From an uncultured Alphaproteobacteria bacterium (lineage in GTDB: Bacteria; Pseudomonadota; Alphaproteobacteria; MPNO01; UBA2964), in NCBI GenBank assembly GCA_951812775.1, contig OX638326.1, positions 3,715,001 through 3,779,000 on the forward strand: a DNA stretch of 64,000 nt, written 5' to 3'. The notes below the pieces were generated by a model that saw only the letters and a list, made by a program, of their open reading frames with translations, made no database searches and was not told the DNA's origin. Shown here piece after piece: positions 1 to 64,000 of the stretch; within the stretch, counting starts at the first letter, position 1; each line of letters opens with the position of its first letter. The position numbers and the translations under genes are program-made.

Positions 1-621
<621 letters not shown>

Positions 622-640
622 ACGTGTTCGTGCGTAGTGG

Positions 641-672
641 CAAGCCCAAGACACTTCAAGCCCAAGACACTT
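641..672. repeat. Perfect 16-bp tandem duplication in the 23S-5S spacer
   Basis: CAAGCCCAAGACACTT at 641-656 is repeated exactly and without gap at 657-672, between the 23S end and the 5S gene. It lies in transcribed spacer, so it breaks no gene. It belongs to the same class of event as the 31-, 13- and 8-bp coding duplications elsewhere in this window. Confidence 0.95.
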
Positions 673-726
673 ATTGTTACCAACTTTATATTGTCCGGAA
701 TTTCGGTTTCGGCCAGGACATTTCCT

Positions 727-878
727 CTATTACGCGCTGGGTTGACCCGGTGATTATGGCGAGGGGGCAACACCCGATCCCATTCCGAACTCGGCCGTGA
801 AGACCCTCAGCGCCGATGGTACTGCATCTTAAGGTGTGGGAGAGTAGGTCGTTGCCGGGTCTACCCAGCGCGTAATGG
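727..878 (+). other. 5S precursor processing stem (flanking inverted repeat)
   Basis: TACGCGCTGGGT at 731-742 is the exact reverse complement of ACCCAGCGCGTA at 863-874. The pairing extends outward to about 727/878 with a single G-U pair. The two arms bracket the 5S gene and continue its terminal helix, so the precursor can fold into a long double-stranded stem. Such stems are typical RNase III/RNase E processing substrates. The structure is seen in the sequence; the processing role is from general knowledge of rrn maturation. Confidence 0.75.
745..860 (+). rRNA. rrf: 5S ribosomal RNA
   Basis: A typical alphaproteobacterial 5S begins acccggtgattatggcgag and ends gtcgttgccgggt. The terminal helix pairs ACCCGG (745-750) with CCGGGT (855-860). 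Internal landmarks include cacccgatcccattccgaactc (loop B/C region) and the gatggtactgcatctt and gtgggagagtagg segments. Length is about 116 nt. It lies about 120 nt downstream of the 23S end, in the usual rrn order, and before tRNA-fMet. Confidence 0.95.
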
Positions 879-935
879 ATGAAATGAAAAAGCAATCTTC
901 TTTACAATGATAAAGAGCTGAACAGCTCCGGAACG

Positions 936-954
936 GGCCGGAAACGGCCTTTTT
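936..954 (+). terminator. Rho-independent terminator after the 5S gene
   Basis: Stem GGCCG (936-940), GAAA tetraloop (941-944), stem CGGCC (945-949), followed by TTTTT (950-954). It sits between 5S and tRNA-fMet. Some transcripts may end here, and the tRNA would then be reached by read-through or by its own promoter. A second small stem, AGCTG-aa-CAGCT, lies just upstream around 916-927. Confidence 0.7.
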
Positions 955-982
955 GGGTTCTGGCTCGAAGTTTAGGATTTGA

Positions 983-1059
<77 letters not shown>

Positions 1060-1415
1060 TCCGGCGTACCGTCCGATTCCTGCCAATCCAAGCGGGGGCT
1101 GGAGGAACCCTAGGTCCGGTGCGTTTCATTTGTCAAGACAGGCAACGAGAACGGGGGCCGTCCCAAAGGCATTTTGGGCGGCCCCCGGCCAGCCGGTTCG
1201 TGCTTCTTCCGCATTCCCCGGTCCATCGCTATCGGACCAATACGGCGGACTCACAGTCGCGTTCAAAGTCCCGCGAATCTGAGTCCTGGCCGGCCCGCTG
1301 TCAAGGGGCAATGCGCAGAAAACACGTCCGCCGGCGTTCACCGGGCGGTTTAACCCGCCATGGACACACATCCCCACGACCATGCCGCCGGCGCTGCCAG
1401 CGTTCAACTTCCCGT
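1060..1415. other. No gene seen; strong GC hairpin at 1153-1186
   Basis: The stretch after tRNA-fMet shows no credible start, ribosome site or family-like protein in any frame. The long frame that crosses it on the plus strand is a GC-rich open frame with an Arg/Ser/Pro-rich, non-protein-like translation. The one structure is an inverted repeat at 1153-1186 (GGGGGCCGTCCCAAA pairing with the TTTTGGGCGGCCCCC arm around a short loop). It has no T-tract on the plus strand, so it is either an rrn-distal structure or a remnant terminator. Confidence 0.5.
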
Positions 1416-1686
1416 TCGCGGCCCGCCTACTTCTCGCCCTCGGACGACTGCGAAGCGGATTCCTGGGCGACGCAATCCACGCTGTTCGACGAAGAGGCCC
1501 TCAATCTGGCGCTTTCGCAGCTGTGCTCGGCCGAGGACGCGCGCCGGCACGCCATCGAGGCGGCGTTCGCGCGGCGCCGTGCTCTGTTATGTGCCCCACG
1601 GACACGACGCCAGCGTCACCGTGCGGGACGGCAAGATCACGGCCGCCATCGCGGCCCAGGACGGCACGGGCGAAAGCGTCGCCTGA
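1416..1686 (+). pseudogene. Frameshifted ORF fragment, family not recognised
   Basis: Two adjoining frames look protein-like and read as one broken gene. The first covers roughly 1428-1590 (it includes YFSPSDDCEADSW and LFDEEALNLALSQLC, then IEAAFARR). The second continues as AVLCYVPHGHDAS and TVRDGKITAAIAAQDG to a TGA ending at 1686. The shift lies near 1575-1590. No good start codon is visible upstream. Family unknown. The GC-rich composition matches the neighbouring mobile-type genes up to the IS5 element and differs from the rest of the window. Confidence 0.45.
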
Positions 1687-1772
1687 ACATCGCTGCACAA
1701 CCACCAACGCCGGCCGCCATCATCGCACGGCAACGCCGGTTCCAGCTTGTGACATCTACACGGAGCCCCGCG

Positions 1773-3527
1773 ATGCCCGCCATCGACCACGCCATCCAGG
1801 CCGCAATTATCCAGGATCTCCGCCCGCCGGCGGTGCTGAGGCGCCAGATCGCCCGGCTGCGCGAAGACCTCCATTGCGGCCCGCTTTATCTCGACGCCGG
1901 CGGCGCGCGCGGCAGCCCGTTCGACGAAGACGCCGATCACAGCTTCGATTTTACGCGCGCCGCGGGCATCGTCGCCGCCTGGCTGGCGGACAGGCCGTCG
2001 CCGCTCTATTACGAGACCTGGTCCGGCTGCATCGTCGCCGATCCATGCGAGGCCGGCAACGACACCGGCAGCGAAGACGTTGGTGAAGCCTGCACGCCGG
2101 ACTGGCGCGATTATATGGAACTCGACCGCGCCACCCTCGCCAGGGCGCTCGGCATCGCCATGGCGCAGCCGGCCTTCCAGGCGAAGGACCTGATCGAGCG
2201 GCACGATGTTGCCGTGATCAGCGGCAACATCGAATTCTACACAGACATGAGCGGCCGCGTCATGGACGCGCTCGCGGAACTCGTACCGCGCACCGAGCCT
2301 TATTCAATAGATGAGTGTTTTCTCGATCTCTCGGGCCTCGCCCAGGACCCCGATCCCTTCTGCCGCGAGGTCAAGGACAGGGTGCGGCAATGGATCGGCG
2401 TGCCGATCAGCATCGGCATCGCGGAGACCAAGACCTTGGTCAAGCTCGCCAACCGCATCGCCAAGACTTCCGCGAAAACCGGCGGCGTGCTCGATCTCGC
2501 CCACCGGCCCGACGGTTGGCTGCGCCAGGAGCTGGGCGTTACCGGCCTGCGCACGGCGCGGGAGTTGCGGGGCGAGGACTGCATCGGGTTCGAGGACCGG
2601 CCTAAGCCGCCGCAGAGCAAGATGGTCTCGCGGTCGTTCGGCGCGGCCGTGCGCGACCGCGACGTGCTCGCCGACGCCATCGCCTCTTTCGCGACGGACG
2701 CGGCGAAGAGCATTCGCGAGGCCGGGCTGGCCGCCTCGCGGATCACCGTCTTCATTGAGACGGGACGGTTCGCCAAGGGCCGCCGCCACGCGGGCTCCAA
2801 GACCGCCGCGCTGACGCCGCCGACGGCGGCTGCCGCGCCCATCGTGCGCACCGCCCACGCGCTTCTGCGCGAGCTCTTCAAGGCCAACCGCGCCTACCGC
2901 CGCGCCGGCGTGACCTTCGACGGCCTGGTCGATGGGGACGAAGCCGCGCCAAGCCTGTTCGATACGCCCGATTCGAAGGATGCGCGCCTCACCGCCGCGC
3001 TCGATACCATCGCCGCCCGGCTCGGGCCCGACGCCATCCGCTACGGGCGGGCCGCACCGGCAAGACCCGGCAAAACCGGGCAGACCCCGCCGGACGGGCC
3101 GGGAGTCAAAGGAAAGCGGGGGAGGGACGAGGCGCCCCGGGGCCCAAGGGTGCGGGAGAGACGATCCCCGCCGCACCGCCTCGCAACCCCAACGAGACAG
3201 GAGGAGACGACAGATGTTCGAACCCGACATTGCCACCCGCGACGACGACGCCCACGGCCTCAACGATTACGGCTTCAACGATTACGCCGGGCCGTTTCCC
3301 GGCAGCCTGCCCGACAACTTTCCCGGCTCCGGCGAACTGCTCGCCGAGATCGGCCTCCCGGCGCAGACCATCCGCGCCGTTCTGGGCTCCCGGGGCTTTC
3401 CGGGCGAGGCCGGCGCGAGCCGCTGGGGAGAGTGAGAGAAGGGCTAAGAGAAGACGAGGGGAAGGGGGATCGGGAGAGGTTCCCTTGCTCTTCATCACCC
3501 AACGTCACGACGACACGTACATCATAG
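1773..3527 (+). pseudogene. Chimeric ORF: hypothetical protein fused to a deleted umuC (Y-family polymerase)
   Basis: The part starting MPAIDHAIQAAIIQDL at 1773 is a roughly 125-residue hypothetical protein (phage/plasmid type) with a YYETWSGC segment. At about 2140 it runs in frame into UmuC sequence at LARALGIAMAQPAFQAKDLI, continuing with YSIDECFLDLSG (catalytic Asp-Glu pair) and PISIGIAETKTLVKLANRIA. The UmuC N-terminus with its first catalytic Asp is absent. The helix-hairpin-helix segment normally between GGVLDL and WLRQELGV.GLRTARELRG is deleted. The C-terminus stops matching after about 3055 (lacking the usual SPRYTT-type end), although the frame stays open to 3527. It cannot be a working polymerase. 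Two deletions in one gene point to decay of a plasmid/ICE-type SOS polymerase. Confidence 0.7.
3214..3435 (+). CDS. Small hypothetical protein, 73 aa
   Basis: ATG at 3214 follows an excellent ribosome site (aggaggagacgacag). The product starts MFEPDIATRDDDAHGLNDYG and is acidic and Asn/Tyr/Gly-rich in its first half, with a more ordered second half (ELLAEIGLPAQTIRAVLG). It overlaps the open tail of the umuC chimera in another frame and is about 100 bp upstream of ssb. Composition and context suggest a mobile-element accessory gene. No family is recognised. It is the only gene in the GC-rich stretch that looks intact. Confidence 0.55.
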   Translation: MFEPDIATRDDDAHGLNDYGFNDYAGPFPGSLPDNFPGSGELLAEIGLPAQTIRAVLGSRGFPGEAGASRWGE

Positions 3528-3537
3528 GAGACTTGAT

Positions 3538-4061
3538 ATGTTCGGACTGAACAACGCGCAACTGATCGGCCGCCTCGGCGCCGACGCCACCATCAATAGC
3601 CTCAACAACGGCGGCCGGGTCGCCAATATCTAGATCGCCACCGACGAAAGCTACATCGACCGCAACTCCGGCGAGGTCGTGGAGCGCACCGAATGGCACC
3701 GGGTGGTGAGTTTCCAGGAAGGCGTCGTGAACATGCTGGAAAACCACGTCCGGAAGGGCCGCCTGGTGTTCATCTCGGGCAAGCTGCAAACCCGCAAGTG
3801 GCGCAAGGACGGCGAGGACAGCGACCGCTACTCGACCGAGATCATGATCGTGCCGGGCTCGCGGGTGCAGTTCCTCGACAAGGCGAACGCGACCGGCGCG
3901 GCTCCTCGACAAGGCGAACGCGACCGGCGCGGCTCCTCGACAAGGCGAACGCGACCGGCGCGGCCAACGGCGCGCAGAACGCCGCCCCCGCATCGGGTGG
4001 GGCATCGGGCTCCACATCGGACGAAGCGACGGGCGAACTCGACGATTCGATCCCGTTCTAG
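3538..4061 (+). pseudogene. ssb: Single-stranded DNA-binding protein gene, disrupted twice
   Basis: The frame opens MFGLNNAQLIGRLGADA at 3538, a standard SSB OB-fold start, and continues through IDRNSGEVVERTEWHRVVSF and GRLVFISGKLQTRKW. Codon 32 is an amber TAG (3631-3633), where SSBs carry a residue just before the IATDESY strand. After VQFLDKANATGAA an exact 31-bp unit occurs three times (3872-3964). The two extra copies add 62 bp and throw the C-terminal tail out of frame. The correct tail, ending DDSIPF (the acidic tip that recruits partners), is still encoded and stops at 4061. With one repeat copy and a sense codon at 3631 the protein would be a normal-length SSB. As it stands the gene is inactive. 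Being GC-rich, it is probably an element-encoded ssb and not the chromosomal one. Confidence 0.88.
3872..3964 (+). repeat. Three exact 31-bp tandem copies inside ssb
   Basis: Units at 3872-3902, 3903-3933 and 3934-3964 are identical, each beginning TCCTCGACAAGGCG. Since 31 is not a multiple of 3, each added copy shifts the frame. Restoring a single copy joins the SSB body to its DDSIPF tail in frame, so one copy is the ancestral state. The unit has no CRISPR-like spacer and no terminal inverted repeats. Confidence 0.97.
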
Positions 4062-4088
4062 CGCGGGCCTCCTCCCTCCCGCGACCCT

Positions 4089-4109
4089 CGGGGCCGGCCC
4101 CGTTTTTTT
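4089..4109 (+). terminator. Rho-independent terminator after ssb
   Basis: CGGGG (4089-4093), CCGG loop and CCCCG (4098-4102) form a strong hairpin followed by TTTTTTT (4103-4109). It lies 28 bp after the ssb tail stop and would end the transcript carrying the small ORF at 3214 and ssb. Confidence 0.8.
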
Positions 4110-4134
4110 GCCGCCCGGGCAAGGATATCCCCCC

Positions 4135-4312
4135 ATGCGGCGCATCACTGGCGAGACCGCAAGCAAGCGCGTCAACAAGGCACCGGGCACCGAGCACCCG
4201 TTACTCATCTATCCGCGAAACACCAAATACGAACTCGCTTTCGCGCAGCCCTATCTGGAAATGATCTCATCGTTCCAGTCCTCGATCCGCGAGCGCGACA
4301 CCGGTTGGACAC
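4135..4312 (+). pseudogene. 5' fragment of an unknown gene, cut by the IS5 element
   Basis: An open frame begins MRRITGETASKRVNKAPGTE at 4135 and continues with YPRNTKYELAFAQPYLEM to IRERDT, after which it runs into IS sequence. About 59 native codons remain. Composition is GC-rich like the umuC and ssb remnants. The conserved look of the N-terminus suggests a plasmid/ICE-type protein, but no family is recognised. The rest of the gene does not appear on the other side of the IS, where a histidine kinase begins instead. Confidence 0.5.
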
Positions 4313-5587
4313 CTCGAAGAACGTTCGGTTTGGCCGCTTGCGGCGTGATTTGACCGGGTGGGCGCGTCTGAGTGTCGGTTTTTTCGAGCCGTTTTGCGTC
4401 GATTTGATCGGTTTAGCCGGTCGAACCGGCCGTTCCGGCGTCATGTGGGCGCACTTCGCCCCTGGAGCCAGAGGAAACGGCGCATGTTATACGCCAGATT
4501 GGTCATGCCGATCTTGGCCTCGGCCCGGGCGATGCCGATGGTCCGAACCGAGAGCGCCATCAAGCCTTTCTGATGGGCGAAGACATGCTCGACGGCGGAG
4601 CGTACCGCCGAGCGCGCCGCGTTGGCCTTGGCCAGGGTCGCCGGCATCGGCTTGCCGCGCGGCTTGCGGAAGTGGATCTGGGAGCGCTTGCCTTGGCGCG
4701 CCAGCATCTTCTCGTTACGCTTGGACCGATAGGCGGTATCCGCCCAGACCGGGCTCGCCGTGTTCTCCGGATCGATCAGACCGGCGAGCTGGCGGCCGTC
4801 ATTGGCGGCGGCATCGGTGACGCGCCACTTGCGGATCAACCCGTGCCGCCGGTCCGTGGAGATGTGGTTCTTGTAGCCAAACGCCGGCACCATGATCTCC
4901 GGCCCCTTGGGGCGCCCATCCTCCAGACGCTTCACTCGGCCACGCTTCATGGTCCAGCGCGCATCCCGGTCTTTCTGGGCCAGCTTGGCCGGCTTGTCCT
5001 TCCACTCCTCTGGCACCTTGCCGGCCTTCAACGCCACCTTCTCCGGAACGCTGTTGCGCTGCCTGGGCGCCGCGACGATCGTGGCATCGACGATCTGGCC
5101 CGACAGCGCCAGGTAGCCATGGCCGCGCAGGTGTTCGTCGAAGCGATCGAACAACGCCTCGATCGCCTTGGCCTGCACCAGCAACTCACGGAACAGCCAG
5201 ATCGTCTTGGCGTCCGGCACCCGGGCGTGAAGCCCCAGGCCCAGGAACCGCATGAAAGACAGCCGGTCGCGGATCTGGAACTCGGTTTGATCATCCGAGA
5301 GATTGTATAGTGCCTGCAACACCAGGATCTTGAACATCAGAACGGGGTCATAGGGAGGCCGGCCACCCTGGCGCCGGTCCGAGCGACGTAGCACCCGGAT
5401 CAAGGGCCGGCGAAACAACTCGAAATCGACCAACTCACCAAGCCGAAGCAACGGATCACCCGCCGCCGACAGTGCCGCGTAACGCTCATCAAGATCGAAA
5501 AAACCGGGCTGATCCGACATTCCATCCTCCATCAAGCCGATGAGAGAAGTGAAGCAGATCATGGCCAAAATGACGAGGTTTTTAGAG
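4313..5587 (-). mobile_element. IS5-family insertion sequence (boundaries approximate)
   Basis: A single transposase gene is flanked by imperfect terminal inverted repeats. The left end reading inward starts CTCGAAGAACGTTCGGTTTGG (about 4313). The right end reading inward starts CTCTAAAAACCTCGTCATTT (about 5587). Both share CTC.AA.AAC and a TTTGGCC block. Total is about 1.27 kb, normal for the family. The flanking sequences do not join into one gene: the left flank is a truncated GC-rich ORF and the right flank a truncated histidine kinase. No obvious target-site duplication is seen, so this copy marks a rearrangement junction. Confidence 0.85.
4441..5520 (-). CDS. IS5-family transposase
   Basis: The 359-residue protein starts MSDQPGFFDLDERYAALSAA. 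It has the DUF772-type N-terminal segment (RGGRPPYDPVLMFKILVLQ-like, here QGGRPPYDPVLMFKILVL), then the DDE catalytic core: Asp in GQIVDATIVAAPRQR, Asp in WADTAYRSKRNEKML, and Glu in SAVEHVFAHQKGLMAL with the following family Lys region. Length is standard, with no frameshift, so it should be active. Upstream the frame stays open into the kinase remnant, which is fortuitous read-through across the IS end, not a fusion protein. Confidence 0.95.
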   Translation of the reverse strand: MSDQPGFFDLDERYAALSAAGDPLLRLGELVDFELFRRPLIRVLRRSDRRQGGRPPYDPVLMFKILVLQALYNLSDDQTEFQIRDRLSFMRFLGLGLHARVPDAKTIWLFRELLVQAKAIEALFDRFDEHLRGHGYLALSGQIVDATIVAAPRQRNSVPEKVALKAGKVPEEWKDKPAKLAQKDRDARWTMKRGRVKRLEDGRPKGPEIMVPAFGYKNHISTDRRHGLIRKWRVTDAAANDGRQLAGLIDPENTASPVWADTAYRSKRNEKMLARQGKRSQIHFRKPRGKPMPATLAKANAARSAVRSAVEHVFAHQKGLMALSVRTIGIARAEAKIGMTNLAYNMRRFLWLQGRSAPT

Positions 5588-7203
5588 GCGCCCACCTGGC
5601 CAAAAAGACCCAGTGCCTTCGGAATATCCTCAAGCGAAATACCTATACCGGTATCTTCGACCTGGAACACGTATCCCCTTGAATCGCTATACCAAGTCGT
5701 CAGCGAAACAGACCCGCCCCAATCTGTGAACTTTAACGCGTTGGAGAGCAGATTAATGAGGATTTGTCGCAATTTTTTCTCGTCCGCAAATAGTGGTGGC
5801 AATTCTTTGGGTGTATCTACGGTAAGATCAACCTCGGATCTCTTGGCCTGATCGTGAAGCATTCTGGTAATGCTTCGGATGGTTTCGTGCACATCGATCC
5901 ATTCTTCATAGAGCTCTTCGTTTCCGGATTCTATTTTTGAAAAATCGAGAACATCATTACTGAGTTCAAGAAGGTGCCGACCCGCGTCATTGATATCGCG
6001 GGCATAGTCACGATATTTTATGCTGCCGACTGGGCCAAATGTTTGCTCCCTGATGATGTCTGAAAATCCCATGATGGCATTCAATGGAGTACGTAATTCA
6101 TGACTCATATTGGACAGAAATTCTGATTTCGCACGACTGGCGTCTTCTGCCATGTCACGGGCTTTGGTTACCTCATCGGTTGTTTTCATCAGGGCATCAG
6201 TTTGGACCTCGAGTCGTGCTTTCGTTCTTTGTAGTTCGATGAATTTGGTGTTCATCTCTCGTTGGCTCTCTTCCAATCGACGTTCAAACTCCATGTGGTC
6301 AGTGATGTCGAGACCGAGCGCGTCGCATACCGTCACATTGTCCTCGCGTTTCCGCGGACGAACCAACAATCTGAGCCAAAGAACATTTTCGGTTTCTGAC
6401 CTAACGCGAAAATTCTTGGTCACAGGTTCTCCGGTGCGGGCGCATTCATCGAGTGCAAGGAGCAGGCCCCGCCGGTCTTCGATTTGAATATTGCGAAGCA
6501 GGCGGCGGGGAGCTTCGATGAGTGCCTCGCGGGTTTGTCCGGCGATTTTGGAGACGCCGTCACTCATAAATGTAAGGGCTTTTTTATTGTCCGCCGTTAC
6601 CGACCATTGCAGAACAATACCGGGGATGTTGGCGGTTAGGTTCGATAGGCGTGCGTGTGCTTCCGTGTGAGCGTCGATAGAGTTGCGGTGCTGTATCGCC
6701 AGACTCGCGAGATCTTTAAATTCACTGACGATTTCAATTTCAGCCTCTTCGGGAGATCCTGCGGTCATTCGGTAAATTGCGAAGGTTCCAATGACGCCGC
6801 CGTTTCCGGAATGAATAGGTTCAGACCAGCAGGCACGTAACCCGTGAGTGCGGGCGAGAGCGACAAAATTTCTCCATTTGGCATCAATCGTAATATCTGG
6901 TGTGATTACCCGTTCACCGAGAGCAGCGGCAGTCCCGCAGGTTCCTGAAGACGGGCTGATCTGCAACCCGTTTATTGCCTGATTGTAGCTGTCCGGCAGG
7001 CTCGGCGCGCCCCCATGAATTAATCGGTTTCCACTGGGAGCGACCAGTTGTATCGCCGCTTTGGTTCCTGGTAAGCGCTTTTCGACGGACTCACAAATTT
7101 CTGCGAGAACAGTGTTTAGCCGTTCACCTTGCGCGAGCAAGCGGACAATGGATTTTCGCGTCGACACGGAGTCTTCAAAAAAATTTCCGAAAGAAACGCT
7201 CAC
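5588..7203 (-). pseudogene. GAF-PAS sensor histidine kinase, C-terminus cut by IS5
   Basis: From the N-terminus: a GAF domain (about residues 15-190, with GTCGTAAALGERVITPDI and ACWSEPI typical of phytochrome-like GAF), a PAS domain (about 200-320), a coiled linker, a HisKA dimerisation domain with the phospho-acceptor His in NMSHELRTPLNAIMGFSDII, and a HATPase_c domain with the N box LINLLSNALKFT and G1 box VEDTGIGI. The sequence stops at LGLFGQVGAS, so the G2 box (GTGLGL) and the last strands of the ATPase are missing. Kinase activity is probably lost. The first codon overlaps the stop of the upstream Sel1-repeat gene by 4 bp, so the two formed an operon. Confidence 0.85.
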
Positions 7204-7850
7204 GCTGCCGTCTCGTTTTTTGTCATATTAATGTTGGGGTCAGACACAGAATCTGTTTGGGACGTCGTCGTTAACGAGCGCTTGACCTTTTGCGCCATTA
7301 TTTTGTTTTCGTCGATCAATTCTCCCTCAAGTGATCGATTGATCCAATTGAGGGCCCCTTGGAGGTCAACTTCCACTCCCTTTCCGTCTCTCAACATCAG
7401 CCCATAGACAAGTTGCGCCGCCGCATCTCCTGCTTTTGCCGCTTTGCGGAACCAGAAAACAGCAAGGCTCAAATCCTTCGCAACAATTTTGCCTTTCGCG
7501 TAAATGCCGCCTAACCGATGCATTGCCCTGGAGTCGCCGAGGCTTGCGGCTGTCTCATACCATTTAATAGCAGTGTCATTGTCTTTGTCGGTTAGGTCGC
7601 CACGGGAGAATAATCGTGCGAGAGACAAAGCCGCAGATGCATTTCCATTGTTTGCAGACTTCTCGTACCAGCGAATGGCTTCGGAAATATTCACCCGAAC
7701 GCCATCACCGCGTAAATAAATCGAGGCAACCTCAGCCTGTGCGTTTGGATCCGCTTTGGCCGCGGACGCAAACAAGGCTTTCATTTCCTCGGAAAAGGAC
7801 TCGGGAAATACTGCGGCTTGAGAAAGCTTATTCCACCTATGGACTGTCAT
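7200..7850 (-). CDS. Sel1-repeat (SLR) protein
   Basis: The 216-residue protein has about four Sel1-like repeats of roughly 36 residues: ASIYLRGDGVRVNISEAIRW, then ARLFSRGDLTDKDNDTAIKW, GGIYAKGKIVAKDLSLAVFW and GLMLRDGKGVEVDLQGALNW. There is no signal peptide or membrane segment, so it is probably a cytoplasmic scaffold. It lies immediately upstream of the GAF-PAS kinase with an ATGA overlap, which suggests the two worked together. SLR proteins often bridge signalling partners. Now that the kinase is truncated its role is uncertain. Confidence 0.85.
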   Translation of the reverse strand: MTVHRWNKLSQAAVFPESFSEEMKALFASAAKADPNAQAEVASIYLRGDGVRVNISEAIRWYEKSANNGNASAALSLARLFSRGDLTDKDNDTAIKWYETAASLGDSRAMHRLGGIYAKGKIVAKDLSLAVFWFRKAAKAGDAAAQLVYGLMLRDGKGVEVDLQGALNWINRSLEGELIDENKIMAQKVKRSLTTTSQTDSVSDPNINMTKNETAA

Positions 7851-8021
7851 TCTTCTTTTGGGGCAAGAAGTTAAAACGCTTTTAAAGAATTATTGAATAG
7901 TTATAAGGCGCGTATCTTTTTGTATCTTTAACGTCCGAATAACGGAATTAACGGACCTTTCATTATCCCTGCCTATGCTGGGAACTATCTCTAACGCATT
8001 GATTTTAGGTATTTTTAGGAT

Positions 8022-8527
8022 ATGGACGTTTACGCCGCCGCGAAACGTATGGTCTGCAACATAATTGCAGTTGCGCTATCCATGACCGTTGCATCGGTCG
8101 AAGCCTTGTTGCCGTCAACCCCTCAATGGGTGGAGCGTGTTGACCAACTTGCTGCTCAAATGCAGTCCATTGCCCATCCAGAACAAAAGACGAAGATGCG
8201 TCGTCGGAAAATGTCGACGATGGTGTTGAAGAGGAGTTTGTTGTAAATAACGACCAGCTACTCCTTGCCTATAATCAACTGTGGCAGTTTGTTCACGATC
8301 TGCGTAGCGAGGGTCTTTCTCTGGATGAGCCGTTCTGTGAGAGAATTGAGAAAGAATGGTCTGTAACAACGTTGCTGACCTATATGCGGAATGCAGATGG
8401 GGCCTTGCAGGAGCACGCCCAAAAGGCGATGGATTCTGCAGCAGGGTATCTCGCTCGAAATGCGAAAACCGATCCCGATCCGATTGACGAGACGAAAGCT
8501 GACGGTCCCACAACCTCAGCTGCCTAG
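8022..8527 (+). pseudogene. Frameshifted hypothetical exported protein
   Basis: The first frame starts MDVYAAAKRMVCNIIAVALS at 8022 with a signal-peptide-like hydrophobic stretch and continues to QMQSIAHPEQK near 8189. The downstream frame then continues as DEDASSENVDDGVEEEFVV, LLLAYNQLWQFVHDLRSEG and ALQEHAQKAMDSAAGYLARN to a TAG ending at 8527. This second part has an upstream in-frame stop (8141-8143) and no start of its own. The two parts join by a -1 shift at caaaaga (8184-8190). It could be a one-base indel, sequencing error or, less likely, programmed frameshifting. Joined length would be about 168 aa. Family unknown. Confidence 0.6.
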
Positions 8528-8626
8528 AAACGTTATCTTAGGTAGCAAATTTTTTCTGCTTGATTGTGTTTGCCTGGTTCCAGTACCTACAGGAACCTTT
8601 TCCACTCAACATGGTTTACCTCAATC

Positions 8627-9691
8627 ATGAATATCCTAATTCTTCCCGATGATGGCATCGGGCCTGAAATCGTTGCAGTAGCAGATGCCGCTCTGACGGC
8701 TGTTAATCAACGGTTTTCATTAAATCTCACACTTGATCGGCAGGAAGTGGGATTGGCTTCACTGAAATCAGCTGGAACCACCATTACTGATCAAGTTGCG
8801 GTCAAAGCACGAGCGGCCGATGGGGTCGTTTTAGGGCCAGCCTCGACGGAAGATTACCCATCAGCTGCAGAGGGCGGCATCAACATTTCCGCGTGGTTTC
8901 GCAGCGAGTTTGATCTATATGCGAATATCCGTCCTAGTAAAATTCGCGAAGGCGTTCCGGGGCATGTTCCGGAGATGGACCTCATAATCGTACGTGAAAA
9001 CACCGAGGGGTTTTACGCGGATCGCAATATGGCGGTTGGGACTGGTGAATTTATGCCAACGCCTGATCTTGCACTTGCTGTCGGTAAAGCATCGACAGAA
9101 GGATGCAGACGAATTGCTGTTGCAGCCTTCGAACTGGCACGTAGGCGGAAAAAACACCTGACTGCAGTCCATAAGGCCAATGTTCTGCGCCATTATAGCG
9201 GGTTGTTTCTGACCCAGGTCGACGCTGTTTCTAAGGATTATCCAGATGTTGAGGTAGACAAAGTTATTGTCGATGCCATGGCTGCACTACTCGTTCGTAC
9301 GCCTGACAAATTTGACGTTGTCGTCACGACAAATATGTTTGGTGATATTTTGTCAGATGAGGCAGCAGAGCTTGCGGGTGGTCTTGGTCTTGCCGCATCA
9401 CTGAATGCTGGTGATGATCACGCTATAGCGCAAGCCGCACATGGTTCAGCGCCTGATATTGCTGGAAAAAATATCGCGAACCCTGCGGCTATGGTGCATT
9501 CAACGGCCATGCTTCTGGATCACCTGGGCGCGAAGCACGGAAAGGAAAATCTCATCGAAGCGGGACAATGTCTGGCGGAAAAAACAGATGCATTGCTTGC
9601 CTCAGAGGCTACACGCACCTCCGATCTGGGCGGAGGTTGTTCAACGAGTAAGTTTGGTGACGCGCTCGTTGCCTCTATACTTGGTGACTAG
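8627..9691 (+). CDS. Isocitrate/isopropylmalate-type beta-decarboxylating dehydrogenase
   Basis: The 354-residue protein has family motifs throughout: PDDGIGPEIV at the start, DLYANIRPSK, the substrate loop VRENTEGFYADRNM, the catalytic Lys in AVHKANVLRHYSGLF, the metal aspartates in VDAMAALLVRTPDKFDVVV and NMFGDILSDEAAELAGGLG, and an NAD-type adenosine loop AAHGSAPDIAGKNIANPAAM. It oxidatively decarboxylates a 2-hydroxy acid with NAD+. The phospho/alkyl specificity loop is not that of classical LeuB, so tartrate/homoisocitrate/isocitrate-type substrates remain possible. The ATG at 8627 begins right at the conserved strand; longer upstream starts add non-conserved residues. It is a single gene, convergent with the copper chaperone gene. 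Confidence 0.85.
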   Translation: MNILILPDDGIGPEIVAVADAALTAVNQRFSLNLTLDRQEVGLASLKSAGTTITDQVAVKARAADGVVLGPASTEDYPSAAEGGINISAWFRSEFDLYANIRPSKIREGVPGHVPEMDLIIVRENTEGFYADRNMAVGTGEFMPTPDLALAVGKASTEGCRRIAVAAFELARRRKKHLTAVHKANVLRHYSGLFLTQVDAVSKDYPDVEVDKVIVDAMAALLVRTPDKFDVVVTTNMFGDILSDEAAELAGGLGLAASLNAGDDHAIAQAAHGSAPDIAGKNIANPAAMVHSTAMLLDHLGAKHGKENLIEAGQCLAEKTDALLASEATRTSDLGGGCSTSKFGDALVASILGD

Positions 9692-9696
9692 TTGCA

Positions 9697-10257
9697 TTAG
9701 TGCTTCATCTTGTGTTTGCCGTGTCCCATGCCGTCCATTTTCTTGTGATCGTGGCGAGCGGGATTACTCAACGTGCCTGCATGTCCGATTTTGACGTCGA
9801 CTGTTATTTTGCCAGCATTTTCGAACGTGAGCGTTAGTGGGAATACTTCGCCTTTTTTAAGTTTTTTTGTGAGGCCCATCATCATGATGTGGTGCCCGCC
9901 TGGTTTGAGCGTAACTGTGCCATTGGCGGGGACGGGGATGCTTTTGATATGGCGCATCCGCATGATTCCATTATCGTTTTTATGTGTGTGTAACTCGACG
10001 CGTTTGGCGACGGGGGCTGCTGCTCCAACTAGATTATCTGCGGATTTTCCCGGATTAACTACCGTTACATAGGCGGCGCCATTCTTACCTATGGATGCGC
10101 GTGCCCAGGGGTTTTTAACCATGACTTTGCCATGCATCATTTTGTCTGCAGAATGAGGCGGCATCTTCATTTTGTGGTCGCCAGCCTGAGCTGCTGCAAC
10201 AAACAAAGCACTAGCAGCGACAGCCAAAATTGATTTCCCTAACACTTTTCTTTCCAT
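9697..10257 (-). CDS. PCu(A)C-type periplasmic copper chaperone
   Basis: The 186-residue protein has a signal peptide (SILAVAASALFVAAAQAG), a cupredoxin-like DUF461 core with the Cu(I) motif (His in VELHTHKNDNGIMRM with its trailing Met, then HHIMMMGL), and His/Met-rich stretches at both ends (HKMKMPPHSADKMMH and GMGHGKHKMKH). The family delivers Cu(I) to cytochrome oxidase Cu(A). Here the start codon lies 1 bp after the stop of the molybdenum hydroxylase gene (TGAaATG), so the two are translationally coupled. No oxidase gene is nearby. The pairing with a Mo enzyme is odd. Confidence 0.9.
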   Translation of the reverse strand: MERKVLGKSILAVAASALFVAAAQAGDHKMKMPPHSADKMMHGKVMVKNPWARASIGKNGAAYVTVVNPGKSADNLVGAAAPVAKRVELHTHKNDNGIMRMRHIKSIPVPANGTVTLKPGGHHIMMMGLTKKLKKGEVFPLTLTFENAGKITVDVKIGHAGTLSNPARHDHKKMDGMGHGKHKMKH

Positions 10258-10258
10258 T

Positions 10259-12991
10259 TCAGTTGGATTGGGCCAATATCGCGGCCCTTAAACGATCCGG
10301 TGTGCAGGGTGCTTGTGTCACTCTAACTCCTGTTGCCTGATAGATGCCGCCAAAGATCGCTGGAGCCGTTGCACAAAGTGCTGGTTCACCGATACCTTTC
10401 GCACCCCACGGGCCGGTCGGTTCTGGGTCTTCAATGATGTAGGTATTGATTTCAGGGATGTCACCGATGGTGGGCATCAAATAATCGTGCAAATTTTCAG
10501 TGCGACCGGGAATGTATTCTTCCATAAGGGCAAGGCCGAGCCCTTGCGCCACGCCACCATGAATTTGTCCTTCAACCTGTTGTGGGTTAAGGGATTTTCC
10601 GACGTCATGTGCGGCAGCCATGCGGACTACCTTGACCGTGCCCAGTTCAACGTCAACTTCAATATCGGCGATCTGAGCGGCAAATCCGTATGTACCGTAC
10701 GGTTTGCCCTGACCCCTCTCATCGAGAGGTTCCGTCGGCGGGTCGAAATAGCCCTCACCGCGCAGGACGTCTCCATTTTCTACCGTCGGGAAATTTGAAA
10801 GATCGATTTCTCGGGATGTTCTATCTTCTCGAACGATTAATTGTCCATCGCCAAATTTGATCGATGCTTTTTCACTTACGTTGGCTAACCGCAAAATCTG
10901 GCCGCGCAAATCCTCGCCAGCAAGTTTTGCGGCATTGCCGGAAACGTAGGCCTGTCGGGACGCAGAACTTTTACCGGCATCGGCTGTTTGGTCAGTATCT
11001 CCGGCCACCAGGTTTAGCTGTTCAAGTTTAATGCCAAGCCCGTCAGCTGCAGCCTGCCGCATCGTCGTATTGGTGCCTTGCCCGATATCCTGAGCGCCGG
11101 AATAGAGTGTGACCGTGCCATCAGGCTTGATTCCAATATGCATTGTTGAGGGGTTGGGGATAGATGTGTTGCCGCAGCCATACCACATACAGCCGACGCC
11201 GACCCCGCGGCGGATCGTTGTTGAATTTGTATTAAAACTTTCTGCTTCATCTCGCCAGGCTTGCCAATCTTCGCGGAGGGCGTCGAGGCACAGGTCTAGA
11301 CCCGCACTCTCCAGTTTCTGCCCGGTAGCTGTTTCCTGGCCTTTGCGAATAGCGTTGATGTGCCGGAACTCCAACGGATCAATTCCGACCTTTTCGGCCA
11401 TCATGTCCATCAAAGCGTCATGGGCGATGGCGACCTGCGGTACGCCAAACCCTCTAAAAGCACCAGCCGGCGTTTCGTTTGCGAAAAAAGCGCGCGATTT
11501 GGCCCTAACATTTGGGACGTAGTAGGGTCCTGTAGCGTGTATCGGTACTCGATCTTTCACTGTTAAGCCCCAGGATACATATGCCCCCGTATTGAAATCT
11601 CCCTCGAATTCAAAAGCCCGTAATTTCCCGTCATTAGAGCAGCCGTAGCGCGCGGTAGTTTTTGAAGGGTGCCGCTTTGTGGTTGCAGCCATTGTCTCCA
11701 ATCGATTGAACGTACAGCGAACAGGTCGATTTAATTTCCAGGCGGCAATTGCGACGAGCGGTTGGACTGTTAGGTCAAGTTTGCCGCCAAAACCACCGCC
11801 GCAGGCCGTCGGGACAATCCTTATGTCCTCTGGGGAGAGACCCATGATGCTCGCAACCTCATCGCGGTCCATATAGGGGCTTTGAGTTGTTACGGTGATT
11901 TCAATTCGATCGCCAACGCGCTGCGCCCATCCCGCTTCTGGTTCGATATATCCGTGCTCGACAAACCCTGTTTGAAAATTTTCTTCAAAGACGACGCTAC
12001 TATTGTCGAAGCCGTTCTGGATGTCGCCTTTTAGAACTTCGCCATGCGCCAATATATTTCCGGGTTTGTCGTTGTGCAGCTGTGGGGCGTCTTCAGCGAG
12101 GGGCAGTCCGAAGCCCTGGACAGGTTCTTGTTCCAGCCACGAAATTGGTAATTCATCGTCGGTTATTTCAGCGATCGACTTTGCGTCGCCGACAAGGGCA
12201 ATGACTGCTTCGCCCCGGTACCGAACAAAGCCCTCGGCCAAGACAGGTTGGTCTTTTACGTCCGGATAAACACCAAAGCCATTTAGACCTGCGATGTCGT
12301 TCGCAGTAAGCACATCCACGAGCCCAGGATGTTTTGCTTTTAGGGGTTCAAAATCACCCAGTTCGAATGTTGCGCGCCAGAAGGGAGAACGTACCGCGCG
12401 CAGGCATAGCGCATCTGATGGCGCCTGATCGGCACCGTAAAGCGCTGTGCCGTCGACTTTTTCCGCGCCGTCAAACTTTATTGTGCGTGCGCCGACGGCT
12501 TGGCCGACCTCGGGGACCTCAATATTTGCGGAAGAGGTGTCTCCTACATGCATGATCGCAGTCACAATTTTTCGGTACCCGGTGCAGCGGCACAGGACAC
12601 CGCCAAGGGCGTCATATACTTCCTGCTCAGTTGGTTTGCTTTTTCGAGCTAACAGGTCGCTGGCCGCCATAAGCATGCCCGGTGTGCAAATGCCACATTG
12701 TGCTGCGCCATAGCGGTGGAAAGCTTCCTGAAGGGGGCTTAATTTCTTGCCGTCAGCTAGCCCTTCTACGGTAACAATGGAATGTCCGTTTGCCTGGGCA
12801 ATTGGCACGAGGCAGGAACAAATCTGCTTGTCATCAAGTAAAATGGTACAGGCACCGCAGTCACCTGCATCGCAACCTATCTTTGTTCCCGTCAGGCCTA
12901 GATCCTCGCGCAGAACATGGGCCAGTCGTTTTACTGGCGCAGTTTCAACCCGCACGTCTTCGCCATTTACGGTGAGTTGGATATCAGCCAT
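10259..12991 (-). CDS. Molybdenum hydroxylase, fused [2Fe-2S] and molybdopterin subunits
   Basis: About 910 residues. The N-terminal 150 residues are the two-cluster ferredoxin part: CDAGDCGACTILL (plant-type cluster), then CGICTPGM and CRCTGY (helical cluster). The rest is the xanthine dehydrogenase/aldehyde oxidase Mo-MCD domain, with GGFGGKLDL, the active-site loop TPAGAFRGFGVPQ and the catalytic Glu in WGAKGIGEPAL near the C-terminus. CoxL-type AYxCSFR is absent, so it is not a CO dehydrogenase. The start at MADIQLTVNG (12991) overlaps the FAD-subunit gene by 8 bp; longer upstream starts are inside that gene. Likely hydroxylates an aldehyde or N-heterocycle in the cytoplasm, passing electrons to the FAD subunit. 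No signal peptide. Substrate unknown. Confidence 0.92.
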   Translation of the reverse strand: MADIQLTVNGEDVRVETAPVKRLAHVLREDLGLTGTKIGCDAGDCGACTILLDDKQICSCLVPIAQANGHSIVTVEGLADGKKLSPLQEAFHRYGAAQCGICTPGMLMAASDLLARKSKPTEQEVYDALGGVLCRCTGYRKIVTAIMHVGDTSSANIEVPEVGQAVGARTIKFDGAEKVDGTALYGADQAPSDALCLRAVRSPFWRATFELGDFEPLKAKHPGLVDVLTANDIAGLNGFGVYPDVKDQPVLAEGFVRYRGEAVIALVGDAKSIAEITDDELPISWLEQEPVQGFGLPLAEDAPQLHNDKPGNILAHGEVLKGDIQNGFDNSSVVFEENFQTGFVEHGYIEPEAGWAQRVGDRIEITVTTQSPYMDRDEVASIMGLSPEDIRIVPTACGGGFGGKLDLTVQPLVAIAAWKLNRPVRCTFNRLETMAATTKRHPSKTTARYGCSNDGKLRAFEFEGDFNTGAYVSWGLTVKDRVPIHATGPYYVPNVRAKSRAFFANETPAGAFRGFGVPQVAIAHDALMDMMAEKVGIDPLEFRHINAIRKGQETATGQKLESAGLDLCLDALREDWQAWRDEAESFNTNSTTIRRGVGVGCMWYGCGNTSIPNPSTMHIGIKPDGTVTLYSGAQDIGQGTNTTMRQAAADGLGIKLEQLNLVAGDTDQTADAGKSSASRQAYVSGNAAKLAGEDLRGQILRLANVSEKASIKFGDGQLIVREDRTSREIDLSNFPTVENGDVLRGEGYFDPPTEPLDERGQGKPYGTYGFAAQIADIEVDVELGTVKVVRMAAAHDVGKSLNPQQVEGQIHGGVAQGLGLALMEEYIPGRTENLHDYLMPTIGDIPEINTYIIEDPEPTGPWGAKGIGEPALCATAPAIFGGIYQATGVRVTQAPCTPDRLRAAILAQSN

Positions 12992-13826
12992 CGTCAGCGA
13001 CCAGTTCTTCCAATGCGCGGCGGACCAGAATTTGAGCCGCGTCCATCCGATACTCCGCTGTACCGCGGACATCGCGGATTGGTGCGAGCTGATTTAAATG
13101 GCTTTCCAATACCTGCTCACCAATACCAGAAGTGAAGGCTTGCCCAACCAAAGATCTTTCAAGCATGTTCAATCTTCTTGCGGCAGCAGAACATGACCCG
13201 ACTGCGATGCGGGCTTTGCCAATCTTGTCACCATCTCTTTCCAGAACCGCAGCGACCATCACGATAGAAATTACCAGATATTTACGGGCGCCTAATTTGA
13301 GAAATGTCGAAATTGCCGGATGTTCCGGTTTAGGAATGCGAAAGCCCGTAACGATTTCGTCACTGGCACACCGGGTTTTTCGATTGCCCATAATGAACTT
13401 AACGAGAGGCATCGAGTGTTCGCCACGGGTCGAGGAAAGTACAATTGCGGCATCAAGTGAAAGCAGTGGTGGAATACCATCAGCGGCGGGTGATGCATTG
13501 CAGATGTTTCCGGCGACGGTTCCAGCATTCTGTATCTGAACACCCCCAACCTCGCGTGCCGCGAGTTTCAGTCCATCGAAAAATGCTGGCAGGTCTGCTT
13601 CGATGACATCTGTCCAGCGCGTGAGAGCGCCAATGTGAAAGTGGTCGTCAAATTCATTGATACCGCGTAGGTCCGTAATCCCCGTGATGTCGAGAATGTC
13701 GTCATCAAGTGGTCTGCCAACACGCGCCGGATAATAGTCGGTGCCACCGGCAAGGACAAAAAGACTATGCTCAGCAAGTGCCTGCACAGCTTCATCGACG
13801 GAAGTGGGTTGCAGATATAAAGTCAT
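12984..13826 (-). CDS. Molybdenum hydroxylase FAD-binding subunit (CoxM/XdhB type)
   Basis: The 280-residue protein is a PCMH-type FAD domain: FVLAGGTDYYPAR (FAD diphosphate loop), GALTRWTDV, and the second flavin loop NAGTVAGNICNASPAADG, followed by the CO_deh_flav_C domain with FLKLGARKYLVISIVMVAAV and RIAVGSCSAAARRL. It transfers electrons from the Fe-S clusters of the adjacent subunit to a final acceptor. It is first in the three-gene minus-strand operon FAD subunit, FeS-Mo subunit, PCu(A)C. The stop overlaps the next start. Confidence 0.92.
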   Translation of the reverse strand: MTLYLQPTSVDEAVQALAEHSLFVLAGGTDYYPARVGRPLDDDILDITGITDLRGINEFDDHFHIGALTRWTDVIEADLPAFFDGLKLAAREVGGVQIQNAGTVAGNICNASPAADGIPPLLSLDAAIVLSSTRGEHSMPLVKFIMGNRKTRCASDEIVTGFRIPKPEHPAISTFLKLGARKYLVISIVMVAAVLERDGDKIGKARIAVGSCSAAARRLNMLERSLVGQAFTSGIGEQVLESHLNQLAPIRDVRGTAEYRMDAAQILVRRALEELVADDG

Positions 13827-13949
13827 AGCGCGTTATCTTGAAGTGGATTTGATGTATTGAAAACCCGGTACGTTGATTATTCGCACAGCGTTTGACAGGC
13901 CTTCCATGACTGACCAGACTTCTCGCAATATTCTCAATAGGATTGATTG

Positions 13950-15116
13950 ATGCCTGCAATTAAGCAAGTCGATGTTGTTCACGTAGCACTGCCCACTCGG
14001 CGCGAGCATAAATGGACGGGTCTGACCGAGCTGATCGGTGGATATATCCTGGTAAAGATGACCGGAGACAACGGTGTCATTGGATGGGGCGAAGCGCCCG
14101 CCCTTAAAGATTGGGGCGGCGATTACGGGCGTTATTTTGGCGAATCCCCTGGAACCACGAAATTTGTTGTTGAGAAGTATCTGACACCGGCAGTGCTTGG
14201 GTGCGAAATAGGTAATATTGCCGATCTGCATCAGCGCATGGACGCTATCGTAAAAGGCTATCCCTATGCCAAAGCAGCAATGGATATTGCAGCCTATGAT
14301 TTGGCGGGGCGTACCGTTGGTGTTCCGGTTTGGCAGCTTCTTGGCGGAAAGGTGCGTGATCGAGTCCCCGTTACACATTCCATTGGTTTGCTCGATATCG
14401 ATCAGGCGGTTGAGGAATGTAAGAAAGTTGCCGATGAGGGCATAAAGACGATCAAAATAAAAGTCGGGGTTGATCCAGACCGCGATGTTGAAATCGTTAG
14501 CCGTGTCAGGGCGGCTGTCGGCGACCCCGTGGATATCTGTGTTGATGCCAATTGTGGCTACGCGACCCCGCGCGACGCGGTGCGGATTATTCGCAAGATG
14601 GAACAGTTCCGTCTCAAATACGCGGAGCAACCCGTCGAGGGTATTGATCGTATCGCAGAGGTGACGCGGGTACTCGAGACACCGGTTATGGCGGATGAAA
14701 GTGCATGGTATGCGCGGGATGTTCTGGAAATTTTCGAAAAGAAGGCAGCAGATATTGTGTCCATCTACACGACTAAGCCAGGTGGGCTTTACGGTGCGAT
14801 GGAGGTAGCCGCCGCAGCGCGCGCAGCGAAGTTCCTGTGCAATGTGAACGGCTCGGTAGAAACGGGAGTTGGTAATCTTGCCAATATTCATTTGGCCGCA
14901 GCAGCAATCCCGGCGACTCTATCCTGCGTTGTGCCGGTTTCGATGCCGGCTGAAGCCCAATCGGGCAATGTGGGTGGAATTTACTACATTGATGATTTGA
15001 TCCAGCAGCCATTTGTTATGGGGGAGGGCTGTGTCGTCGTGCCGGATGGGCCCGGCTTTGGCATTGATGTTGATGAAGACAAGGTTGAGAAATACCGCGA
15101 TACATCTTTGGAATAA
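13950..15116 (+). CDS. Mandelate racemase/muconate lactonizing enzyme family protein
   Basis: The 388-residue enolase-superfamily protein has an N-terminal capping domain (about 1-125) with an active-site loop, and a C-terminal TIM barrel carrying the KIKVGVD base pair (second Lys catalytic), Mg2+ ligands in VDANCGY, AEQPVEG and ADESAW, and a C-terminal Lys in TTKPGG. The K/K pair places it near the muconate cycloisomerase/dipeptide epimerase type rather than mandelate racemase itself (which uses His/Asp). Start: ATG at 13950; a TTG one codon earlier is less likely. First gene of a plus-strand operon with the VOC and MBL-fold genes (spacings 17 and 9 bp). Confidence 0.88.
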   Translation: MPAIKQVDVVHVALPTRREHKWTGLTELIGGYILVKMTGDNGVIGWGEAPALKDWGGDYGRYFGESPGTTKFVVEKYLTPAVLGCEIGNIADLHQRMDAIVKGYPYAKAAMDIAAYDLAGRTVGVPVWQLLGGKVRDRVPVTHSIGLLDIDQAVEECKKVADEGIKTIKIKVGVDPDRDVEIVSRVRAAVGDPVDICVDANCGYATPRDAVRIIRKMEQFRLKYAEQPVEGIDRIAEVTRVLETPVMADESAWYARDVLEIFEKKAADIVSIYTTKPGGLYGAMEVAAAARAAKFLCNVNGSVETGVGNLANIHLAAAAIPATLSCVVPVSMPAEAQSGNVGGIYYIDDLIQQPFVMGEGCVVVPDGPGFGIDVDEDKVEKYRDTSLE

Positions 15117-15133
15117 CGACAGGAAAAAGCACG

Positions 15134-16108
15134 ATGAATATCGTTGGACTACAATCCGTCATCTATGGGGCGGAAGATGTTGAAGCTGCCACCCGCTTTC
15201 AGGAGGATTGGGGGCTGGAATTGGTCCAAAAGGGTGTAATAGGGTCTGATTTTAAACTCCCTGACGACACCTCAGTCCATATCCGCAAAATCGACGATGA
15301 GAGTCTCCCCCCGCCCTCTGTGCCGGGCTCTACAGCCCGCGAGGTAATTTGGGGTGCTGCTGATAAGCAAACGCTCGAGGCCATCGGGGCTGAGCTTTCC
15401 AAAGATCGGGAAGTAACGACCGACAGCGATGGTGGACTTCACAGCTATGATGATCTTGGCTATCGGATTGGTTTCCGTGTTACGACGCGCGATATAAAGC
15501 CGTTGGATTTCCCAGACAGTAATACGGTTGGTAATGCGGCAAGGGTTGATGAGCGAGCCGATGTGTTCGCGCGCGGCCCCGTTAAACAGCAACGCATGTT
15601 TCATGCTGTTTACTGGGCCCCTGGTGATGCCGCTTCTGCCGCAGGTTTCTATCTAGAGCGGCTCGGGTTCAAGCTTACAGAATCTCTGTTGGGTAAGAAT
15701 TTTTTCATGCGGTGTGGTGGTTCGAATGATCATCACAATCTGTTTTTCGAGAATGGCGGCAATAATTTCGGCTTTCAGCACGTCGCCTACGAAGTGCGGG
15801 ACAGCGATGCGGTGTTGAAATGTGGCACCCATATGGAAGAGCAGGGCTGGCAAACACAGCTTGGTCCCGGGCGGCATTATTTTGGCTCTGGCTGGTTTTG
15901 GTATTTCTGGAATCCAGCCGGTGGTTTGATTGAAACTGGTTTTGATTCTGATTTTATCAGCGAAGACTGGGAACCCTTGCATCACGATACGATTCCCCCC
16001 GAAGCAGCACGTCCGTGGATGGTAAGACGCGAGGAGATTGGTAAGCTGGTGGCCGAGGGCGACTGGCCTCAACTGGTCGATGGTAACGTTTTACCCGCTG
16101 GGAATTGA
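15134..16108 (+). CDS. Two-domain VOC (extradiol dioxygenase-like) protein
   Basis: The 324-residue protein contains two vicinal-oxygen-chelate modules. The C-terminal module keeps a plausible 2-His-1-carboxylate set: His in QRMFHAVYWA, His in FGFQHVAYEV, Glu in GGLIETGFDSD. This is the layout of type I extradiol ring-cleavage dioxygenases. The N-terminal module (GLQSVIYGAEDVEAATRFQ) is structural. The extended tail (RPWMVRREEIGKLVAEGDWP) recalls proteins annotated as bleomycin-resistance/catechol 2,3-dioxygenase family. It lies between the MLE-type enzyme and an MBL-fold hydrolase, which supports a ring or ring-product step. Confidence 0.8.
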   Translation: MNIVGLQSVIYGAEDVEAATRFQEDWGLELVQKGVIGSDFKLPDDTSVHIRKIDDESLPPPSVPGSTAREVIWGAADKQTLEAIGAELSKDREVTTDSDGGLHSYDDLGYRIGFRVTTRDIKPLDFPDSNTVGNAARVDERADVFARGPVKQQRMFHAVYWAPGDAASAAGFYLERLGFKLTESLLGKNFFMRCGGSNDHHNLFFENGGNNFGFQHVAYEVRDSDAVLKCGTHMEEQGWQTQLGPGRHYFGSGWFWYFWNPAGGLIETGFDSDFISEDWEPLHHDTIPPEAARPWMVRREEIGKLVAEGDWPQLVDGNVLPAGN

Positions 16109-16117
16109 GGATAAGGC

Positions 16118-16990
16118 ATGAAGCCGATTGCACTCGGAGACGTCACGGTTACAAGTGTTGTTGAACGTGACGGGCCGTGGCGGGCGCCGGAGATTATGTA
16201 CCCAACCTGTGACAAGGAAACGGCGTTGGCACATCTAAAAAAGATGACGTCGTATGTTTACGATGCCGCACAGAACATGCTGGTCATTACTTATCAGACC
16301 TACATTGTGCGCACGCCTCACCACACGATCTTGATTGATACCTGTCTCGGCGAAGATAAGGGCTACGGCCCGCCACATGATTTTCCTAAGCAGCCTTGGC
16401 TTGATGGCATGGCGGCGAATGGTCTTGGTTTCGAAGATATTGATTACGTTTTCTGTACGCACCTTCATATTGATCATTGTGGTTGGAATACACGGTTGAT
16501 CGATGGTCGATGGGTGCCAACTTTTCCCAACGCGAAATATATTTTTAGTCGCAAGGAATATGAGACCTGGGAAGAAGAAACCAAGAAAGGTGCGCGACCG
16601 CCGGGTAATGTCTGGTCGCAGAACTGTCAGCCTATCGTCGAAGCCGGACAGTCAATGCTCGTCGATGATGATTTCATGCTTGACGATACAATTTGGCTCA
16701 CACCGACTCCCGGACATTCCCCGGGCCATGTTTGTGTAAATTTAAAATCAGGTGATAAGCATGCCCTCTTTTCCGGCGATATGATGCACCACGCCTTGCA
16801 ATGTGTGGAGCCGGACTGGTCATCCTGTTTCTGCTGGGATGCGGAGCAATCCGCGCAGACGCGGCGCAGGGTTCTGGATTCCGTTGCAGAGACCGACACG
16901 CTCGTTCTACCAGCGCACTTCCCTGGGCCGACTGCTGGACACGTCGTTGGTGAAGGCGATGCCTGGCGGTTTAAGTTTCTCGGTGAGTGA
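16118..16990 (+). CDS. Metallo-beta-lactamase-fold hydrolase
   Basis: The 290-residue protein has the binuclear metal motif HLHIDHCGWN (HxHxDH), the third His region TPGHSPGHV, the bridging Asp in FSGDMMHH and a final His in LPAHFPGPTAGHV. It lacks a signal peptide, so it is an intracellular hydrolase of the quorum-lactonase/AttM-like branch, plausibly a lactonase or ester hydrolase. It closes the operon with the MLE-type cycloisomerase and VOC protein. Cycloisomerase plus lactone hydrolase is a sensible pairing, but the substrate is inference. Confidence 0.88.
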   Translation: MKPIALGDVTVTSVVERDGPWRAPEIMYPTCDKETALAHLKKMTSYVYDAAQNMLVITYQTYIVRTPHHTILIDTCLGEDKGYGPPHDFPKQPWLDGMAANGLGFEDIDYVFCTHLHIDHCGWNTRLIDGRWVPTFPNAKYIFSRKEYETWEEETKKGARPPGNVWSQNCQPIVEAGQSMLVDDDFMLDDTIWLTPTPGHSPGHVCVNLKSGDKHALFSGDMMHHALQCVEPDWSSCFCWDAEQSAQTRRRVLDSVAETDTLVLPAHFPGPTAGHVVGEGDAWRFKFLGE

Positions 16991-17080
16991 GGCTTAGATC
17001 GAAAACTTTAAATTTGACGACCCTACTGTACGAATGTATGTCGAGTGGTGTCGTGATAGTAAAAAGTTGGAGTAGTTATA

Positions 17081-17257
17081 GTGACTTTTCTAAAATTGAA
17101 GACTGGCATTGCCGTTGCAGCTTTGTCGTTTGCAGTTGGTTGTTCGCCTGCGGTAGGTAGTAAAGAATGGTGTGAAGATATGAAGAACAAAGAAAAAGCG
17201 CAGTGGACTGCCGAGGAAGCCAAAGACTTCGCGAAGCACTGCATACTACCTAAGTAA
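17081..17257 (+). CDS. DUF3012-type small lipoprotein, 58 aa
   Basis: A GTG start at 17081, preceded by a ggagtag ribosome site, gives a 58-residue product: signal peptide (KLKTGIAVAALSFAVG) with a lipobox Cys (AVGC), then GSKEWCEDMKNKEKAQWTAE and EAKDFAKHCILPK. The K.WC...K.K..W...EAK.FAKHC pattern is that of the DUF3012 family of tiny proteobacterial lipoproteins, whose function is unknown. The two mature Cys may form a disulfide. It is monocistronic, between the MBL gene and the convergent SDR operon. Confidence 0.75.
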   Translation: MTFLKLKTGIAVAALSFAVGCSPAVGSKEWCEDMKNKEKAQWTAEEAKDFAKHCILPK

Positions 17258-17278
17258 CGTTGCGTATTGGGTTAGAAC

Positions 17279-18037
17279 CTAAATCGCGTTATACGCCCCA
17301 TCGACAAAGCAGTCATTGCCCGACATAAAACTCGATTCATCACTAGCCAGGAAGACGGCGGTTTTAGCAATTTCTTCTGGTTGACCAAGTCGCGCGGCCG
17401 GTAAATGTGGTCGGTGCCGATTTATCACGTCGTCCATATTCTTGTTAGCGACGAGCAGGCGCGGTGTTTCTATGGGTCCGGGGAGGATCGAATTGGCGCG
17501 AATGTTGTGCTCGGCATAATCCACGGCGACTGATTTCGATAGCATCCGTACAGCACCCTTTGAGGAACAGTAGGCGGGACGTTTCTTTGCTGCCCGCGCA
17601 CCATAAATCGATGAGATGTTGATGAAGGAACCGCTACCAGCATTGAGCATGTGCGGGATTGCGTATTTGGTCACGATGAACATGCCGGTGATGTTGACAT
17701 CAAAGGTCTTGCGCCACAGATCAACGTCAAGCTCATGCAGGGGCAGCAACGGATCTGTAAACGCAGCGGCATTGAAGACCACGTTGAGTTTGCCAAAAGC
17801 AGAAACCGTTTGATCAATGGCGGCTTTGACGGCCTCTTCATCATTGACATCACAAACGATCGCGATGGCCTTGCCGCCCGCGGCCTCAATATCTGAGGCC
17901 GTTTTCTTGACGTTCTCTTCGACGATATCGACGCAGGCAACGGCGGCACCTTCGGCAGCGAATAGTCGGGCAGTGGCTCCGGCGATGGCGCCGCCCGCGG
18001 CAGTGACAAAGGCTACTTTTTCTTCAAGGCGTCCCAT
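17279..18037 (-). CDS. Short-chain dehydrogenase/reductase (SDR array, copy 3)
   Basis: A 252-residue classical SDR: nucleotide-binding motif in VTAAGGAIAGATARLF (atypical TAxGGxIAGA rather than TGxxxGIG), acidic residue VDIVEE after strand 2 (prefers NAD), CDVNDEE, NAAA in place of NNAG, catalytic Ser in NISSIYG and YxxxK in YCSSKGA, and SILPGPIETPRL. It is the last of three tandem paralogs that share these unusual features, in an operon with a VOC gene upstream. The stop lies just inside the DUF3012 intergenic region. Substrate unknown. Confidence 0.9.
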   Translation of the reverse strand: MGRLEEKVAFVTAAGGAIAGATARLFAAEGAAVACVDIVEENVKKTASDIEAAGGKAIAIVCDVNDEEAVKAAIDQTVSAFGKLNVVFNAAAFTDPLLPLHELDVDLWRKTFDVNITGMFIVTKYAIPHMLNAGSGSFINISSIYGARAAKKRPAYCSSKGAVRMLSKSVAVDYAEHNIRANSILPGPIETPRLLVANKNMDDVINRHRPHLPAARLGQPEEIAKTAVFLASDESSFMSGNDCFVDGAYNAI

Positions 18038-18051
18038 GTGAACTCTCCCGA

Positions 18052-18810
18052 TCAGAACGCGGTATAGGCAGCATCGACCACCATATCCGCGCCGGAGGTG
18101 AAACTGGCATCATCGCTGGCAAGGAATAGGGCTGTTTGCGCGATTTCTTCTGGTTTGCCGAGTCTTTTCTGGTGGAGCCGTGGTCCGTGGCGTTCAATGA
18201 TGGCCTCGATAGACGGGTTTCGCGCTAGCAGGCGGGGCGTTTCAATCGGGCCCGGCATGATCGAATTGGCACGGATATTATCTACGGCGTAATCAACAGC
18301 GATGGATTTAGACAGCATGCGAACGCCGCCCTTTGCCGCGCAATATGCCGGGCGCTCCTTCGCTCCAACGACCCCATAGATAGATGAGACGTTAATGATC
18401 GACCCACCGCCTGCAGCCTGCATTTGTGGAATAACATGTCGTGCAACGATAAACATACCCGTCAGGTTTACATCGATCACCGATTTCCACATATCGACGG
18501 GCATATCTGCGAGCCGGTGGCGCTTTTCGGAATAAGCGGCAGCGTTAAAACAGACATCCAGTTTGCCATACTCCGTGACGGTTTTATCGACGGCGGCTTT
18601 TACCGCGTCGTCATTGGTAACATCGCACGTAAGGGCGAAGGCCTTGCAACCTGCCGCGTTAATATCAGCAGCGGTCTGGTTGACGTTTTCTTCGACGATA
18701 TCAACGCAACACACTGCAGCACCTTCGGCACCAAATAACCGGGCTGTGGCACCCGCGATGGCGCCCCCTGATGCGGTGACAAAGGCAACCTTTCCTTCAA
18801 GTCGTCCCAT
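18052..18810 (-). CDS. Short-chain dehydrogenase/reductase (SDR array, copy 2)
   Basis: A 252-residue SDR starting MGRLEGKVAFVTASGGAIAG. Ser in NVSSIYG and YxxxK in YCAAKGG form the catalytic set. The same NAAA and IAGA variants are present as in the two neighbours. The start at 18810 is chosen because it matches the paralogs and is preceded by a ggagcag site; an earlier ATG at 18864 would overlap copy 1. Closest to copy 3 by eye, so the array grew by serial duplication. Confidence 0.9.
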   Translation of the reverse strand: MGRLEGKVAFVTASGGAIAGATARLFGAEGAAVCCVDIVEENVNQTAADINAAGCKAFALTCDVTNDDAVKAAVDKTVTEYGKLDVCFNAAAYSEKRHRLADMPVDMWKSVIDVNLTGMFIVARHVIPQMQAAGGGSIINVSSIYGVVGAKERPAYCAAKGGVRMLSKSIAVDYAVDNIRANSIMPGPIETPRLLARNPSIEAIIERHGPRLHQKRLGKPEEIAQTALFLASDDASFTSGADMVVDAAYTAF

Positions 18811-18844
18811 TTTCTGCTCCCTGTTTCGAATGTTGTTTTTGTAA

Positions 18845-19603
18845 TTAGACTGCGGTGAAGCCACCGTCGACGAAGACGTCTGAACCGGTCATAAAACTCG
18901 ATTGATCGCTTGCGAGAAACGCTGCCGCATTGGCGATATCTTCGGGTTGTCCCAGTCGACCGATCGGGTGTAACGGCACCATTTTCTCGCGGACTTGTTC
19001 CATTGTCGGCGTTCGTGACAAAAGTCGGTTGGTTTCGATCGCCCCGGGCAAAATACTGTTGGCGCGGATATTGTCGTCGGCAAAATCAAGCGCGATAGAT
19101 TTGGTAAGTTGACGTACCGCACCCTTGGTCGCCATATAAGCCGGGCGTTGGGGCCAGGCAATGTGTCCAAAAGTCGATGAGATATTGATAAACTGTCCTC
19201 CATCGGCGGCCTGCATATGTGGGATTGCATGTTTAGACACTAGGAACATGCCAGTGAGATTGACGTCCATAACTTCCTGCCAGATTTCCAGTGGCATATT
19301 GGCGACCGTATGAAGTGGTTCCGAAGCTGCCGCGGCATTTACAACGACATTGAGAAAACCCACCTCCGAAGCAGTCTCGTCAACACAGTTTTTGACGGTG
19401 GTTTCGTCGGCGACGTTGCATATTCTGGCAATCGCTTTGCCGCCTGCATCATTGATGTCCGCGGCAGTTTGATTGACGGTTTCCTCGTTGACGTCCACAC
19501 AGCAAACTGCTGCTCCTTCCGCGCCAAATCTGCGGGCGATTGCACCCGCTATTCCGCCGCCCGCTGCCGTTACCAGCGCAGCTTTTCCGTCCAGCATTCC
19601 CAT
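18845..19603 (-). CDS. Short-chain dehydrogenase/reductase (SDR array, copy 1)
   Basis: A 252-residue SDR starting MGMLDGKAALVTAAGGGIAG. It contains VDVNEETV after strand 2, NAAAASEPLH, Ser in NISSTFG, YxxxK in YMATKGA, and SILPGAIETNRLLSRTP. It is the most diverged of the three and the first SDR after the VOC gene. The common 252-residue length and common insert around ETPRLL/ETNRLL mark them as one subfamily, with divergence concentrated near the substrate loop, as expected for related but distinct alcohol substrates. Confidence 0.9.
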   Translation of the reverse strand: MGMLDGKAALVTAAGGGIAGAIARRFGAEGAAVCCVDVNEETVNQTAADINDAGGKAIARICNVADETTVKNCVDETASEVGFLNVVVNAAAASEPLHTVANMPLEIWQEVMDVNLTGMFLVSKHAIPHMQAADGGQFINISSTFGHIAWPQRPAYMATKGAVRQLTKSIALDFADDNIRANSILPGAIETNRLLSRTPTMEQVREKMVPLHPIGRLGQPEDIANAAAFLASDQSSFMTGSDVFVDGGFTAV

Positions 19604-19641
19604 TCTACTCTCCCTGTTAAAGGCTTTCGCCTTTTTTGTGT

Positions 19642-20013
19642 TTATCCTCTGAATTCTATGGCTTCACCATCGGGACCCGCAAATACTACGCGACGCCAGC
19701 CAGTTTCGCGTTCTTCACGGGCACCCGTGTCATGGGGTTCGGTGAGGACCGGAATGCCAGCATTTCTTAAACGGTCAACGTCGTTATCAAAATCATCGAA
19801 TTCAAAACAAAAATGAAAGCCGTTCATTTTTCCTGAGCCGCAATGAACCAATTCAAGAACAGTGTTTCCGGAGCGGAGATAGGCAATTCGCATGCCGTCG
19901 GCGACGACCTGCTCGTTATAGAGTTCGCAGCCGAAATGCTCTTTGTAGAACGAGATCGACCGATCAATATCGACGACATCCAAAGCGACGTGATCTATTC
20001 GTTTAAACACCAA
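19642..20013 (-). CDS. Single-domain VOC / glyoxalase-like protein
   Basis: The 123-residue protein starts MVFKRIDHVALDVVDIDRSI and has the metal-ligand pattern of a one-module VOC fold: His in DHVALDV, Glu in VLELVHCG, His in GFHFCFEF, Glu in GEAIEFRG. It would dimerise to form the active site (methylmalonyl-CoA epimerase/glyoxalase I type). It is the promoter-proximal gene of the operon leading into the three SDRs. Confidence 0.85.
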   Translation of the reverse strand: MVFKRIDHVALDVVDIDRSISFYKEHFGCELYNEQVVADGMRIAYLRSGNTVLELVHCGSGKMNGFHFCFEFDDFDNDVDRLRNAGIPVLTEPHDTGAREERETGWRRVVFAGPDGEAIEFRG

Positions 20014-20216
20014 ATTTCTCCTGTAAATTTAAACAACAGCATTTACCGCAGCGGGGTGAGAGTCAAACCGGCTGGATGCAGAAGATTTTGTGACATTGTC
20101 AGAATCATATGTGACGGGTAAGGCTGATTTGACTATAAAGACTATGTCGGAAATCGTAGGGATCGTGCCATTCGGGGGAATAGCGCGGTCATTTCCCGGG
20201 AACGGAGAAGGTAAGA

Positions 20217-21008
20217 ATGAAAAAAGGAATTTTAGTTGGAGTCGTCGTGATCTTGATCGCTATAGTCGGCGGTGGAGTCTAAGTGTTCTTGAATGCAGGT
20301 GACTTGATCAAACAGGTTGTTGAAGAAGTCGGCTCCAAGGCGACAAAGACCAAAGTGACGCTAAACAAGGTTGACCTCTCTATTCAGACCGGTGAAGCAG
20401 CACTTAAAGGTTTCCGTATGGGAAACCCGGCCGGCTTTAAAACTGACAAAGCCATGAGCTTTGGCGCCGTAAGCGTAAAAATTGACACGGATTCGGTCAC
20501 CAAGGATGTGATCGTCATTAAGGAAGTCGTTATTTCCGCACCGAATATCACGTATGAATATGCGGATGGTAAGGCGAATTTCGATGTTATCCAGAAGAAT
20601 GTCGAAGCATTTGCCAAGGAAATGGGCGCTGGTGGTGGTAAGAAAGACGCCAAAGATGAAGGCGGCAAAAAACTCATCATCAACAATCTATACGTACGTG
20701 ATGGCAAAGTGGCCATCAGCGCAGGCCTTTTGGCAGGCAAAAAAATTACCGTGCCGTTGCCCACAATCCATCTGAAGGATATTGGCAAAAAAGAAAAGGG
20801 CGCTACTGCTGGTGAGGTTGCAAGTCAGGTGATGGAGTCGATCAGCAGTAAGATTGCCGGTGTTGGTAAGGCAGGTATGGATACTGCTGTGAAAGCCCTT
20901 AAAGGGGCCGCTTAAGGTGCCAAGAAGTTGCTCGAAGGTGGCGCTGATGGGGCTGGAAAGATGCTTGAGGGTACGACCAAGTCGATAAAGGGCTTGTTTG
21001 GCAAGTAG
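20217..21008 (+). pseudogene. AsmA-like protein gene with two in-frame TAA codons
   Basis: The frame begins MKKGILVGVVVILIAIVGGG at 20217 (N-terminal membrane anchor, RBS ggagaaggt), hits TAA at 20280-20282, then continues without shift as VFLNAGDLIKQVVEEVGSKA, VTLNKVDLSIQTGEAALKGF and FDVIQKNVEAFAKEMG. It reaches a second TAA at 20913-20915 and again continues in frame as GAKKLLEGGADGAGKML and SIKGLFGK to a TAG at 21006-21008. Homologs I recall have Tyr at the first stop position (a one-base change from TAT/TAC) and an uninterrupted GAKKLL...GLFGK tail. The body between the stops is intact. The protein would be an inner-membrane-anchored periplasmic AsmA/DUF748-like domain protein. Either a young pseudogene or stop read-through. 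Confidence 0.8.
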
Positions 21009-21093
21009 AAGCTTGATGGAATATGGCGGTTGCTGATGGGCAGCCGCCTAATTTCTATAATAATGGTCGGCAAGACCGGCCGGGGAGGTCTTC

Positions 21094-21879
21094 ATGGCGC
21101 CAGATGGGGTGCAATCGATCAACATTCCTTCTCTTCGGGGCAAGGTTAGTGAAGAAGAATGGGAAGCGCGGGTAAATCTCGCATGCGCCTACCGCCTGGT
21201 CGCGCATTATGGTTGGACTCATGTGATCGCAAACCATATTTCTCTTCGTGTTCCCGGTGACGACGAACACTTTCTGCTCAATCCATACGGACTTCTGTTT
21301 GAGGAGGTTACGGCCTCAAGCCTGGTCAAGATCGATCTTGACGGGAATAAGATCATGGATAGTGAGTTTGGTATCAATCAGGCTGGCTACGTCATCCATA
21401 GCGCTATTCATGGAGCACGCAAGGACATTACCTGCGCGATCCACACCCATACCGAGGCTGGAATGGCTGTCTCTTCCCAAAAGGACGGACTGCTGCCGTT
21501 AAATATGAGCGCAATCCGTTTTTATGGCCGAATCGCCTATCATGATTATGAGGGCGTAACGGTTGACGTTGAAGAGCGTGAGAACATCGTCAAACATCTC
21601 GGCGATAACTATGCCATGATCCTTCGTAATCACGGGCTACTGACCCTGGGACGCAATCTCGGTGAAGCATTCTATCTTATGTACAATTTAGAAAAGGCTT
21701 GCCGGGCACAGGTTGCCGCTATGGCGGGCGGTGCTGAGCTTGAGATACCGCCTGAACATGTTTTGCAAAAATCAGCAGAACAAAGCTGGCGGCCGAACAA
21801 TAACAATCCTGATGAGCATCCGGCCTGGCCTGCAATGATGCGTAAAATGGATCGGGTCGACCCGTCTTATCGGGAATAA
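21094..21879 (+). CDS. Class II aldolase/adducin family protein
   Basis: The 261-residue protein has the fuculose-aldolase fold. Zinc ligands are visible in AIHTHTEAGMAV (HxH) and in LRNHGLLTLG (third His), with the general NHISLRVPG phosphate/substrate loop near residue 50. Length and SLRGKVSEEEWEARVNLACA start match the adducin-like group of unknown substrate common in alphaproteobacterial catabolic islands. It is a single gene with its own promoter space, convergent with phyH. One of four class II aldolase genes in the window. Confidence 0.88.
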   Translation: MAPDGVQSINIPSLRGKVSEEEWEARVNLACAYRLVAHYGWTHVIANHISLRVPGDDEHFLLNPYGLLFEEVTASSLVKIDLDGNKIMDSEFGINQAGYVIHSAIHGARKDITCAIHTHTEAGMAVSSQKDGLLPLNMSAIRFYGRIAYHDYEGVTVDVEERENIVKHLGDNYAMILRNHGLLTLGRNLGEAFYLMYNLEKACRAQVAAMAGGAELEIPPEHVLQKSAEQSWRPNNNNPDEHPAWPAMMRKMDRVDPSYRE

Positions 21880-21894
21880 ATTTGCCGTGGTGAG

Positions 21895-22722
21895 TTAGGT
21901 TCTACCGCCAGCTTCGATTTTTTCTTCCGTAATCGACATAAATTTTTCGCGCGTTTCCATCATTGCCTTGATACAATCTGGATCCAGCTCTTGTTTTGGC
22001 ATCGGGTCGGCACCCCAGTATCCATATTTGTCCTCGCCACGGAGCAACATGGCCGTCGCGCCTTCGAACCGCGTTTCCCGAACGTGTGGTGCAACATAAT
22101 GAATCGAAAAGCCGATGCGGGGATGATTCGCATTATTTGGACCTGAACTATGCACCACACTTTCATGATGAAACACGACCTGGCCCGCCTTTAATTCAGC
22201 ATAGACCGCCTTATCTTCGGGAACGTCGATGACGTTCTGGCCCAACGTTGCCAAATTGTCCGGATGTGGACTGATTTCGTGCGTCGCAGTTTGCTTATGA
22301 GAACCAGAGATATATCGAAGGCAGCCTGATTCAACCGTTGAGTCATTGAAACCCAGCCAGGCAGTAACCGTTTCCGCTGGCTCGAACCCATAGACAAAAC
22401 TGTCCGTATGCCAGGAAATAAAACGAGGATCGTTGGCTTTTTTGGTGAAAAACGATGCGCCCCAACACAGAATATTCGGGCCGATTAAATCCTCGAGCGC
22501 ATCCAGCAGTTTTTCGTTGCTGACAACGTCGCATAACCAGGGGAAGGGCAGTTGTGCTTTGATCCGGAAACGGTTCTGAGGTTCTTCGCCCAGCTCCTGT
22601 TCAAGCGCATTAAACTTCTGCCAAAGTCCGGCTGCTTCGTCAGGCGTGTAGACGTCATATGGAAAAAGAAAGCCATCATCTTTGAACTGCTGGACCTGAT
22701 GGTTGCTGAGAGCATTAGGCAT
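21895..22722 (-). CDS. Phytanoyl-CoA dioxygenase (PhyH) family protein
   Basis: The 275-residue protein is a non-heme Fe(II)/2-oxoglutarate oxygenase: HxD motif in SWHTDSF (about residue 105), distal His in VVHSSGPN, and 2OG-binding Arg a few residues on in HPRIGFSIHYV. Typical PhyH start QVQQFKDDGFLF. It hydroxylates a small or acyl substrate. It is the last gene of the minus-strand operon acyl-CoA dehydrogenase, crotonase, phyH (14-bp gap from the crotonase). Confidence 0.9.
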   Translation of the reverse strand: MPNALSNHQVQQFKDDGFLFPYDVYTPDEAAGLWQKFNALEQELGEEPQNRFRIKAQLPFPWLCDVVSNEKLLDALEDLIGPNILCWGASFFTKKANDPRFISWHTDSFVYGFEPAETVTAWLGFNDSTVESGCLRYISGSHKQTATHEISPHPDNLATLGQNVIDVPEDKAVYAELKAGQVVFHHESVVHSSGPNNANHPRIGFSIHYVAPHVRETRFEGATAMLLRGEDKYGYWGADPMPKQELDPDCIKAMMETREKFMSITEEKIEAGGRT

Positions 22723-22736
22723 CGCTCGAATCCTTT

Positions 22737-23609
22737 TTATTTTCGCTTATAGGTACCAACGCCAGGTCGAAAGGTCTTTTCGTCCAGGAATTGCTTCATG
22801 CCTTCCTGACGACCTTTTTCTTTATCGACCCGTTGCAAGGCATCGCTCTTACAGCGCAGGTAATCTGCAGCTTGCTCCATATTCATGTCGCGGACTGAGC
22901 GTATCGCCTCTTTCGTATAGCGTATCGCCCAAGGGTTCTTTTTCAATAATTTTCGGGCAACCTTGAGGGTTTCGGATTTTAATTTGGCATGCGGTACAGA
23001 AAAATTGACGAACTTCATGGCCGCCGCTTCTTTGCCATTGAAGTTGGCGCCGGAAATTGAATACCACATGGCATCCCGAAAACTCATGACCTGATTGACA
23101 TTCCAGCCAACCAATCCACCGGGAATGTGACCCCAATTTATTTCTGAGATACCGAATGTTGCGGTATGCGAAGCGACCGCTACATCGCAGGAAACGATGG
23201 GCGTTAGCCCTCCGCCAAAGACAAATCCGTTGACCATTGCGATCGTTGGTTTCGGAAAGCCAATCAAGCGGTAGGAACGCCAACTTTCGGACGCAGCCGC
23301 GGCGCGGGACCTGGCGACGGGATCATTGGACAAGCCCCGGAAATAGGTCTTTAGGTCCTGGCCCGCACAAAATGCTTTGCCGGCCCCGGTTAGGACAAGG
23401 ACCTTAGTGTCGGGGTCAACAGCTAGTCTTTCCAGAGCGTCATCCATCTCATGATGGAGCTCGGGACTCATCGCATTTCTTTTCTCGGGCCGGTTAAGCG
23501 TCACAAAGGTAATGCCATCCTTGCGTTGTTCAACAAGCACATTCTTATATTTATATTTGGATGCCGTTTTGCGGGTGGGTGATTTTTTGGTGGCTGGTTT
23601 TTTAGCCAT
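22737..23609 (-). CDS. Hydroxycinnamoyl-CoA hydratase/lyase-like crotonase (FerB-like, copy 1)
   Basis: The 290-residue crotonase has oxyanion-hole motifs NAMSPELHHEMDDAL and FCAGQDLKTYF, NGFVFGGGLTPIVSCDVAVA, the catalytic Glu in ISEINWGHIPGG, and the family C-terminal EGMKQFLDEKTFRPG. The Tyr of the TYF segment and the SEINWG Glu match the feruloyl-CoA hydratase/lyase (HCHL/FerB) branch, which converts hydroxycinnamoyl-CoA to an aldehyde plus acetyl-CoA. It has a lysine-rich N-terminal extension (AKKPATKKSPTRKTASKYKY) absent from usual family members. Start at 23609 follows a gaggctaatcac leader; an upstream ATG at 23666 would overlap the previous gene. Confidence 0.85.
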   Translation of the reverse strand: MAKKPATKKSPTRKTASKYKYKNVLVEQRKDGITFVTLNRPEKRNAMSPELHHEMDDALERLAVDPDTKVLVLTGAGKAFCAGQDLKTYFRGLSNDPVARSRAAAASESWRSYRLIGFPKPTIAMVNGFVFGGGLTPIVSCDVAVASHTATFGISEINWGHIPGGLVGWNVNQVMSFRDAMWYSISGANFNGKEAAAMKFVNFSVPHAKLKSETLKVARKLLKKNPWAIRYTKEAIRSVRDMNMEQAADYLRCKSDALQRVDKEKGRQEGMKQFLDEKTFRPGVGTYKRK

Positions 23610-23637
23610 GTGATTAGCCTCTCTGTGTCTGATTTGT

Positions 23638-24795
23638 TTAGTATTCGCGAAGTACATTCCGGGCAATTACCATTTTCATGATCTCGGTGGGTCCTTCGGT
23701 GATGCGGAAACTACGCGCCTGACGCCAAAGTTTCTCTATGGGCAGGTCGGTTGTCAGCCCAATACCACCGTGAACTTGTAGGCATCGATCTGCGGCCCGA
23801 AAGCCTAGCTCATCAGCGTACATTTTCTGAATAAAGCCGTCGGTCCGGTCGACATTCCCTTCCGCTGCTCGGGAGGCGACGTTGAAGACCATGAGCCGCG
23901 CCGCCTGCAGCTCGACATAGGTATCGGTGATCATCCATTGCACAGCCTGGCGGTTTGCCAAGGGTTCACCGAATGTTTCCCGCTGTTTGGCGTACTCGCA
24001 CATAAGGTCGAGACAGCGCTGGGCCGTGCCGACGCCACGTGACCCATGTTTTAATCGACCATTGGCCAGAAAGCGTTGTCCTAAAGCAAAGCCCTGGCCT
24101 TCCTCACCGATGCGTTTTTCAACCGGAACGCGGACGTTCTCAAAGTGAATTTCGCAGGGCCAGTCGCCCATCATGGTTTCAAATTTGGTGGTGATGTTCA
24201 CACCCGGTTGATCCATGTCTACGAGGAACATTGATATTCCGCCACGCGAGCCTTTCTCACGGTCTGTTGCCGCAAGTAACTGACAAAAATCCGCTTCTTC
24301 TGCACCTGTAATGAAGCGTTTGGTGCCATTGATGACATATTCGTCGCCTTCACGTACGGCCGTCGTTCGCATGCCGCCAGGATCACCGCCCGCGTCTGGT
24401 TCCGTTTGACCAAAACAGGCTTCTTTTTCGCCATTCAGGACGGGGAAGAGATACAGCTCTTTCATTTCGTCGCTGAGTTCATAGAGAGGTGCGCGAACTT
24501 GAGGACCCATGATTCCGCCGAGGCCTCGGGTTGGAATGGCGATTGTCCGGCCAAACTGTTCCCATACAATGCAGAGCGAGATTAAGTCAGCGCCGACCCC
24601 GCCATATTCTTCCGGAACCTCCATTTTCCAGATGCCAAGCTCTTTGGCCCGCGCGTGATATTTTTCTCTCCATTCAGGCTTAAGCTCTCCGTCTTCACCA
24701 CAGGTTTCCATTTCGACGGGGATCATTTCTTCATCGACAAATCGTTTCATCGTGTTGCGAAAAAGCTGATGTTCTTCGGAAAGAGGAAATTCCAT
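23638..24795 (-). CDS. Acyl-CoA dehydrogenase (copy 1)
   Basis: A 385-residue flavoenzyme with the full ACAD fold: N-terminal helical domain (FPLSEEHQLFRNTMKRFVDE), FAD/substrate loop ACFGQTEPDAGGDPGGMRT, YVINGTKRFITGA, and a C-terminal helical domain with QVHGGIGLTTDLPIEKLWR and the catalytic Glu in RITEGPTEIMKM. It oxidises an acyl-CoA at C2-C3, passing electrons to ETF. First gene of the minus-strand operon and divergent from the acuI-like gene, so the 154 bp between them holds two promoters. Paralogous to the dehydrogenase at 25992. Confidence 0.92.
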   Translation of the reverse strand: MEFPLSEEHQLFRNTMKRFVDEEMIPVEMETCGEDGELKPEWREKYHARAKELGIWKMEVPEEYGGVGADLISLCIVWEQFGRTIAIPTRGLGGIMGPQVRAPLYELSDEMKELYLFPVLNGEKEACFGQTEPDAGGDPGGMRTTAVREGDEYVINGTKRFITGAEEADFCQLLAATDREKGSRGGISMFLVDMDQPGVNITTKFETMMGDWPCEIHFENVRVPVEKRIGEEGQGFALGQRFLANGRLKHGSRGVGTAQRCLDLMCEYAKQRETFGEPLANRQAVQWMITDTYVELQAARLMVFNVASRAAEGNVDRTDGFIQKMYADELGFRAADRCLQVHGGIGLTTDLPIEKLWRQARSFRITEGPTEIMKMVIARNVLREY

Positions 24796-24949
24796 CCTGT
24801 TGTCTCCCTGGCCGTATGTTTTGTTGTTGCCTGATGATCGGAGCGAGTTGATGGCTTGTCAATCCGCCGGGTGCAGATTGACCCTTCGTCTGGTCAGGTC
24901 TAGAAAAGATAAAGACCCTGATTAGGGGCAATGGAAGACAGGGAGAAAT

Positions 24950-25948
24950 ATGATGACGGACGGGTTCCGTGCCTTGGTTATTGATGAGGCGGAAAAAGGC
25001 GTTTCGGCGTCGATTCAGCAACTGACTGATGATCACCTTCCGGATGGTGATGTAACCGTCGCAATCTCTCATTCAACACTTAATTACAAAGACGGTATGG
25101 TCCTCAAAGGGATTGGCCGCCTCGTTCGAAACTACCCTCATATTCCCGGAATTGATTTTGCAGGGGTCGTCGAGAGCTCTACGTCAAATAGTTATAAACC
25201 CGGGGACAAAGTAGTTCTTACGGGCTGGCGTGTTGGTGAAGCCCACTGGGGCGGCTATTCACAAAAAGCACGCGTGAAGTCTGATTGGTTGGTGCCTTTG
25301 CCATCGGCAATGTCTGAACAGCGGGCAATGGCCATTGGAACGGCGGGTTTCACGGCAATGCTCGCGGTCATGGAGCTTGAAGCGCACGGCATTACACCGG
25401 ATAACGGTCCGGTGCTTGTAACCGGCGGCAATGGTGGTGTTGGCGGTGTGGCCATCGGAATTTTGGCGGGGCTCGGCTATGAAGTGCATGCTTCGACCGG
25501 GCGACCGCAGCTTGGAGATCATCTGAAATCGATTGGGGCGAGCGAAATTGTTCCACGTGAGGAGCTTGATGTTGTCCCTGAACGACCACTGGCTTCCGAG
25601 CGTTGGGCCGGCGTGGTTGATGCCGTCGGTGGCAACACGCTGGCGTCTATTTTGCCGCAGATGAAATATCGTGGCGCCGTTGCAGCTTGCGGTCTGGCTG
25701 GCGGCGCTGAACTGAACTCAACGGTCATTCCGTTTCTTTTGCGGGGTGTAAAACTTCTTGGCATTGATTCAGTCATGTGCCCGTTTGATCAAAGAAAGAT
25801 TGCTTGGGAACGGCTGGCAACGGATTTGTCTATGGAATCTCTTGATGCCTTAACCGAAATCGTGCCGTTGGGAGATATCCCTGATCTGGCAGGGAAAATT
25901 TTAAAAGGTGAAACGCAGGGACGCGTGGTCGTCGACGTCAACGCATAA
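24950..25948 (+). CDS. Acrylyl-CoA reductase-type MDR oxidoreductase (AcuI/YhdH family)
   Basis: The 332-residue zinc-free medium-chain reductase has the family signature LNYKDGMVLKG, GIDFAGVVESS, VLTGWRVGEAHWGGYSQ, TAGFTAMLAVMELEAHG and the NADPH Rossmann loop TGGNGGVGGVAIGILAGLG followed by ASTGRPQ. AcuI reduces acryloyl-CoA and related enoyl-CoAs with NADPH. Two adjacent ATGs (24950, 24953) could start it. It heads the plus-strand operon running to the FerB-like crotonase, so it probably reduces an unsaturated CoA thioester in that pathway. Confidence 0.9.
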   Translation: MMTDGFRALVIDEAEKGVSASIQQLTDDHLPDGDVTVAISHSTLNYKDGMVLKGIGRLVRNYPHIPGIDFAGVVESSTSNSYKPGDKVVLTGWRVGEAHWGGYSQKARVKSDWLVPLPSAMSEQRAMAIGTAGFTAMLAVMELEAHGITPDNGPVLVTGGNGGVGGVAIGILAGLGYEVHASTGRPQLGDHLKSIGASEIVPREELDVVPERPLASERWAGVVDAVGGNTLASILPQMKYRGAVAACGLAGGAELNSTVIPFLLRGVKLLGIDSVMCPFDQRKIAWERLATDLSMESLDALTEIVPLGDIPDLAGKILKGETQGRVVVDVNA

Positions 25949-25991
25949 GGCTAAAAACAATTAACGTCTAAGAATTAACAGGGGCACGAGG

Positions 25992-27149
25992 ATGGATTTT
26001 AATCTTCCTGAAGAATTGCAAATGCTGAAGGATAATCTTCGGCGGTTTGTTGATACTGAACTCATTCCAATTGAACGCGAAACCAATGATGGCACTGAGT
26101 TTTTGCCTGGCGTTCAAGAAAAATTGGAAGAAAAGGCGCGAGACCTTGGCCTTTGGCTGTTTGACGTACCTGAGGAATTTGGCGGGCTGGGTCTCGGTCA
26201 CCTTTCCAAAGCGGTTATGTGGGAAGAAATGGCGCGCACTATTGCCATTCCGGCACGAAACGCATCTATCTTTGGGCCACGCGTCAGTCCCATTCTGTAT
26301 ACCCTCAATGATGAACAGAAAGAACGCTTCCTGTACCCGGTGATTAAAGGCGAGAAAACCAGTTGTTTCTGTCAGACCGAGCCGGAAGCCGGTGGCGATC
26401 CTGGCGGGATGCGAACGACTGCTGTTCGCGATGGGGATGACTATATCATCAATGGTCACAAACGATTTATCACTGGTGCGGGTAAAGCGGATTTTGCACA
26501 GGTCGTCACGGCAACAGATCGGGAAAAAGGGTCCCGGGGCGGTCTCACCGTGTTTCTCGTGGATATGGACACACCCGGTATCACGAAGTTGCGGCAGCAA
26601 GACATGATGATTGCTGACAAGCCCTGGGAAATTCTGTTTGAGAATGTACGCGTTCCAGTTTCACAGATGGTTGGCAATGAAGGGGACGGCATGCGAGCCG
26701 CCCAAAGTTGGTTAACGGAAGGCCGTTTGCGGCACGGAGCGCGTGGCGTTGGTGTGATTACACGTTGTCTTGAGCTAGCAGCAACTTATTCCAATCAACG
26801 ATCAACATTTGGCGCCAAATTATCGTCGCGGCAAACTGTCCAGAACATGCTGGTTGATATGTTCCAAAACCGGCATCAATTGCAGCTCATGGTTTATAAT
26901 GCGGCGTGGCGTGCGGACCAGGGCGATGATGTCCGGAAAGAGTCTTACATGTGTAAGTATTTCGGCGACGAGATGTCTTTTCAGGCCGCGGATCGTTGCA
27001 TGCAGATTCACGGCGGTATGGGCCTTACCAAAGATTTGCCGATTGAGCAGTTCTTCCGGGATCAGCGCAGCATGGTGATCACCGAAGGGCCGACAGAAAT
27101 TCTTAAGATGGCCCTAGCCCGCCAGATTTTGCGTGATTACGGAGAGTAA
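25992..27149 (+). CDS. Acyl-CoA dehydrogenase (copy 2)
   Basis: The 385-residue ACAD has SCFCQTEPEAGGDPGGMRT, YIINGHKRFITGA, QIHGGMGLTKDLPIEQFFR and the catalytic Glu in VITEGPTEILKM. Same length and motifs as the divergent copy at 23638, so the two operons carry a duplicated dehydrogenase. It sits 43 bp after the acuI-like gene and 9 bp before the thioesterase. Together with the FerA/FerB-type genes it would convert a saturated arylpropanoyl-CoA to the cinnamoyl form; this role is inference. Confidence 0.92.
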   Translation: MDFNLPEELQMLKDNLRRFVDTELIPIERETNDGTEFLPGVQEKLEEKARDLGLWLFDVPEEFGGLGLGHLSKAVMWEEMARTIAIPARNASIFGPRVSPILYTLNDEQKERFLYPVIKGEKTSCFCQTEPEAGGDPGGMRTTAVRDGDDYIINGHKRFITGAGKADFAQVVTATDREKGSRGGLTVFLVDMDTPGITKLRQQDMMIADKPWEILFENVRVPVSQMVGNEGDGMRAAQSWLTEGRLRHGARGVGVITRCLELAATYSNQRSTFGAKLSSRQTVQNMLVDMFQNRHQLQLMVYNAAWRADQGDDVRKESYMCKYFGDEMSFQAADRCMQIHGGMGLTKDLPIEQFFRDQRSMVITEGPTEILKMALARQILRDYGE

Positions 27150-27158
27150 GAGCATTTA

Positions 27159-27662
27159 ATGGCCAGCAAATCCAAAATATCCGAGTTGCCACCAGCGCGC
27201 CCCACCCTGAAAGAATTTGCTGCTTTTGCGGACAATATCGGCATCCGTTTGGTTGAGTGGGAACTTGATCGGTGTGTGATCGAGTTTGATGTAGAGGACC
27301 ATCTTCTGAATGGGACTGGCGTCTTGCACGGCGGATGTATGTCTACCGTTATTGATACCGCGTTGGCGCATGCAGCGATTTATTGCACCGTGCCGGAAAA
27401 CTATCGCTCTGGAGCAACAGTGACCCTTACTGTCAATTTCATCCTGCCGGTTAAACACGGTAACCGGGTGACGATAGAATCAAAGAAAACAGGTGGTGGA
27501 AGAACAATGTTCATGTCCACCGCCGAAGCTCGAGATCATGACGGACGAATTGTCGCGACCGGGCAAGGCATTGGTCGATATCGCGATGGGTGCCATACGC
27601 CAGAAGGCTTACCGCGCCCCGATGGGGTGCCGGATGGCAAGTCACCTGGTCGTTTTTCTTAA
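27159..27662 (+). CDS. PaaI-type hotdog thioesterase
   Basis: The 167-residue single hotdog domain has the signature LNGTGVLHGGCMSTVIDTAL on the central helix and VTLTVNFILPVKHGNRVTI on the next strands. The Asp/Glu-containing helix (IDTALAHA) is the usual catalytic region of acyl-CoA thioesterases of the PaaI group, which rescue CoA from stalled aromatic thioesters. It lies 9 bp downstream of the dehydrogenase. The C-terminus has a short Pro/Gly-rich extension after GIGRYRDG. Confidence 0.88.
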   Translation: MASKSKISELPPARPTLKEFAAFADNIGIRLVEWELDRCVIEFDVEDHLLNGTGVLHGGCMSTVIDTALAHAAIYCTVPENYRSGATVTLTVNFILPVKHGNRVTIESKKTGGGRTMFMSTAEARDHDGRIVATGQGIGRYRDGCHTPEGLPRPDGVPDGKSPGRFS

Positions 27663-27707
27663 GGATAAATTCCCTGAACCTTGGCGATAATTTTAACGAG
27701 ATAAAAA

Positions 27708-29777
27708 ATGTTTCGTAATGTAGATCCACTGTTAAAACCGAAATCAATCGTGATCGTTGGTGCCAGCGAGACAGGTGGTGATGGCTGGTCTCGGGTCCTA
27801 TTCAACAATCTTAAGGAAGCGGGTTTTCCAGTTCCGACCTATCTGATCAATCCGCGCCGGGACGAGTTATGGGGCCAAAAAGTCTACCCCAATTTCGCCT
27901 CTTTGCCTGAAGCAGTCGATCATGCACTGGTCATAGTACCAGCGCGTTTCGTTAACGATATGATACGCGAAGGGGTCGATAACGGTTTGAAGGCTGCGAC
28001 AATCTTCTCCGCAAGCTTTGGCGAAGGACGCAAGAATATCGGCGCTGAACGGGGTGAAGAACTTAAAGCCATCATCGAGGAGTCCGGCATTTCAGTATGC
28101 GGACCCAACTGCATGGGGTTGTTCTGTTTGCCGCAAGATATTCAGCTATATCCGACGACGCGCTTACGGAATCTTCCGAAGGGCGAAGTCGGTGGAATCT
28201 TTCATTCAGGCGGGACGTTGGGTTATTGGTTTGCTCAGGCGGCCGAGCGCGGGCTGGGGTTTTCCTATGCCATGTCTTGTGGCAACGAATTTGGCCTCGA
28301 CAGCGCCGATTATCTGAACTTTTTGGTCGATGACCCCGATACCGAGATCATCGTCGGAATGATTGAAAGTGTTCGTCGTCCGAAGGAATTCATGGAAGCG
28401 GCCCGCCGTGCTTTTGAGGCGAAGAAGCCGGTTATCCTTATGAAACTCGGGAGTAGCGAGCTCGGTAAGGAGCAGGCGAAGACCCATACCGGTGCCGTCG
28501 CGGTAGATGATGATGTCTTTAATGCCATGTGCCACCGGTACGGTATTACACGCTGTAAATCCATTGATGAGATGGTGGATTTTGCCCTCGCTTTCCGGCA
28601 GAAACGCCTGCCGCGCGGCAACAAGCTCGCGATTGTTACGACGAGTGGTGGTGCAGTCGGATTAACGCTGGAAGCGGTTGGTGATGAAGGCGGTGAGCTT
28701 GCCAAACTTTCATCTGACTCTTTCGAGAAAATGGACGCATTCGTGCCAGAGGGCGTTGATGTTCACAACCCGATGGATGCCGGTTCAACATTGGCGGCCA
28801 AAGTGCCGGATTTTTGCGAACTCTGTGAGATGTTCGCCGCCGACGATGATGTCGATATCATTGCGGTGCAAGGGCGCGTGCCCCTCGCGGATGATGCAGT
28901 CAAAACACCTGAAAGCTACATCAAGCTGAAAGAGTCTACCGACAAACCGATATTTGCTTTCACCCGAATGGCCCAAAATTGTGACGCCGCCCTGAGGGAA
29001 TTCCAGGATGGCGCTGGAATGCCATTTTTGTTCAGTGTTCCGACCATGGTGCGTTCTATGCTGGCGCTGGTTCGCTACAGTGCGGCGCGGCGGCGTGGTC
29101 TTTCGGATTTGCCCGACCCGGCTGGTGATGCAGGAAATATTGCGGAAGGTAGGCTTGCTGAGGTCTTGTCAGAAAGGGGTCTAACGGCGCCACGGCAAGT
29201 AGTGGCTGCCAGTCCCGAAGAAGCGGCAACAGTTTCTGCTGACATCGGGTTCCCGGTCGTGCTGAAGATCGTTTCTGAGGAGATTAGCCACAAGACAGAA
29301 GCTGGCGGTGTGGTACTGGATTTAAAGGATAGCGATGCTATTCGAGAGGCTGCCATCGACCTGCAAAACAGAATCGGTGCTGACAAGATCAGTGGATTTC
29401 TAATTCAGGAGATGGTTGATGGGTTGGAAATTCTTGTCGGGGTACGCGAGGACCCGGATTTTGGTCCGCTTGTCGTCGTTGGTCTTGGCGGGATATTTGT
29501 CGAATTGATGAAAGATGTTTCTTTACGTCTTGCGCCGATCAATGAGGCAGATGCCAGAGAAATGTTGTCGGAGCTACGCGGTGCAAAAGCCCTTGATGGG
29601 TTTCGAGGTCAGGCGCCGCGAGATGTTGATGCTTTGGCTGGGTCCATTGTCGCTCTTTCAGAATTTTTTGTTGATCATCGGCCATGGTTGTCTGAAATCG
29701 AAGTCAATCCGGTGATTGTGCTTGAAGAAGGAAAAGGGGTGCGTGCGGTTGACGTGCGGCCCGTTCGGAGAGATTAA
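27708..29777 (+). CDS. ADP-forming acyl-CoA synthetase (FerA-like)
   Basis: A 689-residue NDP-forming ligase: CoA-binding domain (IVIVGASETGGDGW, about 15-120), succinyl-CoA-ligase-like domain with SGGTLGYWFAQAAERGLGFS and the phospho-His loop KTHTGAVAVDDD, a third domain (about 300-460), then an ATP-grasp domain with FPVVLKIVSEEISHKTEAGG, EMVDGLEILVGVREDPDFG and the metal Glu/Asn of LSEIEVNPVIVLEEG. Unlike AMP-forming CoA ligases, it keeps the energy as ADP. SYK-6 FerA, which activates ferulate and other hydroxycinnamates, is of this class, and here too the gene is followed by a FerB-type lyase. Aryl specificity is therefore a reasonable inference, not proof. Confidence 0.88.
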   Translation: MFRNVDPLLKPKSIVIVGASETGGDGWSRVLFNNLKEAGFPVPTYLINPRRDELWGQKVYPNFASLPEAVDHALVIVPARFVNDMIREGVDNGLKAATIFSASFGEGRKNIGAERGEELKAIIEESGISVCGPNCMGLFCLPQDIQLYPTTRLRNLPKGEVGGIFHSGGTLGYWFAQAAERGLGFSYAMSCGNEFGLDSADYLNFLVDDPDTEIIVGMIESVRRPKEFMEAARRAFEAKKPVILMKLGSSELGKEQAKTHTGAVAVDDDVFNAMCHRYGITRCKSIDEMVDFALAFRQKRLPRGNKLAIVTTSGGAVGLTLEAVGDEGGELAKLSSDSFEKMDAFVPEGVDVHNPMDAGSTLAAKVPDFCELCEMFAADDDVDIIAVQGRVPLADDAVKTPESYIKLKESTDKPIFAFTRMAQNCDAALREFQDGAGMPFLFSVPTMVRSMLALVRYSAARRRGLSDLPDPAGDAGNIAEGRLAEVLSERGLTAPRQVVAASPEEAATVSADIGFPVVLKIVSEEISHKTEAGGVVLDLKDSDAIREAAIDLQNRIGADKISGFLIQEMVDGLEILVGVREDPDFGPLVVVGLGGIFVELMKDVSLRLAPINEADAREMLSELRGAKALDGFRGQAPRDVDALAGSIVALSEFFVDHRPWLSEIEVNPVIVLEEGKGVRAVDVRPVRRD

Positions 29778-29855
29778 AAAGGGAAGTTTTTATTTCGATC
29801 TAACGAAGCATTGTCTCTGAGTGCTTCAAATAAGTTTTTAAATGGGAGGAACTTG

Positions 29856-30773
29856 ATGCTTAAGAAGAAATTTTCATGCGTAAAAGTCAATCAGCAGAAG
29901 GACGGGGTTACCTGGGTAATCTTTAATCGTCCTGAAAAACGAAATGCGATGAGCCCGACTTTCCATGCGGAAATGATGGAAATCATGACGGCTTTGGAAA
30001 CTGATCCGGATACCAAGCTGGTTATCATTACCGGTGAAGGCACAGCCTACAGTGCTGGTCAGGATCTCAAAGAGTATTTCCGTGAAACTGATGGGAACCC
30101 TGCAGCTAAAGCAGCGGCGAGTGCAAACAGCCGTTGGCGGAACGAAAAGCTGTGGATGTACAACAAACCGACGATTTCAATGGTCAATGGTTTCTGCATC
30201 GGTGGTGCGTTTACGCATTGTCTTTGCGCTGACTTTTCGATTGCCGCAAACGAAGCCGTCTTCAGCCTGTCAGAGGTGAACTGGGGAATTTTGCCCGGTG
30301 GTATGGTTTCGAAGCTGGTGAGTGATGCGTTCCGGCCACGTGACGCGATGTTTTATGCCTGCACGGGCCGTACCTTTACAGGTAAAGAAGCTGCAGCCAT
30401 GGGGATGGTCAACCTTTCCGTTCCCAAGAAAAACCTGCGTCGTGAAACGCTCAAATTGGCGAAAGAACTTCTGGAAAAGAACCCGAACGTTTTGCGTGGT
30501 ACAAAACACGCAATTCGGGCGACACAAGATATGACCTGGCGTGCTGCCGCTGATTATCTCAACGCCAAGGGTGCAGAGATCAAACAACGTGACCAAGCAC
30601 GTGGTCATGATGCTTACGCTGAGGGCATTCGTCAGTTCATTGATGAAAAAGCCTATCGTCCGGTTTTCTCACCTTATGTGGGTGCCGCTGATGGCAAAAC
30701 CACCGAGAAGGGTGGGAAACCTCGGGCTTCTGCGGCTCGCAAGAAAAAGGCTCCAGCGCGGAAAAAGAAGTAG
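29856..30773 (+). CDS. Hydroxycinnamoyl-CoA hydratase/lyase-like crotonase (FerB-like, copy 2)
   Basis: The 305-residue crotonase has NAMSPTFHAEMMEIM, YSAGQDLKEYFRETDG, SMVNGFCIGGAFTHCLCADF and the catalytic Glu in LSEVNWGILPGGM, closely following P. fluorescens HCHL (LKEYFREVD and SEINWG there). The conserved Tyr in EYF and the DYLNAK segment are present. The C-terminus ends in a lysine-rich tail (PRASAARKKKAPARKKK), the mirror of the N-terminal tail in copy 1. ATG 29856 is preceded by a gggaggaac site. Follows the FerA-like gene by 78 bp. Predicted to split a hydroxycinnamoyl-CoA into aromatic aldehyde and acetyl-CoA. Confidence 0.88.
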   Translation: MLKKKFSCVKVNQQKDGVTWVIFNRPEKRNAMSPTFHAEMMEIMTALETDPDTKLVIITGEGTAYSAGQDLKEYFRETDGNPAAKAAASANSRWRNEKLWMYNKPTISMVNGFCIGGAFTHCLCADFSIAANEAVFSLSEVNWGILPGGMVSKLVSDAFRPRDAMFYACTGRTFTGKEAAAMGMVNLSVPKKNLRRETLKLAKELLEKNPNVLRGTKHAIRATQDMTWRAAADYLNAKGAEIKQRDQARGHDAYAEGIRQFIDEKAYRPVFSPYVGAADGKTTEKGGKPRASAARKKKAPARKKK

Positions 30774-30806
30774 TAAAACGGCCCTGTTGAGGGCGTGAAA
30801 AGAAAT

Positions 30807-30833
30807 GGCGCGGATTAATTTCGCGCCGTTTTT
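30807..30833. terminator. Terminator between convergent ferB-like and decarboxylase-like genes
   Basis: Stem GGCGCG (30807-30812) and CGCGCC (30822-30827) around a GATTAATTT loop, followed by GTTTTT. An A-rich stretch precedes the stem, so it could serve both convergent transcripts (30773 and 30856 ends). Confidence 0.75.
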
Positions 30834-30855
30834 ATTTCTGGAAATTGCTTTAGCG

Positions 30856-31860
30856 TCATTCACTCCATGAAATGATTGGGGTGAAATAGTCGTCGATTGG
30901 TTCTGCCTTCGCGAGAAAATGCTGGTCGACCAAGTGCTTCATGAAGGTTTTCAGCGTTCCCCGGTTCGGGTCAACGCCGTAAGCCCAGGTATTGTCTCCC
31001 ATTAGCGCCTGCATCTCTTCAATTTCGTCATGAAGCCAGGGCAGCATGAGACGTTGTGCGCCAGAAAAGCGCATTTGTTCTATGGCCCAGCTTTTTGATC
31101 GTTCGCAGGCTTTGAAAAGCGCTTCTGCCATCCATGGATGTTCGTTGAAAAGTTCTTCACGGATCACAAGTGTATGCATGATCGGATGAATTCCGGTCTT
31201 CTCATAATAGGCTTTTTCGAGTTCCCGATAGTTGGGAAACAGTCGGGCGACATTTTGACCTTCGTGCAGAGCATCTGGTCGGCGCGCACCGAAATAGGCG
31301 TCTATTTCGCCTGCTTCGAGCATTTCGTTTAGGGATCTGTCGCCTGGAATGATCGTAAGCTGCAGTTCTTTGGTAGGGCGTAAGTCCATTTCATTGTCTT
31401 CTGCGCGAGGTGTGTTGACCCCACCTTCGAACCATTGAATTGAATCCATATCGACATCGAACTCGTCCTGAAGAATGCCACGAACCCACACGCCTGCGGT
31501 TTGACGATATTCCTGAACGCCCACACGTTTTCCCTCCAAGTCCTTGGCGGTCTGGATGCCGGCGTTTTTGTTGATGAAGACAAACCCGTGACGAAATACC
31601 CTCGACGGGAAAACGGGGATGGCCACGTATGGAAACTCACCACGTATTCGGGAGATCAGGTAATGCGCCATGGACATTTCTGCGACGTCAAAAGAGCGTG
31701 TTTTGATCATTCGGGCGAAAATTTCAGGCGGGGACTGGATGGCGATGTAGCGAAGATCAATACCTTCGGGCTGGATGATTCCTGCCCTAAGCGCTTCCAT
31801 TCTGTCGTATGGCCCACAGGCCATTGTAACTGGCAATTTTGCCACGGGATGTACCTCCAT
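30856..31860 (-). CDS. 4,5-dihydroxyphthalate decarboxylase-like / PBP2-fold protein
   Basis: A 334-residue protein with the periplasmic-binding-protein type 2 fold but no signal peptide. It includes LPVTMACGPYDRMEALRAG, IARMIKTR-type segment (IFARMIKTRSFDVAEMSMAH), DLEGKRVGVQEYRQTAGVWV and the WFEGGVN loop. This is the pattern of Pht5/PhtD-type 4,5-dihydroxyphthalate decarboxylases and related ABC-like binding proteins of aromatic metabolism. The start at 31860 (MEVHPVAKLP) is preferred; a TTG at 31914 would add a Ser/Arg-rich leader. Convergent with the ferA-ferB operon, so it probably belongs to the same island. Confidence 0.75.
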   Translation of the reverse strand: MEVHPVAKLPVTMACGPYDRMEALRAGIIQPEGIDLRYIAIQSPPEIFARMIKTRSFDVAEMSMAHYLISRIRGEFPYVAIPVFPSRVFRHGFVFINKNAGIQTAKDLEGKRVGVQEYRQTAGVWVRGILQDEFDVDMDSIQWFEGGVNTPRAEDNEMDLRPTKELQLTIIPGDRSLNEMLEAGEIDAYFGARRPDALHEGQNVARLFPNYRELEKAYYEKTGIHPIMHTLVIREELFNEHPWMAEALFKACERSKSWAIEQMRFSGAQRLMLPWLHDEIEEMQALMGDNTWAYGVDPNRGTLKTFMKHLVDQHFLAKAEPIDDYFTPIISWSE

Positions 31861-32053
31861 AAGGGACGCGAGTTGAGTTTGACGCGAGCGTAGAGACGTC
31901 GAATTCGAAGTCAAGAGTGACCCGTTAGATTACGCACGGCAATGTGATTGGGTTTTGAATTCCTATGAGCTCAATATTAGTTAGGAATAGTTTTTAATCA
32001 GCGATGTTTTACTTGGTGAATGCACCGCTTTGGGAAATCATGAGATAACGACT

Positions 32054-32284
32054 ATGTCACCTAATCAATGCCGCACGGCCCGCGGTTTGCTCAAATGGAC
32101 GCAGCCGCGTTTGGCGGGCGCTTCGGGTGTTGGCTTGTCCACCATCAATCGATATGAAAACGAGACACGTCCACCCCGCAAAACTGCCATTTTACGCCTG
32201 CAGGGTGCCCTTGAATCTGCTGGGGTTGAATTCTTGTTTGAGGATGAATCTCGAGGCGTTGGGGTACGTCTTCGTAAATCCTAA
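32054..32284 (+). CDS. Small XRE-family transcriptional regulator
   Basis: A 76-residue helix-turn-helix protein starting MSPNQCRTARGLLKWTQPRL, with the recognition region GASGVGLSTINRYENETRPP and a C-terminal extension (LESAGVEFLFEDESRGVGVR). This short form, one HTH and a FIDGD/VRLRK-like tail, is common in Rhizobiales/Rhodospirillales. It lies divergent from the decarboxylase-like gene, so it may regulate the catabolic island. Start at 32054; an upstream ATG (32030) gives a longer, non-conserved leader. Confidence 0.8.
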   Translation: MSPNQCRTARGLLKWTQPRLAGASGVGLSTINRYENETRPPRKTAILRLQGALESAGVEFLFEDESRGVGVRLRKS

Positions 32285-32294
32285 ATGTTTGGCA

Positions 32295-32546
32295 CTATTC
32301 GTCTGTGCTACGGGTATTCGCGGCACGGATTTGATCGTCGACGTCATACCCCTTTCGGCTGCTATAGAAAACAAGGAACATGAGACCTGCGCCGAAAGCG
32401 AAGGTGATCGTGACACCGAGACCCAGTGCGATCTTGCCGTGGGTTGATATCTCCACATCATTAAGACCTGCCCAGGTTTCAAAGGCCGCGTATCCGGCTC
32501 CTCCCAAAAGAGCGACGAGAAAAATAATAACCAGGAAAATTTTCAC
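32295..32546 (-). CDS. Small membrane protein, 83 aa
   Basis: GTG start at 32546 behind a clear aggagact site gives a protein with two membrane spans (KIFLVIIFLVALLGGAGYA and HGKIALGLGVTITFAFGAGL), then a cytosolic tail with YDVDDQIRAANTR. Longer frames upstream run into leuD. No family recognised with certainty; it resembles small conserved alphaproteobacterial inner-membrane proteins. 16 bp after leuD, so co-transcribed with leuCD. Confidence 0.65.
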   Translation of the reverse strand: MKIFLVIIFLVALLGGAGYAAFETWAGLNDVEISTHGKIALGLGVTITFAFGAGLMFLVFYSSRKGYDVDDQIRAANTRSTDE

Positions 32547-32562
32547 GACCAGTCTCCTGTGA

Positions 32563-33186
32563 TTATCGAAGTGTAGCTGACATTTCCCATGGGGCTTTGT
32601 CACCGTAATCCTCCTCGAATGTGGTGATGTTCTCTTCGTACTGCAATGTGTATCCAACAGCATCAAGCCCTTTTAAAAGGCGATTGCGACGATGGGCATC
32701 GATTTCAAACGGGTAGACCGATTGATCCGGTCCAGTAACGGTTTGCGACTCCAAATCAACAGTGACTTCGGCGCCCGGACCATCATGAAGTTGCTGTCTC
32801 AGACGCTGAACCGTTTCCTCCGGCAGAACCACTGGCAGTAGGCCATTGTTAAAGGAATTATTATAAAAGATGTCACCAAAGCTGGTCGCAATTATTGCCC
32901 GAAAACCAGCATCAACAAGCGTAAAGACAGCGCCCTCCCGGGACGAGCCGCAGCCAAAATTATGGCCGGCAACGATGATTCGAGATGGTCGGAATCCTTC
33001 TTGGTTTAGAATAAAGGACTCAATCTCATTGCCGTTCTGATCCAGCCGTAGATCTTTAAAAACATACCCGCCATAACGTTCGTCGCGTGGCATCATCAGG
33101 TGCCGGGCGGGTAGAATTTGATCGGTATCTATATTGTCCTGATCCATCGGTATCGCGATTGCGGTAAAGCAAGTGAACGGTTCCAT
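32563..33186 (-). CDS. leuD: 3-isopropylmalate dehydratase-type small subunit
   Basis: The 207-residue aconitase-swivel domain has DQDNIDTDQILPARHL, the conserved AGHNFGCGSSREGAVFTL loop and FGDIFYNNSFNNGLLPVVL. It forms the heterodimer lid of the LeuCD [4Fe-4S] isomerase, which converts 2-isopropylmalate to 3-isopropylmalate. The start codon shares one base with the leuC stop (TAATG), so the subunits are translationally coupled. Confidence 0.9.
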   Translation of the reverse strand: MEPFTCFTAIAIPMDQDNIDTDQILPARHLMMPRDERYGGYVFKDLRLDQNGNEIESFILNQEGFRPSRIIVAGHNFGCGSSREGAVFTLVDAGFRAIIATSFGDIFYNNSFNNGLLPVVLPEETVQRLRQQLHDGPGAEVTVDLESQTVTGPDQSVYPFEIDAHRRNRLLKGLDAVGYTLQYEENITTFEEDYGDKAPWEMSATLR

Positions 33187-34595
33187 TAATTTTGTTCCAT
33201 GTCGCGAACATCTGTGAAATGTCCAGTGACCGCGGTGGCAGCGGCCATTGCGGGGCTGACAAGATGGGTTCGCGCTCCGCGACCTTGTCGGCCCTCAAAA
33301 TTTCTGTTTGATGTGGAGGCGCAACGTTCACCGTTGTTCACAAAGTCACCGTTAACGCCGATGCACATTGAACAGCCTGCAGCCGGCCGCCAATCGACCC
33401 CCGCTGCTTCAAATATCTTATCCAAACCCTCTTGTTCTGCCTGAGCACGGATCAATCCCGATCCAGGTACGATAATTGCCGGGATACTGATGGTGCGATT
33501 CTTCAGAATACTTGCGGCGTCTCGTAAGTCCTCAATTCGGCTATTGGTGCATGAGCCAATGAAAACCCGATCAACCTTAATGTCAGAAATCTGCTGCCCC
33601 GGGGTAAGCCCCATATAATCCATTTTACGGTTTAGAATGTCTTGGCGTTTGGTGTCAGTTTCCAACGCGGGGTCCGGTATTCTGCCGCCGACAGGTAAGA
33701 CGTCTTCCGGGCTGGTCCCCCAGGTGACCATCGGCTCGATTGACGCAGCATCCAGAGTGACTTCCCGGTCAAATTCAGCGTCGCTATCGGATGGAAGTGA
33801 TCGCCAAAAGCTCTCAGCTTTTTCCCATTCCGCTCCCTGAGGGGCAAATGGGCGGTCCCGAAGATAGCTGTAGGTTTCTTCATCTGGCGCGATCATGCCG
33901 GCGCGCGCACCGGCCTCAATCGACATATTGCAGATCGTTAAACGTTCATCGACAGACAAACTTTCAATGACTGGCCCGGCATACTCGATGACATGGCCGG
34001 TTCCACCAGCAGCACCGATATGGCCAATGATCGCTAAAATGACGTCCTTTGCCGTAACTCCGATTGAACGTTTTCCGGAAACAGTGACACGCATGGATTT
34101 CGGTTTTGGTTGCCAGAGTGTTTGTGTTGCCAGCACGTGGCTAACGTCGGATGCGCCGATGCCAAATGCCAGTGCACCGAGAGCGCCGTGTGTCGATGTA
34201 TGTGAATCCCCGCAAACGATGATCGTGCCGGGTTGGGTTATGCCTTGTTCTGGCCCGACAACATGGATAATGCCACGGCGCTCGTCATCCAAACCAAAGA
34301 GATTTAGTTTATTGCGCTTTGCGTTATTAATCAGGTTTTGGACGAGGGCTTGGGTATCGCCATCGACATAATCAGCATCATCTAGGCCCGTTGTAGGGGT
34401 GTAGTGATCGGGAATGGCGAAGGTTCGTTCCGGGTGGCGAACTTTTCTGTCATTGCCATGCAGCATGTTGAAGGCATGAAATGAAAGCTCATGGCAAAAA
34501 TGGCGATCAATAAAGAGCAGGGTTTGTCCGGCTTCATTAGTCGTTATTGAATGCCGTTCCCAGATTTTTTCGAATAAAGAACGTGGTTGTGCCAT
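33186..34595 (-). CDS. leuC: 3-isopropylmalate dehydratase-type large subunit
   Basis: The 469-residue aconitase-family protein has VCGDSHTSTHGALGALAFGI, the first cluster Cys in FIGSCTNSRIEDL, and the other two in AAGCSMCIGVNGD, which together bind the labile [4Fe-4S]. The segment DRHFCHELSFHAFNML replaces the usual DRHLVHEVTSPQAF of housekeeping LeuC, and CIGVNGD replaces CLAMNPD. It could be a paralog acting on another 2-alkylmalate (citramalate, dimethylmalate type). Start at 34595 chosen at MAQPRSLFEKIW; codons before it are not conserved. Confidence 0.88.
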   Translation of the reverse strand: MAQPRSLFEKIWERHSITTNEAGQTLLFIDRHFCHELSFHAFNMLHGNDRKVRHPERTFAIPDHYTPTTGLDDADYVDGDTQALVQNLINNAKRNKLNLFGLDDERRGIIHVVGPEQGITQPGTIIVCGDSHTSTHGALGALAFGIGASDVSHVLATQTLWQPKPKSMRVTVSGKRSIGVTAKDVILAIIGHIGAAGGTGHVIEYAGPVIESLSVDERLTICNMSIEAGARAGMIAPDEETYSYLRDRPFAPQGAEWEKAESFWRSLPSDSDAEFDREVTLDAASIEPMVTWGTSPEDVLPVGGRIPDPALETDTKRQDILNRKMDYMGLTPGQQISDIKVDRVFIGSCTNSRIEDLRDAASILKNRTISIPAIIVPGSGLIRAQAEQEGLDKIFEAAGVDWRPAAGCSMCIGVNGDFVNNGERCASTSNRNFEGRQGRGARTHLVSPAMAAATAVTGHFTDVRDMEQN

Positions 34596-34665
34596 CACCA
34601 GACTTTCCAGCAAGTTTCAGTCCGGAAAGGTTAGCACGACCGCTCGCAAGGCGTCCTGCGGCATA

Positions 34666-35268
34666 TTATCCGTCCTTTTTTTGTTCAGTTTCGACGGGCA
34701 GGGCGTGGCGTTGCATAAGACGTGCCTGTGCGACCGCAAACAGTAAGGTTAGGATCATCAATCCAAATACCTTAAAGGAAACCCAGAAATCCGTGCTTTG
34801 GGTCCGCCAAACGATTTCATTGAGCACCGCCATCGAGGCAAAAAAACAGGCGAATCGGAAGGTAAGTTTGTGCCAGCCGGTATCGTCCATTGGCCAAGCG
34901 GATGACATTAACGGTTTCAGGAGGGGTTTTTTGAAAAGCAGACCCCCAAACAGTATCAAGGAAAATAACGCCTCAACGATAGTGGGCTTCATCTTGATAA
35001 AGGTCTCGTCCTGAAGCCATAAGGTCAGACCACCAAAAATGCCGACGATGACGGCTGTTATGAGCGGCATCATCGGTACTCTGCGTGCAACAATTAGGGA
35101 GATTACAAGCGCAATAGCGGTTGCAACCATTAACGCAGCTGTTGCCGCGAGCAGTGATGTGCCGTCGTCGGATTTAGGCCCGAATAGGTAGGCTACAAAG
35201 AAAACGGCGAGGGGGGCGTAGTCCGCCATTGGTTTTAACCAGGCAGGCTCTGCTTTCTTGTCGGTCAT
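34666..35268 (-). CDS. yciB: Inner-membrane-spanning septation protein A (YciB/IspZ)
   Basis: The 200-residue polytopic protein has five to six spans: YAPLAVFFVAYLFGPKSDDG at the start, LWLQDETFIKMKPTIVEALF, the signature GLLFKKPLLKPLMSSAWPMD and DTGWHKLTFRFACFFASMAV, LNEIVWRTQSTDFWVSFKVF, and a charged end QRHALPVETEQKKDG. These are the marks of the IspZ/YciB family, implicated in cell-envelope and septum formation. Downstream of, and codirectional with, neither leuC nor the hydrolase operon; likely its own unit. Confidence 0.95.
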   Translation of the reverse strand: MTDKKAEPAWLKPMADYAPLAVFFVAYLFGPKSDDGTSLLAATAALMVATAIALVISLIVARRVPMMPLITAVIVGIFGGLTLWLQDETFIKMKPTIVEALFSLILFGGLLFKKPLLKPLMSSAWPMDDTGWHKLTFRFACFFASMAVLNEIVWRTQSTDFWVSFKVFGLMILTLLFAVAQARLMQRHALPVETEQKKDG

Positions 35269-35346
35269 GCGAAATCCTGAATACTTTTTGCGCGCGGATA
35301 GTAGTGTTCGATATATCTAAGAGCAATGAAGGAATATTAAAGGTTT

Positions 35347-35364
35347 CGCTGCGTTGACGCAGCG
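35347..35364. other. Perfect 7-bp hairpin in the divergent spacer
   Basis: CGCTGCG (35347-35353), TTGA loop, CGCAGCG (35358-35364) between the yciB and dienelactone hydrolase starts. No T-tract follows on either strand, so it is unlikely to be a terminator. It could be a protein-binding site for either divergent gene; nothing more can be said. Confidence 0.45.
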
Positions 35365-35439
35365 ATATCGGCAAATTACCGTTCGTTAAATGAAAACGCT
35401 GGCGTTTCGCCTGTCGTTTAAAGGTTTAGGGAGGTTTTG

Positions 35440-36141
35440 ATGGCTGACTATACGGAAGTTCAGGTGGATGGAAATCCGATGCGTATCGCTTATTCGGTAC
35501 CCGCTGGTGACGGTCCACATCCCGCGGTTGTTGTTATGTATCATCGCGGCGGTTTTGATGATTTTACGATCAAGGTGTGTGATGATTTGGCGGAAGCGGG
35601 CTTCATTGCCGCAGCAATGGATCTTTACCACTGGCCGCCGCTTCTAGAGCCAGCATCAGAAAACCCGTTCCCGAGAGACCCTGAAATAATCAAGGACGTT
35701 GCGGCAACAGTCGATTGGTTATCTGGTCGTGGAGATGTTGATATGGGCAACCTTGGGATCCTCGGTCATTGCATGGGGGGAAGAATGGCTTTGCTTGGCG
35801 CCTCAACGAACGACGCCTTTAAAGCCTGTGTGCCTTATTATCCGGGCAACATGTTTAAACCCTGGAGCGATGATGGACCTACGCCATTTGAATTGTTGGG
35901 TGGTATAAAGGGTAGTGTGAAGGGATTCTTTGGCAATGACGATCAAAACCCTTCGCCTGAAGACCGGGAAAAAATATCTGCGGAATTGACAGGCCACGGG
36001 ATAGAACACGAGTTTCATGGCTATGATGGTGCAGGGCACGCTTTTCAGAATTTTATAGCGCCTGAACGGTTTCGCCCCGAAGCAACGGCTGACTCTTGGG
36101 GGAAAACCATCAATTATCTCGATAGTACTTTGAAGGGGTAA
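35440..36141 (+). CDS. Dienelactone hydrolase family protein
   Basis: The 233-residue alpha/beta hydrolase has nucleophile elbow GILGHCMGGRMALLG (Cys nucleophile, as in dienelactone hydrolase), Asp in KGFFGNDDQNPSPED and His in YDGAGHAFQNF. Start ATG 35440 follows a gggaggtttt site. Dienelactone hydrolases open the lactone of chlorocatechol ortho-cleavage, but many members act on other esters. First of three codirectional genes with a DUF2141 protein and a class II aldolase. Confidence 0.9.
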   Translation: MADYTEVQVDGNPMRIAYSVPAGDGPHPAVVVMYHRGGFDDFTIKVCDDLAEAGFIAAAMDLYHWPPLLEPASENPFPRDPEIIKDVAATVDWLSGRGDVDMGNLGILGHCMGGRMALLGASTNDAFKACVPYYPGNMFKPWSDDGPTPFELLGGIKGSVKGFFGNDDQNPSPEDREKISAELTGHGIEHEFHGYDGAGHAFQNFIAPERFRPEATADSWGKTINYLDSTLKG

Positions 36142-36154
36142 AACCATTCTCTTT

Positions 36155-36622
36155 GTGGCAGTGATTCTTGGTGAGAGCACGGCTAAGGCTTTCCGACACT
36201 TACTCGGGGTGTGTGTTTTTCTAATCGTTGCCTCGGTTGGCTGGGACGCTTCACTAAACGCCGCGACATTGGTGATAGAGGTGAATGGTCTTCGTTCCGG
36301 CAAGGGAGATATTCATTATGCTGTCTATAAGTCTCCTGAGCATTTCCCCACTCGTGAAGGACGCATTGCGAATGGGAATGTGCCAGCGAAATCAGCAGGC
36401 GTTGTAATACCCGTCGAGGGGCTGAAACCGGGGCTGTATGCAGTCGCAGTCTATCATGACGAGAATCGCAATGATGAATTTGATCAGGGGCTTTTCGGTT
36501 TTCCGCTTGAAGATTACGGGTTTAGCAATAATGCGAGTGGTTTTCTCGGTCCCCCGTCTTTCAAGGACGCCGCGGTGGAACTAAAGAGTGACCGTGTCCG
36601 GACAATTATCCGGCTGGATTGA
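36155..36622 (+). CDS. DUF2141 family exported protein
   Basis: About 155 residues. The N-terminal hydrophobic stretch (HLLGVCVFLIVASVGWDASL) reads as a signal peptide ending before AATLVIEVNGLRSGKGDIHY. The body has the DUF2141 pattern: YAVYKSPEHFPT, VPVEGLKPG-like VIPVEGLKPGLYAVAVYHDE, NRNDEFDQGLFGFPLEDYGF and a closing strand. Immunoglobulin-like fold, function unknown. The start is GTG at 36155 or 36161; there is no strong RBS. 13 bp downstream of the hydrolase. Confidence 0.8.
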   Translation: MAVILGESTAKAFRHLLGVCVFLIVASVGWDASLNAATLVIEVNGLRSGKGDIHYAVYKSPEHFPTREGRIANGNVPAKSAGVVIPVEGLKPGLYAVAVYHDENRNDEFDQGLFGFPLEDYGFSNNASGFLGPPSFKDAAVELKSDRVRTIIRLD

Positions 36623-36633
36623 GCAGGGAAGAT

Positions 36634-37356
36634 ATGGATTTAGAGACCTCGCATACGGTTCTGCAGGATCTGGTGATTGCCAATCGAATTTTGGCGAATG
36701 AAGGCATTGTTGATGCCTTTGGTCACGTAAGTGTGCGTCACCCCAACAACCCTGACCTATATATTATGGCCTGTTCGCGCAGTCCGGGAATTGTGACTGT
36801 CGATGATCTAATGGAGTACACACTCGATGGTGTCCCACTGGATCAGCAGGACCGGCCAATGTATGCCGAAAGGCATATTCATGGCGGTATTTACGAAGTG
36901 CGAGCCGACATTCAAGCGGTTATTCACAGCCATTCGCATGCTGTCATTCCTTTTGGGCTGACCGGTATGGAAATTCGGCCGGTTTTTCATATGGGGTCGA
37001 CGATGCTTGGTCCGATCCCGATTTGGGATATCGCCGATAACTTTGGCGATACAACTTTACTGGTTCTCAATATGGAGCAGGGAAGGGATCTCGCCCATGG
37101 TATGCGAAATGGGCGAATCGCATTGATGCGCGGGCATGGTTGTGTCGTGGGCGCAAGTACCATTAAAGAAGCTGTGATGATGGCGGTATATCTGGAAGAC
37201 AATGCAAAGCTTCAGATGCAGGCAATGCAGATGGGAGAACCCAAATATATGACGCCTGGCGAAATCGAACTTTGTAGTGGTCGAATTGGCGGTGAATTGG
37301 CGATAAACAGAGCGTGGGAGTACTGGACGATTCGTGCTGGCTGCCAGAATCTCTGA
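36634..37356 (+). CDS. Class II aldolase/adducin family protein
   Basis: A 240-residue fuculose-aldolase-fold protein: GIVDAFGHVSVRHP (substrate loop), VIHSHSHAVIPFGL (zinc His pair), LMRGHGCVVGA (third His) and YLEDNAKLQMQAM. ATG 36634 follows gcagggaagat. Zinc set is complete, so it should be active. 11 bp after the DUF2141 gene. Second of four class II aldolases in the window, more like the 52808 copy than the 21094 copy. Confidence 0.9.
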   Translation: MDLETSHTVLQDLVIANRILANEGIVDAFGHVSVRHPNNPDLYIMACSRSPGIVTVDDLMEYTLDGVPLDQQDRPMYAERHIHGGIYEVRADIQAVIHSHSHAVIPFGLTGMEIRPVFHMGSTMLGPIPIWDIADNFGDTTLLVLNMEQGRDLAHGMRNGRIALMRGHGCVVGASTIKEAVMMAVYLEDNAKLQMQAMQMGEPKYMTPGEIELCSGRIGGELAINRAWEYWTIRAGCQNL

Positions 37357-37454
37357 CCATTCAATTGGACGTATTTGTTAGCTTTAGAGCTGTTTTACCT
37401 CTTTGCCATATCCTCTTTCTGCAGTTCCTATTAACCGTTAGTCGTTTTTACTAG

Positions 37455-38600
37455 ATGATTTCTGACGATCTTCTCGACACCTACCATCAGCGTATCGAAA
37501 AAGGTGAAATCCGTTCCGATTCCGGCCAACAGGCTGTTGCGGAGGTCTTGCATTCGCTGAATGACGAATTGGTTCAGGTTGCAGGAGAAACCGGTGGTTT
37601 TAGCAGTGTCTTAAAATCTCTCTTTGGGGGCGCGCAAAGTAAGCCTAAACCAAGAGGAATATATATTTACGGACCGCCTGGCCGAGGTAAATCCATGTTG
37701 ATGGATTTATTTTATGAAACAACGCCAGTTGCCAAACGGCGTCGGGTGCACGTGCACCCCTTTATGCAGGAAGTTCAACAGAAACTACATAAATGGCGCC
37801 AAGAGGGTGGTGGAAAGCAGTCAGAAGAGCCGCTACCTCGTTTGGCGAGAGAAATTGCGGAGACAAGTTCTTTGCTTTGTTTTGATGAATTTCAGGTGGA
37901 GGCGGTTGTTGATGCCATGATTCTAAGGCGCCTGTTTGAAGCGATGTTTGAATGTGGTGTCACTGTTGTTGCGACATCCAATACAGCGCCGGATGATTTA
38001 TATGCTGGCGGTTTACAGCGAGAGCGATTTATTCCCTTTATCGAATTACTTAAAGAGGAAATGCAGGTCGTTGAGCTGGCGAGCGAAACAGATTATCGCA
38101 GGGATCGCCTTAAATCCGTTGGGGTCTACCATTCCCCATTAGGTGCAGAAGCACAGGCAGCGCTTGAGGAGGCATTTGAACGTTTGACCGATGGCGATGA
38201 TGGCGAAGCTGATTCAGTAGTCGTGCATGGGCGGACGATCATCGTTCCGCAAGCCGCGCGGGGCGTAGCATATTTTCCATTTACTGAATTGTGTGAGAAG
38301 CCTTTGGGGCCGGCGGATTACTGGTCGATCGCCTGCCAGTACCAGACCGTGATCGTATCGGATATACCGTTTTTTCAACCGAGTGACAGGAATATCGCCA
38401 AGCGTTTTGCGACTCTTATTGAGACGCTTTACGAGCAAAAGACTAAATTGGTCTGTTCGGCGGCGGCACTTCCTGATCATTTGTATCCTGATGGTGACGG
38501 GTCGGCCATATTCACACGTGTTGCTTCTCGGTTGGAAGAAATGCAATCCGAAGAATACTTGTCTGCCCCCCATAGCCCCGCGACCGCCAAGGCGGCGTAA
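37455..38600 (+). CDS. zapE: AFG1-family ATPase (cell division protein ZapE)
   Basis: A 381-residue P-loop ATPase: Walker A in YIYGPPGRGKSMLMDLFY, Walker B in LLCFDEFQVEAVVDAMIL, sensor region TVVATSNTAPDDLYAGGLQR and the AFG1 hallmark DYWSIACQYQTVIVSDIP. ZapE acts at the Z-ring late in division under low oxygen; the mitochondrial homolog handles membrane protein turnover. Single gene with 98 bp of upstream space. Confidence 0.95.
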   Translation: MISDDLLDTYHQRIEKGEIRSDSGQQAVAEVLHSLNDELVQVAGETGGFSSVLKSLFGGAQSKPKPRGIYIYGPPGRGKSMLMDLFYETTPVAKRRRVHVHPFMQEVQQKLHKWRQEGGGKQSEEPLPRLAREIAETSSLLCFDEFQVEAVVDAMILRRLFEAMFECGVTVVATSNTAPDDLYAGGLQRERFIPFIELLKEEMQVVELASETDYRRDRLKSVGVYHSPLGAEAQAALEEAFERLTDGDDGEADSVVVHGRTIIVPQAARGVAYFPFTELCEKPLGPADYWSIACQYQTVIVSDIPFFQPSDRNIAKRFATLIETLYEQKTKLVCSAAALPDHLYPDGDGSAIFTRVASRLEEMQSEEYLSAPHSPATAKAA

Positions 38601-38611
38601 TCAGAGCCCGG

Positions 38612-39478
38612 TTAACTTATTGGGGGCTCCCAGGTTCTTGTGAGAATACCATCGCGCTCCGGCGGTAAAAAGACAGCCTGTTCACGGCTTGCTTCCGCAG
38701 CATCATCTGGCAGCAAATTGGAATCCCATTTTGATCCTATGAATCGACAGCCAGTTGTCTCTCTCGCCGCATCTGAGGCCAGCCAGACAGCAGGGGGCAC
38801 AATGACATCTGCAGGGAGGTATGGTTTTCCGGTTTGGTTCGCAGAGGCCCGCACGGCAGGTAAAACGAATTCTGTCTCAACGGCGCCGCCGGGCGCTATG
38901 CTGTTGACCGTTACACCGGTATCTAGAAGGTCTTGCGCCCAGCACAGAGTCATGGCTTCCAGCGCTGCTTTTGATGGCCCATAAGGGGATTCGTTGGGGC
39001 GGTACATTGATGAACGCGATTTTGTGACATTCAGAATGCGCCCGGATCTTTGTAGCAACATCGTCTGAATGATGGCGAAGGCCATATTGAACGGGCCGTT
39101 GATATTCGCGTCTATGATTGCGGTCCAGCCCGCAGGGTTGCCTTCATAAAACTTGACCCGGTCATCTGCCATCATCCCCTGACCAAGACCGGCATTGTTA
39201 ACAAGCACATCAATGCGACCAAAGCTTGCTATGGTCTCCTTTGCGACCTCCTGGCAGGCATTTAGATTGGTTACATCAGCCTGAATAGGCAGGCTGACAT
39301 CGTGACCTGCAATGTCGTTTATCTCAGCCGCCACAGTTTGAATTTGGTTGAGGTTTTTGGCGGCAGTGATGACGATGCCGCTAATACCCGCCTCAGCATA
39401 TCCGAGCGCCATTGCTCGTCCCAGCCCGCGTCCGCCTCCCGTGATGATTGCTATTTTACCATCTAGCGGCTTTTTCAT
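38612..39478 (-). CDS. SDR family oxidoreductase, 288 aa
   Basis: SDR with the classical cofactor motif IITGGGRGLGRAMALGYAEA, INNAG-type NNAG (DVLVNNAGLGQGM), catalytic Ser region LNVTKSRSSMYRP and YxxxK in SPYGPSKAALEAM. The C-terminal tail (VFLPPERDGILTRTWEP) is longer than in the tandem SDRs. It is convergent with zapE, divergent from the TIGR02444 gene. 3-oxoacyl-reductase-like; substrate unknown. Confidence 0.9.
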   Translation of the reverse strand: MKKPLDGKIAIITGGGRGLGRAMALGYAEAGISGIVITAAKNLNQIQTVAAEINDIAGHDVSLPIQADVTNLNACQEVAKETIASFGRIDVLVNNAGLGQGMMADDRVKFYEGNPAGWTAIIDANINGPFNMAFAIIQTMLLQRSGRILNVTKSRSSMYRPNESPYGPSKAALEAMTLCWAQDLLDTGVTVNSIAPGGAVETEFVLPAVRASANQTGKPYLPADVIVPPAVWLASDAARETTGCRFIGSKWDSNLLPDDAAEASREQAVFLPPERDGILTRTWEPPIS

Positions 39479-39578
39479 ATTCTGTTCCTATCCCCGCAGT
39501 ACGAAGCTGCGTTAGAATAGCCATATTGATCTTACATGCTAGCGCAAGGCTGTTTTCGTAGAGAGGAATTTAAGAACG

Positions 39579-40148
39579 ATGTCGTTAGTTTTCGAAGAAT
39601 GTCCGTTTTGGGATTTTTCTCTGCAAGTCTATGGCCGCGAGGGTGTTTCAAAGGCCTGCATCAACTTACAAGACAGGCATATTCTTGATGTGAATATTAT
39701 TTTGTTGAGCATGTGGCTTGGCCATAATGGTCACCCTGTAATGGACCATAACGCGCTGACGCGGGCTTTGGATGTTTCACGGCGTTGGAATAAGGATGTT
39801 GTCTGCGGGATTCGTGCTGTGCGGCTGGCACTTAAAGATGATTTCTCACCGATATCAGCTGAAAATTGCGAAATTTTGCGGAAAAACATTTTGTCACTTG
39901 AAATTGAGGGTGAACATCTTGAACACATGGCGCTAGCTTCAACGGTACAATCAGAACCGAATCCAAAGTTAGAGCCTTCTTTGAGACTGGCTATTTGCAC
40001 AGCAAACCTCGGATTGTATTTGACCGTCCTTGAAGCAAAGTTGGGTGAAGAGGATTATGCCGATGTCAGGGTCATACTTTCCTCGACATTTCCCGATCTG
40101 GATGAAGAGGTATTAGAGTCTGCTATGCAGTCTTTTTCGGCGATTTAA
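39579..40148 (+). CDS. TIGR02444 family protein
   Basis: The 189-residue protein opens ECPFWDFSLQVYGREGVSKA and has the strongly conserved INLQDRHILDVNIILLSMWL segment, the signature of the proteobacterial TIGR02444 family of unknown function. There is no signal peptide or transmembrane span. Helical throughout. Followed 13 bp on by a small lipoprotein gene. Confidence 0.9.
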   Translation: MSLVFEECPFWDFSLQVYGREGVSKACINLQDRHILDVNIILLSMWLGHNGHPVMDHNALTRALDVSRRWNKDVVCGIRAVRLALKDDFSPISAENCEILRKNILSLEIEGEHLEHMALASTVQSEPNPKLEPSLRLAICTANLGLYLTVLEAKLGEEDYADVRVILSSTFPDLDEEVLESAMQSFSAI

Positions 40149-40161
40149 TGAAAGCCGGGAG

Positions 40162-40425
40162 TTGATTGGAGAATTGTTTAACTTACGCCGAATAGTGGCC
40201 CCAGCACTTTGTAGTTTGCTCGTTGTAGGGTGTGCGGAAGTCGTGAAAAAGACGCCACATGAAGTTCATGTTGATACGGGCGAACTTGGACAATTGGTGC
40301 CGGGATCGCGTCATTGGCTGGCTCTAATTTCAGCTAGAGAACACTGTAGTTCACTCTCTAAAGAGACAACACTTGAGGATATTAAGGAAGGTGTAGTGAT
40401 CTATCGGTGTACAAGTCCGAAGTAA
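40162..40425 (+). CDS. Small hypothetical lipoprotein
   Basis: TTG start at 40162 (behind gccgggag) gives 87 residues with a signal peptide and lipobox (CSLLVVGCAEVVKK), then a short acidic mature region (HVDTGELGQLVPGSRHWLAL) with two Cys that may pair. No family recognised. Alternative starts are weak; the lipobox supports this frame. Cotranscribed with the TIGR02444 gene. Confidence 0.6.
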   Translation: MIGELFNLRRIVAPALCSLLVVGCAEVVKKTPHEVHVDTGELGQLVPGSRHWLALISAREHCSSLSKETTLEDIKEGVVIYRCTSPK

Positions 40426-40432
40426 GCAGGTC

Positions 40433-40732
40433 TTATCTGATGTCTTTCCCTGACAATTTGCGGAAAGTGGCCCAATTTTGCTCTGCAAAATGTAGTTTGC
40501 GGCGTAGTTTGCTTTCTCGGGCACCCGAATAGATGTCTTGGGGGTTCTGCCCCTTGTTTGCCAGTAGCGCTATTTCCTTCTTGATCCGGTGTACTTCTAA
40601 TCTGGCCCAGTGCTCCCGGTTAGTACATTGCTGCGACCAGCTAAGGTCATAATCGCTTGGATAAGAGGCACCTATCGGTACCGGCCCATCATATCTCTTA
40701 TCCAAGTCTTTGATCGGTGAAGAGGTGATCAT
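40433..40732 (-). CDS. Hypothetical protein downstream of the phage repressor
   Basis: A 99-residue basic protein starting MITSSPIKDLDKRYDGPVPI with a helical middle (EHWARLEVHRIKKEIALLA) and C-terminal KLRRKLHFAEQNWATFRKLS. No family recognised. Its start lies 15 bp from one repressor operator (40747-40758), and a second operator is at 40802-40813, so it is probably under direct control of the repressor encoded at 40823. Likely the first gene of a prophage lysogeny or immunity module. Confidence 0.6.
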   Translation of the reverse strand: MITSSPIKDLDKRYDGPVPIGASYPSDYDLSWSQQCTNREHWARLEVHRIKKEIALLANKGQNPQDIYSGARESKLRRKLHFAEQNWATFRKLSGKDIR

Positions 40733-40746
40733 TAAATATTAGAAAA

Positions 40747-40758
40747 GGTAAAAATACC
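40747..40758. promoter_or_regulatory. Repressor operator O3 (GGTAAAAATACC)
   Basis: 12-bp palindrome-type site: half-sites GGTA and TACC spaced by AAAA. The same 12-mer occurs three times exactly (one inverted) around the S24 repressor gene and not elsewhere that I can find. It lies 15 bp upstream of the start of the gene at 40433-40732. Confidence 0.75.
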
Positions 40759-40801
40759 TTATATATACTAATAGTTGATCGCAGTATTGTCAAGAAAAAT
40801 A

Positions 40802-40813
40802 GGTATTTTTACC
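40802..40813. promoter_or_regulatory. Repressor operator O2 (inverted copy, GGTATTTTTACC)
   Basis: Exact reverse complement of O3, 9 bp after the repressor stop codon (40823). Between O2 and O3 lies an AT-rich segment (tatatatactaatag) suitable for a promoter. Repression of the downstream gene by both sites is inference. Confidence 0.75.
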
Positions 40814-40822
40814 TAATTCGAG

Positions 40823-41434
40823 TCAGGATAGTTTTCGGGTGACTTGGATCACATGCCCAACGACCTCAATTTCATCTGTAATGAAAATGGTGTCGTAACT
40901 GTCTGTGCTGTCGGGTTCCAATCGAGCCGGTTCGGTCCTAAACCGTTTGAAGGTAGCGTCACCATCGTGTTTAACGACATAGTACTGCCCCGGCGATAGC
41001 GTCCGATCACCAAAGTCTACAATGATAATGCTGCCGTCGGGTGCCACGCGGTTCATGCTGCTTCCCTGAACCCTTAGAGCAATGAGGGTATCACGATTAT
41101 GGGTAATGGGTATGAATTCTTCGGCACCACCAACAGCGTAAGGATCGTTTGTTTCTGTTAGTTCGCCGGTGGAAACCCAACTCACGAGTGGGACATCCTG
41201 CACAGAGTTGATGCGGCTGGATCCCTCATTGGATTGGAGTTCTAAAAGGGCTTCCATTGTCCAGTCAAGGCCGCGGGCAATACCCTCAAGCGTATCTCTC
41301 CTAGGATTCCTAGATTTGCTTCTCAGGACATTCCGAATGGCGTCTGGTGTAAGACCGCCATCAATCGACGCCCTTCGTGCTGATTTACCGAGCTCTCTTA
41401 GACGTCCTTGGATTCTGTCAGTCAACGCAGTCAT
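40823..41434 (-). CDS. CI/LexA-type phage repressor (HTH plus S24 peptidase)
   Basis: 203 residues: N-terminal HTH with GGLTPDAIRNVLRSKSRNPR and DTLEGIARGLDWTMEALLEL, linker, then an S24 self-cleavage domain with the nucleophile Ser in VQGSSMNRVAPDGSIIIVDF and the catalytic Lys in YYVVKHDGDATFKRF. The likely cleavage loop precedes PLVSWVSTGELT. RecA-stimulated autocleavage would lift repression on DNA damage. Start fixed at MTALTDRIQGRL. Three matching operators surround the gene. All key residues are present, so the repressor should still be functional even though the phage is deleted. Confidence 0.92.
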   Translation of the reverse strand: MTALTDRIQGRLRELGKSARRASIDGGLTPDAIRNVLRSKSRNPRRDTLEGIARGLDWTMEALLELQSNEGSSRINSVQDVPLVSWVSTGELTETNDPYAVGGAEEFIPITHNRDTLIALRVQGSSMNRVAPDGSIIIVDFGDRTLSPGQYYVVKHDGDATFKRFRTEPARLEPDSTDSYDTIFITDEIEVVGHVIQVTRKLS

Positions 41435-41489
41435 TATGTGTCTCCTACTGTCGCGGTATTTTAACCGTAGAGTCCCAAAATGCCGATAC

Positions 41490-41522
41490 GGTAAAAATAC
41501 CTTAAAATTCGGTAAAAAACCC
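41490..41522. promoter_or_regulatory. Repressor operator O1 plus degenerate copy, in the divergent promoter region
   Basis: GGTAAAAATACC at 41490-41501 is identical to O3. A weaker copy, GGTAAAAAACCC, follows at 41511-41522. The pair lies between the repressor (start 41434) and the divergent gene at 41541. TATTAT at 41524-41529 is a good -10 for the rightward gene, and the -35 would fall on or next to O1. This is the layout of an autoregulated phage immunity switch. Confidence 0.75.
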
Positions 41523-41540
41523 GTATTATCGGTTTTCACG

Positions 41541-41762
41541 ATGAACAGACAAAAAATTCCACTTAAATCGGTTCGCAAGCGGGTAAGCGCTCTAAACAGG
41601 ATGGAGCAATCTTCGCGGCGGACATGGCAGCAACGTGAACTCAGCGGTTTTGATCCTACAGAAGTGATCGATGGCGAGTTCGATAGTGTCGATCTTGATA
41701 CCGTGCTTCGGGATATAGAGTTCAGCGACCGTATCGCAGGTGATGAGACATGGTCGGAATAA
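41541..41762 (+). CDS. Small phage-like protein divergent from the repressor
   Basis: 73 residues: basic N-terminus (MNRQKIPLKSVRKRVSALNR) with a helical segment to RTWQQRELSG, then an acidic C-terminus (DSVDLDTVLRDIEFSDRIAG). It occupies the place of cro or an early gene, right behind the O1 operators, but has no recognisable HTH. Function unknown. Confidence 0.6.
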   Translation: MNRQKIPLKSVRKRVSALNRMEQSSRRTWQQRELSGFDPTEVIDGEFDSVDLDTVLRDIEFSDRIAGDETWSE

Positions 41763-41786
41763 TCTGTTTTGGGAGGAGGAGTGAGG

Positions 41787-42319
41787 ATGCGGCGAACCCG
41801 TAAAGCCCGGTTGAAGCAAACTATGGTGATCAAGGAAGAAGAGTCCTTTACACCAACACTCCAGACCGAAGAAAAACTTCGCAAGGATACGATGATCTCG
41901 TTGTTGGCAACTGGGGACATTTCTTCTGATCACGTGCGTGTGGCGGAGGAATTACGTGCGGTTTTTGAGACCGTGTCTCGCGGTATGTTCCCGGCGAGCA
42001 GCTGGCGTGCCGAAGCTAGCCCGGGTCGCATAGACGGCAGAGAATGGATTTTGTGGATCGTATGTCGGATAGAGAGGCCATGCTTTGGGAACGGTGCTAT
42101 CTCCCATGGACACGGCAGTTGAGCTGCGAGATTGCGAGTGGTGTCCCGGGGACGCGATGGCTCCAAATGGTGATCGACCTCGTGGTTGAAAACGAGTCAT
42201 TAGAGGTTGTTGAACAAAGGTATCGCTTGGGTGAGGGTGTAGCATTGGGTTTTCTGACGAACGCGTTGGATCGATATTTGGCGATCCGGTGTGAGATGTC
42301 TCGAAAGGTTGGGGTTTGA
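41787..42319 (+). pseudogene. Frameshifted phage-like gene (possible small-terminase-type)
   Basis: The first frame starts at 41787 (MRRTRKARLKQTMVIKEEES) and carries GDISSDHVRVAEELRAVFET and SRGMFPASSW to about GRIDG near 42035. The second frame carries MDFVDRMSDREAMLWERCY, then WLQMVIDLVVENESLEVVEQ and RYRLGEGVALGFLTNALDRY to a stop at 42319. The end of the first frame after GRIDGREW is out of character, so the gene is one frame broken around 42030-42045. The order (repressor, early gene, this gene, terminase fragment at 43653) suits a small terminase or regulatory gene, but I do not recognise the family firmly. Confidence 0.55.
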
Positions 42320-42404
42320 ACTGTCACTCTTAGACCTGATACATTGATGCTCGTAATTCGGGGTCGGTTTGATTATTGTCCCGAGCCTGATCTTTTGAGT
42401 GTCG

Positions 42405-43535
42405 ATGACAGCTACAAAAAATACATCCAACGGTGGTTCAGCGGCGGCTGCAATGCTAGCTATAGATCGCGCGTCGCATGATTTTCGGCGCGGTCGGGCA
42501 ATCCGTATTCTTGATGACGTGGGAAACTCAGTAATAGCGGTTGCCTCCGAGATGAGTACCGATCTCGCTATAGAGAGATTGTCAGAAATTACTGACAATG
42601 AGCCGTCTATTGCGATTACCCATCATCGGGCGCGAACTTTAAAGGTTCGGCTATATACCGACGAAATTGTACTGATTCCGTTTAAGTCATGGCGGACCGC
42701 CGAAATCGCCCGAACAATTGCTGACTCAACGACTGATTTAGCGAATCCTCTGCGCGGGCCATATACGGCTAATCGGGATCCCGTTAGTGCCGCCAGTATA
42801 GCGGCTGTACAGCTCGCTAAGATCGCGCGTCTTTTGCCGTCTGTGATCATGGCTCCCTGTGTAGCGGGTCGCGATAGTTTGATTGATGAAGATGGTATCG
42901 CGTCGATTAGAGCTTCGGACGTCATGTCTTATGAAATGGATACGGCGGGCTCCCTTAAGCAGGTAACAGCTGCGCGCGTGCCACTGGCTGATGCGGAGAA
43001 TACCCGGATTCTATCTTTCCGGTCACCTGATGGCGGTCGTGAACATCTCGCGATCGTTATTGGTGAGCCCCCGACGGATCGGCCTGTGCTTGCTCGTCTT
43101 CATTCTGAATGTTTCACAGGTGACCTTATTGGTTCTTTGAAATGTGATTGTGGGGAACAGCTTCGTGGCGCTATCGCCCAAATTTCTGAAGAGAGTGCCG
43201 GAATCCTATTGTATCTTAGGCAAGAAGGGCGGGGCATCGGTTTGACAAATAAGCTCCGCGCTTATGCGTTGCAGGATCAGGGTTTTGACACTGTGGAGGC
43301 GAACGAGCGTCTCGGCTTTGAGTCAGATGAGAGAATCTTTCTGCCTGCAGCGAGAATCCTAAAGCAGCTTGGCTTTGATCAGGTTCGTTTGATGACAAAC
43401 AATCCTGATAAGGTAGAGGGGTTAACGTCGTTTGGGATTGAAGTTTTGGAACGGGTTCCGCACGCATTTCCGTCCAATGATCACAATGAGTTTTACCTTT
43501 CGGTAAAAAAGGAAAAAAGCGGTCATCTTTTGTAG
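42405..43535 (+). CDS. ribA: GTP cyclohydrolase II with N-terminal RibB-like extension
   Basis: About 376 residues. The C-terminal 200 are RibA: zinc Cys set in HSECFTGDLIGSLKCDCGEQ, catalytic YLRQEGRGIGLTNKLRAYAL, and MTNNPDKVEGLTSFGIEV. RibA converts GTP to the pyrimidine precursor of riboflavin, the first committed step. The N-terminal 170 residues resemble a degenerate DHBP-synthase (RibB) domain (RGRAIRILDDVGNSVIAVAS), an arrangement common in alphaproteobacteria. Start ATG 42405, or GTG 42399 two codons earlier. No FMN riboswitch is visible in the short leader. Oddly placed between prophage remnant genes. Confidence 0.92.
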   Translation: MTATKNTSNGGSAAAAMLAIDRASHDFRRGRAIRILDDVGNSVIAVASEMSTDLAIERLSEITDNEPSIAITHHRARTLKVRLYTDEIVLIPFKSWRTAEIARTIADSTTDLANPLRGPYTANRDPVSAASIAAVQLAKIARLLPSVIMAPCVAGRDSLIDEDGIASIRASDVMSYEMDTAGSLKQVTAARVPLADAENTRILSFRSPDGGREHLAIVIGEPPTDRPVLARLHSECFTGDLIGSLKCDCGEQLRGAIAQISEESAGILLYLRQEGRGIGLTNKLRAYALQDQGFDTVEANERLGFESDERIFLPAARILKQLGFDQVRLMTNNPDKVEGLTSFGIEVLERVPHAFPSNDHNEFYLSVKKEKSGHLL

Positions 43536-43546
43536 GAAAAAAATCC

Positions 43547-43575
43547 TTGACAAAAAGAGATGAGGATTGTATGTT
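43547..43575 (+). promoter_or_regulatory. Strong sigma-70-type promoter
   Basis: Perfect -35 TTGACA (43547-43552), 17-bp spacer, -10 TATGTT (43570-43575). Transcription should start about 43582, exactly at a tiny ORF (ATG 43582, MPTNK then TAA at 43597-43599), followed immediately by a terminator hairpin. Best-looking promoter in the window. Confidence 0.8.
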
Positions 43576-43599
43576 CCTACCATGCCAACAAATAAATAA

Positions 43600-43622
43600 A
43601 GCTCCGCAACGCGGGGCTTTTT
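43600..43622 (+). terminator. Terminator/attenuator after a five-codon ORF
   Basis: Stem GCTCCGC (43601-43607) and GCGGGGC (43611-43617) around AAC, with one G-T pair and an outer A-T pair, then TTTTT (43618-43622). It would end the transcript from the 43547 promoter after about 40 nt, before the terminase-collar gene. This is either a short RNA or attenuation. Confidence 0.75.
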
Positions 43623-43652
43623 GTTTGCCTATAATTTCTGCAAAGGTATTTA

Positions 43653-44864
43653 ATGAGTACACGCCGAAAGGCGACCGTCGGAGACGGCCTCGCAACCTTG
43701 CCTGAATTTGCAGCGCGTAACCTTTTGATAAGGACAAAGCAGGGAGAGATATCACCTCTTATATTTAATGACGTTCAGGCAAAACTACATTTAAGACTCG
43801 AAGACTTACGGAAACGAACCGGTCGTGTGCGGGCGTTGGTTCTCAAGGCTCGGCAGCCCGGGGTTTCGACATATGTTCAGTGCCGCTTTTATAAAAATTT
43901 GCTCCAGCGCCGAGGCGTACAGGCATATATCCTCACTCATCAACGAGATGCGACTGATGTAATTTTCGAAATCGCCGAACGGTTTCATGCGAATAACCCT
44001 GATCCTAAGAAACCGAAGACCGCGGTAGCAAATGCAAAGGAGATTTGTTTTGCAGAAATAGAGAGTGGTTATCGCGTTGGGACGGCGGGAAGCAAGGCGG
44101 TAGGAAGAGGGCAGACCTTCCAGCTATTCCATGGTTCAGAAGTGGCACATTGGCCAAACCCAGGCTCCCACATGGCGGGCCTTATGCAGGCGGTTCCTGA
44201 TTCAGATGGTACTGAAGCTGTGTTGGACGATACGACCGCATCGGACGCACGAGCTAGCCTCGCAGCTCAGGCCGACCTAGATGTTCCCAGCCAGTCAGAA
44301 GCAGAAGCGGGCACAGCGACGGATGAGAGAGTCTGGACCGCTGAACGCATTAAGCAAGCAATCTTGGCGTTAGCACCTTCGCCGCCACCTGCGGAGACGA
44401 TTCCGGCTGGCACGATGTTTGATTTTGCAGGCGCGGGAACAGTGCCTAGTGGTTACCTACTATGTGATGGTTCATCGGTTTCACGAACGACCTATGCCGA
44501 TCTATTTGCCGCTATTGGAGAAACTTGGGGTGTCGGCGACGGTTCAACAACATTTGACCTTCCAGATACACGCCGACGCGTTGCAATTGGTGCAGGAGGA
44601 ACAGGGTCTGGTGTTATAGGAAATGCTATTGGAAACATAGGTGGGGCAGAAACACATACACTAACTATTGGCGAAATGCCGAGCCACAATCATACTTGGG
44701 ATTATTCTTCTACAGCCTTTAACCATCCAACGTCGGATGGAAATATCGGAAGTGGTTCCCAACTCCATATTGCTTTTAATTCCTCTACCAATCCGACGGG
44801 TGGGAATGGGTCCCATAATATCGTTCAGCCATCTTATGTAGTTCAGAGAATTATAAAATATTGA
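43653..44864 (+). pseudogene. Chimeric prophage gene: terminase large-subunit N-terminus fused to tail-collar C-terminus
   Basis: 403 residues. Residues 1-190 are the ATPase part of a large terminase: NLLIRTKQGEISPLIFNDVQ, the P-loop-type region RALVLKARQPGVSTYVQCRF, and QTFQLFHGSEVAHWPN with the Glu after the Walker B strand. From about residue 190 (VLDDTTASDARASL) it switches to tail-fibre sequence: a short fibre repeat region, then a Phage Tail Collar domain (IPAGTMFDFAGAGTVPSGYL, LCDGSSVSRTTYADLFAAIG, FDLPDTRRRVAIGAGG) and a C-terminal fibre tip (GEMPSHNHTWDYSS). One uninterrupted frame joins two proteins that lie far apart in phage genomes, so a large in-frame deletion made it. Nuclease and most structural genes are gone. 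Confidence 0.88.
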
Positions 44865-44896
44865 TAGCGACCTAAAGGTGTCGGTATACAGTCAAC

Positions 44897-46075
44897 ATGA
44901 AACGGATAGCATCTAATATTGGGTTGACAGCAGTATCCATTATTGTTGGCGCGGTCTTGATCGAAATTTTTACCCTTAGATTTCTTCTTCCTGCTCTTCC
45001 TCTAAGGTTACATCACCATTTTGGCGCTTTAGCAGTTCTCGCGCAGCCTACTAAGGACAATACTCTTCCAAAGGATTATACTCTGTTGCTCGGAGATTCT
45101 TTTGCTCAGGGGCTGGGCGACTGGCTGTTTACCGCAGATCATTCGACCAACGCCAAATTTCACTCGTTGCATGTCATACGAGATATTACTGGCTGGGATG
45201 TCGTTTCAATGGGCTGGGGTGGAAGCGGGAGTCCCACTGCCTTAGTTGGTCAACCCATGTATGGTTTTACGATAATCAACTCTTCGCCCTATTTAGAGCT
45301 TTTGCCGCCAAAACGAATTGTAGCGTATTTCTACGAAGGAAATGACCTAAACAACAATACGACCAAGGGCGATAACGATGATGTGGAAGCAGAAATCCGG
45401 GACGCTCATCGGCGCATTGAATATGATATTAAATCGATTAAGCCGTGGTTCTTCTGGGTTACCGGGGCGCTTCGAATAGCGCGACACAATTTTAAAGTTG
45501 CGATGGGTTGGCAAAAACCTAACTTAGTACATTATCCGCCTGCGCCCTCGTGGCAAACATGGAAAGCTGGGCCCAATAAACTCAAACTTAAAAACCAAGA
45601 CGTTTTCGCCCCTCCTTTGCAGGCGCCCGCACCCTTGCTTTCGGAAAATACAATTGGGGCAGGAGTTAAGGTTTTTTCTGAGAGTTTACTAAATTTGAGA
45701 AACCGTTTTCCAAAATCCGAACTCTTTGTAGTTTATATACCTGCTGTGATGACTAGTTATCGTCAAGCGGGAAAAATGGGATTGGCACATATCCAGGTAA
45801 GGGGACGACCCAAACGACGGGTTTCAATTCGGCAGATGGAGAAAAGAAGCGACTTTATTTGCAATTCAATCAATGCTGCGACGATTGAAGCGGGGGCGAG
45901 GTTCATAGATACGCGTTCGGCAATAAGAAAAACCACGGAACGACAAATCATCCATGGCCCCAGAGATGCAGCACATTTCAACAAACTTGGTTACCAAAAG
46001 TTAGCCATAATTGTCGTAGACGGTATTCGCCAGAAAATTCGCAACAATGAGTGCCGGGCTATTGCCTCACAATAG
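44897..46075 (+). CDS. Membrane-anchored SGNH/GDSL hydrolase-like protein
   Basis: A 392-residue protein with an N-terminal membrane anchor (IGLTAVSIIVGAVLIEIFTL), then an SGNH hydrolase fold: nucleophile Ser in LLLGDSFAQGLGDW, Gly in MGWGGSGSPTA, Asn in FYEGNDLNNN and the C-terminal DxxH in GPRDAAHFNKLGYQKLA. Periplasmic-facing esterase or acetyl-transfer type enzyme for a glycan is plausible. It begins 33 bp after the prophage chimera, so it may have been phage-carried cargo. Confidence 0.8.
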   Translation: MKRIASNIGLTAVSIIVGAVLIEIFTLRFLLPALPLRLHHHFGALAVLAQPTKDNTLPKDYTLLLGDSFAQGLGDWLFTADHSTNAKFHSLHVIRDITGWDVVSMGWGGSGSPTALVGQPMYGFTIINSSPYLELLPPKRIVAYFYEGNDLNNNTTKGDNDDVEAEIRDAHRRIEYDIKSIKPWFFWVTGALRIARHNFKVAMGWQKPNLVHYPPAPSWQTWKAGPNKLKLKNQDVFAPPLQAPAPLLSENTIGAGVKVFSESLLNLRNRFPKSELFVVYIPAVMTSYRQAGKMGLAHIQVRGRPKRRVSIRQMEKRSDFICNSINAATIEAGARFIDTRSAIRKTTERQIIHGPRDAAHFNKLGYQKLAIIVVDGIRQKIRNNECRAIASQ

Positions 46076-46120
46076 GAATAAAAACGAAATCTATTCCAAC
46101 CAGCAAGACCCCGCATAAAG

Positions 46121-47137
46121 TCAACGATTCAGAATTTGAGGGACTGCTTTTCTTAACGCGTTTTTTAGTGCCGCCATATAGTGATAAGCTAAAGCATCCC
46201 TGCCCATATCTCTAACCGGTTTCCGAACGCTCCATTGTTGCTCGATATGCAGAAAGCGGCCGGAGGCTTTATTTGCGCTTTTCCGGCAAACATTGGAACT
46301 CCCATTGAGCTGCCGCCCCTGAACATTGGTGCGGGCGCAAAGTTTTCGATAATCGTATTTATCGTCTTCGGTGTCCTGGCAACTCACAGCTAATTCCGGT
46401 TGCCCCAGCTTCTTCCGAATTTCGTCTCTTGTTCTTCCCGCGATACCACCATCTTTGGATTGTTTTTGTCGCGAGCCGTCAGATAGTACAAATTTGGTTT
46501 TTGTGCCTCTGCCTGAGAAACCATGCAGCTGGACAAAAATAGCTTTCGGCCAAATTTTTGAAAATAATACATGCGTGGCGTGAAAAAGGTTTTCCTGGCT
46601 GTGCGCTGGGTCTGAAATTGGATAACGAGTTCTGCCTTGGCTGCAGACTCTTGTTCGACCACTACATCGTGATTTTTTCTCGGATGCACATCTGTTGTTT
46701 CCCGAAATAATCGCAGCCCTCCCACGCAATGCCTGCAAGAGGAGAATGGCCTGTATTCCAGTTGCCCTGTCTTTAACAGGGTGAGGGGCCTCAAAAATAA
46801 CGTCGCGTTCGGCTTTTTCAGCGATAACTATATAAGGTTCCGCTGCTTCCCCAATAGGTCCGATTAGCCAAAAAAACTGGTTGTCGTGCTCAAAAACCTC
46901 TACAGAAAAGCCATCTATTTCTGTTTTCTTAGCGCCAGATTTAGGGGGACTTTTCCGAACCAGGTTTATTGTGCGTTTGAGCTGAGAGAACCGATCACTT
47001 AAGGGCTCTGCATAACCAACTGCTTGGTAGTTAGCGCTTCTAATCCGCTCTATTAACGTTTCTGCGTTTACTGGAAAGCATTGAACGCAGAGGATCCAGA
47101 GAGGCGCAAATAAAAAGGGGAACTTCCAGTCTGACAT
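46121..47137 (-). CDS. Secreted protein with HG/His metal-like motifs, unknown family
   Basis: 338 residues with a signal peptide (FPFLFAPLWILCVQCFPVNA). Two conserved-looking islands: VIFEAPHPVKDRATGIQAIL with RAAIISGNNRCASEKKSRCS, then ENLFHATHVLFSKI, KAIFVQLHGFSGRGTKTKF and TNVQGRQLNGSSN. His in APHP, His/Cys in NNRCAS and His in HGFSG suggest a metallo- or hydrolase-like active site. I recall similar unannotated secreted proteins in other proteobacteria but no function. Convergent with the SGNH gene. Several Cys may form disulfides. Confidence 0.65.
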   Translation of the reverse strand: MSDWKFPFLFAPLWILCVQCFPVNAETLIERIRSANYQAVGYAEPLSDRFSQLKRTINLVRKSPPKSGAKKTEIDGFSVEVFEHDNQFFWLIGPIGEAAEPYIVIAEKAERDVIFEAPHPVKDRATGIQAILLLQALRGRAAIISGNNRCASEKKSRCSGRTRVCSQGRTRYPISDPAHSQENLFHATHVLFSKIWPKAIFVQLHGFSGRGTKTKFVLSDGSRQKQSKDGGIAGRTRDEIRKKLGQPELAVSCQDTEDDKYDYRKLCARTNVQGRQLNGSSNVCRKSANKASGRFLHIEQQWSVRKPVRDMGRDALAYHYMAALKNALRKAVPQILNR

Positions 47138-47166
47138 GACGGATTTCCAATGGCGTTACACGAAGA

Positions 47167-47879
47167 CTATATTTCAGGGTCGCCCGCAGTCATATAGTCC
47201 CACAACCTTTCGTAAATTCGGCCCGTTCCAGTCGCCCGAATCTTTGCCTGTTCTTCTGTAAAACATACTGATTCATCTTCCGGAGCAGACGCCATAACAG
47301 CCAATTCCGTTATCGCTGATTCCTCCAGATAAAAAGCCATCACAATGCTTTCTTCCACTGAAGGTGCGACACAAACTGCGCCGTTTCCACGCATGACGAT
47401 GGCTCTCGCTTGACCCAAAGTTCGCGCGAACACTGCTGCTTGCTCGTCTGAACGAATTAACAACGGGTCATCCCAAAGAGGGGGGGGGCAGGAAAAAAAT
47501 ACGATCCAAATCCAAGTCGGGCTCTTGGTGTTTTCCTAAATGTTGAGAGAGTCATCACGTTTCTGGGAAAGATCCGACAAATTCCGTTTACATCGCTTCT
47601 AGCAGCGTAGATTTGTTGATGACAGCAGACTTCGCCGAGGACGCCGGATGGCAATTCGCCTGCTATGGGAACGACGGTTCCATCTTCGCCGGCATTGATC
47701 AAACCCATTGGTTTGGGTCCACAAACGAGGAAACTATCATCGTCTAACCTTGCGCTTACGTGCCCGTAGGCGTGAACGAGGTTGTGCCGCGCAAGGGCAC
47801 GCGCAGCGAGACGGACTCTTTTTTGAGTCTCGCATATCGGTTCACCAACTAAGCCAAACTCTTCGTCAGCTATTTTAAT
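47167..47879 (-). pseudogene. Decaying class II aldolase gene (frameshift in a C9 tract, zinc His lost)
   Basis: The 5' frame reads IKIADEEFGLVGEPICETQK, then HNLVHAYGHVSARLDDDSFL and EVCCHQQIYAARSDVNGICR to FFPAPPLFGM. The 3' frame reads WDDPLLIRSDEQAAVFARTL, IVMRGNGAVCVAPSVEESIV and YLEESAITELAVM to a TAG at 47167. They join in the C9 run (plus strand G9, about 47480-47488), so one base is missing or extra. The zinc HxH expected after the DVNG segment is replaced by CRIF, and RGHG is RGNG. No ATG is found at the 5' end next to the VOC stop. The gene is probably dead even without the frameshift. Confidence 0.75.
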
Positions 47880-47881
47880 TC

Positions 47882-48736
47882 TCAGTCCCGAAATTCGGGG
47901 ATATCTGGTTTCGCACCCCAGGCGCAGAATGCCTCAGGCGTAAACGGGTATTGACGGGGACGATAATTGGGATCCTCAATAATTTTAACGCCGTGAGAAT
48001 ACTCGTAGATCATTCCGTCCGGCCCTTCATAATAAAGGAACATAGCACCGGATGTTACGTGACGGCCTGGACCAAATACGATGTGGACCTGTTTTTCCGA
48101 AAGGAAGTAGTACGATCGCATGATGTCGTCGATACTATCTACCTGAAAATTTATATGTTGAATGCCATGCTTGTCTGCGGGAAATAGTGCAATTCGGTGA
48201 TGCACCGCATCGAAGGACAAGAGACCGGCATCCCCGATCCAATCGTTCGGGTGAATGTTAAAGTACGTCGTCCAAAATCTTTCATCCCGTAGTGCATCGG
48301 TCGTCTTTAATCCGACGTGGCTGAATTCACTGATGCCAGCATCTCGTGTTGGAAAATAACGTCTCGCTGATTTATGCGGTCTTAGAACGATCTCAAATTT
48401 GTTTCCCGTTGGATCAGAGAAACTGAAAAAATTTCCAACGCGACGGTCAGCTTTCCCACCTTCCGACCCCCATTCAACATCTATTCCGGCGCCAGCCAAT
48501 TCGTTGAAAGCCGCTTCTAGGGCTATGTCGCTTGCTACTTCGAATCCTACAACGTGTTGCTCTACACCACCCTGCACATAACAAATGTCATGATCACGTT
48601 CGTCGCCGCGTACATAGATGCGGTCATCTTCTCTACGGACTTCCTGTAGGCCGATTGTTTCGGTGGCGAATTGGACAGCCTCTTCGAGATTGGCTGCGCC
48701 GACGCGCAAATAGGCGAGGTCTATAATTTCGATCAT
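47882..48736 (-). CDS. Type I extradiol dioxygenase (VOC superfamily, BphC-like)
   Basis: A 284-residue two-domain ring-cleavage dioxygenase: N-terminal VOC domain (DLAYLRVGAANLEEAVQFAT), C-terminal domain with the 2-His-1-carboxylate iron set, His in EFSHVGLKTTDALRDERFW, His in GIQHINFQVDSIDDIM and Glu in MIYEYSHGVKIIEDP. Also Arg/Tyr in GPGRHVTSGAMFLYYEGPD near the active site. It would cleave a catechol-type ring with O2. It is upstream of, and next to, the decaying aldolase gene, so the two once formed an operon. Confidence 0.9.
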   Translation of the reverse strand: MIEIIDLAYLRVGAANLEEAVQFATETIGLQEVRREDDRIYVRGDERDHDICYVQGGVEQHVVGFEVASDIALEAAFNELAGAGIDVEWGSEGGKADRRVGNFFSFSDPTGNKFEIVLRPHKSARRYFPTRDAGISEFSHVGLKTTDALRDERFWTTYFNIHPNDWIGDAGLLSFDAVHHRIALFPADKHGIQHINFQVDSIDDIMRSYYFLSEKQVHIVFGPGRHVTSGAMFLYYEGPDGMIYEYSHGVKIIEDPNYRPRQYPFTPEAFCAWGAKPDIPEFRD

Positions 48737-48805
48737 ACGACTATGATAGGTCGCAAAAGCTTCGGCGCAAGGCTTTCGAGCGAAAAGTCTTCTTCGGTAT
48801 GACGG

Positions 48806-49543
48806 TTACGAGCCGTTACTCGCAATTCGTTCTCTTAGACCCATTAACTCACCGCGTAACTCTTCGATTTCTTGAAGATCGCTGCTGAGCTCACCTAACT
48901 TTCCTGCCGGCTCGGAGACGTCTTCTTCTGTTTCCATTGTAACCGGCCCAACACCTTCCTCAATTTGACCAATTAGATCACGAATCCCTGGGCTAAGAGC
49001 GGCCGTTTGATTTTCTGAAAGACCGCGTGTTTTTTCTTCTTCCACGAGGCCGGGTTGAATATCGGGCACTTCATTTGTCCCATCATCTTCCAAAGACTCT
49101 TCGATTGCTAAAATTAGGTCGTCAGTTCCGCTAATTTCGTTTGTTAGGAGGCTTTCTTGAGTTTCAGTCGATGTGTCGTCAGCATCAATGGACAATAAAT
49201 CTTCATTGCCCCGTGTGAGAATTTCCGCTGAATTGTTCTCCAAAAGAGTCTCGGCCATCTCTTTGATTTGTGGCACGGACTCATCTGACGCGCGCTCCAG
49301 GTTCGTTTCTACAGCTGCAAGTAAAGTCTGGATTAAGCTCGTGAGGTCGTCCCTGGTTTCCTCAAGCTCGTTGATTTGTTGCCGCATGTTCTCAAATTCA
49401 ATTTGTTGATCGAGATACCGTTCGCGTATTTGATCCCAAATATCAGAAAGAGCGGCACTTTCCCGTTCCCGTGCCACATGGGCTGTTTTTAAACGGGCAT
49501 TAATCAGCTCTATTCTCTGTTTTAGGCCATCTATATCTGGCAT
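48806..49543 (-). CDS. Acidic coiled-coil hypothetical protein
   Basis: 245 residues. Residues 1-75 form a predicted coiled coil (IDGLKQRIELINARLKTAH, QQIEFENMRQQINELEETR). The middle is a long acidic, Asp/Glu/Thr-rich disordered region, and the last 60 residues again contain a helical segment (DLQEIEELRGELMGLRERIA). No domain family recognised and no membrane segment. Possibly a structural or cell-division accessory protein. Its own promoter region is shared with the divergent WecA-like gene. Confidence 0.7.
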   Translation of the reverse strand: MPDIDGLKQRIELINARLKTAHVARERESAALSDIWDQIRERYLDQQIEFENMRQQINELEETRDDLTSLIQTLLAAVETNLERASDESVPQIKEMAETLLENNSAEILTRGNEDLLSIDADDTSTETQESLLTNEISGTDDLILAIEESLEDDGTNEVPDIQPGLVEEEKTRGLSENQTAALSPGIRDLIGQIEEGVGPVTMETEEDVSEPAGKLGELSSDLQEIEELRGELMGLRERIASNGS

Positions 49544-49634
49544 TTTCGCCTAACCTTCAGTCATGATTTCTGACGATAAAATAGCGTTTGATCGGTTTAC
49601 AGTTTGTTAACGCTAACGCAGAGCTTTCTCCAAA

Positions 49635-50771
49635 ATGGATCATGCGTTGACATTGCCAAGTCCTTCGGCGAGTTTGCCAGAGTTGGACACGACGATTTCA
49701 CATGTCTCCGACCATATCGAAATGGCTTTAGAATCTATTCTTCATCATATTTCCCTGGCGGGATTATTGCTTTTAGGAGCAATTTTGCTGACGCGTTACA
49801 TGATGAAGAGGCAAATACTGGCCCTGCCTAACCATCGTTCATCGCATGAATTGCCAACTCCTAGTAGCGGCGGCGCTTCAATCGTCCTGATGACCCTGAT
49901 GGGCTGTTTGGTCATTTATTTGGTTTGGGGTCAAAACGCAGGATGGAGCCTTTACATGTTGGGTCTCGTGATTGCGTCGACGGTGGTGGCTGCTGTTGGT
50001 TTCCTTGATGATCTCAATCGACTAAAGACCTTTAAAACCAAGCTTTTATCGCAAATCATCTCTGTGGCAATTCTGTTTGCGTGTGACATCGTGATTGAGC
50101 GGGTCACGTTGCCTTGGTTTGGACCAGTCGAGCTTGGTTTGTGGGGATATCTGGTGACATTGATTTGGGTGGTGGGATTGACCAATGCCTTCAATTTCAT
50201 GGATGGTCTCGACGGAATGGCAGCCGGCACAGCGATAATTGCTGCAATGTTTCTTGCACTAATTGCCTTCAGTCAATCGTCTGATCTTATCTTCGCTCTC
50301 AGCTATATTGTTTTGGCGTCCTCATTTGGATTCTTGTTTTACAATTTTCCCAAAGCTCGCATCTTTATGGGGGATGTTGGGAGTCAATTCCTCGGTTTTA
50401 TGTTTGCGGCCCTTGCTGTGTTAGCAAGGAAGAATGATGTTGGCCAAATTTCTTTTGGGGTCATGCCAATTCTTTTTTTCCATTTTATTTTTGATACGTC
50501 GTACACATTTGTCCGGCGTTTGCGGGCAGGTAAGGTTGTGACGGAAGCGCACCGCTCTCATTTATATCAACTGGTCAATCAATTGGGGTGGTCTCATCCG
50601 AGAGTTAGCCTGTTATATGCCGGTATGTGTTTTGCGCAGGGAGTGATGGCAGTTTGGTTCGTCGGCGCCTCGTCAACCGAGCAGAGTTTGATTGTCTTGG
50701 CTTTATTTTTCCTTTATAGCCTTTATTTGTTGATCATAATGCGTACAGCCCGAAGCAATGACCTAATCTAG
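49635..50771 (+). CDS. WecA/MraY-family polyprenyl-phosphate sugar-1-phosphate transferase
   Basis: A 378-residue polytopic protein with about 10-11 spans and all family motifs: VVAAVGFLDDLNRLKTFKTK (Mg2+ DDxx), VGLTNAFNFMDGLDGMAAGT, FLFYNFPKARIFMGDVGSQF and EAHRSHLYQLVNQLGWSHPR (His motif of the WecA/WbpL group). It transfers a HexNAc-1-phosphate to undecaprenyl phosphate to start O-antigen or exopolysaccharide synthesis. An N-terminal 40-residue extension precedes the first span. No other polysaccharide genes are adjacent. Confidence 0.92.
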   Translation: MDHALTLPSPSASLPELDTTISHVSDHIEMALESILHHISLAGLLLLGAILLTRYMMKRQILALPNHRSSHELPTPSSGGASIVLMTLMGCLVIYLVWGQNAGWSLYMLGLVIASTVVAAVGFLDDLNRLKTFKTKLLSQIISVAILFACDIVIERVTLPWFGPVELGLWGYLVTLIWVVGLTNAFNFMDGLDGMAAGTAIIAAMFLALIAFSQSSDLIFALSYIVLASSFGFLFYNFPKARIFMGDVGSQFLGFMFAALAVLARKNDVGQISFGVMPILFFHFIFDTSYTFVRRLRAGKVVTEAHRSHLYQLVNQLGWSHPRVSLLYAGMCFAQGVMAVWFVGASSTEQSLIVLALFFLYSLYLLIIMRTARSNDLI

Positions 50772-50855
50772 GGTTTGTATTTGCTCCTATCGACCTCGCC
50801 GTCCAAAATTTTGTATAGTTGTAGAAAATAGGCTCACAATCGGGAGGACACAGAT

Positions 50856-51557
50856 ATGGCGCGCGAATTCGAAGATCATTGCTGGCGCGATTTTATTGAT
50901 GCTGAAACGCAAGAAATTTATAGCCACTACAAGCGTAACGTTTTCGTTGGCGATAACGTCGCGGTTCTCATGGTGGATGTCTATAAAGCGAGTTATGAAG
51001 GCGGGCAGCAAAAAGTCATTGATGTCATTAAAGAGCATCCCAGCTCGTGTGGAGAAAGGGCTTGGGCGATGGTTGAGCCTGCCAAACAACTTCTCAGTGC
51101 GGCGCGGGCTGCGGGTATCCCTGTAACCTATTGTACCGGTGATACGAGAAGTCAGTCGAGCAATGGCAGGGCGACAAATCGTCAAGTTCTTGATGAACAT
51201 GAAGAGTCATACGAGATTCTCGATGAATTAGCGCCGCAGTCAGACGAGCTTGTCGTTTATAAACAGCGCGCGAGTGCGTTTTACGGCACACCTTTAATGT
51301 CCCACCTCACGCAAATGGGCATTCAAAGCTTAATTATGGGTGGTGGAACGACAAGTGGCTGCTTGCGTGCTGCGGTTCAGGATGCCAAGGCAAATGGATT
51401 TCACGTGACGCTTGTTGAGGAGTGTTGCTATGACCGAACAGCAGTCAATCATATGGTCAATTTATTCGATATGCACCACAAATATGCGGACGTTATGCAT
51501 CTTGACGAAGTGCTGGAGCACATTGAAGGTCTCGGCGATCTGCAAAAGGCAAGTTGA
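50856..51557 (+). CDS. Isochorismatase-family cysteine hydrolase
   Basis: A 233-residue protein with the catalytic triad Asp in VAVLMVDVYKASYEGG, Lys in LVVYKQRASAFYGTP and Cys in GGGTTSGCLRAAVQDAKANG. The pattern best matches N-carbamoylsarcosine amidase-like amidohydrolases and not true isochorismatase. The N-terminal 35 residues (HCWRDFIDAETQEIYSHYKR) are typical of a subgroup acting on N-carbamoyl or small amide substrates. Convergent with, and abutting by 0 bp, the E1-like pseudogene. Confidence 0.88.
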   Translation: MAREFEDHCWRDFIDAETQEIYSHYKRNVFVGDNVAVLMVDVYKASYEGGQQKVIDVIKEHPSSCGERAWAMVEPAKQLLSAARAAGIPVTYCTGDTRSQSSNGRATNRQVLDEHEESYEILDELAPQSDELVVYKQRASAFYGTPLMSHLTQMGIQSLIMGGGTTSGCLRAAVQDAKANGFHVTLVEECCYDRTAVNHMVNLFDMHHKYADVMHLDEVLEHIEGLGDLQKAS

Positions 51558-52693
51558 TTAATCGGTATTCGCTGCGCAGGCGTTCGTCATTGCAGTATTA
51601 ACAATTTGTTGCTCGAGCGATTCAAAAATCTCGAAGCCAGCATCATTGATGTCTCCACGCGCGATCATCGCCTCCTTAAGCCACATGATTGACGTTGAGA
51701 TATCTGGATCATTTTTTTGACGAAATATTGCGGTCTCGAGAATACCGATCCCGTGGCATTTTCGAATCCTATCAATTAACCAGGAAGACGCGTTTGCGAC
51801 AGCGATGACATCATTGCCGTCAACAACGGCCCATTCCATCCCGTGCTCATCCGCGAATTTCGCAGCATTGCATTCCCCGTCGCGAAGTGTGTTGTCTTCC
51901 TCTCCTGACTGGAGGACGCGTTCGCATATGAATAGCATCGGGAATTTTCTGTCGTGAAACGAATTCAATTCTTCCTTGGCCGAGGAATTTTCTATCTCTT
52001 GGGAGCTGATATTGCATATGACTATCGAGTTATTCGAAACTTGATCGTCCAAGAATTTGATGGCCGTCCTTTCTGCCGTGTTCAAAAGGTTTTCAGAACT
52101 GGGGACGGTGTCACAGATTTCTGCAGAGTTGTCTGTTGTCTCAGGTTGGATTTCGGTGGCAGTCACAATAGATGAAAAAACGTCATTTGGGCTGGACATA
52201 AAGTTTCGTAATAACTGCTGGCTGCTAATGACCTGATCGTTGGGCAAAACATTGCGTGATACGCCCGCCAGTAGCGTCTCACCGGCAAACACGGTAGAAG
52301 CAGAAATCTGTGCTTGGTTCAATCCCGCGATTGCTTTGCCGGTTTTTTGAATTCTAAGCATTTGCCTCAGGATTAACTGGAGTTCGTCGCAACTCCACGT
52401 CGTAATATCGAGTGGGTCCGCAAAAGTGTGAGTGTCTGAAAAGTCAAAGATGTTCCAGCCTGAAGAGGACTCTGTTGGTACCTGTTCGAGGTCAGGCGTT
52501 GAGGCTGTGGAGGAAAAAAGTTTGCTTCTGCCATAAAATCGAGACGATCGAGTAATTCACGGATACCCACTGCGCCATCTGGTGGTGGGTCTATCGCGAC
52601 TGCGATTTCACGGAGCACACTGCTGGACGTCTGAACAGGTGCCAAAATTTCATCAGGCGTTTCGGTTGACGGCTTTTTGTTCGGTTGTCCCAT
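51558..52693 (-). pseudogene. Diverged 2-oxoacid dehydrogenase E1-alpha-like gene, frameshifted, TPP motif lost
   Basis: From 52693 the frame reads MGQPNKKPSTETPDEILAPV to RELLDRLDFMAEANFF. At a T6 tract (plus strand A6, about 52513-52518) one added base restores continuity to DLEQVPTESSSGWNIFDFSD, DPLDITTWSCDELQLILRQM, then the frame ending at 51558: VFAGETLLAGVSRNVLPND, NSIVICNISSQEIENSSAKE, FPMLFICERVLQSGEEDN, EWAVVDGNDVIAVANASSWL and GIGILETAIFRQKNDPDIST. These line up one by one with E1-alpha segments (GQEAVAVG..LEPDDYV, VVCFFGDGA.NEGAFHE, LPVLFVCENN, VDGNDVLAV, GPTLIEA.TYR). The TPP-Mg2+ GDG...N and ENN residues are replaced, so it cannot bind TPP normally. A pseudoenzyme, now also broken. 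Confidence 0.7.
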
Positions 52694-52807
52694 GGATTTT
52701 TCCCCTGTCAGCCAAAAACGGCCGAATACACATCCAGAGGGTAAACGCTAGTTACAGCCCGTTAACAAAACGTTGCACTAGGCGCGGGCAGGAGGGCTTG
52801 TTGTAAA

Positions 52808-53569
52808 TCAAGCTCGTTCTTTTGGGGATAGCTGTTCCGTCCATTCATCGGGAATGACGCCAGCCTCATGTCCACGACTTAAATAATATCGCCACAGTTT
52901 AACGGAATGATTGGTTCGCTTAAAATTGGCCGCAAATTCATCGGACTCTTCCTTGGAAAGTGGCTTGGGGGTTCCGAGGCGAGACGCATCATATAGAGCC
53001 CGCGCATTTTCGTCGAAATGTACCGCGTCGACCATTAGGGCGGGGATGCTCTCTGAGCCGATAACCGCACCGTGGGCTCGTAAAAGAACAGCGTTGTGAT
53101 CGCCCATGGTTTCAACCATCGCACGACCGCGTTCCTGTGTATCAATATGCCAGGATTCCGGATGAATTGGTATTCCACTCGACCATCTATAGGCGTGATT
53201 TTTCATCGGCACGAGTTCTACGCCATCGACCATCGTAAAGAGCGTTGCAATTTCAGGGTGCCAGTGGAGTACGGCGTTTATATCAGGCCGCGCGTGCATA
53301 ATTTCGGAATGAATTTCTAACTCATTGACAGGACGGGCATTAGGATCACCATCAAGAACGTTACCATCTAAATCAATGACATAGATATCTTCAGGCGCCA
53401 GGTCATTCCGGCTCGCGTCAAACGCCTGAATAAGAAGGGTTTCACCATCTGGCAGACGCTGACTGACATGGCCGCTATAGCCCAGGACGCCTTCATGATT
53501 TAGAAGCCGTGTGCAAGCCGCGACTTCAATTTTCGCTGTCTCGACAGCTGAATTCGAGAAACCATCCAT
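52808..53569 (-). CDS. Class II aldolase/adducin family protein
   Basis: The 253-residue protein has GVLGYSGHVSQRLPDGETLL, VLHWHPEIATLFTMVDG (zinc HxH), LLRAHGAVIGSESIPALMVD (third His) and HFDENARALYDASRL. The zinc set is complete. Start ATG 53569 (MDGFSNSAVE) is preceded by gaatacagg; an earlier ATG at 53617 gives a non-conserved leader. Divergent from the MFS array. Fourth class II aldolase in the window. Confidence 0.88.
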   Translation of the reverse strand: MDGFSNSAVETAKIEVAACTRLLNHEGVLGYSGHVSQRLPDGETLLIQAFDASRNDLAPEDIYVIDLDGNVLDGDPNARPVNELEIHSEIMHARPDINAVLHWHPEIATLFTMVDGVELVPMKNHAYRWSSGIPIHPESWHIDTQERGRAMVETMGDHNAVLLRAHGAVIGSESIPALMVDAVHFDENARALYDASRLGTPKPLSKEESDEFAANFKRTNHSVKLWRYYLSRGHEAGVIPDEWTEQLSPKERA

Positions 53570-53710
53570 CCTGTATTCTCCTGTTGGCCCACGGATTTTT
53601 TGCGTGACCGTGCCCAAACCGCTAAAAGGGTTAAATAAGTGTCTGGGACCCTCTTCTGAGTGTCAAGCCAGCCAGCCGTATATTCAACGATTTACTGAAC
53701 CGCGAATACT

Positions 53711-54989
53711 ATGAACGATACTCCGCGCGACGACATACCGTGGCAGACTCAAGCCGCGATCTATGGCGCAGGTGTATTCAGTTTTACAATGGTGCTGATC
53801 TCTACGCTGATCATGCCGCTGTTAGCCATTAGACTGACAGATTCTGCCTTTTTGATCGGCCTGATCGTTGGCTCCCGGTATTTTTTGACATTGGTTTTAT
53901 CGATCCACGGTGGAGCCTTGATGGACCGCTTAGGTACCAGGCGGATCATGATAGCATTTGCGGTAATCGCAGTTGTTGCGCCGTTTTTGTTCCCTCTCGC
54001 TTTGCTCTTACCTGTTGCGACAGCGATCCCAGTTATCATCCTTTTGCAAATGGTCGCGGGTGTTTCAGATGCGATGGTTTGGGTTGGTGCCCAGGCGCTA
54101 AGTGGGCACGTCATGAAGGGTCGTCGACGGTACGTTGGCCGGATGACATCAATTGTAAGGTTTGGTGCTTTTTTTGGCCCGACCCTTTTCGGTCTCATGT
54201 GGGATCACACCGGAATATGGCTAACGTTTGCGCTCATGGGTGTTTGGTCTGCTATTGGCCTTTATTGCGTTCTTAAAATACCGCGGTCGTCTGAGGAATC
54301 TGAGATTGTGCACGATGCTCCCGTTCGCTTGGCTGACCTTGTTCCCCGTATCGCCGACTATCTTAGCGCGTTTCGCTTAATCGCGATTCCGGCAGTTGCT
54401 CTCATTTTATTGGTGACAATGGTGAGAATTGGGGCAACGGGAGTCCAAAGCTCATTTTATGTCGTGTTCTTAAAGGAAGTTGAGATTTCGGCGGCTGCAA
54501 TTGGATTTTTAATCGGCTTTGCCCAACTCATAGCCAGTGGCGGGTCACTTCTTGCGTCGCCACTGGCGCGTGTAGTGCATCCTCATTGGCTCACTATCTG
54601 TGCTGTATTTATGACAGTCGTGACAATTTCGATAACACCTGTTCTTGTTTTTGGGGCGCCGGTTTGGGTTACGTTGTTCTTGCTGGCGACGGCGATTGGG
54701 TTACGTGGTCTTTGCTTGGGAATTAGTCAACCTATGGAGATTTCCGTACTGGGACGGGCAGTTGCCAGCACGGAACAGGGAAAAGGAGCGGGGTTAAGAA
54801 CAGGGGTTAAGAACAACTGTCAACCGGCTAGCAAGCAGTGTCGTCCCTCCTCTGATGGGTGCGGTTGCCGAATTTGTCGGTATTCGTGACAGTTTTTTTG
54901 TTATGGGCGTAGGGCTCTTAATAATTTTGGCATGTGCAGTCGTATTCGTGTCACGGAACCCCGATTTGGGTCATTCCAGCAGGGGATAA
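53711..54989 (+). pseudogene. MFS transporter, copy 1 of 3, broken by a 13-bp tandem duplication
   Basis: A 12-span MFS protein: MNDTPRDDIPWQTQAAIYGA start, motif A in HGGALMDRLGTRRIMI, VWVGAQALSGHVMKGRRRYV, and GLCLGISQPMEISVLGRAVA. At 54790-54815 GGGGTTAAGAACA occurs twice in tandem. The extra 13 bp shift the frame and give a false end at 54889. With one copy the frame reads GAGLRTTVNRLASSVVPPLM to a natural end at HSSRG TAA (54987-54989), matching copy 2 (VGLRNTANRLAGVIVPFIMG). Only the last spans are affected, but the protein is probably unstable. Confidence 0.88.
54790..54815 (+). repeat. 13-bp tandem duplication in the first MFS gene
   Basis: GGGGTTAAGAACA at 54790-54802 and again at 54803-54815, exact and without gap. 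Removing either copy restores the MFS frame and the match to the paralog next door, so the duplication is the derived state. Confidence 0.97.
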
Positions 54990-54992
54990 CCC

Positions 54993-56213
54993 ATGGTGAA
55001 ACCGGACACGCCCGTCATCCCGATTAAGACGCAACTCGCCGTTTACGGCTGCGGCATGTTTGCTAACAGCATGTCGGTAATATCGGGAATTATTGTTCCG
55101 CTTTGGGTGGTCACTTTTGAATCTTCGGCTATTCTCCTCGGCATCGTTTTTAGCGCCCGTCATTTCCTTCCCTTGATCCTGTCCATCCACGGCGGTGCTT
55201 TGATGGATCGTTTAGGGACCAGACGCGTGATGTTGATATTTGCTGTTGTTAACGCTGCCGTCCCACTTATTTTTCCGACAATGCCTTTCGTGTGGGCGGC
55301 AATTTTTCTCCAAATGCTTGCCGGTTTGTCGACATCCATGGGGTGGATGGGAGCACAAACACTGATCGGCCAGGTCATGAAGGGTAGTGCGGTCCATGCC
55401 GGTCGACTCTCCTTTTCATTAAGACTGGGTCATCTGATAGGTCCCCCAATGATCGGCGTGGCCTGGGATATCGGAGGGGCCTGGGTAGCATTCTCTGTAA
55501 TGGGCGTGTGGGCTTCGTTTGGTTTTTTCTCTGCCTTGGCCCTACCGTCACCAACGCTAAACTCGCATCAAGTGGAGAAGGTTACGATATCTGCTCTGGC
55601 TCCGCGATGGGGCGACTACGTTGCGGCTTTTCGTATGCTCGCAATCTCTGCCGTCTTTTTTGTCGTCATTGCTACGATGTTGCGCAATGCAGGAAATGTT
55701 GTTCAAACCGGTTTCTATGTTGTGTATCTTGATGACGTCACTGGCCTATCGGGAATATTGATCGGCGTCCTCACATCAGCTGCTGCTGTCGTTGGTGGAG
55801 TAGGCTCACTGTCCGTTGGACACCTATTACGCTTTTGGTCCGCCCACTGGTTATTGCTGGCCACGGTAGCTGGCTCCGTCATTTTTGTCTGTGTTACGCC
55901 GTTACTAGGGGCGTTTGCATTTCTGCTTGTTGCAAGCGCGCTGCGCGGTGCTTCGTTGGGTATAAGTCAGCCGCTTATGATTTCGATTCTAGCGAAAGCG
56001 AGCGGCTCAAATGTTCAGGGAACCAGTGTGGGACTTCGCAATACTGCCAATCGACTGGCGGGGGTGATTGTCCCTTTCATAATGGGCGTCTTGATCGAGC
56101 TGTTTGGAATGGCGAACGGCTTTTACGCTATTGGTATGATTGTCGTCGTTATGCTTATCGCAACTGGATTTTGGCTCAAGAAGCATCCGGAAATAACAAA
56201 TGTCAGCCAGTAG
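54993..56213 (+). CDS. MFS transporter, copy 2 of 3 (intact)
   Basis: 406 residues, 12 predicted spans, no interruption. Start MVKPDTPVIPIKTQLAVYGC, motif A HGGALMDRLGTRRVMLIF, SMGWMGAQTLIGQVMKGSAV, and an intact C-terminus QGTSVGLRNTANRLAGVIVP and FWLKKHPEITNVSQ. It starts 3 bp after the true stop of copy 1, so the genes were translationally coupled. Resembles drug/metabolite exporters of the MFS_1 group. Substrate unknown. Confidence 0.9.
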   Translation: MVKPDTPVIPIKTQLAVYGCGMFANSMSVISGIIVPLWVVTFESSAILLGIVFSARHFLPLILSIHGGALMDRLGTRRVMLIFAVVNAAVPLIFPTMPFVWAAIFLQMLAGLSTSMGWMGAQTLIGQVMKGSAVHAGRLSFSLRLGHLIGPPMIGVAWDIGGAWVAFSVMGVWASFGFFSALALPSPTLNSHQVEKVTISALAPRWGDYVAAFRMLAISAVFFVVIATMLRNAGNVVQTGFYVVYLDDVTGLSGILIGVLTSAAAVVGGVGSLSVGHLLRFWSAHWLLLATVAGSVIFVCVTPLLGAFAFLLVASALRGASLGISQPLMISILAKASGSNVQGTSVGLRNTANRLAGVIVPFIMGVLIELFGMANGFYAIGMIVVVMLIATGFWLKKHPEITNVSQ

Positions 56214-56231
56214 CGACGAAAAACCTGTGAC

Positions 56232-57453
56232 ATGACTGAAAAAATACCATGGCGCATACAAGCCGGAGTTTATGGCTCAGCGGCCTTTAGTAATACCATG
56301 CCCAATATGGTTGGGTGATCGTCCCGATCTGGCTACTGCAGCAGGGGGTTCCCGGCTGGCTAATTGGAATTACGATTGGTTGTCGACATATCGGCCCGAT
56401 GCTGTTGGCAATACATGGTGGGGCTGTCATCGATCGCCTCGGCGCACGTCGTGTCATGATTGTCTTGGCGACGATCAGCGCTGTCACACCACTGTTGTAT
56501 CCGGTCACGCCTTTTATCTGGGCGATCATAGTTTTGCAGTTGGTCACCGGGCTTGTGGATAGTCTTGGTTGGGTTGGTGCCCAAACATTAGTGACCAGGG
56601 TGATGAAGGGTGACGCCACCTATACGGGCCGGATGTCATTTTGTACCCGCCTCGGATTGCTAATTGGGCCGGCGATAAGTGGTGTCGCCTGGGATCATCT
56701 CGGTCCTTGGGGTGGATTCGGATTAATTGGTTTGTGGTCAGCAGGGATTCTTTATTCAGTACTCATTTTGCCGTCGGATATTGATCACCAAGCCGATGGC
56801 AAATCTGAAGAGCAAAATAAGCAATGGTCGATGAGAATGCTTATTCCCCAGCCGGCTGACTACATTGCCGCCTTTAAACTTCTTGTTTTACCAACGATAT
56901 TTTTTGTAATGGCAATGTCGCTATTGCGACATTTAGGTGGCGGCATTCAGGCTTCTTTTTATGGCGTTCATTTAAAAGATATTGGAATTTCTGCGACCAC
57001 AATCGGATTGTTAATTTCTATTAATGGTGCCTTTGGCTTGGTGGGCTCATTGTCGGCCGCTCCATTGCAACGATATTTTCGTGCTCATACGTTGCTGCTG
57101 TTTCTCGTGACAGGATCCATAGCATTCGTTGCAATTACCCCTTTGCTTGGCGACAACGTGACATCTCTGATGTTGGCATCGGGTGCGCGTGGTTGGGCCA
57201 TGGCCGCGAGCTTAGTCTTCCTAATCTTGATGATTGCCCGCTATGCAGATACAGACATACAGACATGCAGGGAAAAGCGATGGGGCTCAGGGTAACACTT
57301 AATCAGATGACTTGGTTTGCCGTCCCTATAGTAATGGGGGTTGTGGCCGAAATATTTGGGCGCGAACTAAGTTTTTATGTAGTTGGTCTAACAGCGACTG
57401 TTATGATTGTGGTGCTCGGATTGTGGGCGAGCTGGCGGAATATCTTTATGTGA
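56232..57453 (+). pseudogene. MFS transporter, copy 3 of 3, broken twice
   Basis: Start MTEKIPWRIQAGVYGSAAFS at 56232 reads to NTMPNMVG, then stops. One G missing in a G-run near 56313-56315 puts the rest (VIVPIWLLQQGVPGWLIGIT, HGGAVIDRLGARRVMIVLAT) in another frame. A second break is an 8-bp tandem duplication, ACAGACAT at 57251-57266, after which the true end (MQGKAMGLRVTLNQMTWFAV to RNIFM, stop 57453) is out of frame. Correcting both gives a full paralog of copy 2. Two independent hits in one gene argue for relaxed selection. Confidence 0.88.
57251..57266 (+). repeat. 8-bp tandem duplication in the third MFS gene
   Basis: ACAGACAT at 57251-57258 and 57259-57266. Removing one copy gives ADTDMQGKAMGLRVTLNQ in frame, which aligns with the corresponding QGTSVGLRNTANR region of copy 2. 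Confidence 0.95.
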
Positions 57454-57497
57454 TATGTTTCAAGACAATGGCTGTTTTGAAGTTTAGCGCAGTGTTG

Positions 57498-58448
57498 TCA
57501 CGCGACGTCTTGTTGAGACAAAGTATTTGATATAGCTGCTGAAATTTCATTGGCAGCTTTGCTGGTCTTGTCGCTATCTTTGAGTGCAAGTCGTATCGAC
57601 ATCGCAAGTTCGGGGAGGAGTTTGAGGTCTTTGCCCTCCGGGCAGTTGAACGCAAGTTCGAGGCGGCGTGCGACAGTAATTATGGTTTCGAACAGGTTCC
57701 GGATCACTTCGTATTTTGTGCCTCGAATGCGGCGAATCGAGTCTTCGCCGGTGCTCACAAGGTCTTGTAAATGACCGATTAAAGGTCCGTCGACATTATC
57801 TTCTTCATAGGCGGACAAAATTTTCTTGGTCAAGTATCCAATGTGGCTGCCATTTCTAATAATCTTATCGAGATTTACTTTGGCGATCGCCGCATCGAGC
57901 ATATTTTGCGAAGCATTGGTGTTATCTTCCCCCATAATTTTGGACTGTAAGACATTCGGCACATCAACAGTTTCAAGGGCATCAGTGCCTGGCCTGGCGG
58001 AAGTTCTGCGGTCCGGGCCGATATAGTTTGACGTGACAACGAATGGTTTTCTGTTGAACACAAGTGTTTCGATACGTTTGGCCAATTGTCCGCGTGAAGC
58101 CGGCTGGATAAGAAGGTCATCAGCGCCAGCGTCGAGTGCTTGATGGACGAGAGCTTCTGAAGGTTGCCATGTTGTGACGATTATAGACATGAACGGATTC
58201 GTGCCGATCCGGTGATGCCGGATATCGTCCAGCGTTTCACGAATGTTTCCATCTGGCAGGTCGAATTCAGTAATCATCAATTCTGGTGGGCGTGTTTCGA
58301 GTACCTTCAAAATTTCGGCATTACTCGCCGCTGTCCTGATTTCCCGGAATTCGAGATCAGTTAAGGTTTGTCGAAGGCTGGAACTGTTCTGTGTGCGAGG
58401 CGAGACCAGCAAAAGATCGACACGGTTATAGAATGTGCGAGTATTCAT
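57498..58448 (-). CDS. Receiver-domain protein with Glu at the phospho-acceptor position
   Basis: 316 residues. The N-terminal 130 form a CheY-like fold: VDLLLVSPRTQNSSSLRQTL, PELMITEFDLPDGNIRETLD (usual Asp replaced by Glu at the end of strand 3), SIIVTTWQPSEALVHQALDA (switch Thr) and ADDLLIQPASRGQL (Lys position replaced by Gln). A linker YIGPDRRTSARPG follows, then a helical region to the C-terminus (KILSAYEEDNVDGPLIGHLQ). The Glu may mimic the phosphorylated state, so the domain may be locked on. No DNA-binding domain is visible. Output partner unknown. Confidence 0.75.
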   Translation of the reverse strand: MNTRTFYNRVDLLLVSPRTQNSSSLRQTLTDLEFREIRTAASNAEILKVLETRPPELMITEFDLPDGNIRETLDDIRHHRIGTNPFMSIIVTTWQPSEALVHQALDAGADDLLIQPASRGQLAKRIETLVFNRKPFVVTSNYIGPDRRTSARPGTDALETVDVPNVLQSKIMGEDNTNASQNMLDAAIAKVNLDKIIRNGSHIGYLTKKILSAYEEDNVDGPLIGHLQDLVSTGEDSIRRIRGTKYEVIRNLFETIITVARRLELAFNCPEGKDLKLLPELAMSIRLALKDSDKTSKAANEISAAISNTLSQQDVA

Positions 58449-58669
58449 ACCAATTCAACTTAACCCGTTTCCTGTCGGTTTATCTCTCCAGCCTCTCAAA
58501 CTAGAATTAAGAAATTACTATGGATTCGAATAATATTTTTAGGAAGCATTTGAATAAAAAGAAAAATTTAGAGTTGTATGATTAAGTCCGCATCCCAATT
58601 TTCTGCCAATCCGTTTGTTTGTATTCTGTTTGACGGAATATGCTTGCCGAAATACAATTTGGCGCAGTG

Positions 58670-59122
58670 ATGAAAAATTCAGAACCATTGCATCCAGGGC
58701 GAATCCTATTAGAACGAGCGATGGAGCCCCTTGGGATTAGCCGCAATCAGTTGGCTAGGGATATTGATGTTCCGGTTGGACGAATTAGTGATATTACCAA
58801 TGGTAAGCGCGGGATCACGGCGGATACGGCGCTACGTTTTGGCCGGTATTTTGATACTGGGCCAGAGCTTTGGTTAAGACTTCAAGCGGAGTATGACCTC
58901 CACGTTGCACGGAATACGACATGGTCGGAAATCGAAAAACGAGTTCGGGTTCTTAACACACCTTCGGCGCAGTCTTCGCCAATGAGCAGCTCTACTGGCT
59001 CGCCCAGTTCGGAAGCATTAGCGTCAAATAACTCCAATACGATGGAGCCAACATCTTCGACAGCCAAAGATGATGGTGATGGTCCTAATAACATGGGTAT
59101 TCCGCCTGCGCCCAAGGACTAA
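58670..59122 (+). CDS. higA: HigA-type antitoxin/HTH protein, orphan
   Basis: 150 residues. The first 100 are a HigA-family HTH: MKNSEPLHPGRILLERAMEP, LGISRNQLARDIDVPVGRIS, ITNGKRGITADTALRFGRYF and ELWLRLQAEYDLHVARNTT. The remainder is an Asn/Ser-rich tail absent from usual HigA. The 220 bp upstream (58449-58669) have no toxin-sized HigB frame on either strand, so the toxin is missing. ATG at 58670 follows gcagtg; an earlier ATG at 58640 gives a non-conserved leader. May now act as a plain regulator. Confidence 0.8.
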   Translation: MKNSEPLHPGRILLERAMEPLGISRNQLARDIDVPVGRISDITNGKRGITADTALRFGRYFDTGPELWLRLQAEYDLHVARNTTWSEIEKRVRVLNTPSAQSSPMSSSTGSPSSEALASNNSNTMEPTSSTAKDDGDGPNNMGIPPAPKD

Positions 59123-59262
59123 ATGGTCGTTTCCTGATTCTCAAAAGTTTCAAGTCGTCGGCAAATTCGCTGAATAGATAATTTCTATAAAAGGAAGCGA
59201 ATTTATCGAATTGAAGATTGTCGACGACTCGTTGACGCCTCACGTCGTTTTGCCAAATACAA

Positions 59263-60015
59263 CTACCTGAAAATATTTATTTCTTTGAAAAGAACGCTCT
59301 CTACAGAAGTGTCTCCAGCTTCCTTAACAGCGTTGCGTAGTTTTTGTTTGATTGCTTCCGTATCGAGATGGGCGCTGCCATCACGCGCTTGCATACGGCT
59401 CAAATCCGCAGCCACTTTGGTGACGATGTCGGATAGTTTTTTGTCCATCATCTCGGTCTGTTGGCTATTCTGAACTTCCAGCCCTACTCTGATTTGAATA
59501 GTGCGATTCCCCGTCGAGGTTCGATAGCTCGTTGTGACAGCGGGCAACTCGTAAATTATGCCGGAATTGTGGCTATCTATTTTAGCGCTTACCGAGCTCA
59601 AAGCACCGGTTATCTGGTCGCCAAAGAAGTAGGCGAGGGCGGCGTTTCCTGCGAGAATAATGGCAACAGTTGCTGCAAGCATTGCGCCGCGTCGGTTCTC
59701 AGGTTCTTCGTCGTAATACTCGTATTTATCTGATTTTCTTGTAGGTATAGGTCGTTTGGTGCCCTCTTCAGATGCCTTTTTTGAACGTTCAACTTTGTCG
59801 TCCTGCTTGTAATAGCTGAAGATTGTTTTTTCGCTAAATATGCCATCTTCCTCGACATAGACTTCTTCAATAACTCTTACGCCGTCATAAATCCTGTTAC
59901 CGGCGAGTTGGTTTGCGGTTGTCAGGGCGGACTCCCGTTCTACGGATCGCGATTCAGTAGTCCAGTTCCCTCTCTGGAGGATTCGCACTTCGTAGTTGTT
60001 TGCACCCATCGACAT
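59263..60015 (-). CDS. FliL-like membrane protein with N-terminal signature domain
   Basis: 250 residues. N-terminal domain (ANNYEVRILQRGNWTTESRS, IYDGVRVIEEVYVEEDGIFS), then a charged linker, one membrane span (MLAATVAIILAGNAALAYFF) and a periplasmic domain with FliL-like pattern (YELPAVTTSYRTSTGNRTIQ, IQIRVGLEVQNSQQ, SVESVLFKEINIFR). The N-terminal YEVRILQRGNW element recurs in alphaproteobacterial proteins of unknown role. FliL supports the flagellar motor; no flagellar genes are nearby, so this may be a relative with another job. Confidence 0.65.
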   Translation of the reverse strand: MSMGANNYEVRILQRGNWTTESRSVERESALTTANQLAGNRIYDGVRVIEEVYVEEDGIFSEKTIFSYYKQDDKVERSKKASEEGTKRPIPTRKSDKYEYYDEEPENRRGAMLAATVAIILAGNAALAYFFGDQITGALSSVSAKIDSHNSGIIYELPAVTTSYRTSTGNRTIQIRVGLEVQNSQQTEMMDKKLSDIVTKVAADLSRMQARDGSAHLDTEAIKQKLRNAVKEAGDTSVESVLFKEINIFR

Positions 60016-60255
60016 AACGGTATTCCTTAAATTACGTAGGTATAAAAGTATTTTTATTATTTAATGAGTGCAAGTAATATCAAATAAAATAAATTTAGTA
60101 TTTATTCATAAATAAATATAAATGTAATAATTAAATTAAATAAAATTTTATATGTTTTTTTCTTTTAAATCGGTAACTCTGGTCAATCTTGCGTCCAGTC
60201 TTTCGGCGCGGTACGAAACGAGCTCTAAATTGTGAATGTGACAAAGGTTAGCAGG
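60016..60255. other. AT-rich spacer, no gene seen
   Basis: 60035-60165 is extremely A/T-rich (runs such as ttaaattaaataaaatttta and repeated taaataaat/ataaat words) and far below the composition around it. No ORF, tRNA or obvious DnaA box set is visible. It is the divergent promoter region for the FliL-like protein and the flavoprotein, and a candidate site for H-NS/MucR-type silencing proteins or DNA unwinding. Confidence 0.5.
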
Positions 60256-61380
60256 ATGGCTGATTTAGTTGAAGCAGTCGTGATAGGGGCTGGCGTTGTT
60301 GGGCTTGCTGTCGCCCGTCGTCTCGCTATGGCAGGACGCGAGGTGATCGTCCTGGAAGCCGCGGATGCAATAGGGACCGAAACCAGCTCAAGAAACAGCG
60401 AAGTTATCCACGCTGGAATTTACTATCCCAAGGACAGTTGGAAGGCCCGGTTTTGCGTCGCGGGAAAAAAGGCACTTTACAAATATTGCCAAACGCACGG
60501 TGTGGAACATCAAAATTGCGGAAAGTTCATTGTCGCAACCAATGAAGAGCAAATTTCTGAGCTTGAGCGCTTAAAGCATGCGGCGACAACCAACGGGGTT
60601 CCCGATCTGGAATGGCGAACGCCAGCAGAAGTTAGCGCAGAGGAACCAGCAGTATTTTGTGTCAAAGCGTTATGGTCCCCTTCGACCGGTATCATAGATA
60701 GTCATGGTTTGATGCTTGCCTATCAGGGGGATGCTGAAGCGGCGGGGGCGATGATTGCATTTCATGCACCTGTTGTAAGTGGTTCAATTGAAAGTGATGG
60801 GATTGTCCTGACAACGGGTGGAGAGGCACCCGCGATACTTAAAGCACAAATTGTTGTGAATGCCGCTGGTCTGCACGCGCAAAAAACGGCGTCCTCCATC
60901 GACGGTATACCGAAAGAATCGATCCCGCCCTGTTTCTACGCCAAAGGAAATTACTATTCACTTGTCGGCAAACCGCCGTTCAGACGACCGATCTACCCGG
61001 TACCCGAAAAAGCGGGGCTTGGCGTCCATGTAACCGTTGATCTAGGCGGCCAGGTCCGTTTTGGCCCTGATGTCGCATGGATTGATGAGCTAAATTATGA
61101 TGTTGATCCGGCACGCGCTGATGCCTTTTATTCTGCCGTTCGGGCCTATTACCCCGATTTGCCGGATGGATCTATTCAACCAGGTTATTCTGGCATTCGG
61201 CCGAAGCTGCAGGCCCCGGGGGAGGCGGCGCGGGATTTCCTGGTACAGGGAGCGAGTGAACACGGTATCCGCAGTTTGGTGAATTTATACGGTATTGAAT
61301 CCCCGGGATTGACAGCCTCTTTGGCGATTGCGGATCACGTTGCAATGCTGCTCGGAATCAATGAACCGGGTGAAATTTGA
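60256..61380 (+). CDS. FAD-dependent oxidoreductase, L-2-hydroxyglutarate oxidase-like
   Basis: A 374-residue DAO-fold flavoprotein: dinucleotide motif AVVIGAGVVGLAVARRLAMA, TSSRNSEVIHAGIYYPKDSW (the substrate/flavin loop of LhgO/L2HGDH), NCGKFIVATNEEQ, VNAAGLHAQKTASS and GLGVHVTVDLGGQVRFGPD, with the FAD-closing GIESPGLTASLAIADHV. It oxidises an L-2-hydroxy acid to the 2-oxo acid with transfer to quinone or O2. Start ATG 60256 (MADLVEAVVIG) is close after an agcagg site; a GTG at 60232 is possible. Confidence 0.88.
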   Translation: MADLVEAVVIGAGVVGLAVARRLAMAGREVIVLEAADAIGTETSSRNSEVIHAGIYYPKDSWKARFCVAGKKALYKYCQTHGVEHQNCGKFIVATNEEQISELERLKHAATTNGVPDLEWRTPAEVSAEEPAVFCVKALWSPSTGIIDSHGLMLAYQGDAEAAGAMIAFHAPVVSGSIESDGIVLTTGGEAPAILKAQIVVNAAGLHAQKTASSIDGIPKESIPPCFYAKGNYYSLVGKPPFRRPIYPVPEKAGLGVHVTVDLGGQVRFGPDVAWIDELNYDVDPARADAFYSAVRAYYPDLPDGSIQPGYSGIRPKLQAPGEAARDFLVQGASEHGIRSLVNLYGIESPGLTASLAIADHVAMLLGINEPGEI

Positions 61381-61603
61381 ACAAAAAATTTACCGCTGCC
61401 GCCGTTAAACGGTCTTGACAAAAAAACGGTGAATGTCCAAATCCTACCCTGCCTTTTTTTAGGGGTTGGTTTGGCGAGTTGATTTTTGTCGGATTCTCTT
61501 AAGTAAAGCCAAAAGAGAAAGATGATGAAGGTTGATAACCGCCCCAATTAATGGCGCGAAACAACTGCCGTGAGAACGGTGAAAATGGGAGGAGATGCAG
61601 GCA

Positions 61604-62548
61604 ATGGATCGCATGCTCCAAATTGAGGGGCTAACGAAGCAGTTCGGTTCGTTTACTGCCGTCGACAATATAAGTTTCAGCGTAAACCGTGGTGAAGTGC
61701 TCGGGTTTCTTGGACCCAATGGTGCTGGCAAGACTACGGCAATGCGGATGGTGACAGGTTTTCTGACACCAACTTCTGGAACTGCCTATGTCGGAGGTCA
61801 CGACGTAACAGCCGAGCCTTTGGAGGTTAAACGGCGTATCGGGTATTTACCCGAAGGCGCTCCTTTGTATGAAGATATGACGCCCAGTGAGTTGCTGGCT
61901 TTTATTTCTGATGTGCGGGGTCTGTCCGGCGCCAGTAAACGAGAAGCAATCTCAAGCGCGGCAAGTCGAATTAATATTGAACACGTCATGCATCAGGCAA
62001 TTGGTACCTTGTCTAAAGGGTACAAGCGACGCGTTGGTATCGCGCAGGCAATTCTGCATGACCCTGAAATTCTCATTCTGGACGAACCAACCGATGGTCT
62101 GGATCCGAACCAGAAGCACGAGGTACGGAAGCTTATAAATGAGATGGCCAAGGACAAGGTTATCGTAATTTCAACCCATCTTCTTGATGAGGTAGACACG
62201 GTTTGCAGCAGGGCAATTGTAATTGCCCAGGGCAAGATCGTTGCAGACGGCACACCCGCTGACCTCGAAGCACGATCCGAATTACACAACGCTGTAACAC
62301 TTCGCCTGCCGTCAACTCAGTCTGATAAGGCAAAAACGGCGATTGAAGCTGTTGCTGGTGTTGATCGTGTTGATGAAGCTTCGACACAGGGTGGCTCCAT
62401 CACCATGACAGCCTATCCGAAGGATGGGCAAGTCGTGATTGATGAAGTGAGCGCGGCTCTAAAAGGTGCAGAGATTAGTGTACAGGAAATTCAGGCCGAA
62501 CGCGGACGCCTCGACGAGGTATTCCGGCGTATTACAACGGCGGCCTAA
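61604..62548 (+). CDS. ABC transporter ATP-binding protein, Gld/Nos type
   Basis: About 314 residues. Walker A FLGPNGAGKTTAMRMVTGF, Q-loop GYLPEGAPLYEDMTPSELLA, signature GTLSKGYKRRVGIAQAILHD, Walker B LILDEPTDGLDPNQKHEVRK and H-loop VISTHLLDEVDTVCSRAIVI, then an 80-residue C-terminal domain. It powers the permease encoded next. Two in-frame ATGs: 61595 is only about 2 nt from the ggagg, 61604 sits at a better distance and is chosen. First gene of a three-gene operon like gldA-gldF-gldG. Confidence 0.92.
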   Translation: MDRMLQIEGLTKQFGSFTAVDNISFSVNRGEVLGFLGPNGAGKTTAMRMVTGFLTPTSGTAYVGGHDVTAEPLEVKRRIGYLPEGAPLYEDMTPSELLAFISDVRGLSGASKREAISSAASRINIEHVMHQAIGTLSKGYKRRVGIAQAILHDPEILILDEPTDGLDPNQKHEVRKLINEMAKDKVIVISTHLLDEVDTVCSRAIVIAQGKIVADGTPADLEARSELHNAVTLRLPSTQSDKAKTAIEAVAGVDRVDEASTQGGSITMTAYPKDGQVVIDEVSAALKGAEISVQEIQAERGRLDEVFRRITTAA

Positions 62549-62559
62549 CGGAGATAGTT

Positions 62560-63294
62560 ATGGGGACAAGTTGGGCAATCTGTAAACGGGAATTGCGTGC
62601 TTATTTTACGACCCCGCTGGCCTATGTTTTTATTGTCATCTTTTTGGCATTGAACGGCGTGACAGCATTTTATTTTGGGGCGCTATTTGATCGTGGCCAA
62701 GCCGACATGCAGCCTCTATTCGGTTTTTTACCGTGGTTGTATCTCTTTCTTATTCCTGCGATTGCCATGCGACTATGGGCAGAAGAACGCAAAGCAGGAA
62801 CACTTGAGCTTCTTATGACGTTGCCCGTTTCGACGTTCAATGCGGTTTTCGGAAAGTTTCTCGCGGCATGGATTTTTGCAGGCATCGCTTTGGCACTGAC
62901 ATTTCCAATTTGGATTACCGTCAACTATTTGGGGGACCCAGACAACGGCGTCATAATTGCCAGTTATCTTGGTGGCTTTCTGATGGCGGGGTCGTATCTC
63001 GCCATTGGTGGTTTCGTTTCATCGATGACGCGAAACCAGGTCATCGCCTTTGTGATCGGTGCCGCGGTTATCTTTCTGTTTATGATGAGTGGGCTGGAAT
63101 TGGTTCAATCGGCATTCCGGGGCTGGGCACCTGATCTCGTTGTCGATCTGGTTCGCTCATATAGTTTTCTGGTTCATTACGATGCTATCGTGCGTGGCGT
63201 AATTGATATTCGTGACATGATTTTCTTCGTGTCCATCATTGGTGTCTTCCTTTTTGCAAACATGGTCGTCGTAGACCTTAAGAAAGGGGCGTAG
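62560..63294 (+). CDS. ABC-2 permease, GldF-like
   Basis: A 244-residue integral membrane protein with six spans (FTTPLAYVFIVIFLALNGVT, GFLPWLYLFLIPAIAMRLWA, AAWIFAGIALALTFPIWITV, LGGFLMAGSYLAIGGFVSSM, IAFVIGAAVIFLFMMSGLEL and IFFVSIIGVFLFANMVVVDL). The EERKAGTLELLMTLPVS loop is the ABC-2/GldF signature. 11 bp after the ATPase gene and 9 bp before the GldG-like gene. Confidence 0.92.
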   Translation: MGTSWAICKRELRAYFTTPLAYVFIVIFLALNGVTAFYFGALFDRGQADMQPLFGFLPWLYLFLIPAIAMRLWAEERKAGTLELLMTLPVSTFNAVFGKFLAAWIFAGIALALTFPIWITVNYLGDPDNGVIIASYLGGFLMAGSYLAIGGFVSSMTRNQVIAFVIGAAVIFLFMMSGLELVQSAFRGWAPDLVVDLVRSYSFLVHYDAIVRGVIDIRDMIFFVSIIGVFLFANMVVVDLKKGA

Positions 63295-63303
63295 GGGCTG
63301 ATC

Positions 63304-64000
63304 ATGGCAAACGGTATTAAATCCTGGGATCGTGCAAAGTTAGGGCTCGCTGGTCTCGCAGTTACATTTGTATTCTTTGTAGCGCTCCATATCTTTTCGA
63401 CGGAAACATTTCGAACGGTTAGTGTTGATTTGACGGAGGAAAAGATTTTTACGCTGTCGGAAGGAACCAAAGAAATTCTTTCCAAGGTGCGTGAGCCTGT
63501 GACTTTGCGCCTATTTGTTTCCGACGAGTTGGTCAAACAAAGTCCGTCGCTGAAAGATTATGCCCGCAGTGTTCGGGAGCTTCTCGAACGTTACGTCCAA
63601 CTGTCAAACGGTCGAATTAAGCTTGAAACTATTCGTCCAGAACCTTTTTCGCCTGAAGAAGATCGCGCTGTCGGATTTGGTCTGCACGGTATTCCTATCA
63701 CCCAGGCGGGTAATCTTGGCTATTTTGGACTGGCAGGAACCAATACGACCGATGACCTGGATGTTATTTCCTTTATTTCGCCGCAGCGTGAGCAATTCCT
63801 TGAATATGATTTGACCCGTTTGGTCTCGAACCTAGCCAATCCTAAGAAGAAAAAAATTGGGTATGTTTCTTCATTGCCGATTGGTGCCGATCCGATGAAG
63901 CGGTACGCGCCCTGGGAGGTTATTTCTCAGCTACGTCAACGTTTTGATGTCGAGCGTATTACACTTGAAAACCCAATCCCCAAAGACCTCGATTTGCTGC
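63304..64000 (+). CDS. GldG/ABC-type uncharacterised transport auxiliary protein (partial)
   Basis: Starts MANGIKSWDRAKLGLAGLAV with a membrane anchor (LAVTFVFFVALHIFSTETFR), then the extracytoplasmic domain begins VSVDLTEEKIFTLSEGTKEI, VTLRLFVSDELVKQSPSLKD and YDLTRLVSNLANPKKKKIGY, the pattern of the GldG / DUF7088 ABC auxiliary family. The gene continues past the right edge of the window. With the two genes before it, it forms a Gld-type exporter. Outside Bacteroidetes such loci are not tied to gliding. Confidence 0.9.
   Translation, partial: MANGIKSWDRAKLGLAGLAVTFVFFVALHIFSTETFRTVSVDLTEEKIFTLSEGTKEILSKVREPVTLRLFVSDELVKQSPSLKDYARSVRELLERYVQLSNGRIKLETIRPEPFSPEEDRAVGFGLHGIPITQAGNLGYFGLAGTNTTDDLDVISFISPQREQFLEYDLTRLVSNLANPKKKKIGYVSSLPIGADPMKRYAPWEVISQLRQRFDVERITLENPIPKDLDLL

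Follow-up and report, generated by a model that had tools for sequence, protein, structure and literature searches.

A doubly disabled ssb pseudogene in a probable remnant of imported DNA beside an alphaproteobacterial rRNA operon

INTRODUCTION

An ssb sequence in the genome of an uncultured alphaproteobacterium has a stop codon in its OB-fold and, where its acidic tail begins, a perfect triplication of a 31-bp unit that throws the tail out of frame. Is this a gene in decay, or a repeat-based switch by which an SSB gains and loses the tail that recruits its partners? Here, we analyzed the gene, its neighbors and its relatives. The window is the whole 64,000-nucleotide stretch of contig OX638326.1 that contains the locus (positions 3,715,001 to 3,779,000); coordinates below are those of the window unless another locus is named, and features lie on the forward strand unless stated otherwise.

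RESULTS

The ssb reading frame is broken at two places

The ssb pseudogene occupies 3538-4061. Translated with an X at its one internal TAG, it matched Pfam family PF00436 over 98-99 profile positions, at 84 bits against a cut-off of 26. From the ATG at 3538, the frame runs for only 31 amino acids before the premature TAG at 3631-3633, which lies within the OB-fold; by the Pfam match, the OB-fold continues in the same frame 3' of this codon, and that frame is open and conserved. Farther along, at 3872-3964, are three identical tandem units, TCCTCGACAAGGCGAACGCGACCGGCGCGGC, with no partial fourth copy. Compared to a single unit, the array adds a net 62 nt and the frame is lost, such that the SSB linker and acidic tip at 3963-4061 (...ELDDSIPF; tail ANGAQNAAPASGGASGSTSDEATGELDDSIPF, followed by TAG at 4059-4061) are encoded in a frame other than that of the body. 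The amber codon and the three exact 31-bp units described in the original prediction were therefore both confirmed in the sequence, and together they support its claim that ssb was inactivated twice.

Because of the TAG and the 62 extra nucleotides, no continuous ORF joins the OB-fold to the tail, and the DDSIPF tip is encoded, but in the wrong frame. The distance from VQFL to the stop codon is 182 nt, which is not a multiple of three, while the corresponding segment is 33-47 residues long in 23 full-length relatives. These tail lengths fit a one-unit ancestral state, in line with the earlier proposal that removing 62 bp rejoins the body to the tail. The frame is preserved only at repeat copy numbers of 1, 4, 7 and so on, or one count in three. 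As it stands, the locus is predicted to be capable of yielding only a 31-residue fragment, whatever the copy number.

Neither lesion is a feature of the ssb family

We compared the gene with 27 ssb relatives, most of them accessory genes that occur in several copies in Defluviicoccus-like bacteria. Where this copy has the premature TAG, Ser is encoded in 24 of the 27, Asn in two and Gln in one, and the tails of all 27 are free of tandem repeats, with a longest self-match of 9 nt. Neither lesion is thus a family feature; both disabling changes are missing from the homologues, which was the outcome of the comparison with related ssb genes that had been proposed as a check.

The closest ssb DNA, at 70-80% identity, comes from family f2, genus g5, a group of Defluviicoccus-like, order-level relatives with 2 to 17 ssb matches per genome; more distant relatives are found on Roseomonas plasmids (~70% DNA identity). 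Three genomes (G013 and G024 of genus g5, and G039) each have at least 12 ssb matches, many of them at contig ends or on short contigs, which suggests that many mobile elements coexist there, each with its own ssb. One relative (L003) has as its neighbor a primase-like gene (toprim/DUF7146), and a SLOG-family gene is found farther on; such a set of genes would be consistent with a mobile element. In two other loci (L019 and L022; 4527-4616 and 4908-4997), ssb is preceded, 381 bp upstream, by a partial duplication, a second fragment of the SSB N-terminus.

A separate observation concerns the MAG p16x34bins.43, in which ssb at two loci (L010:4697-4799 and L017:5240-5382) is cut immediately after ...QFLD by an identical sequence starting GTGCGACATGAAG. 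In L017, the interrupting sequence was identified as a group II intron (D1-D4-7) using Rfam. Apparently, both loci carry a group II intron at the SSB core/tail junction that removes the acidic tip unless spliced. Since the intron sequence was not found in our genome or in five g5 genomes, a retrohoming scar at this ssb is unsupported, and we rejected that explanation.

The 31-bp array is not a chance repeat

The period-31 self-match runs for 62 nt, whereas in 200 shuffles no period from 10 to 119 gave a run longer than 10 nt; the array is thus not due to chance. To set it against the genomic background, 400 kb were sampled from the same genome as 20 stretches of 20 kb. These contained 21 perfect tandem repeats with a period of at least 10 (~1 per 20 kb), the largest being 35 bp x 2.2, and none with a period of 31 or more in three copies. 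By this measure, the array stands out more than any other such repeat seen in this genome; it covers more bases than any of the 21 sampled repeats but is of the same kind. Elsewhere in the window, a 16-bp exact tandem duplication is found at 641-672, between the 23S and 5S rRNA genes.

The ssb lies in a G+C-rich island between an rRNA operon and an insertion sequence

The left border of the island is the 3' end of an rRNA operon (1-1059), comprising 23S rRNA (1-623), 5S rRNA (746-860) and tRNA-Met (983-1059), as identified using Rfam and ARAGORN. The 500-1500 stretch was found once in the 4.15-Mb single-contig genome, and the operon is the only rRNA operon copy detected. The 5S rRNA gene is flanked by a 32-nt inverted repeat (719-750 and 855-886; 91%) that is probably an rRNA processing stem.

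The island itself spans ~3.2 kb (about 1060-4304). Its G+C content is 67.3%, compared to ~50-53% in its surroundings; the value is 49.8% in the part of the window past 5600 and about 50-54% for most of the genome stretches sampled. Searches of eight further genomes of the genus did not recover the island, and such matches as there were stopped at the tRNA. On the right, it is bordered by an insertion sequence with a DUF772/DDE transposase on the reverse strand (4305-5594; Pfam), of which the genome holds about 22 copies with 97-100% identity. Directly adjoining it on the far side is a GAF/PAS histidine kinase gene reduced to its 5' part. Over 4305-7203, the insertion sequence is fused to this gene, which is truncated within the HATPase domain and whose 3' part is absent from the other side of the element; this arrangement suggests an insertion sequence-mediated rearrangement. 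A repeat search over 1-5700 did not show the tRNA end duplicated in an att-like manner, and no integrase or replication gene was identified in the 3.2-kb island. Collectively, the foreign G+C content, the failure to find the island in the eight genus genomes and the insertion sequence border give 1060-4304 the appearance of a small imported remnant.

A neighboring umuC-like gene is also wrecked

Upstream of ssb, at 2134-3107, is the remnant of a umuC-like Y-family DNA polymerase gene, with Pfam matches to IMS, from profile position 40 onward only, and to IMS_C. Aligned to an intact 419-aa homologue (L087), the remnant is missing ~47 residues at its start, including the catalytic N-terminus, as well as 40 internal residues, and it is joined in frame to unrelated upstream sequence. 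Homologue searches returned nothing for the 132-aa frame upstream of the remnant or for a 73-aa open frame at 3214-3435, which is preceded by a ribosome-binding-like GGAGGAG. The umuC lesions make ssb one of at least two wrecked island genes and, being independent, point to an island that is dispensable and decaying as a whole.

An intact chromosomal ssb is present, and the loss appears recent

The original prediction called for a search for a chromosomal ssb, and one was found at 258161-258466 (L001): an intact 162-residue frame with its own acidic tip, ending DLDDEIPF. The island ssb is predicted to be redundant with this gene. Its third-codon G+C content is 0.93, compared to 0.86-0.95 in relatives. 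On a rough estimate over 80 codons, pN/pS is 0.31-0.39 between the island ssb and its relatives and 0.00-0.37 among the relatives; values in this range indicate that the sequence was under constraint for most of its evolution and that its loss is recent. The retained codon constraint and unameliorated G+C content suggest that import and inactivation may both be recent, which agrees with the earlier view of the event as a recent one.

DISCUSSION

We consider the ssb at 3538-4061 to be a pseudogene, probably without function, in a decaying, horizontally acquired remnant, and assign this reading a probability of roughly 0.88. An accessory ssb of the Defluviicoccus-like type would have entered the chromosome beside the rRNA operon together with plasmid-type DNA, represented by the umuC-like gene. 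With the chromosomal ssb making it redundant, the imported copy would have been free of selection and would have decayed: a spontaneous point change would have produced the TAG at 3631, and replication slippage or template switching may have triplicated the 31-bp stretch where the tail begins. We infer both this sequence of decay events and a plasmid as the route of import.

An error of sequencing or assembly is an unlikely alternative. If the real gene were intact and the TAG, the triplication or both were erroneous, the good conservation of the OB-fold, including the residues around the TAG, would be expected, and an array of exactly three whole units without a partial copy would fit as well. 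Such a reading requires errors at both independent lesions in one gene, however, and the adjacent umuC carries larger, different lesions; the assembly also contains perfect tandem duplications of other lengths, at a rate of about one per 20 kb. Still less credible is recoding, in which an amino acid would be inserted at the TAG at 3631 and the tail would be regained through a frameshift. The open, conserved frame 3' of the TAG is what such decoding would leave, but recoding would have to occur twice, in separate events, the relatives encode an amino acid, mostly Ser, at this position, and the tail frame itself terminates with TAG, which makes read-through of that codon unlikely.

The original prediction had also raised the possibility that an unstable repeat count toggles the acidic tail. 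Exact tandem units at the core/tail junction, in frame at 1, 4 or 7 copies, are what would be expected of such a switch, and the prediction itself recognized that the amber codon prevents switching in this copy. Indeed, the TAG lies upstream of the array and stops the protein in every repeat state, so that no repeat count gives a full-length product. The array, absent from all 27 relatives, is neither conserved nor variable among them, only one count in three restores the frame, and the island, umuC included, is decaying. We therefore did not retain the switch, which we regard as very unlikely. Equally unlikely is a hot spot at the core/tail junction where accessory ssb genes would repeatedly have their acidic tail detached, with tail-less SSB variants a part of element biology; the cases are the triplication described here and, within ~8 bp of the same point, the group II intron at the two MAG loci.

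Read as a pseudogene, this ssb is a case of ordinary gene decay, and our literature search returned nothing specific to the locus. Beyond annotation, there is little importance in an imported ssb found at an early stage of decay in a chromosome whose own, intact ssb makes it redundant. It also serves as a warning that a frame-breaking repeat should not be taken for a switch until neighbors and relatives have been checked.

Among known systems, phase-variable repeat genes, as generally understood, share with this locus a coding-region repeat unit that is indivisible by three, but here a long unit is present in three copies, the relatives are repeat-less, and an upstream stop makes switching irrelevant. 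The OB-fold is 66-78% identical to those of Defluviicoccus-like accessory SSBs, the plasmid- or mobile element-borne members of PF00436, and the [D/E]xIPF-type tip is common to both; the relatives have open frames with a 33-47-residue tail, whereas this ssb stops at residue 31 and its tail is frame-broken. From general knowledge, pseudogenes in decaying imported islands offer the same premature stop, frame-breaking tandem duplication and neighboring deletions, along with the same insertion sequence at the border and an intact chromosomal counterpart. Nothing essential sets this ssb apart from them, its perfect 31-bp triplication being somewhat larger than the usual duplications sampled here.
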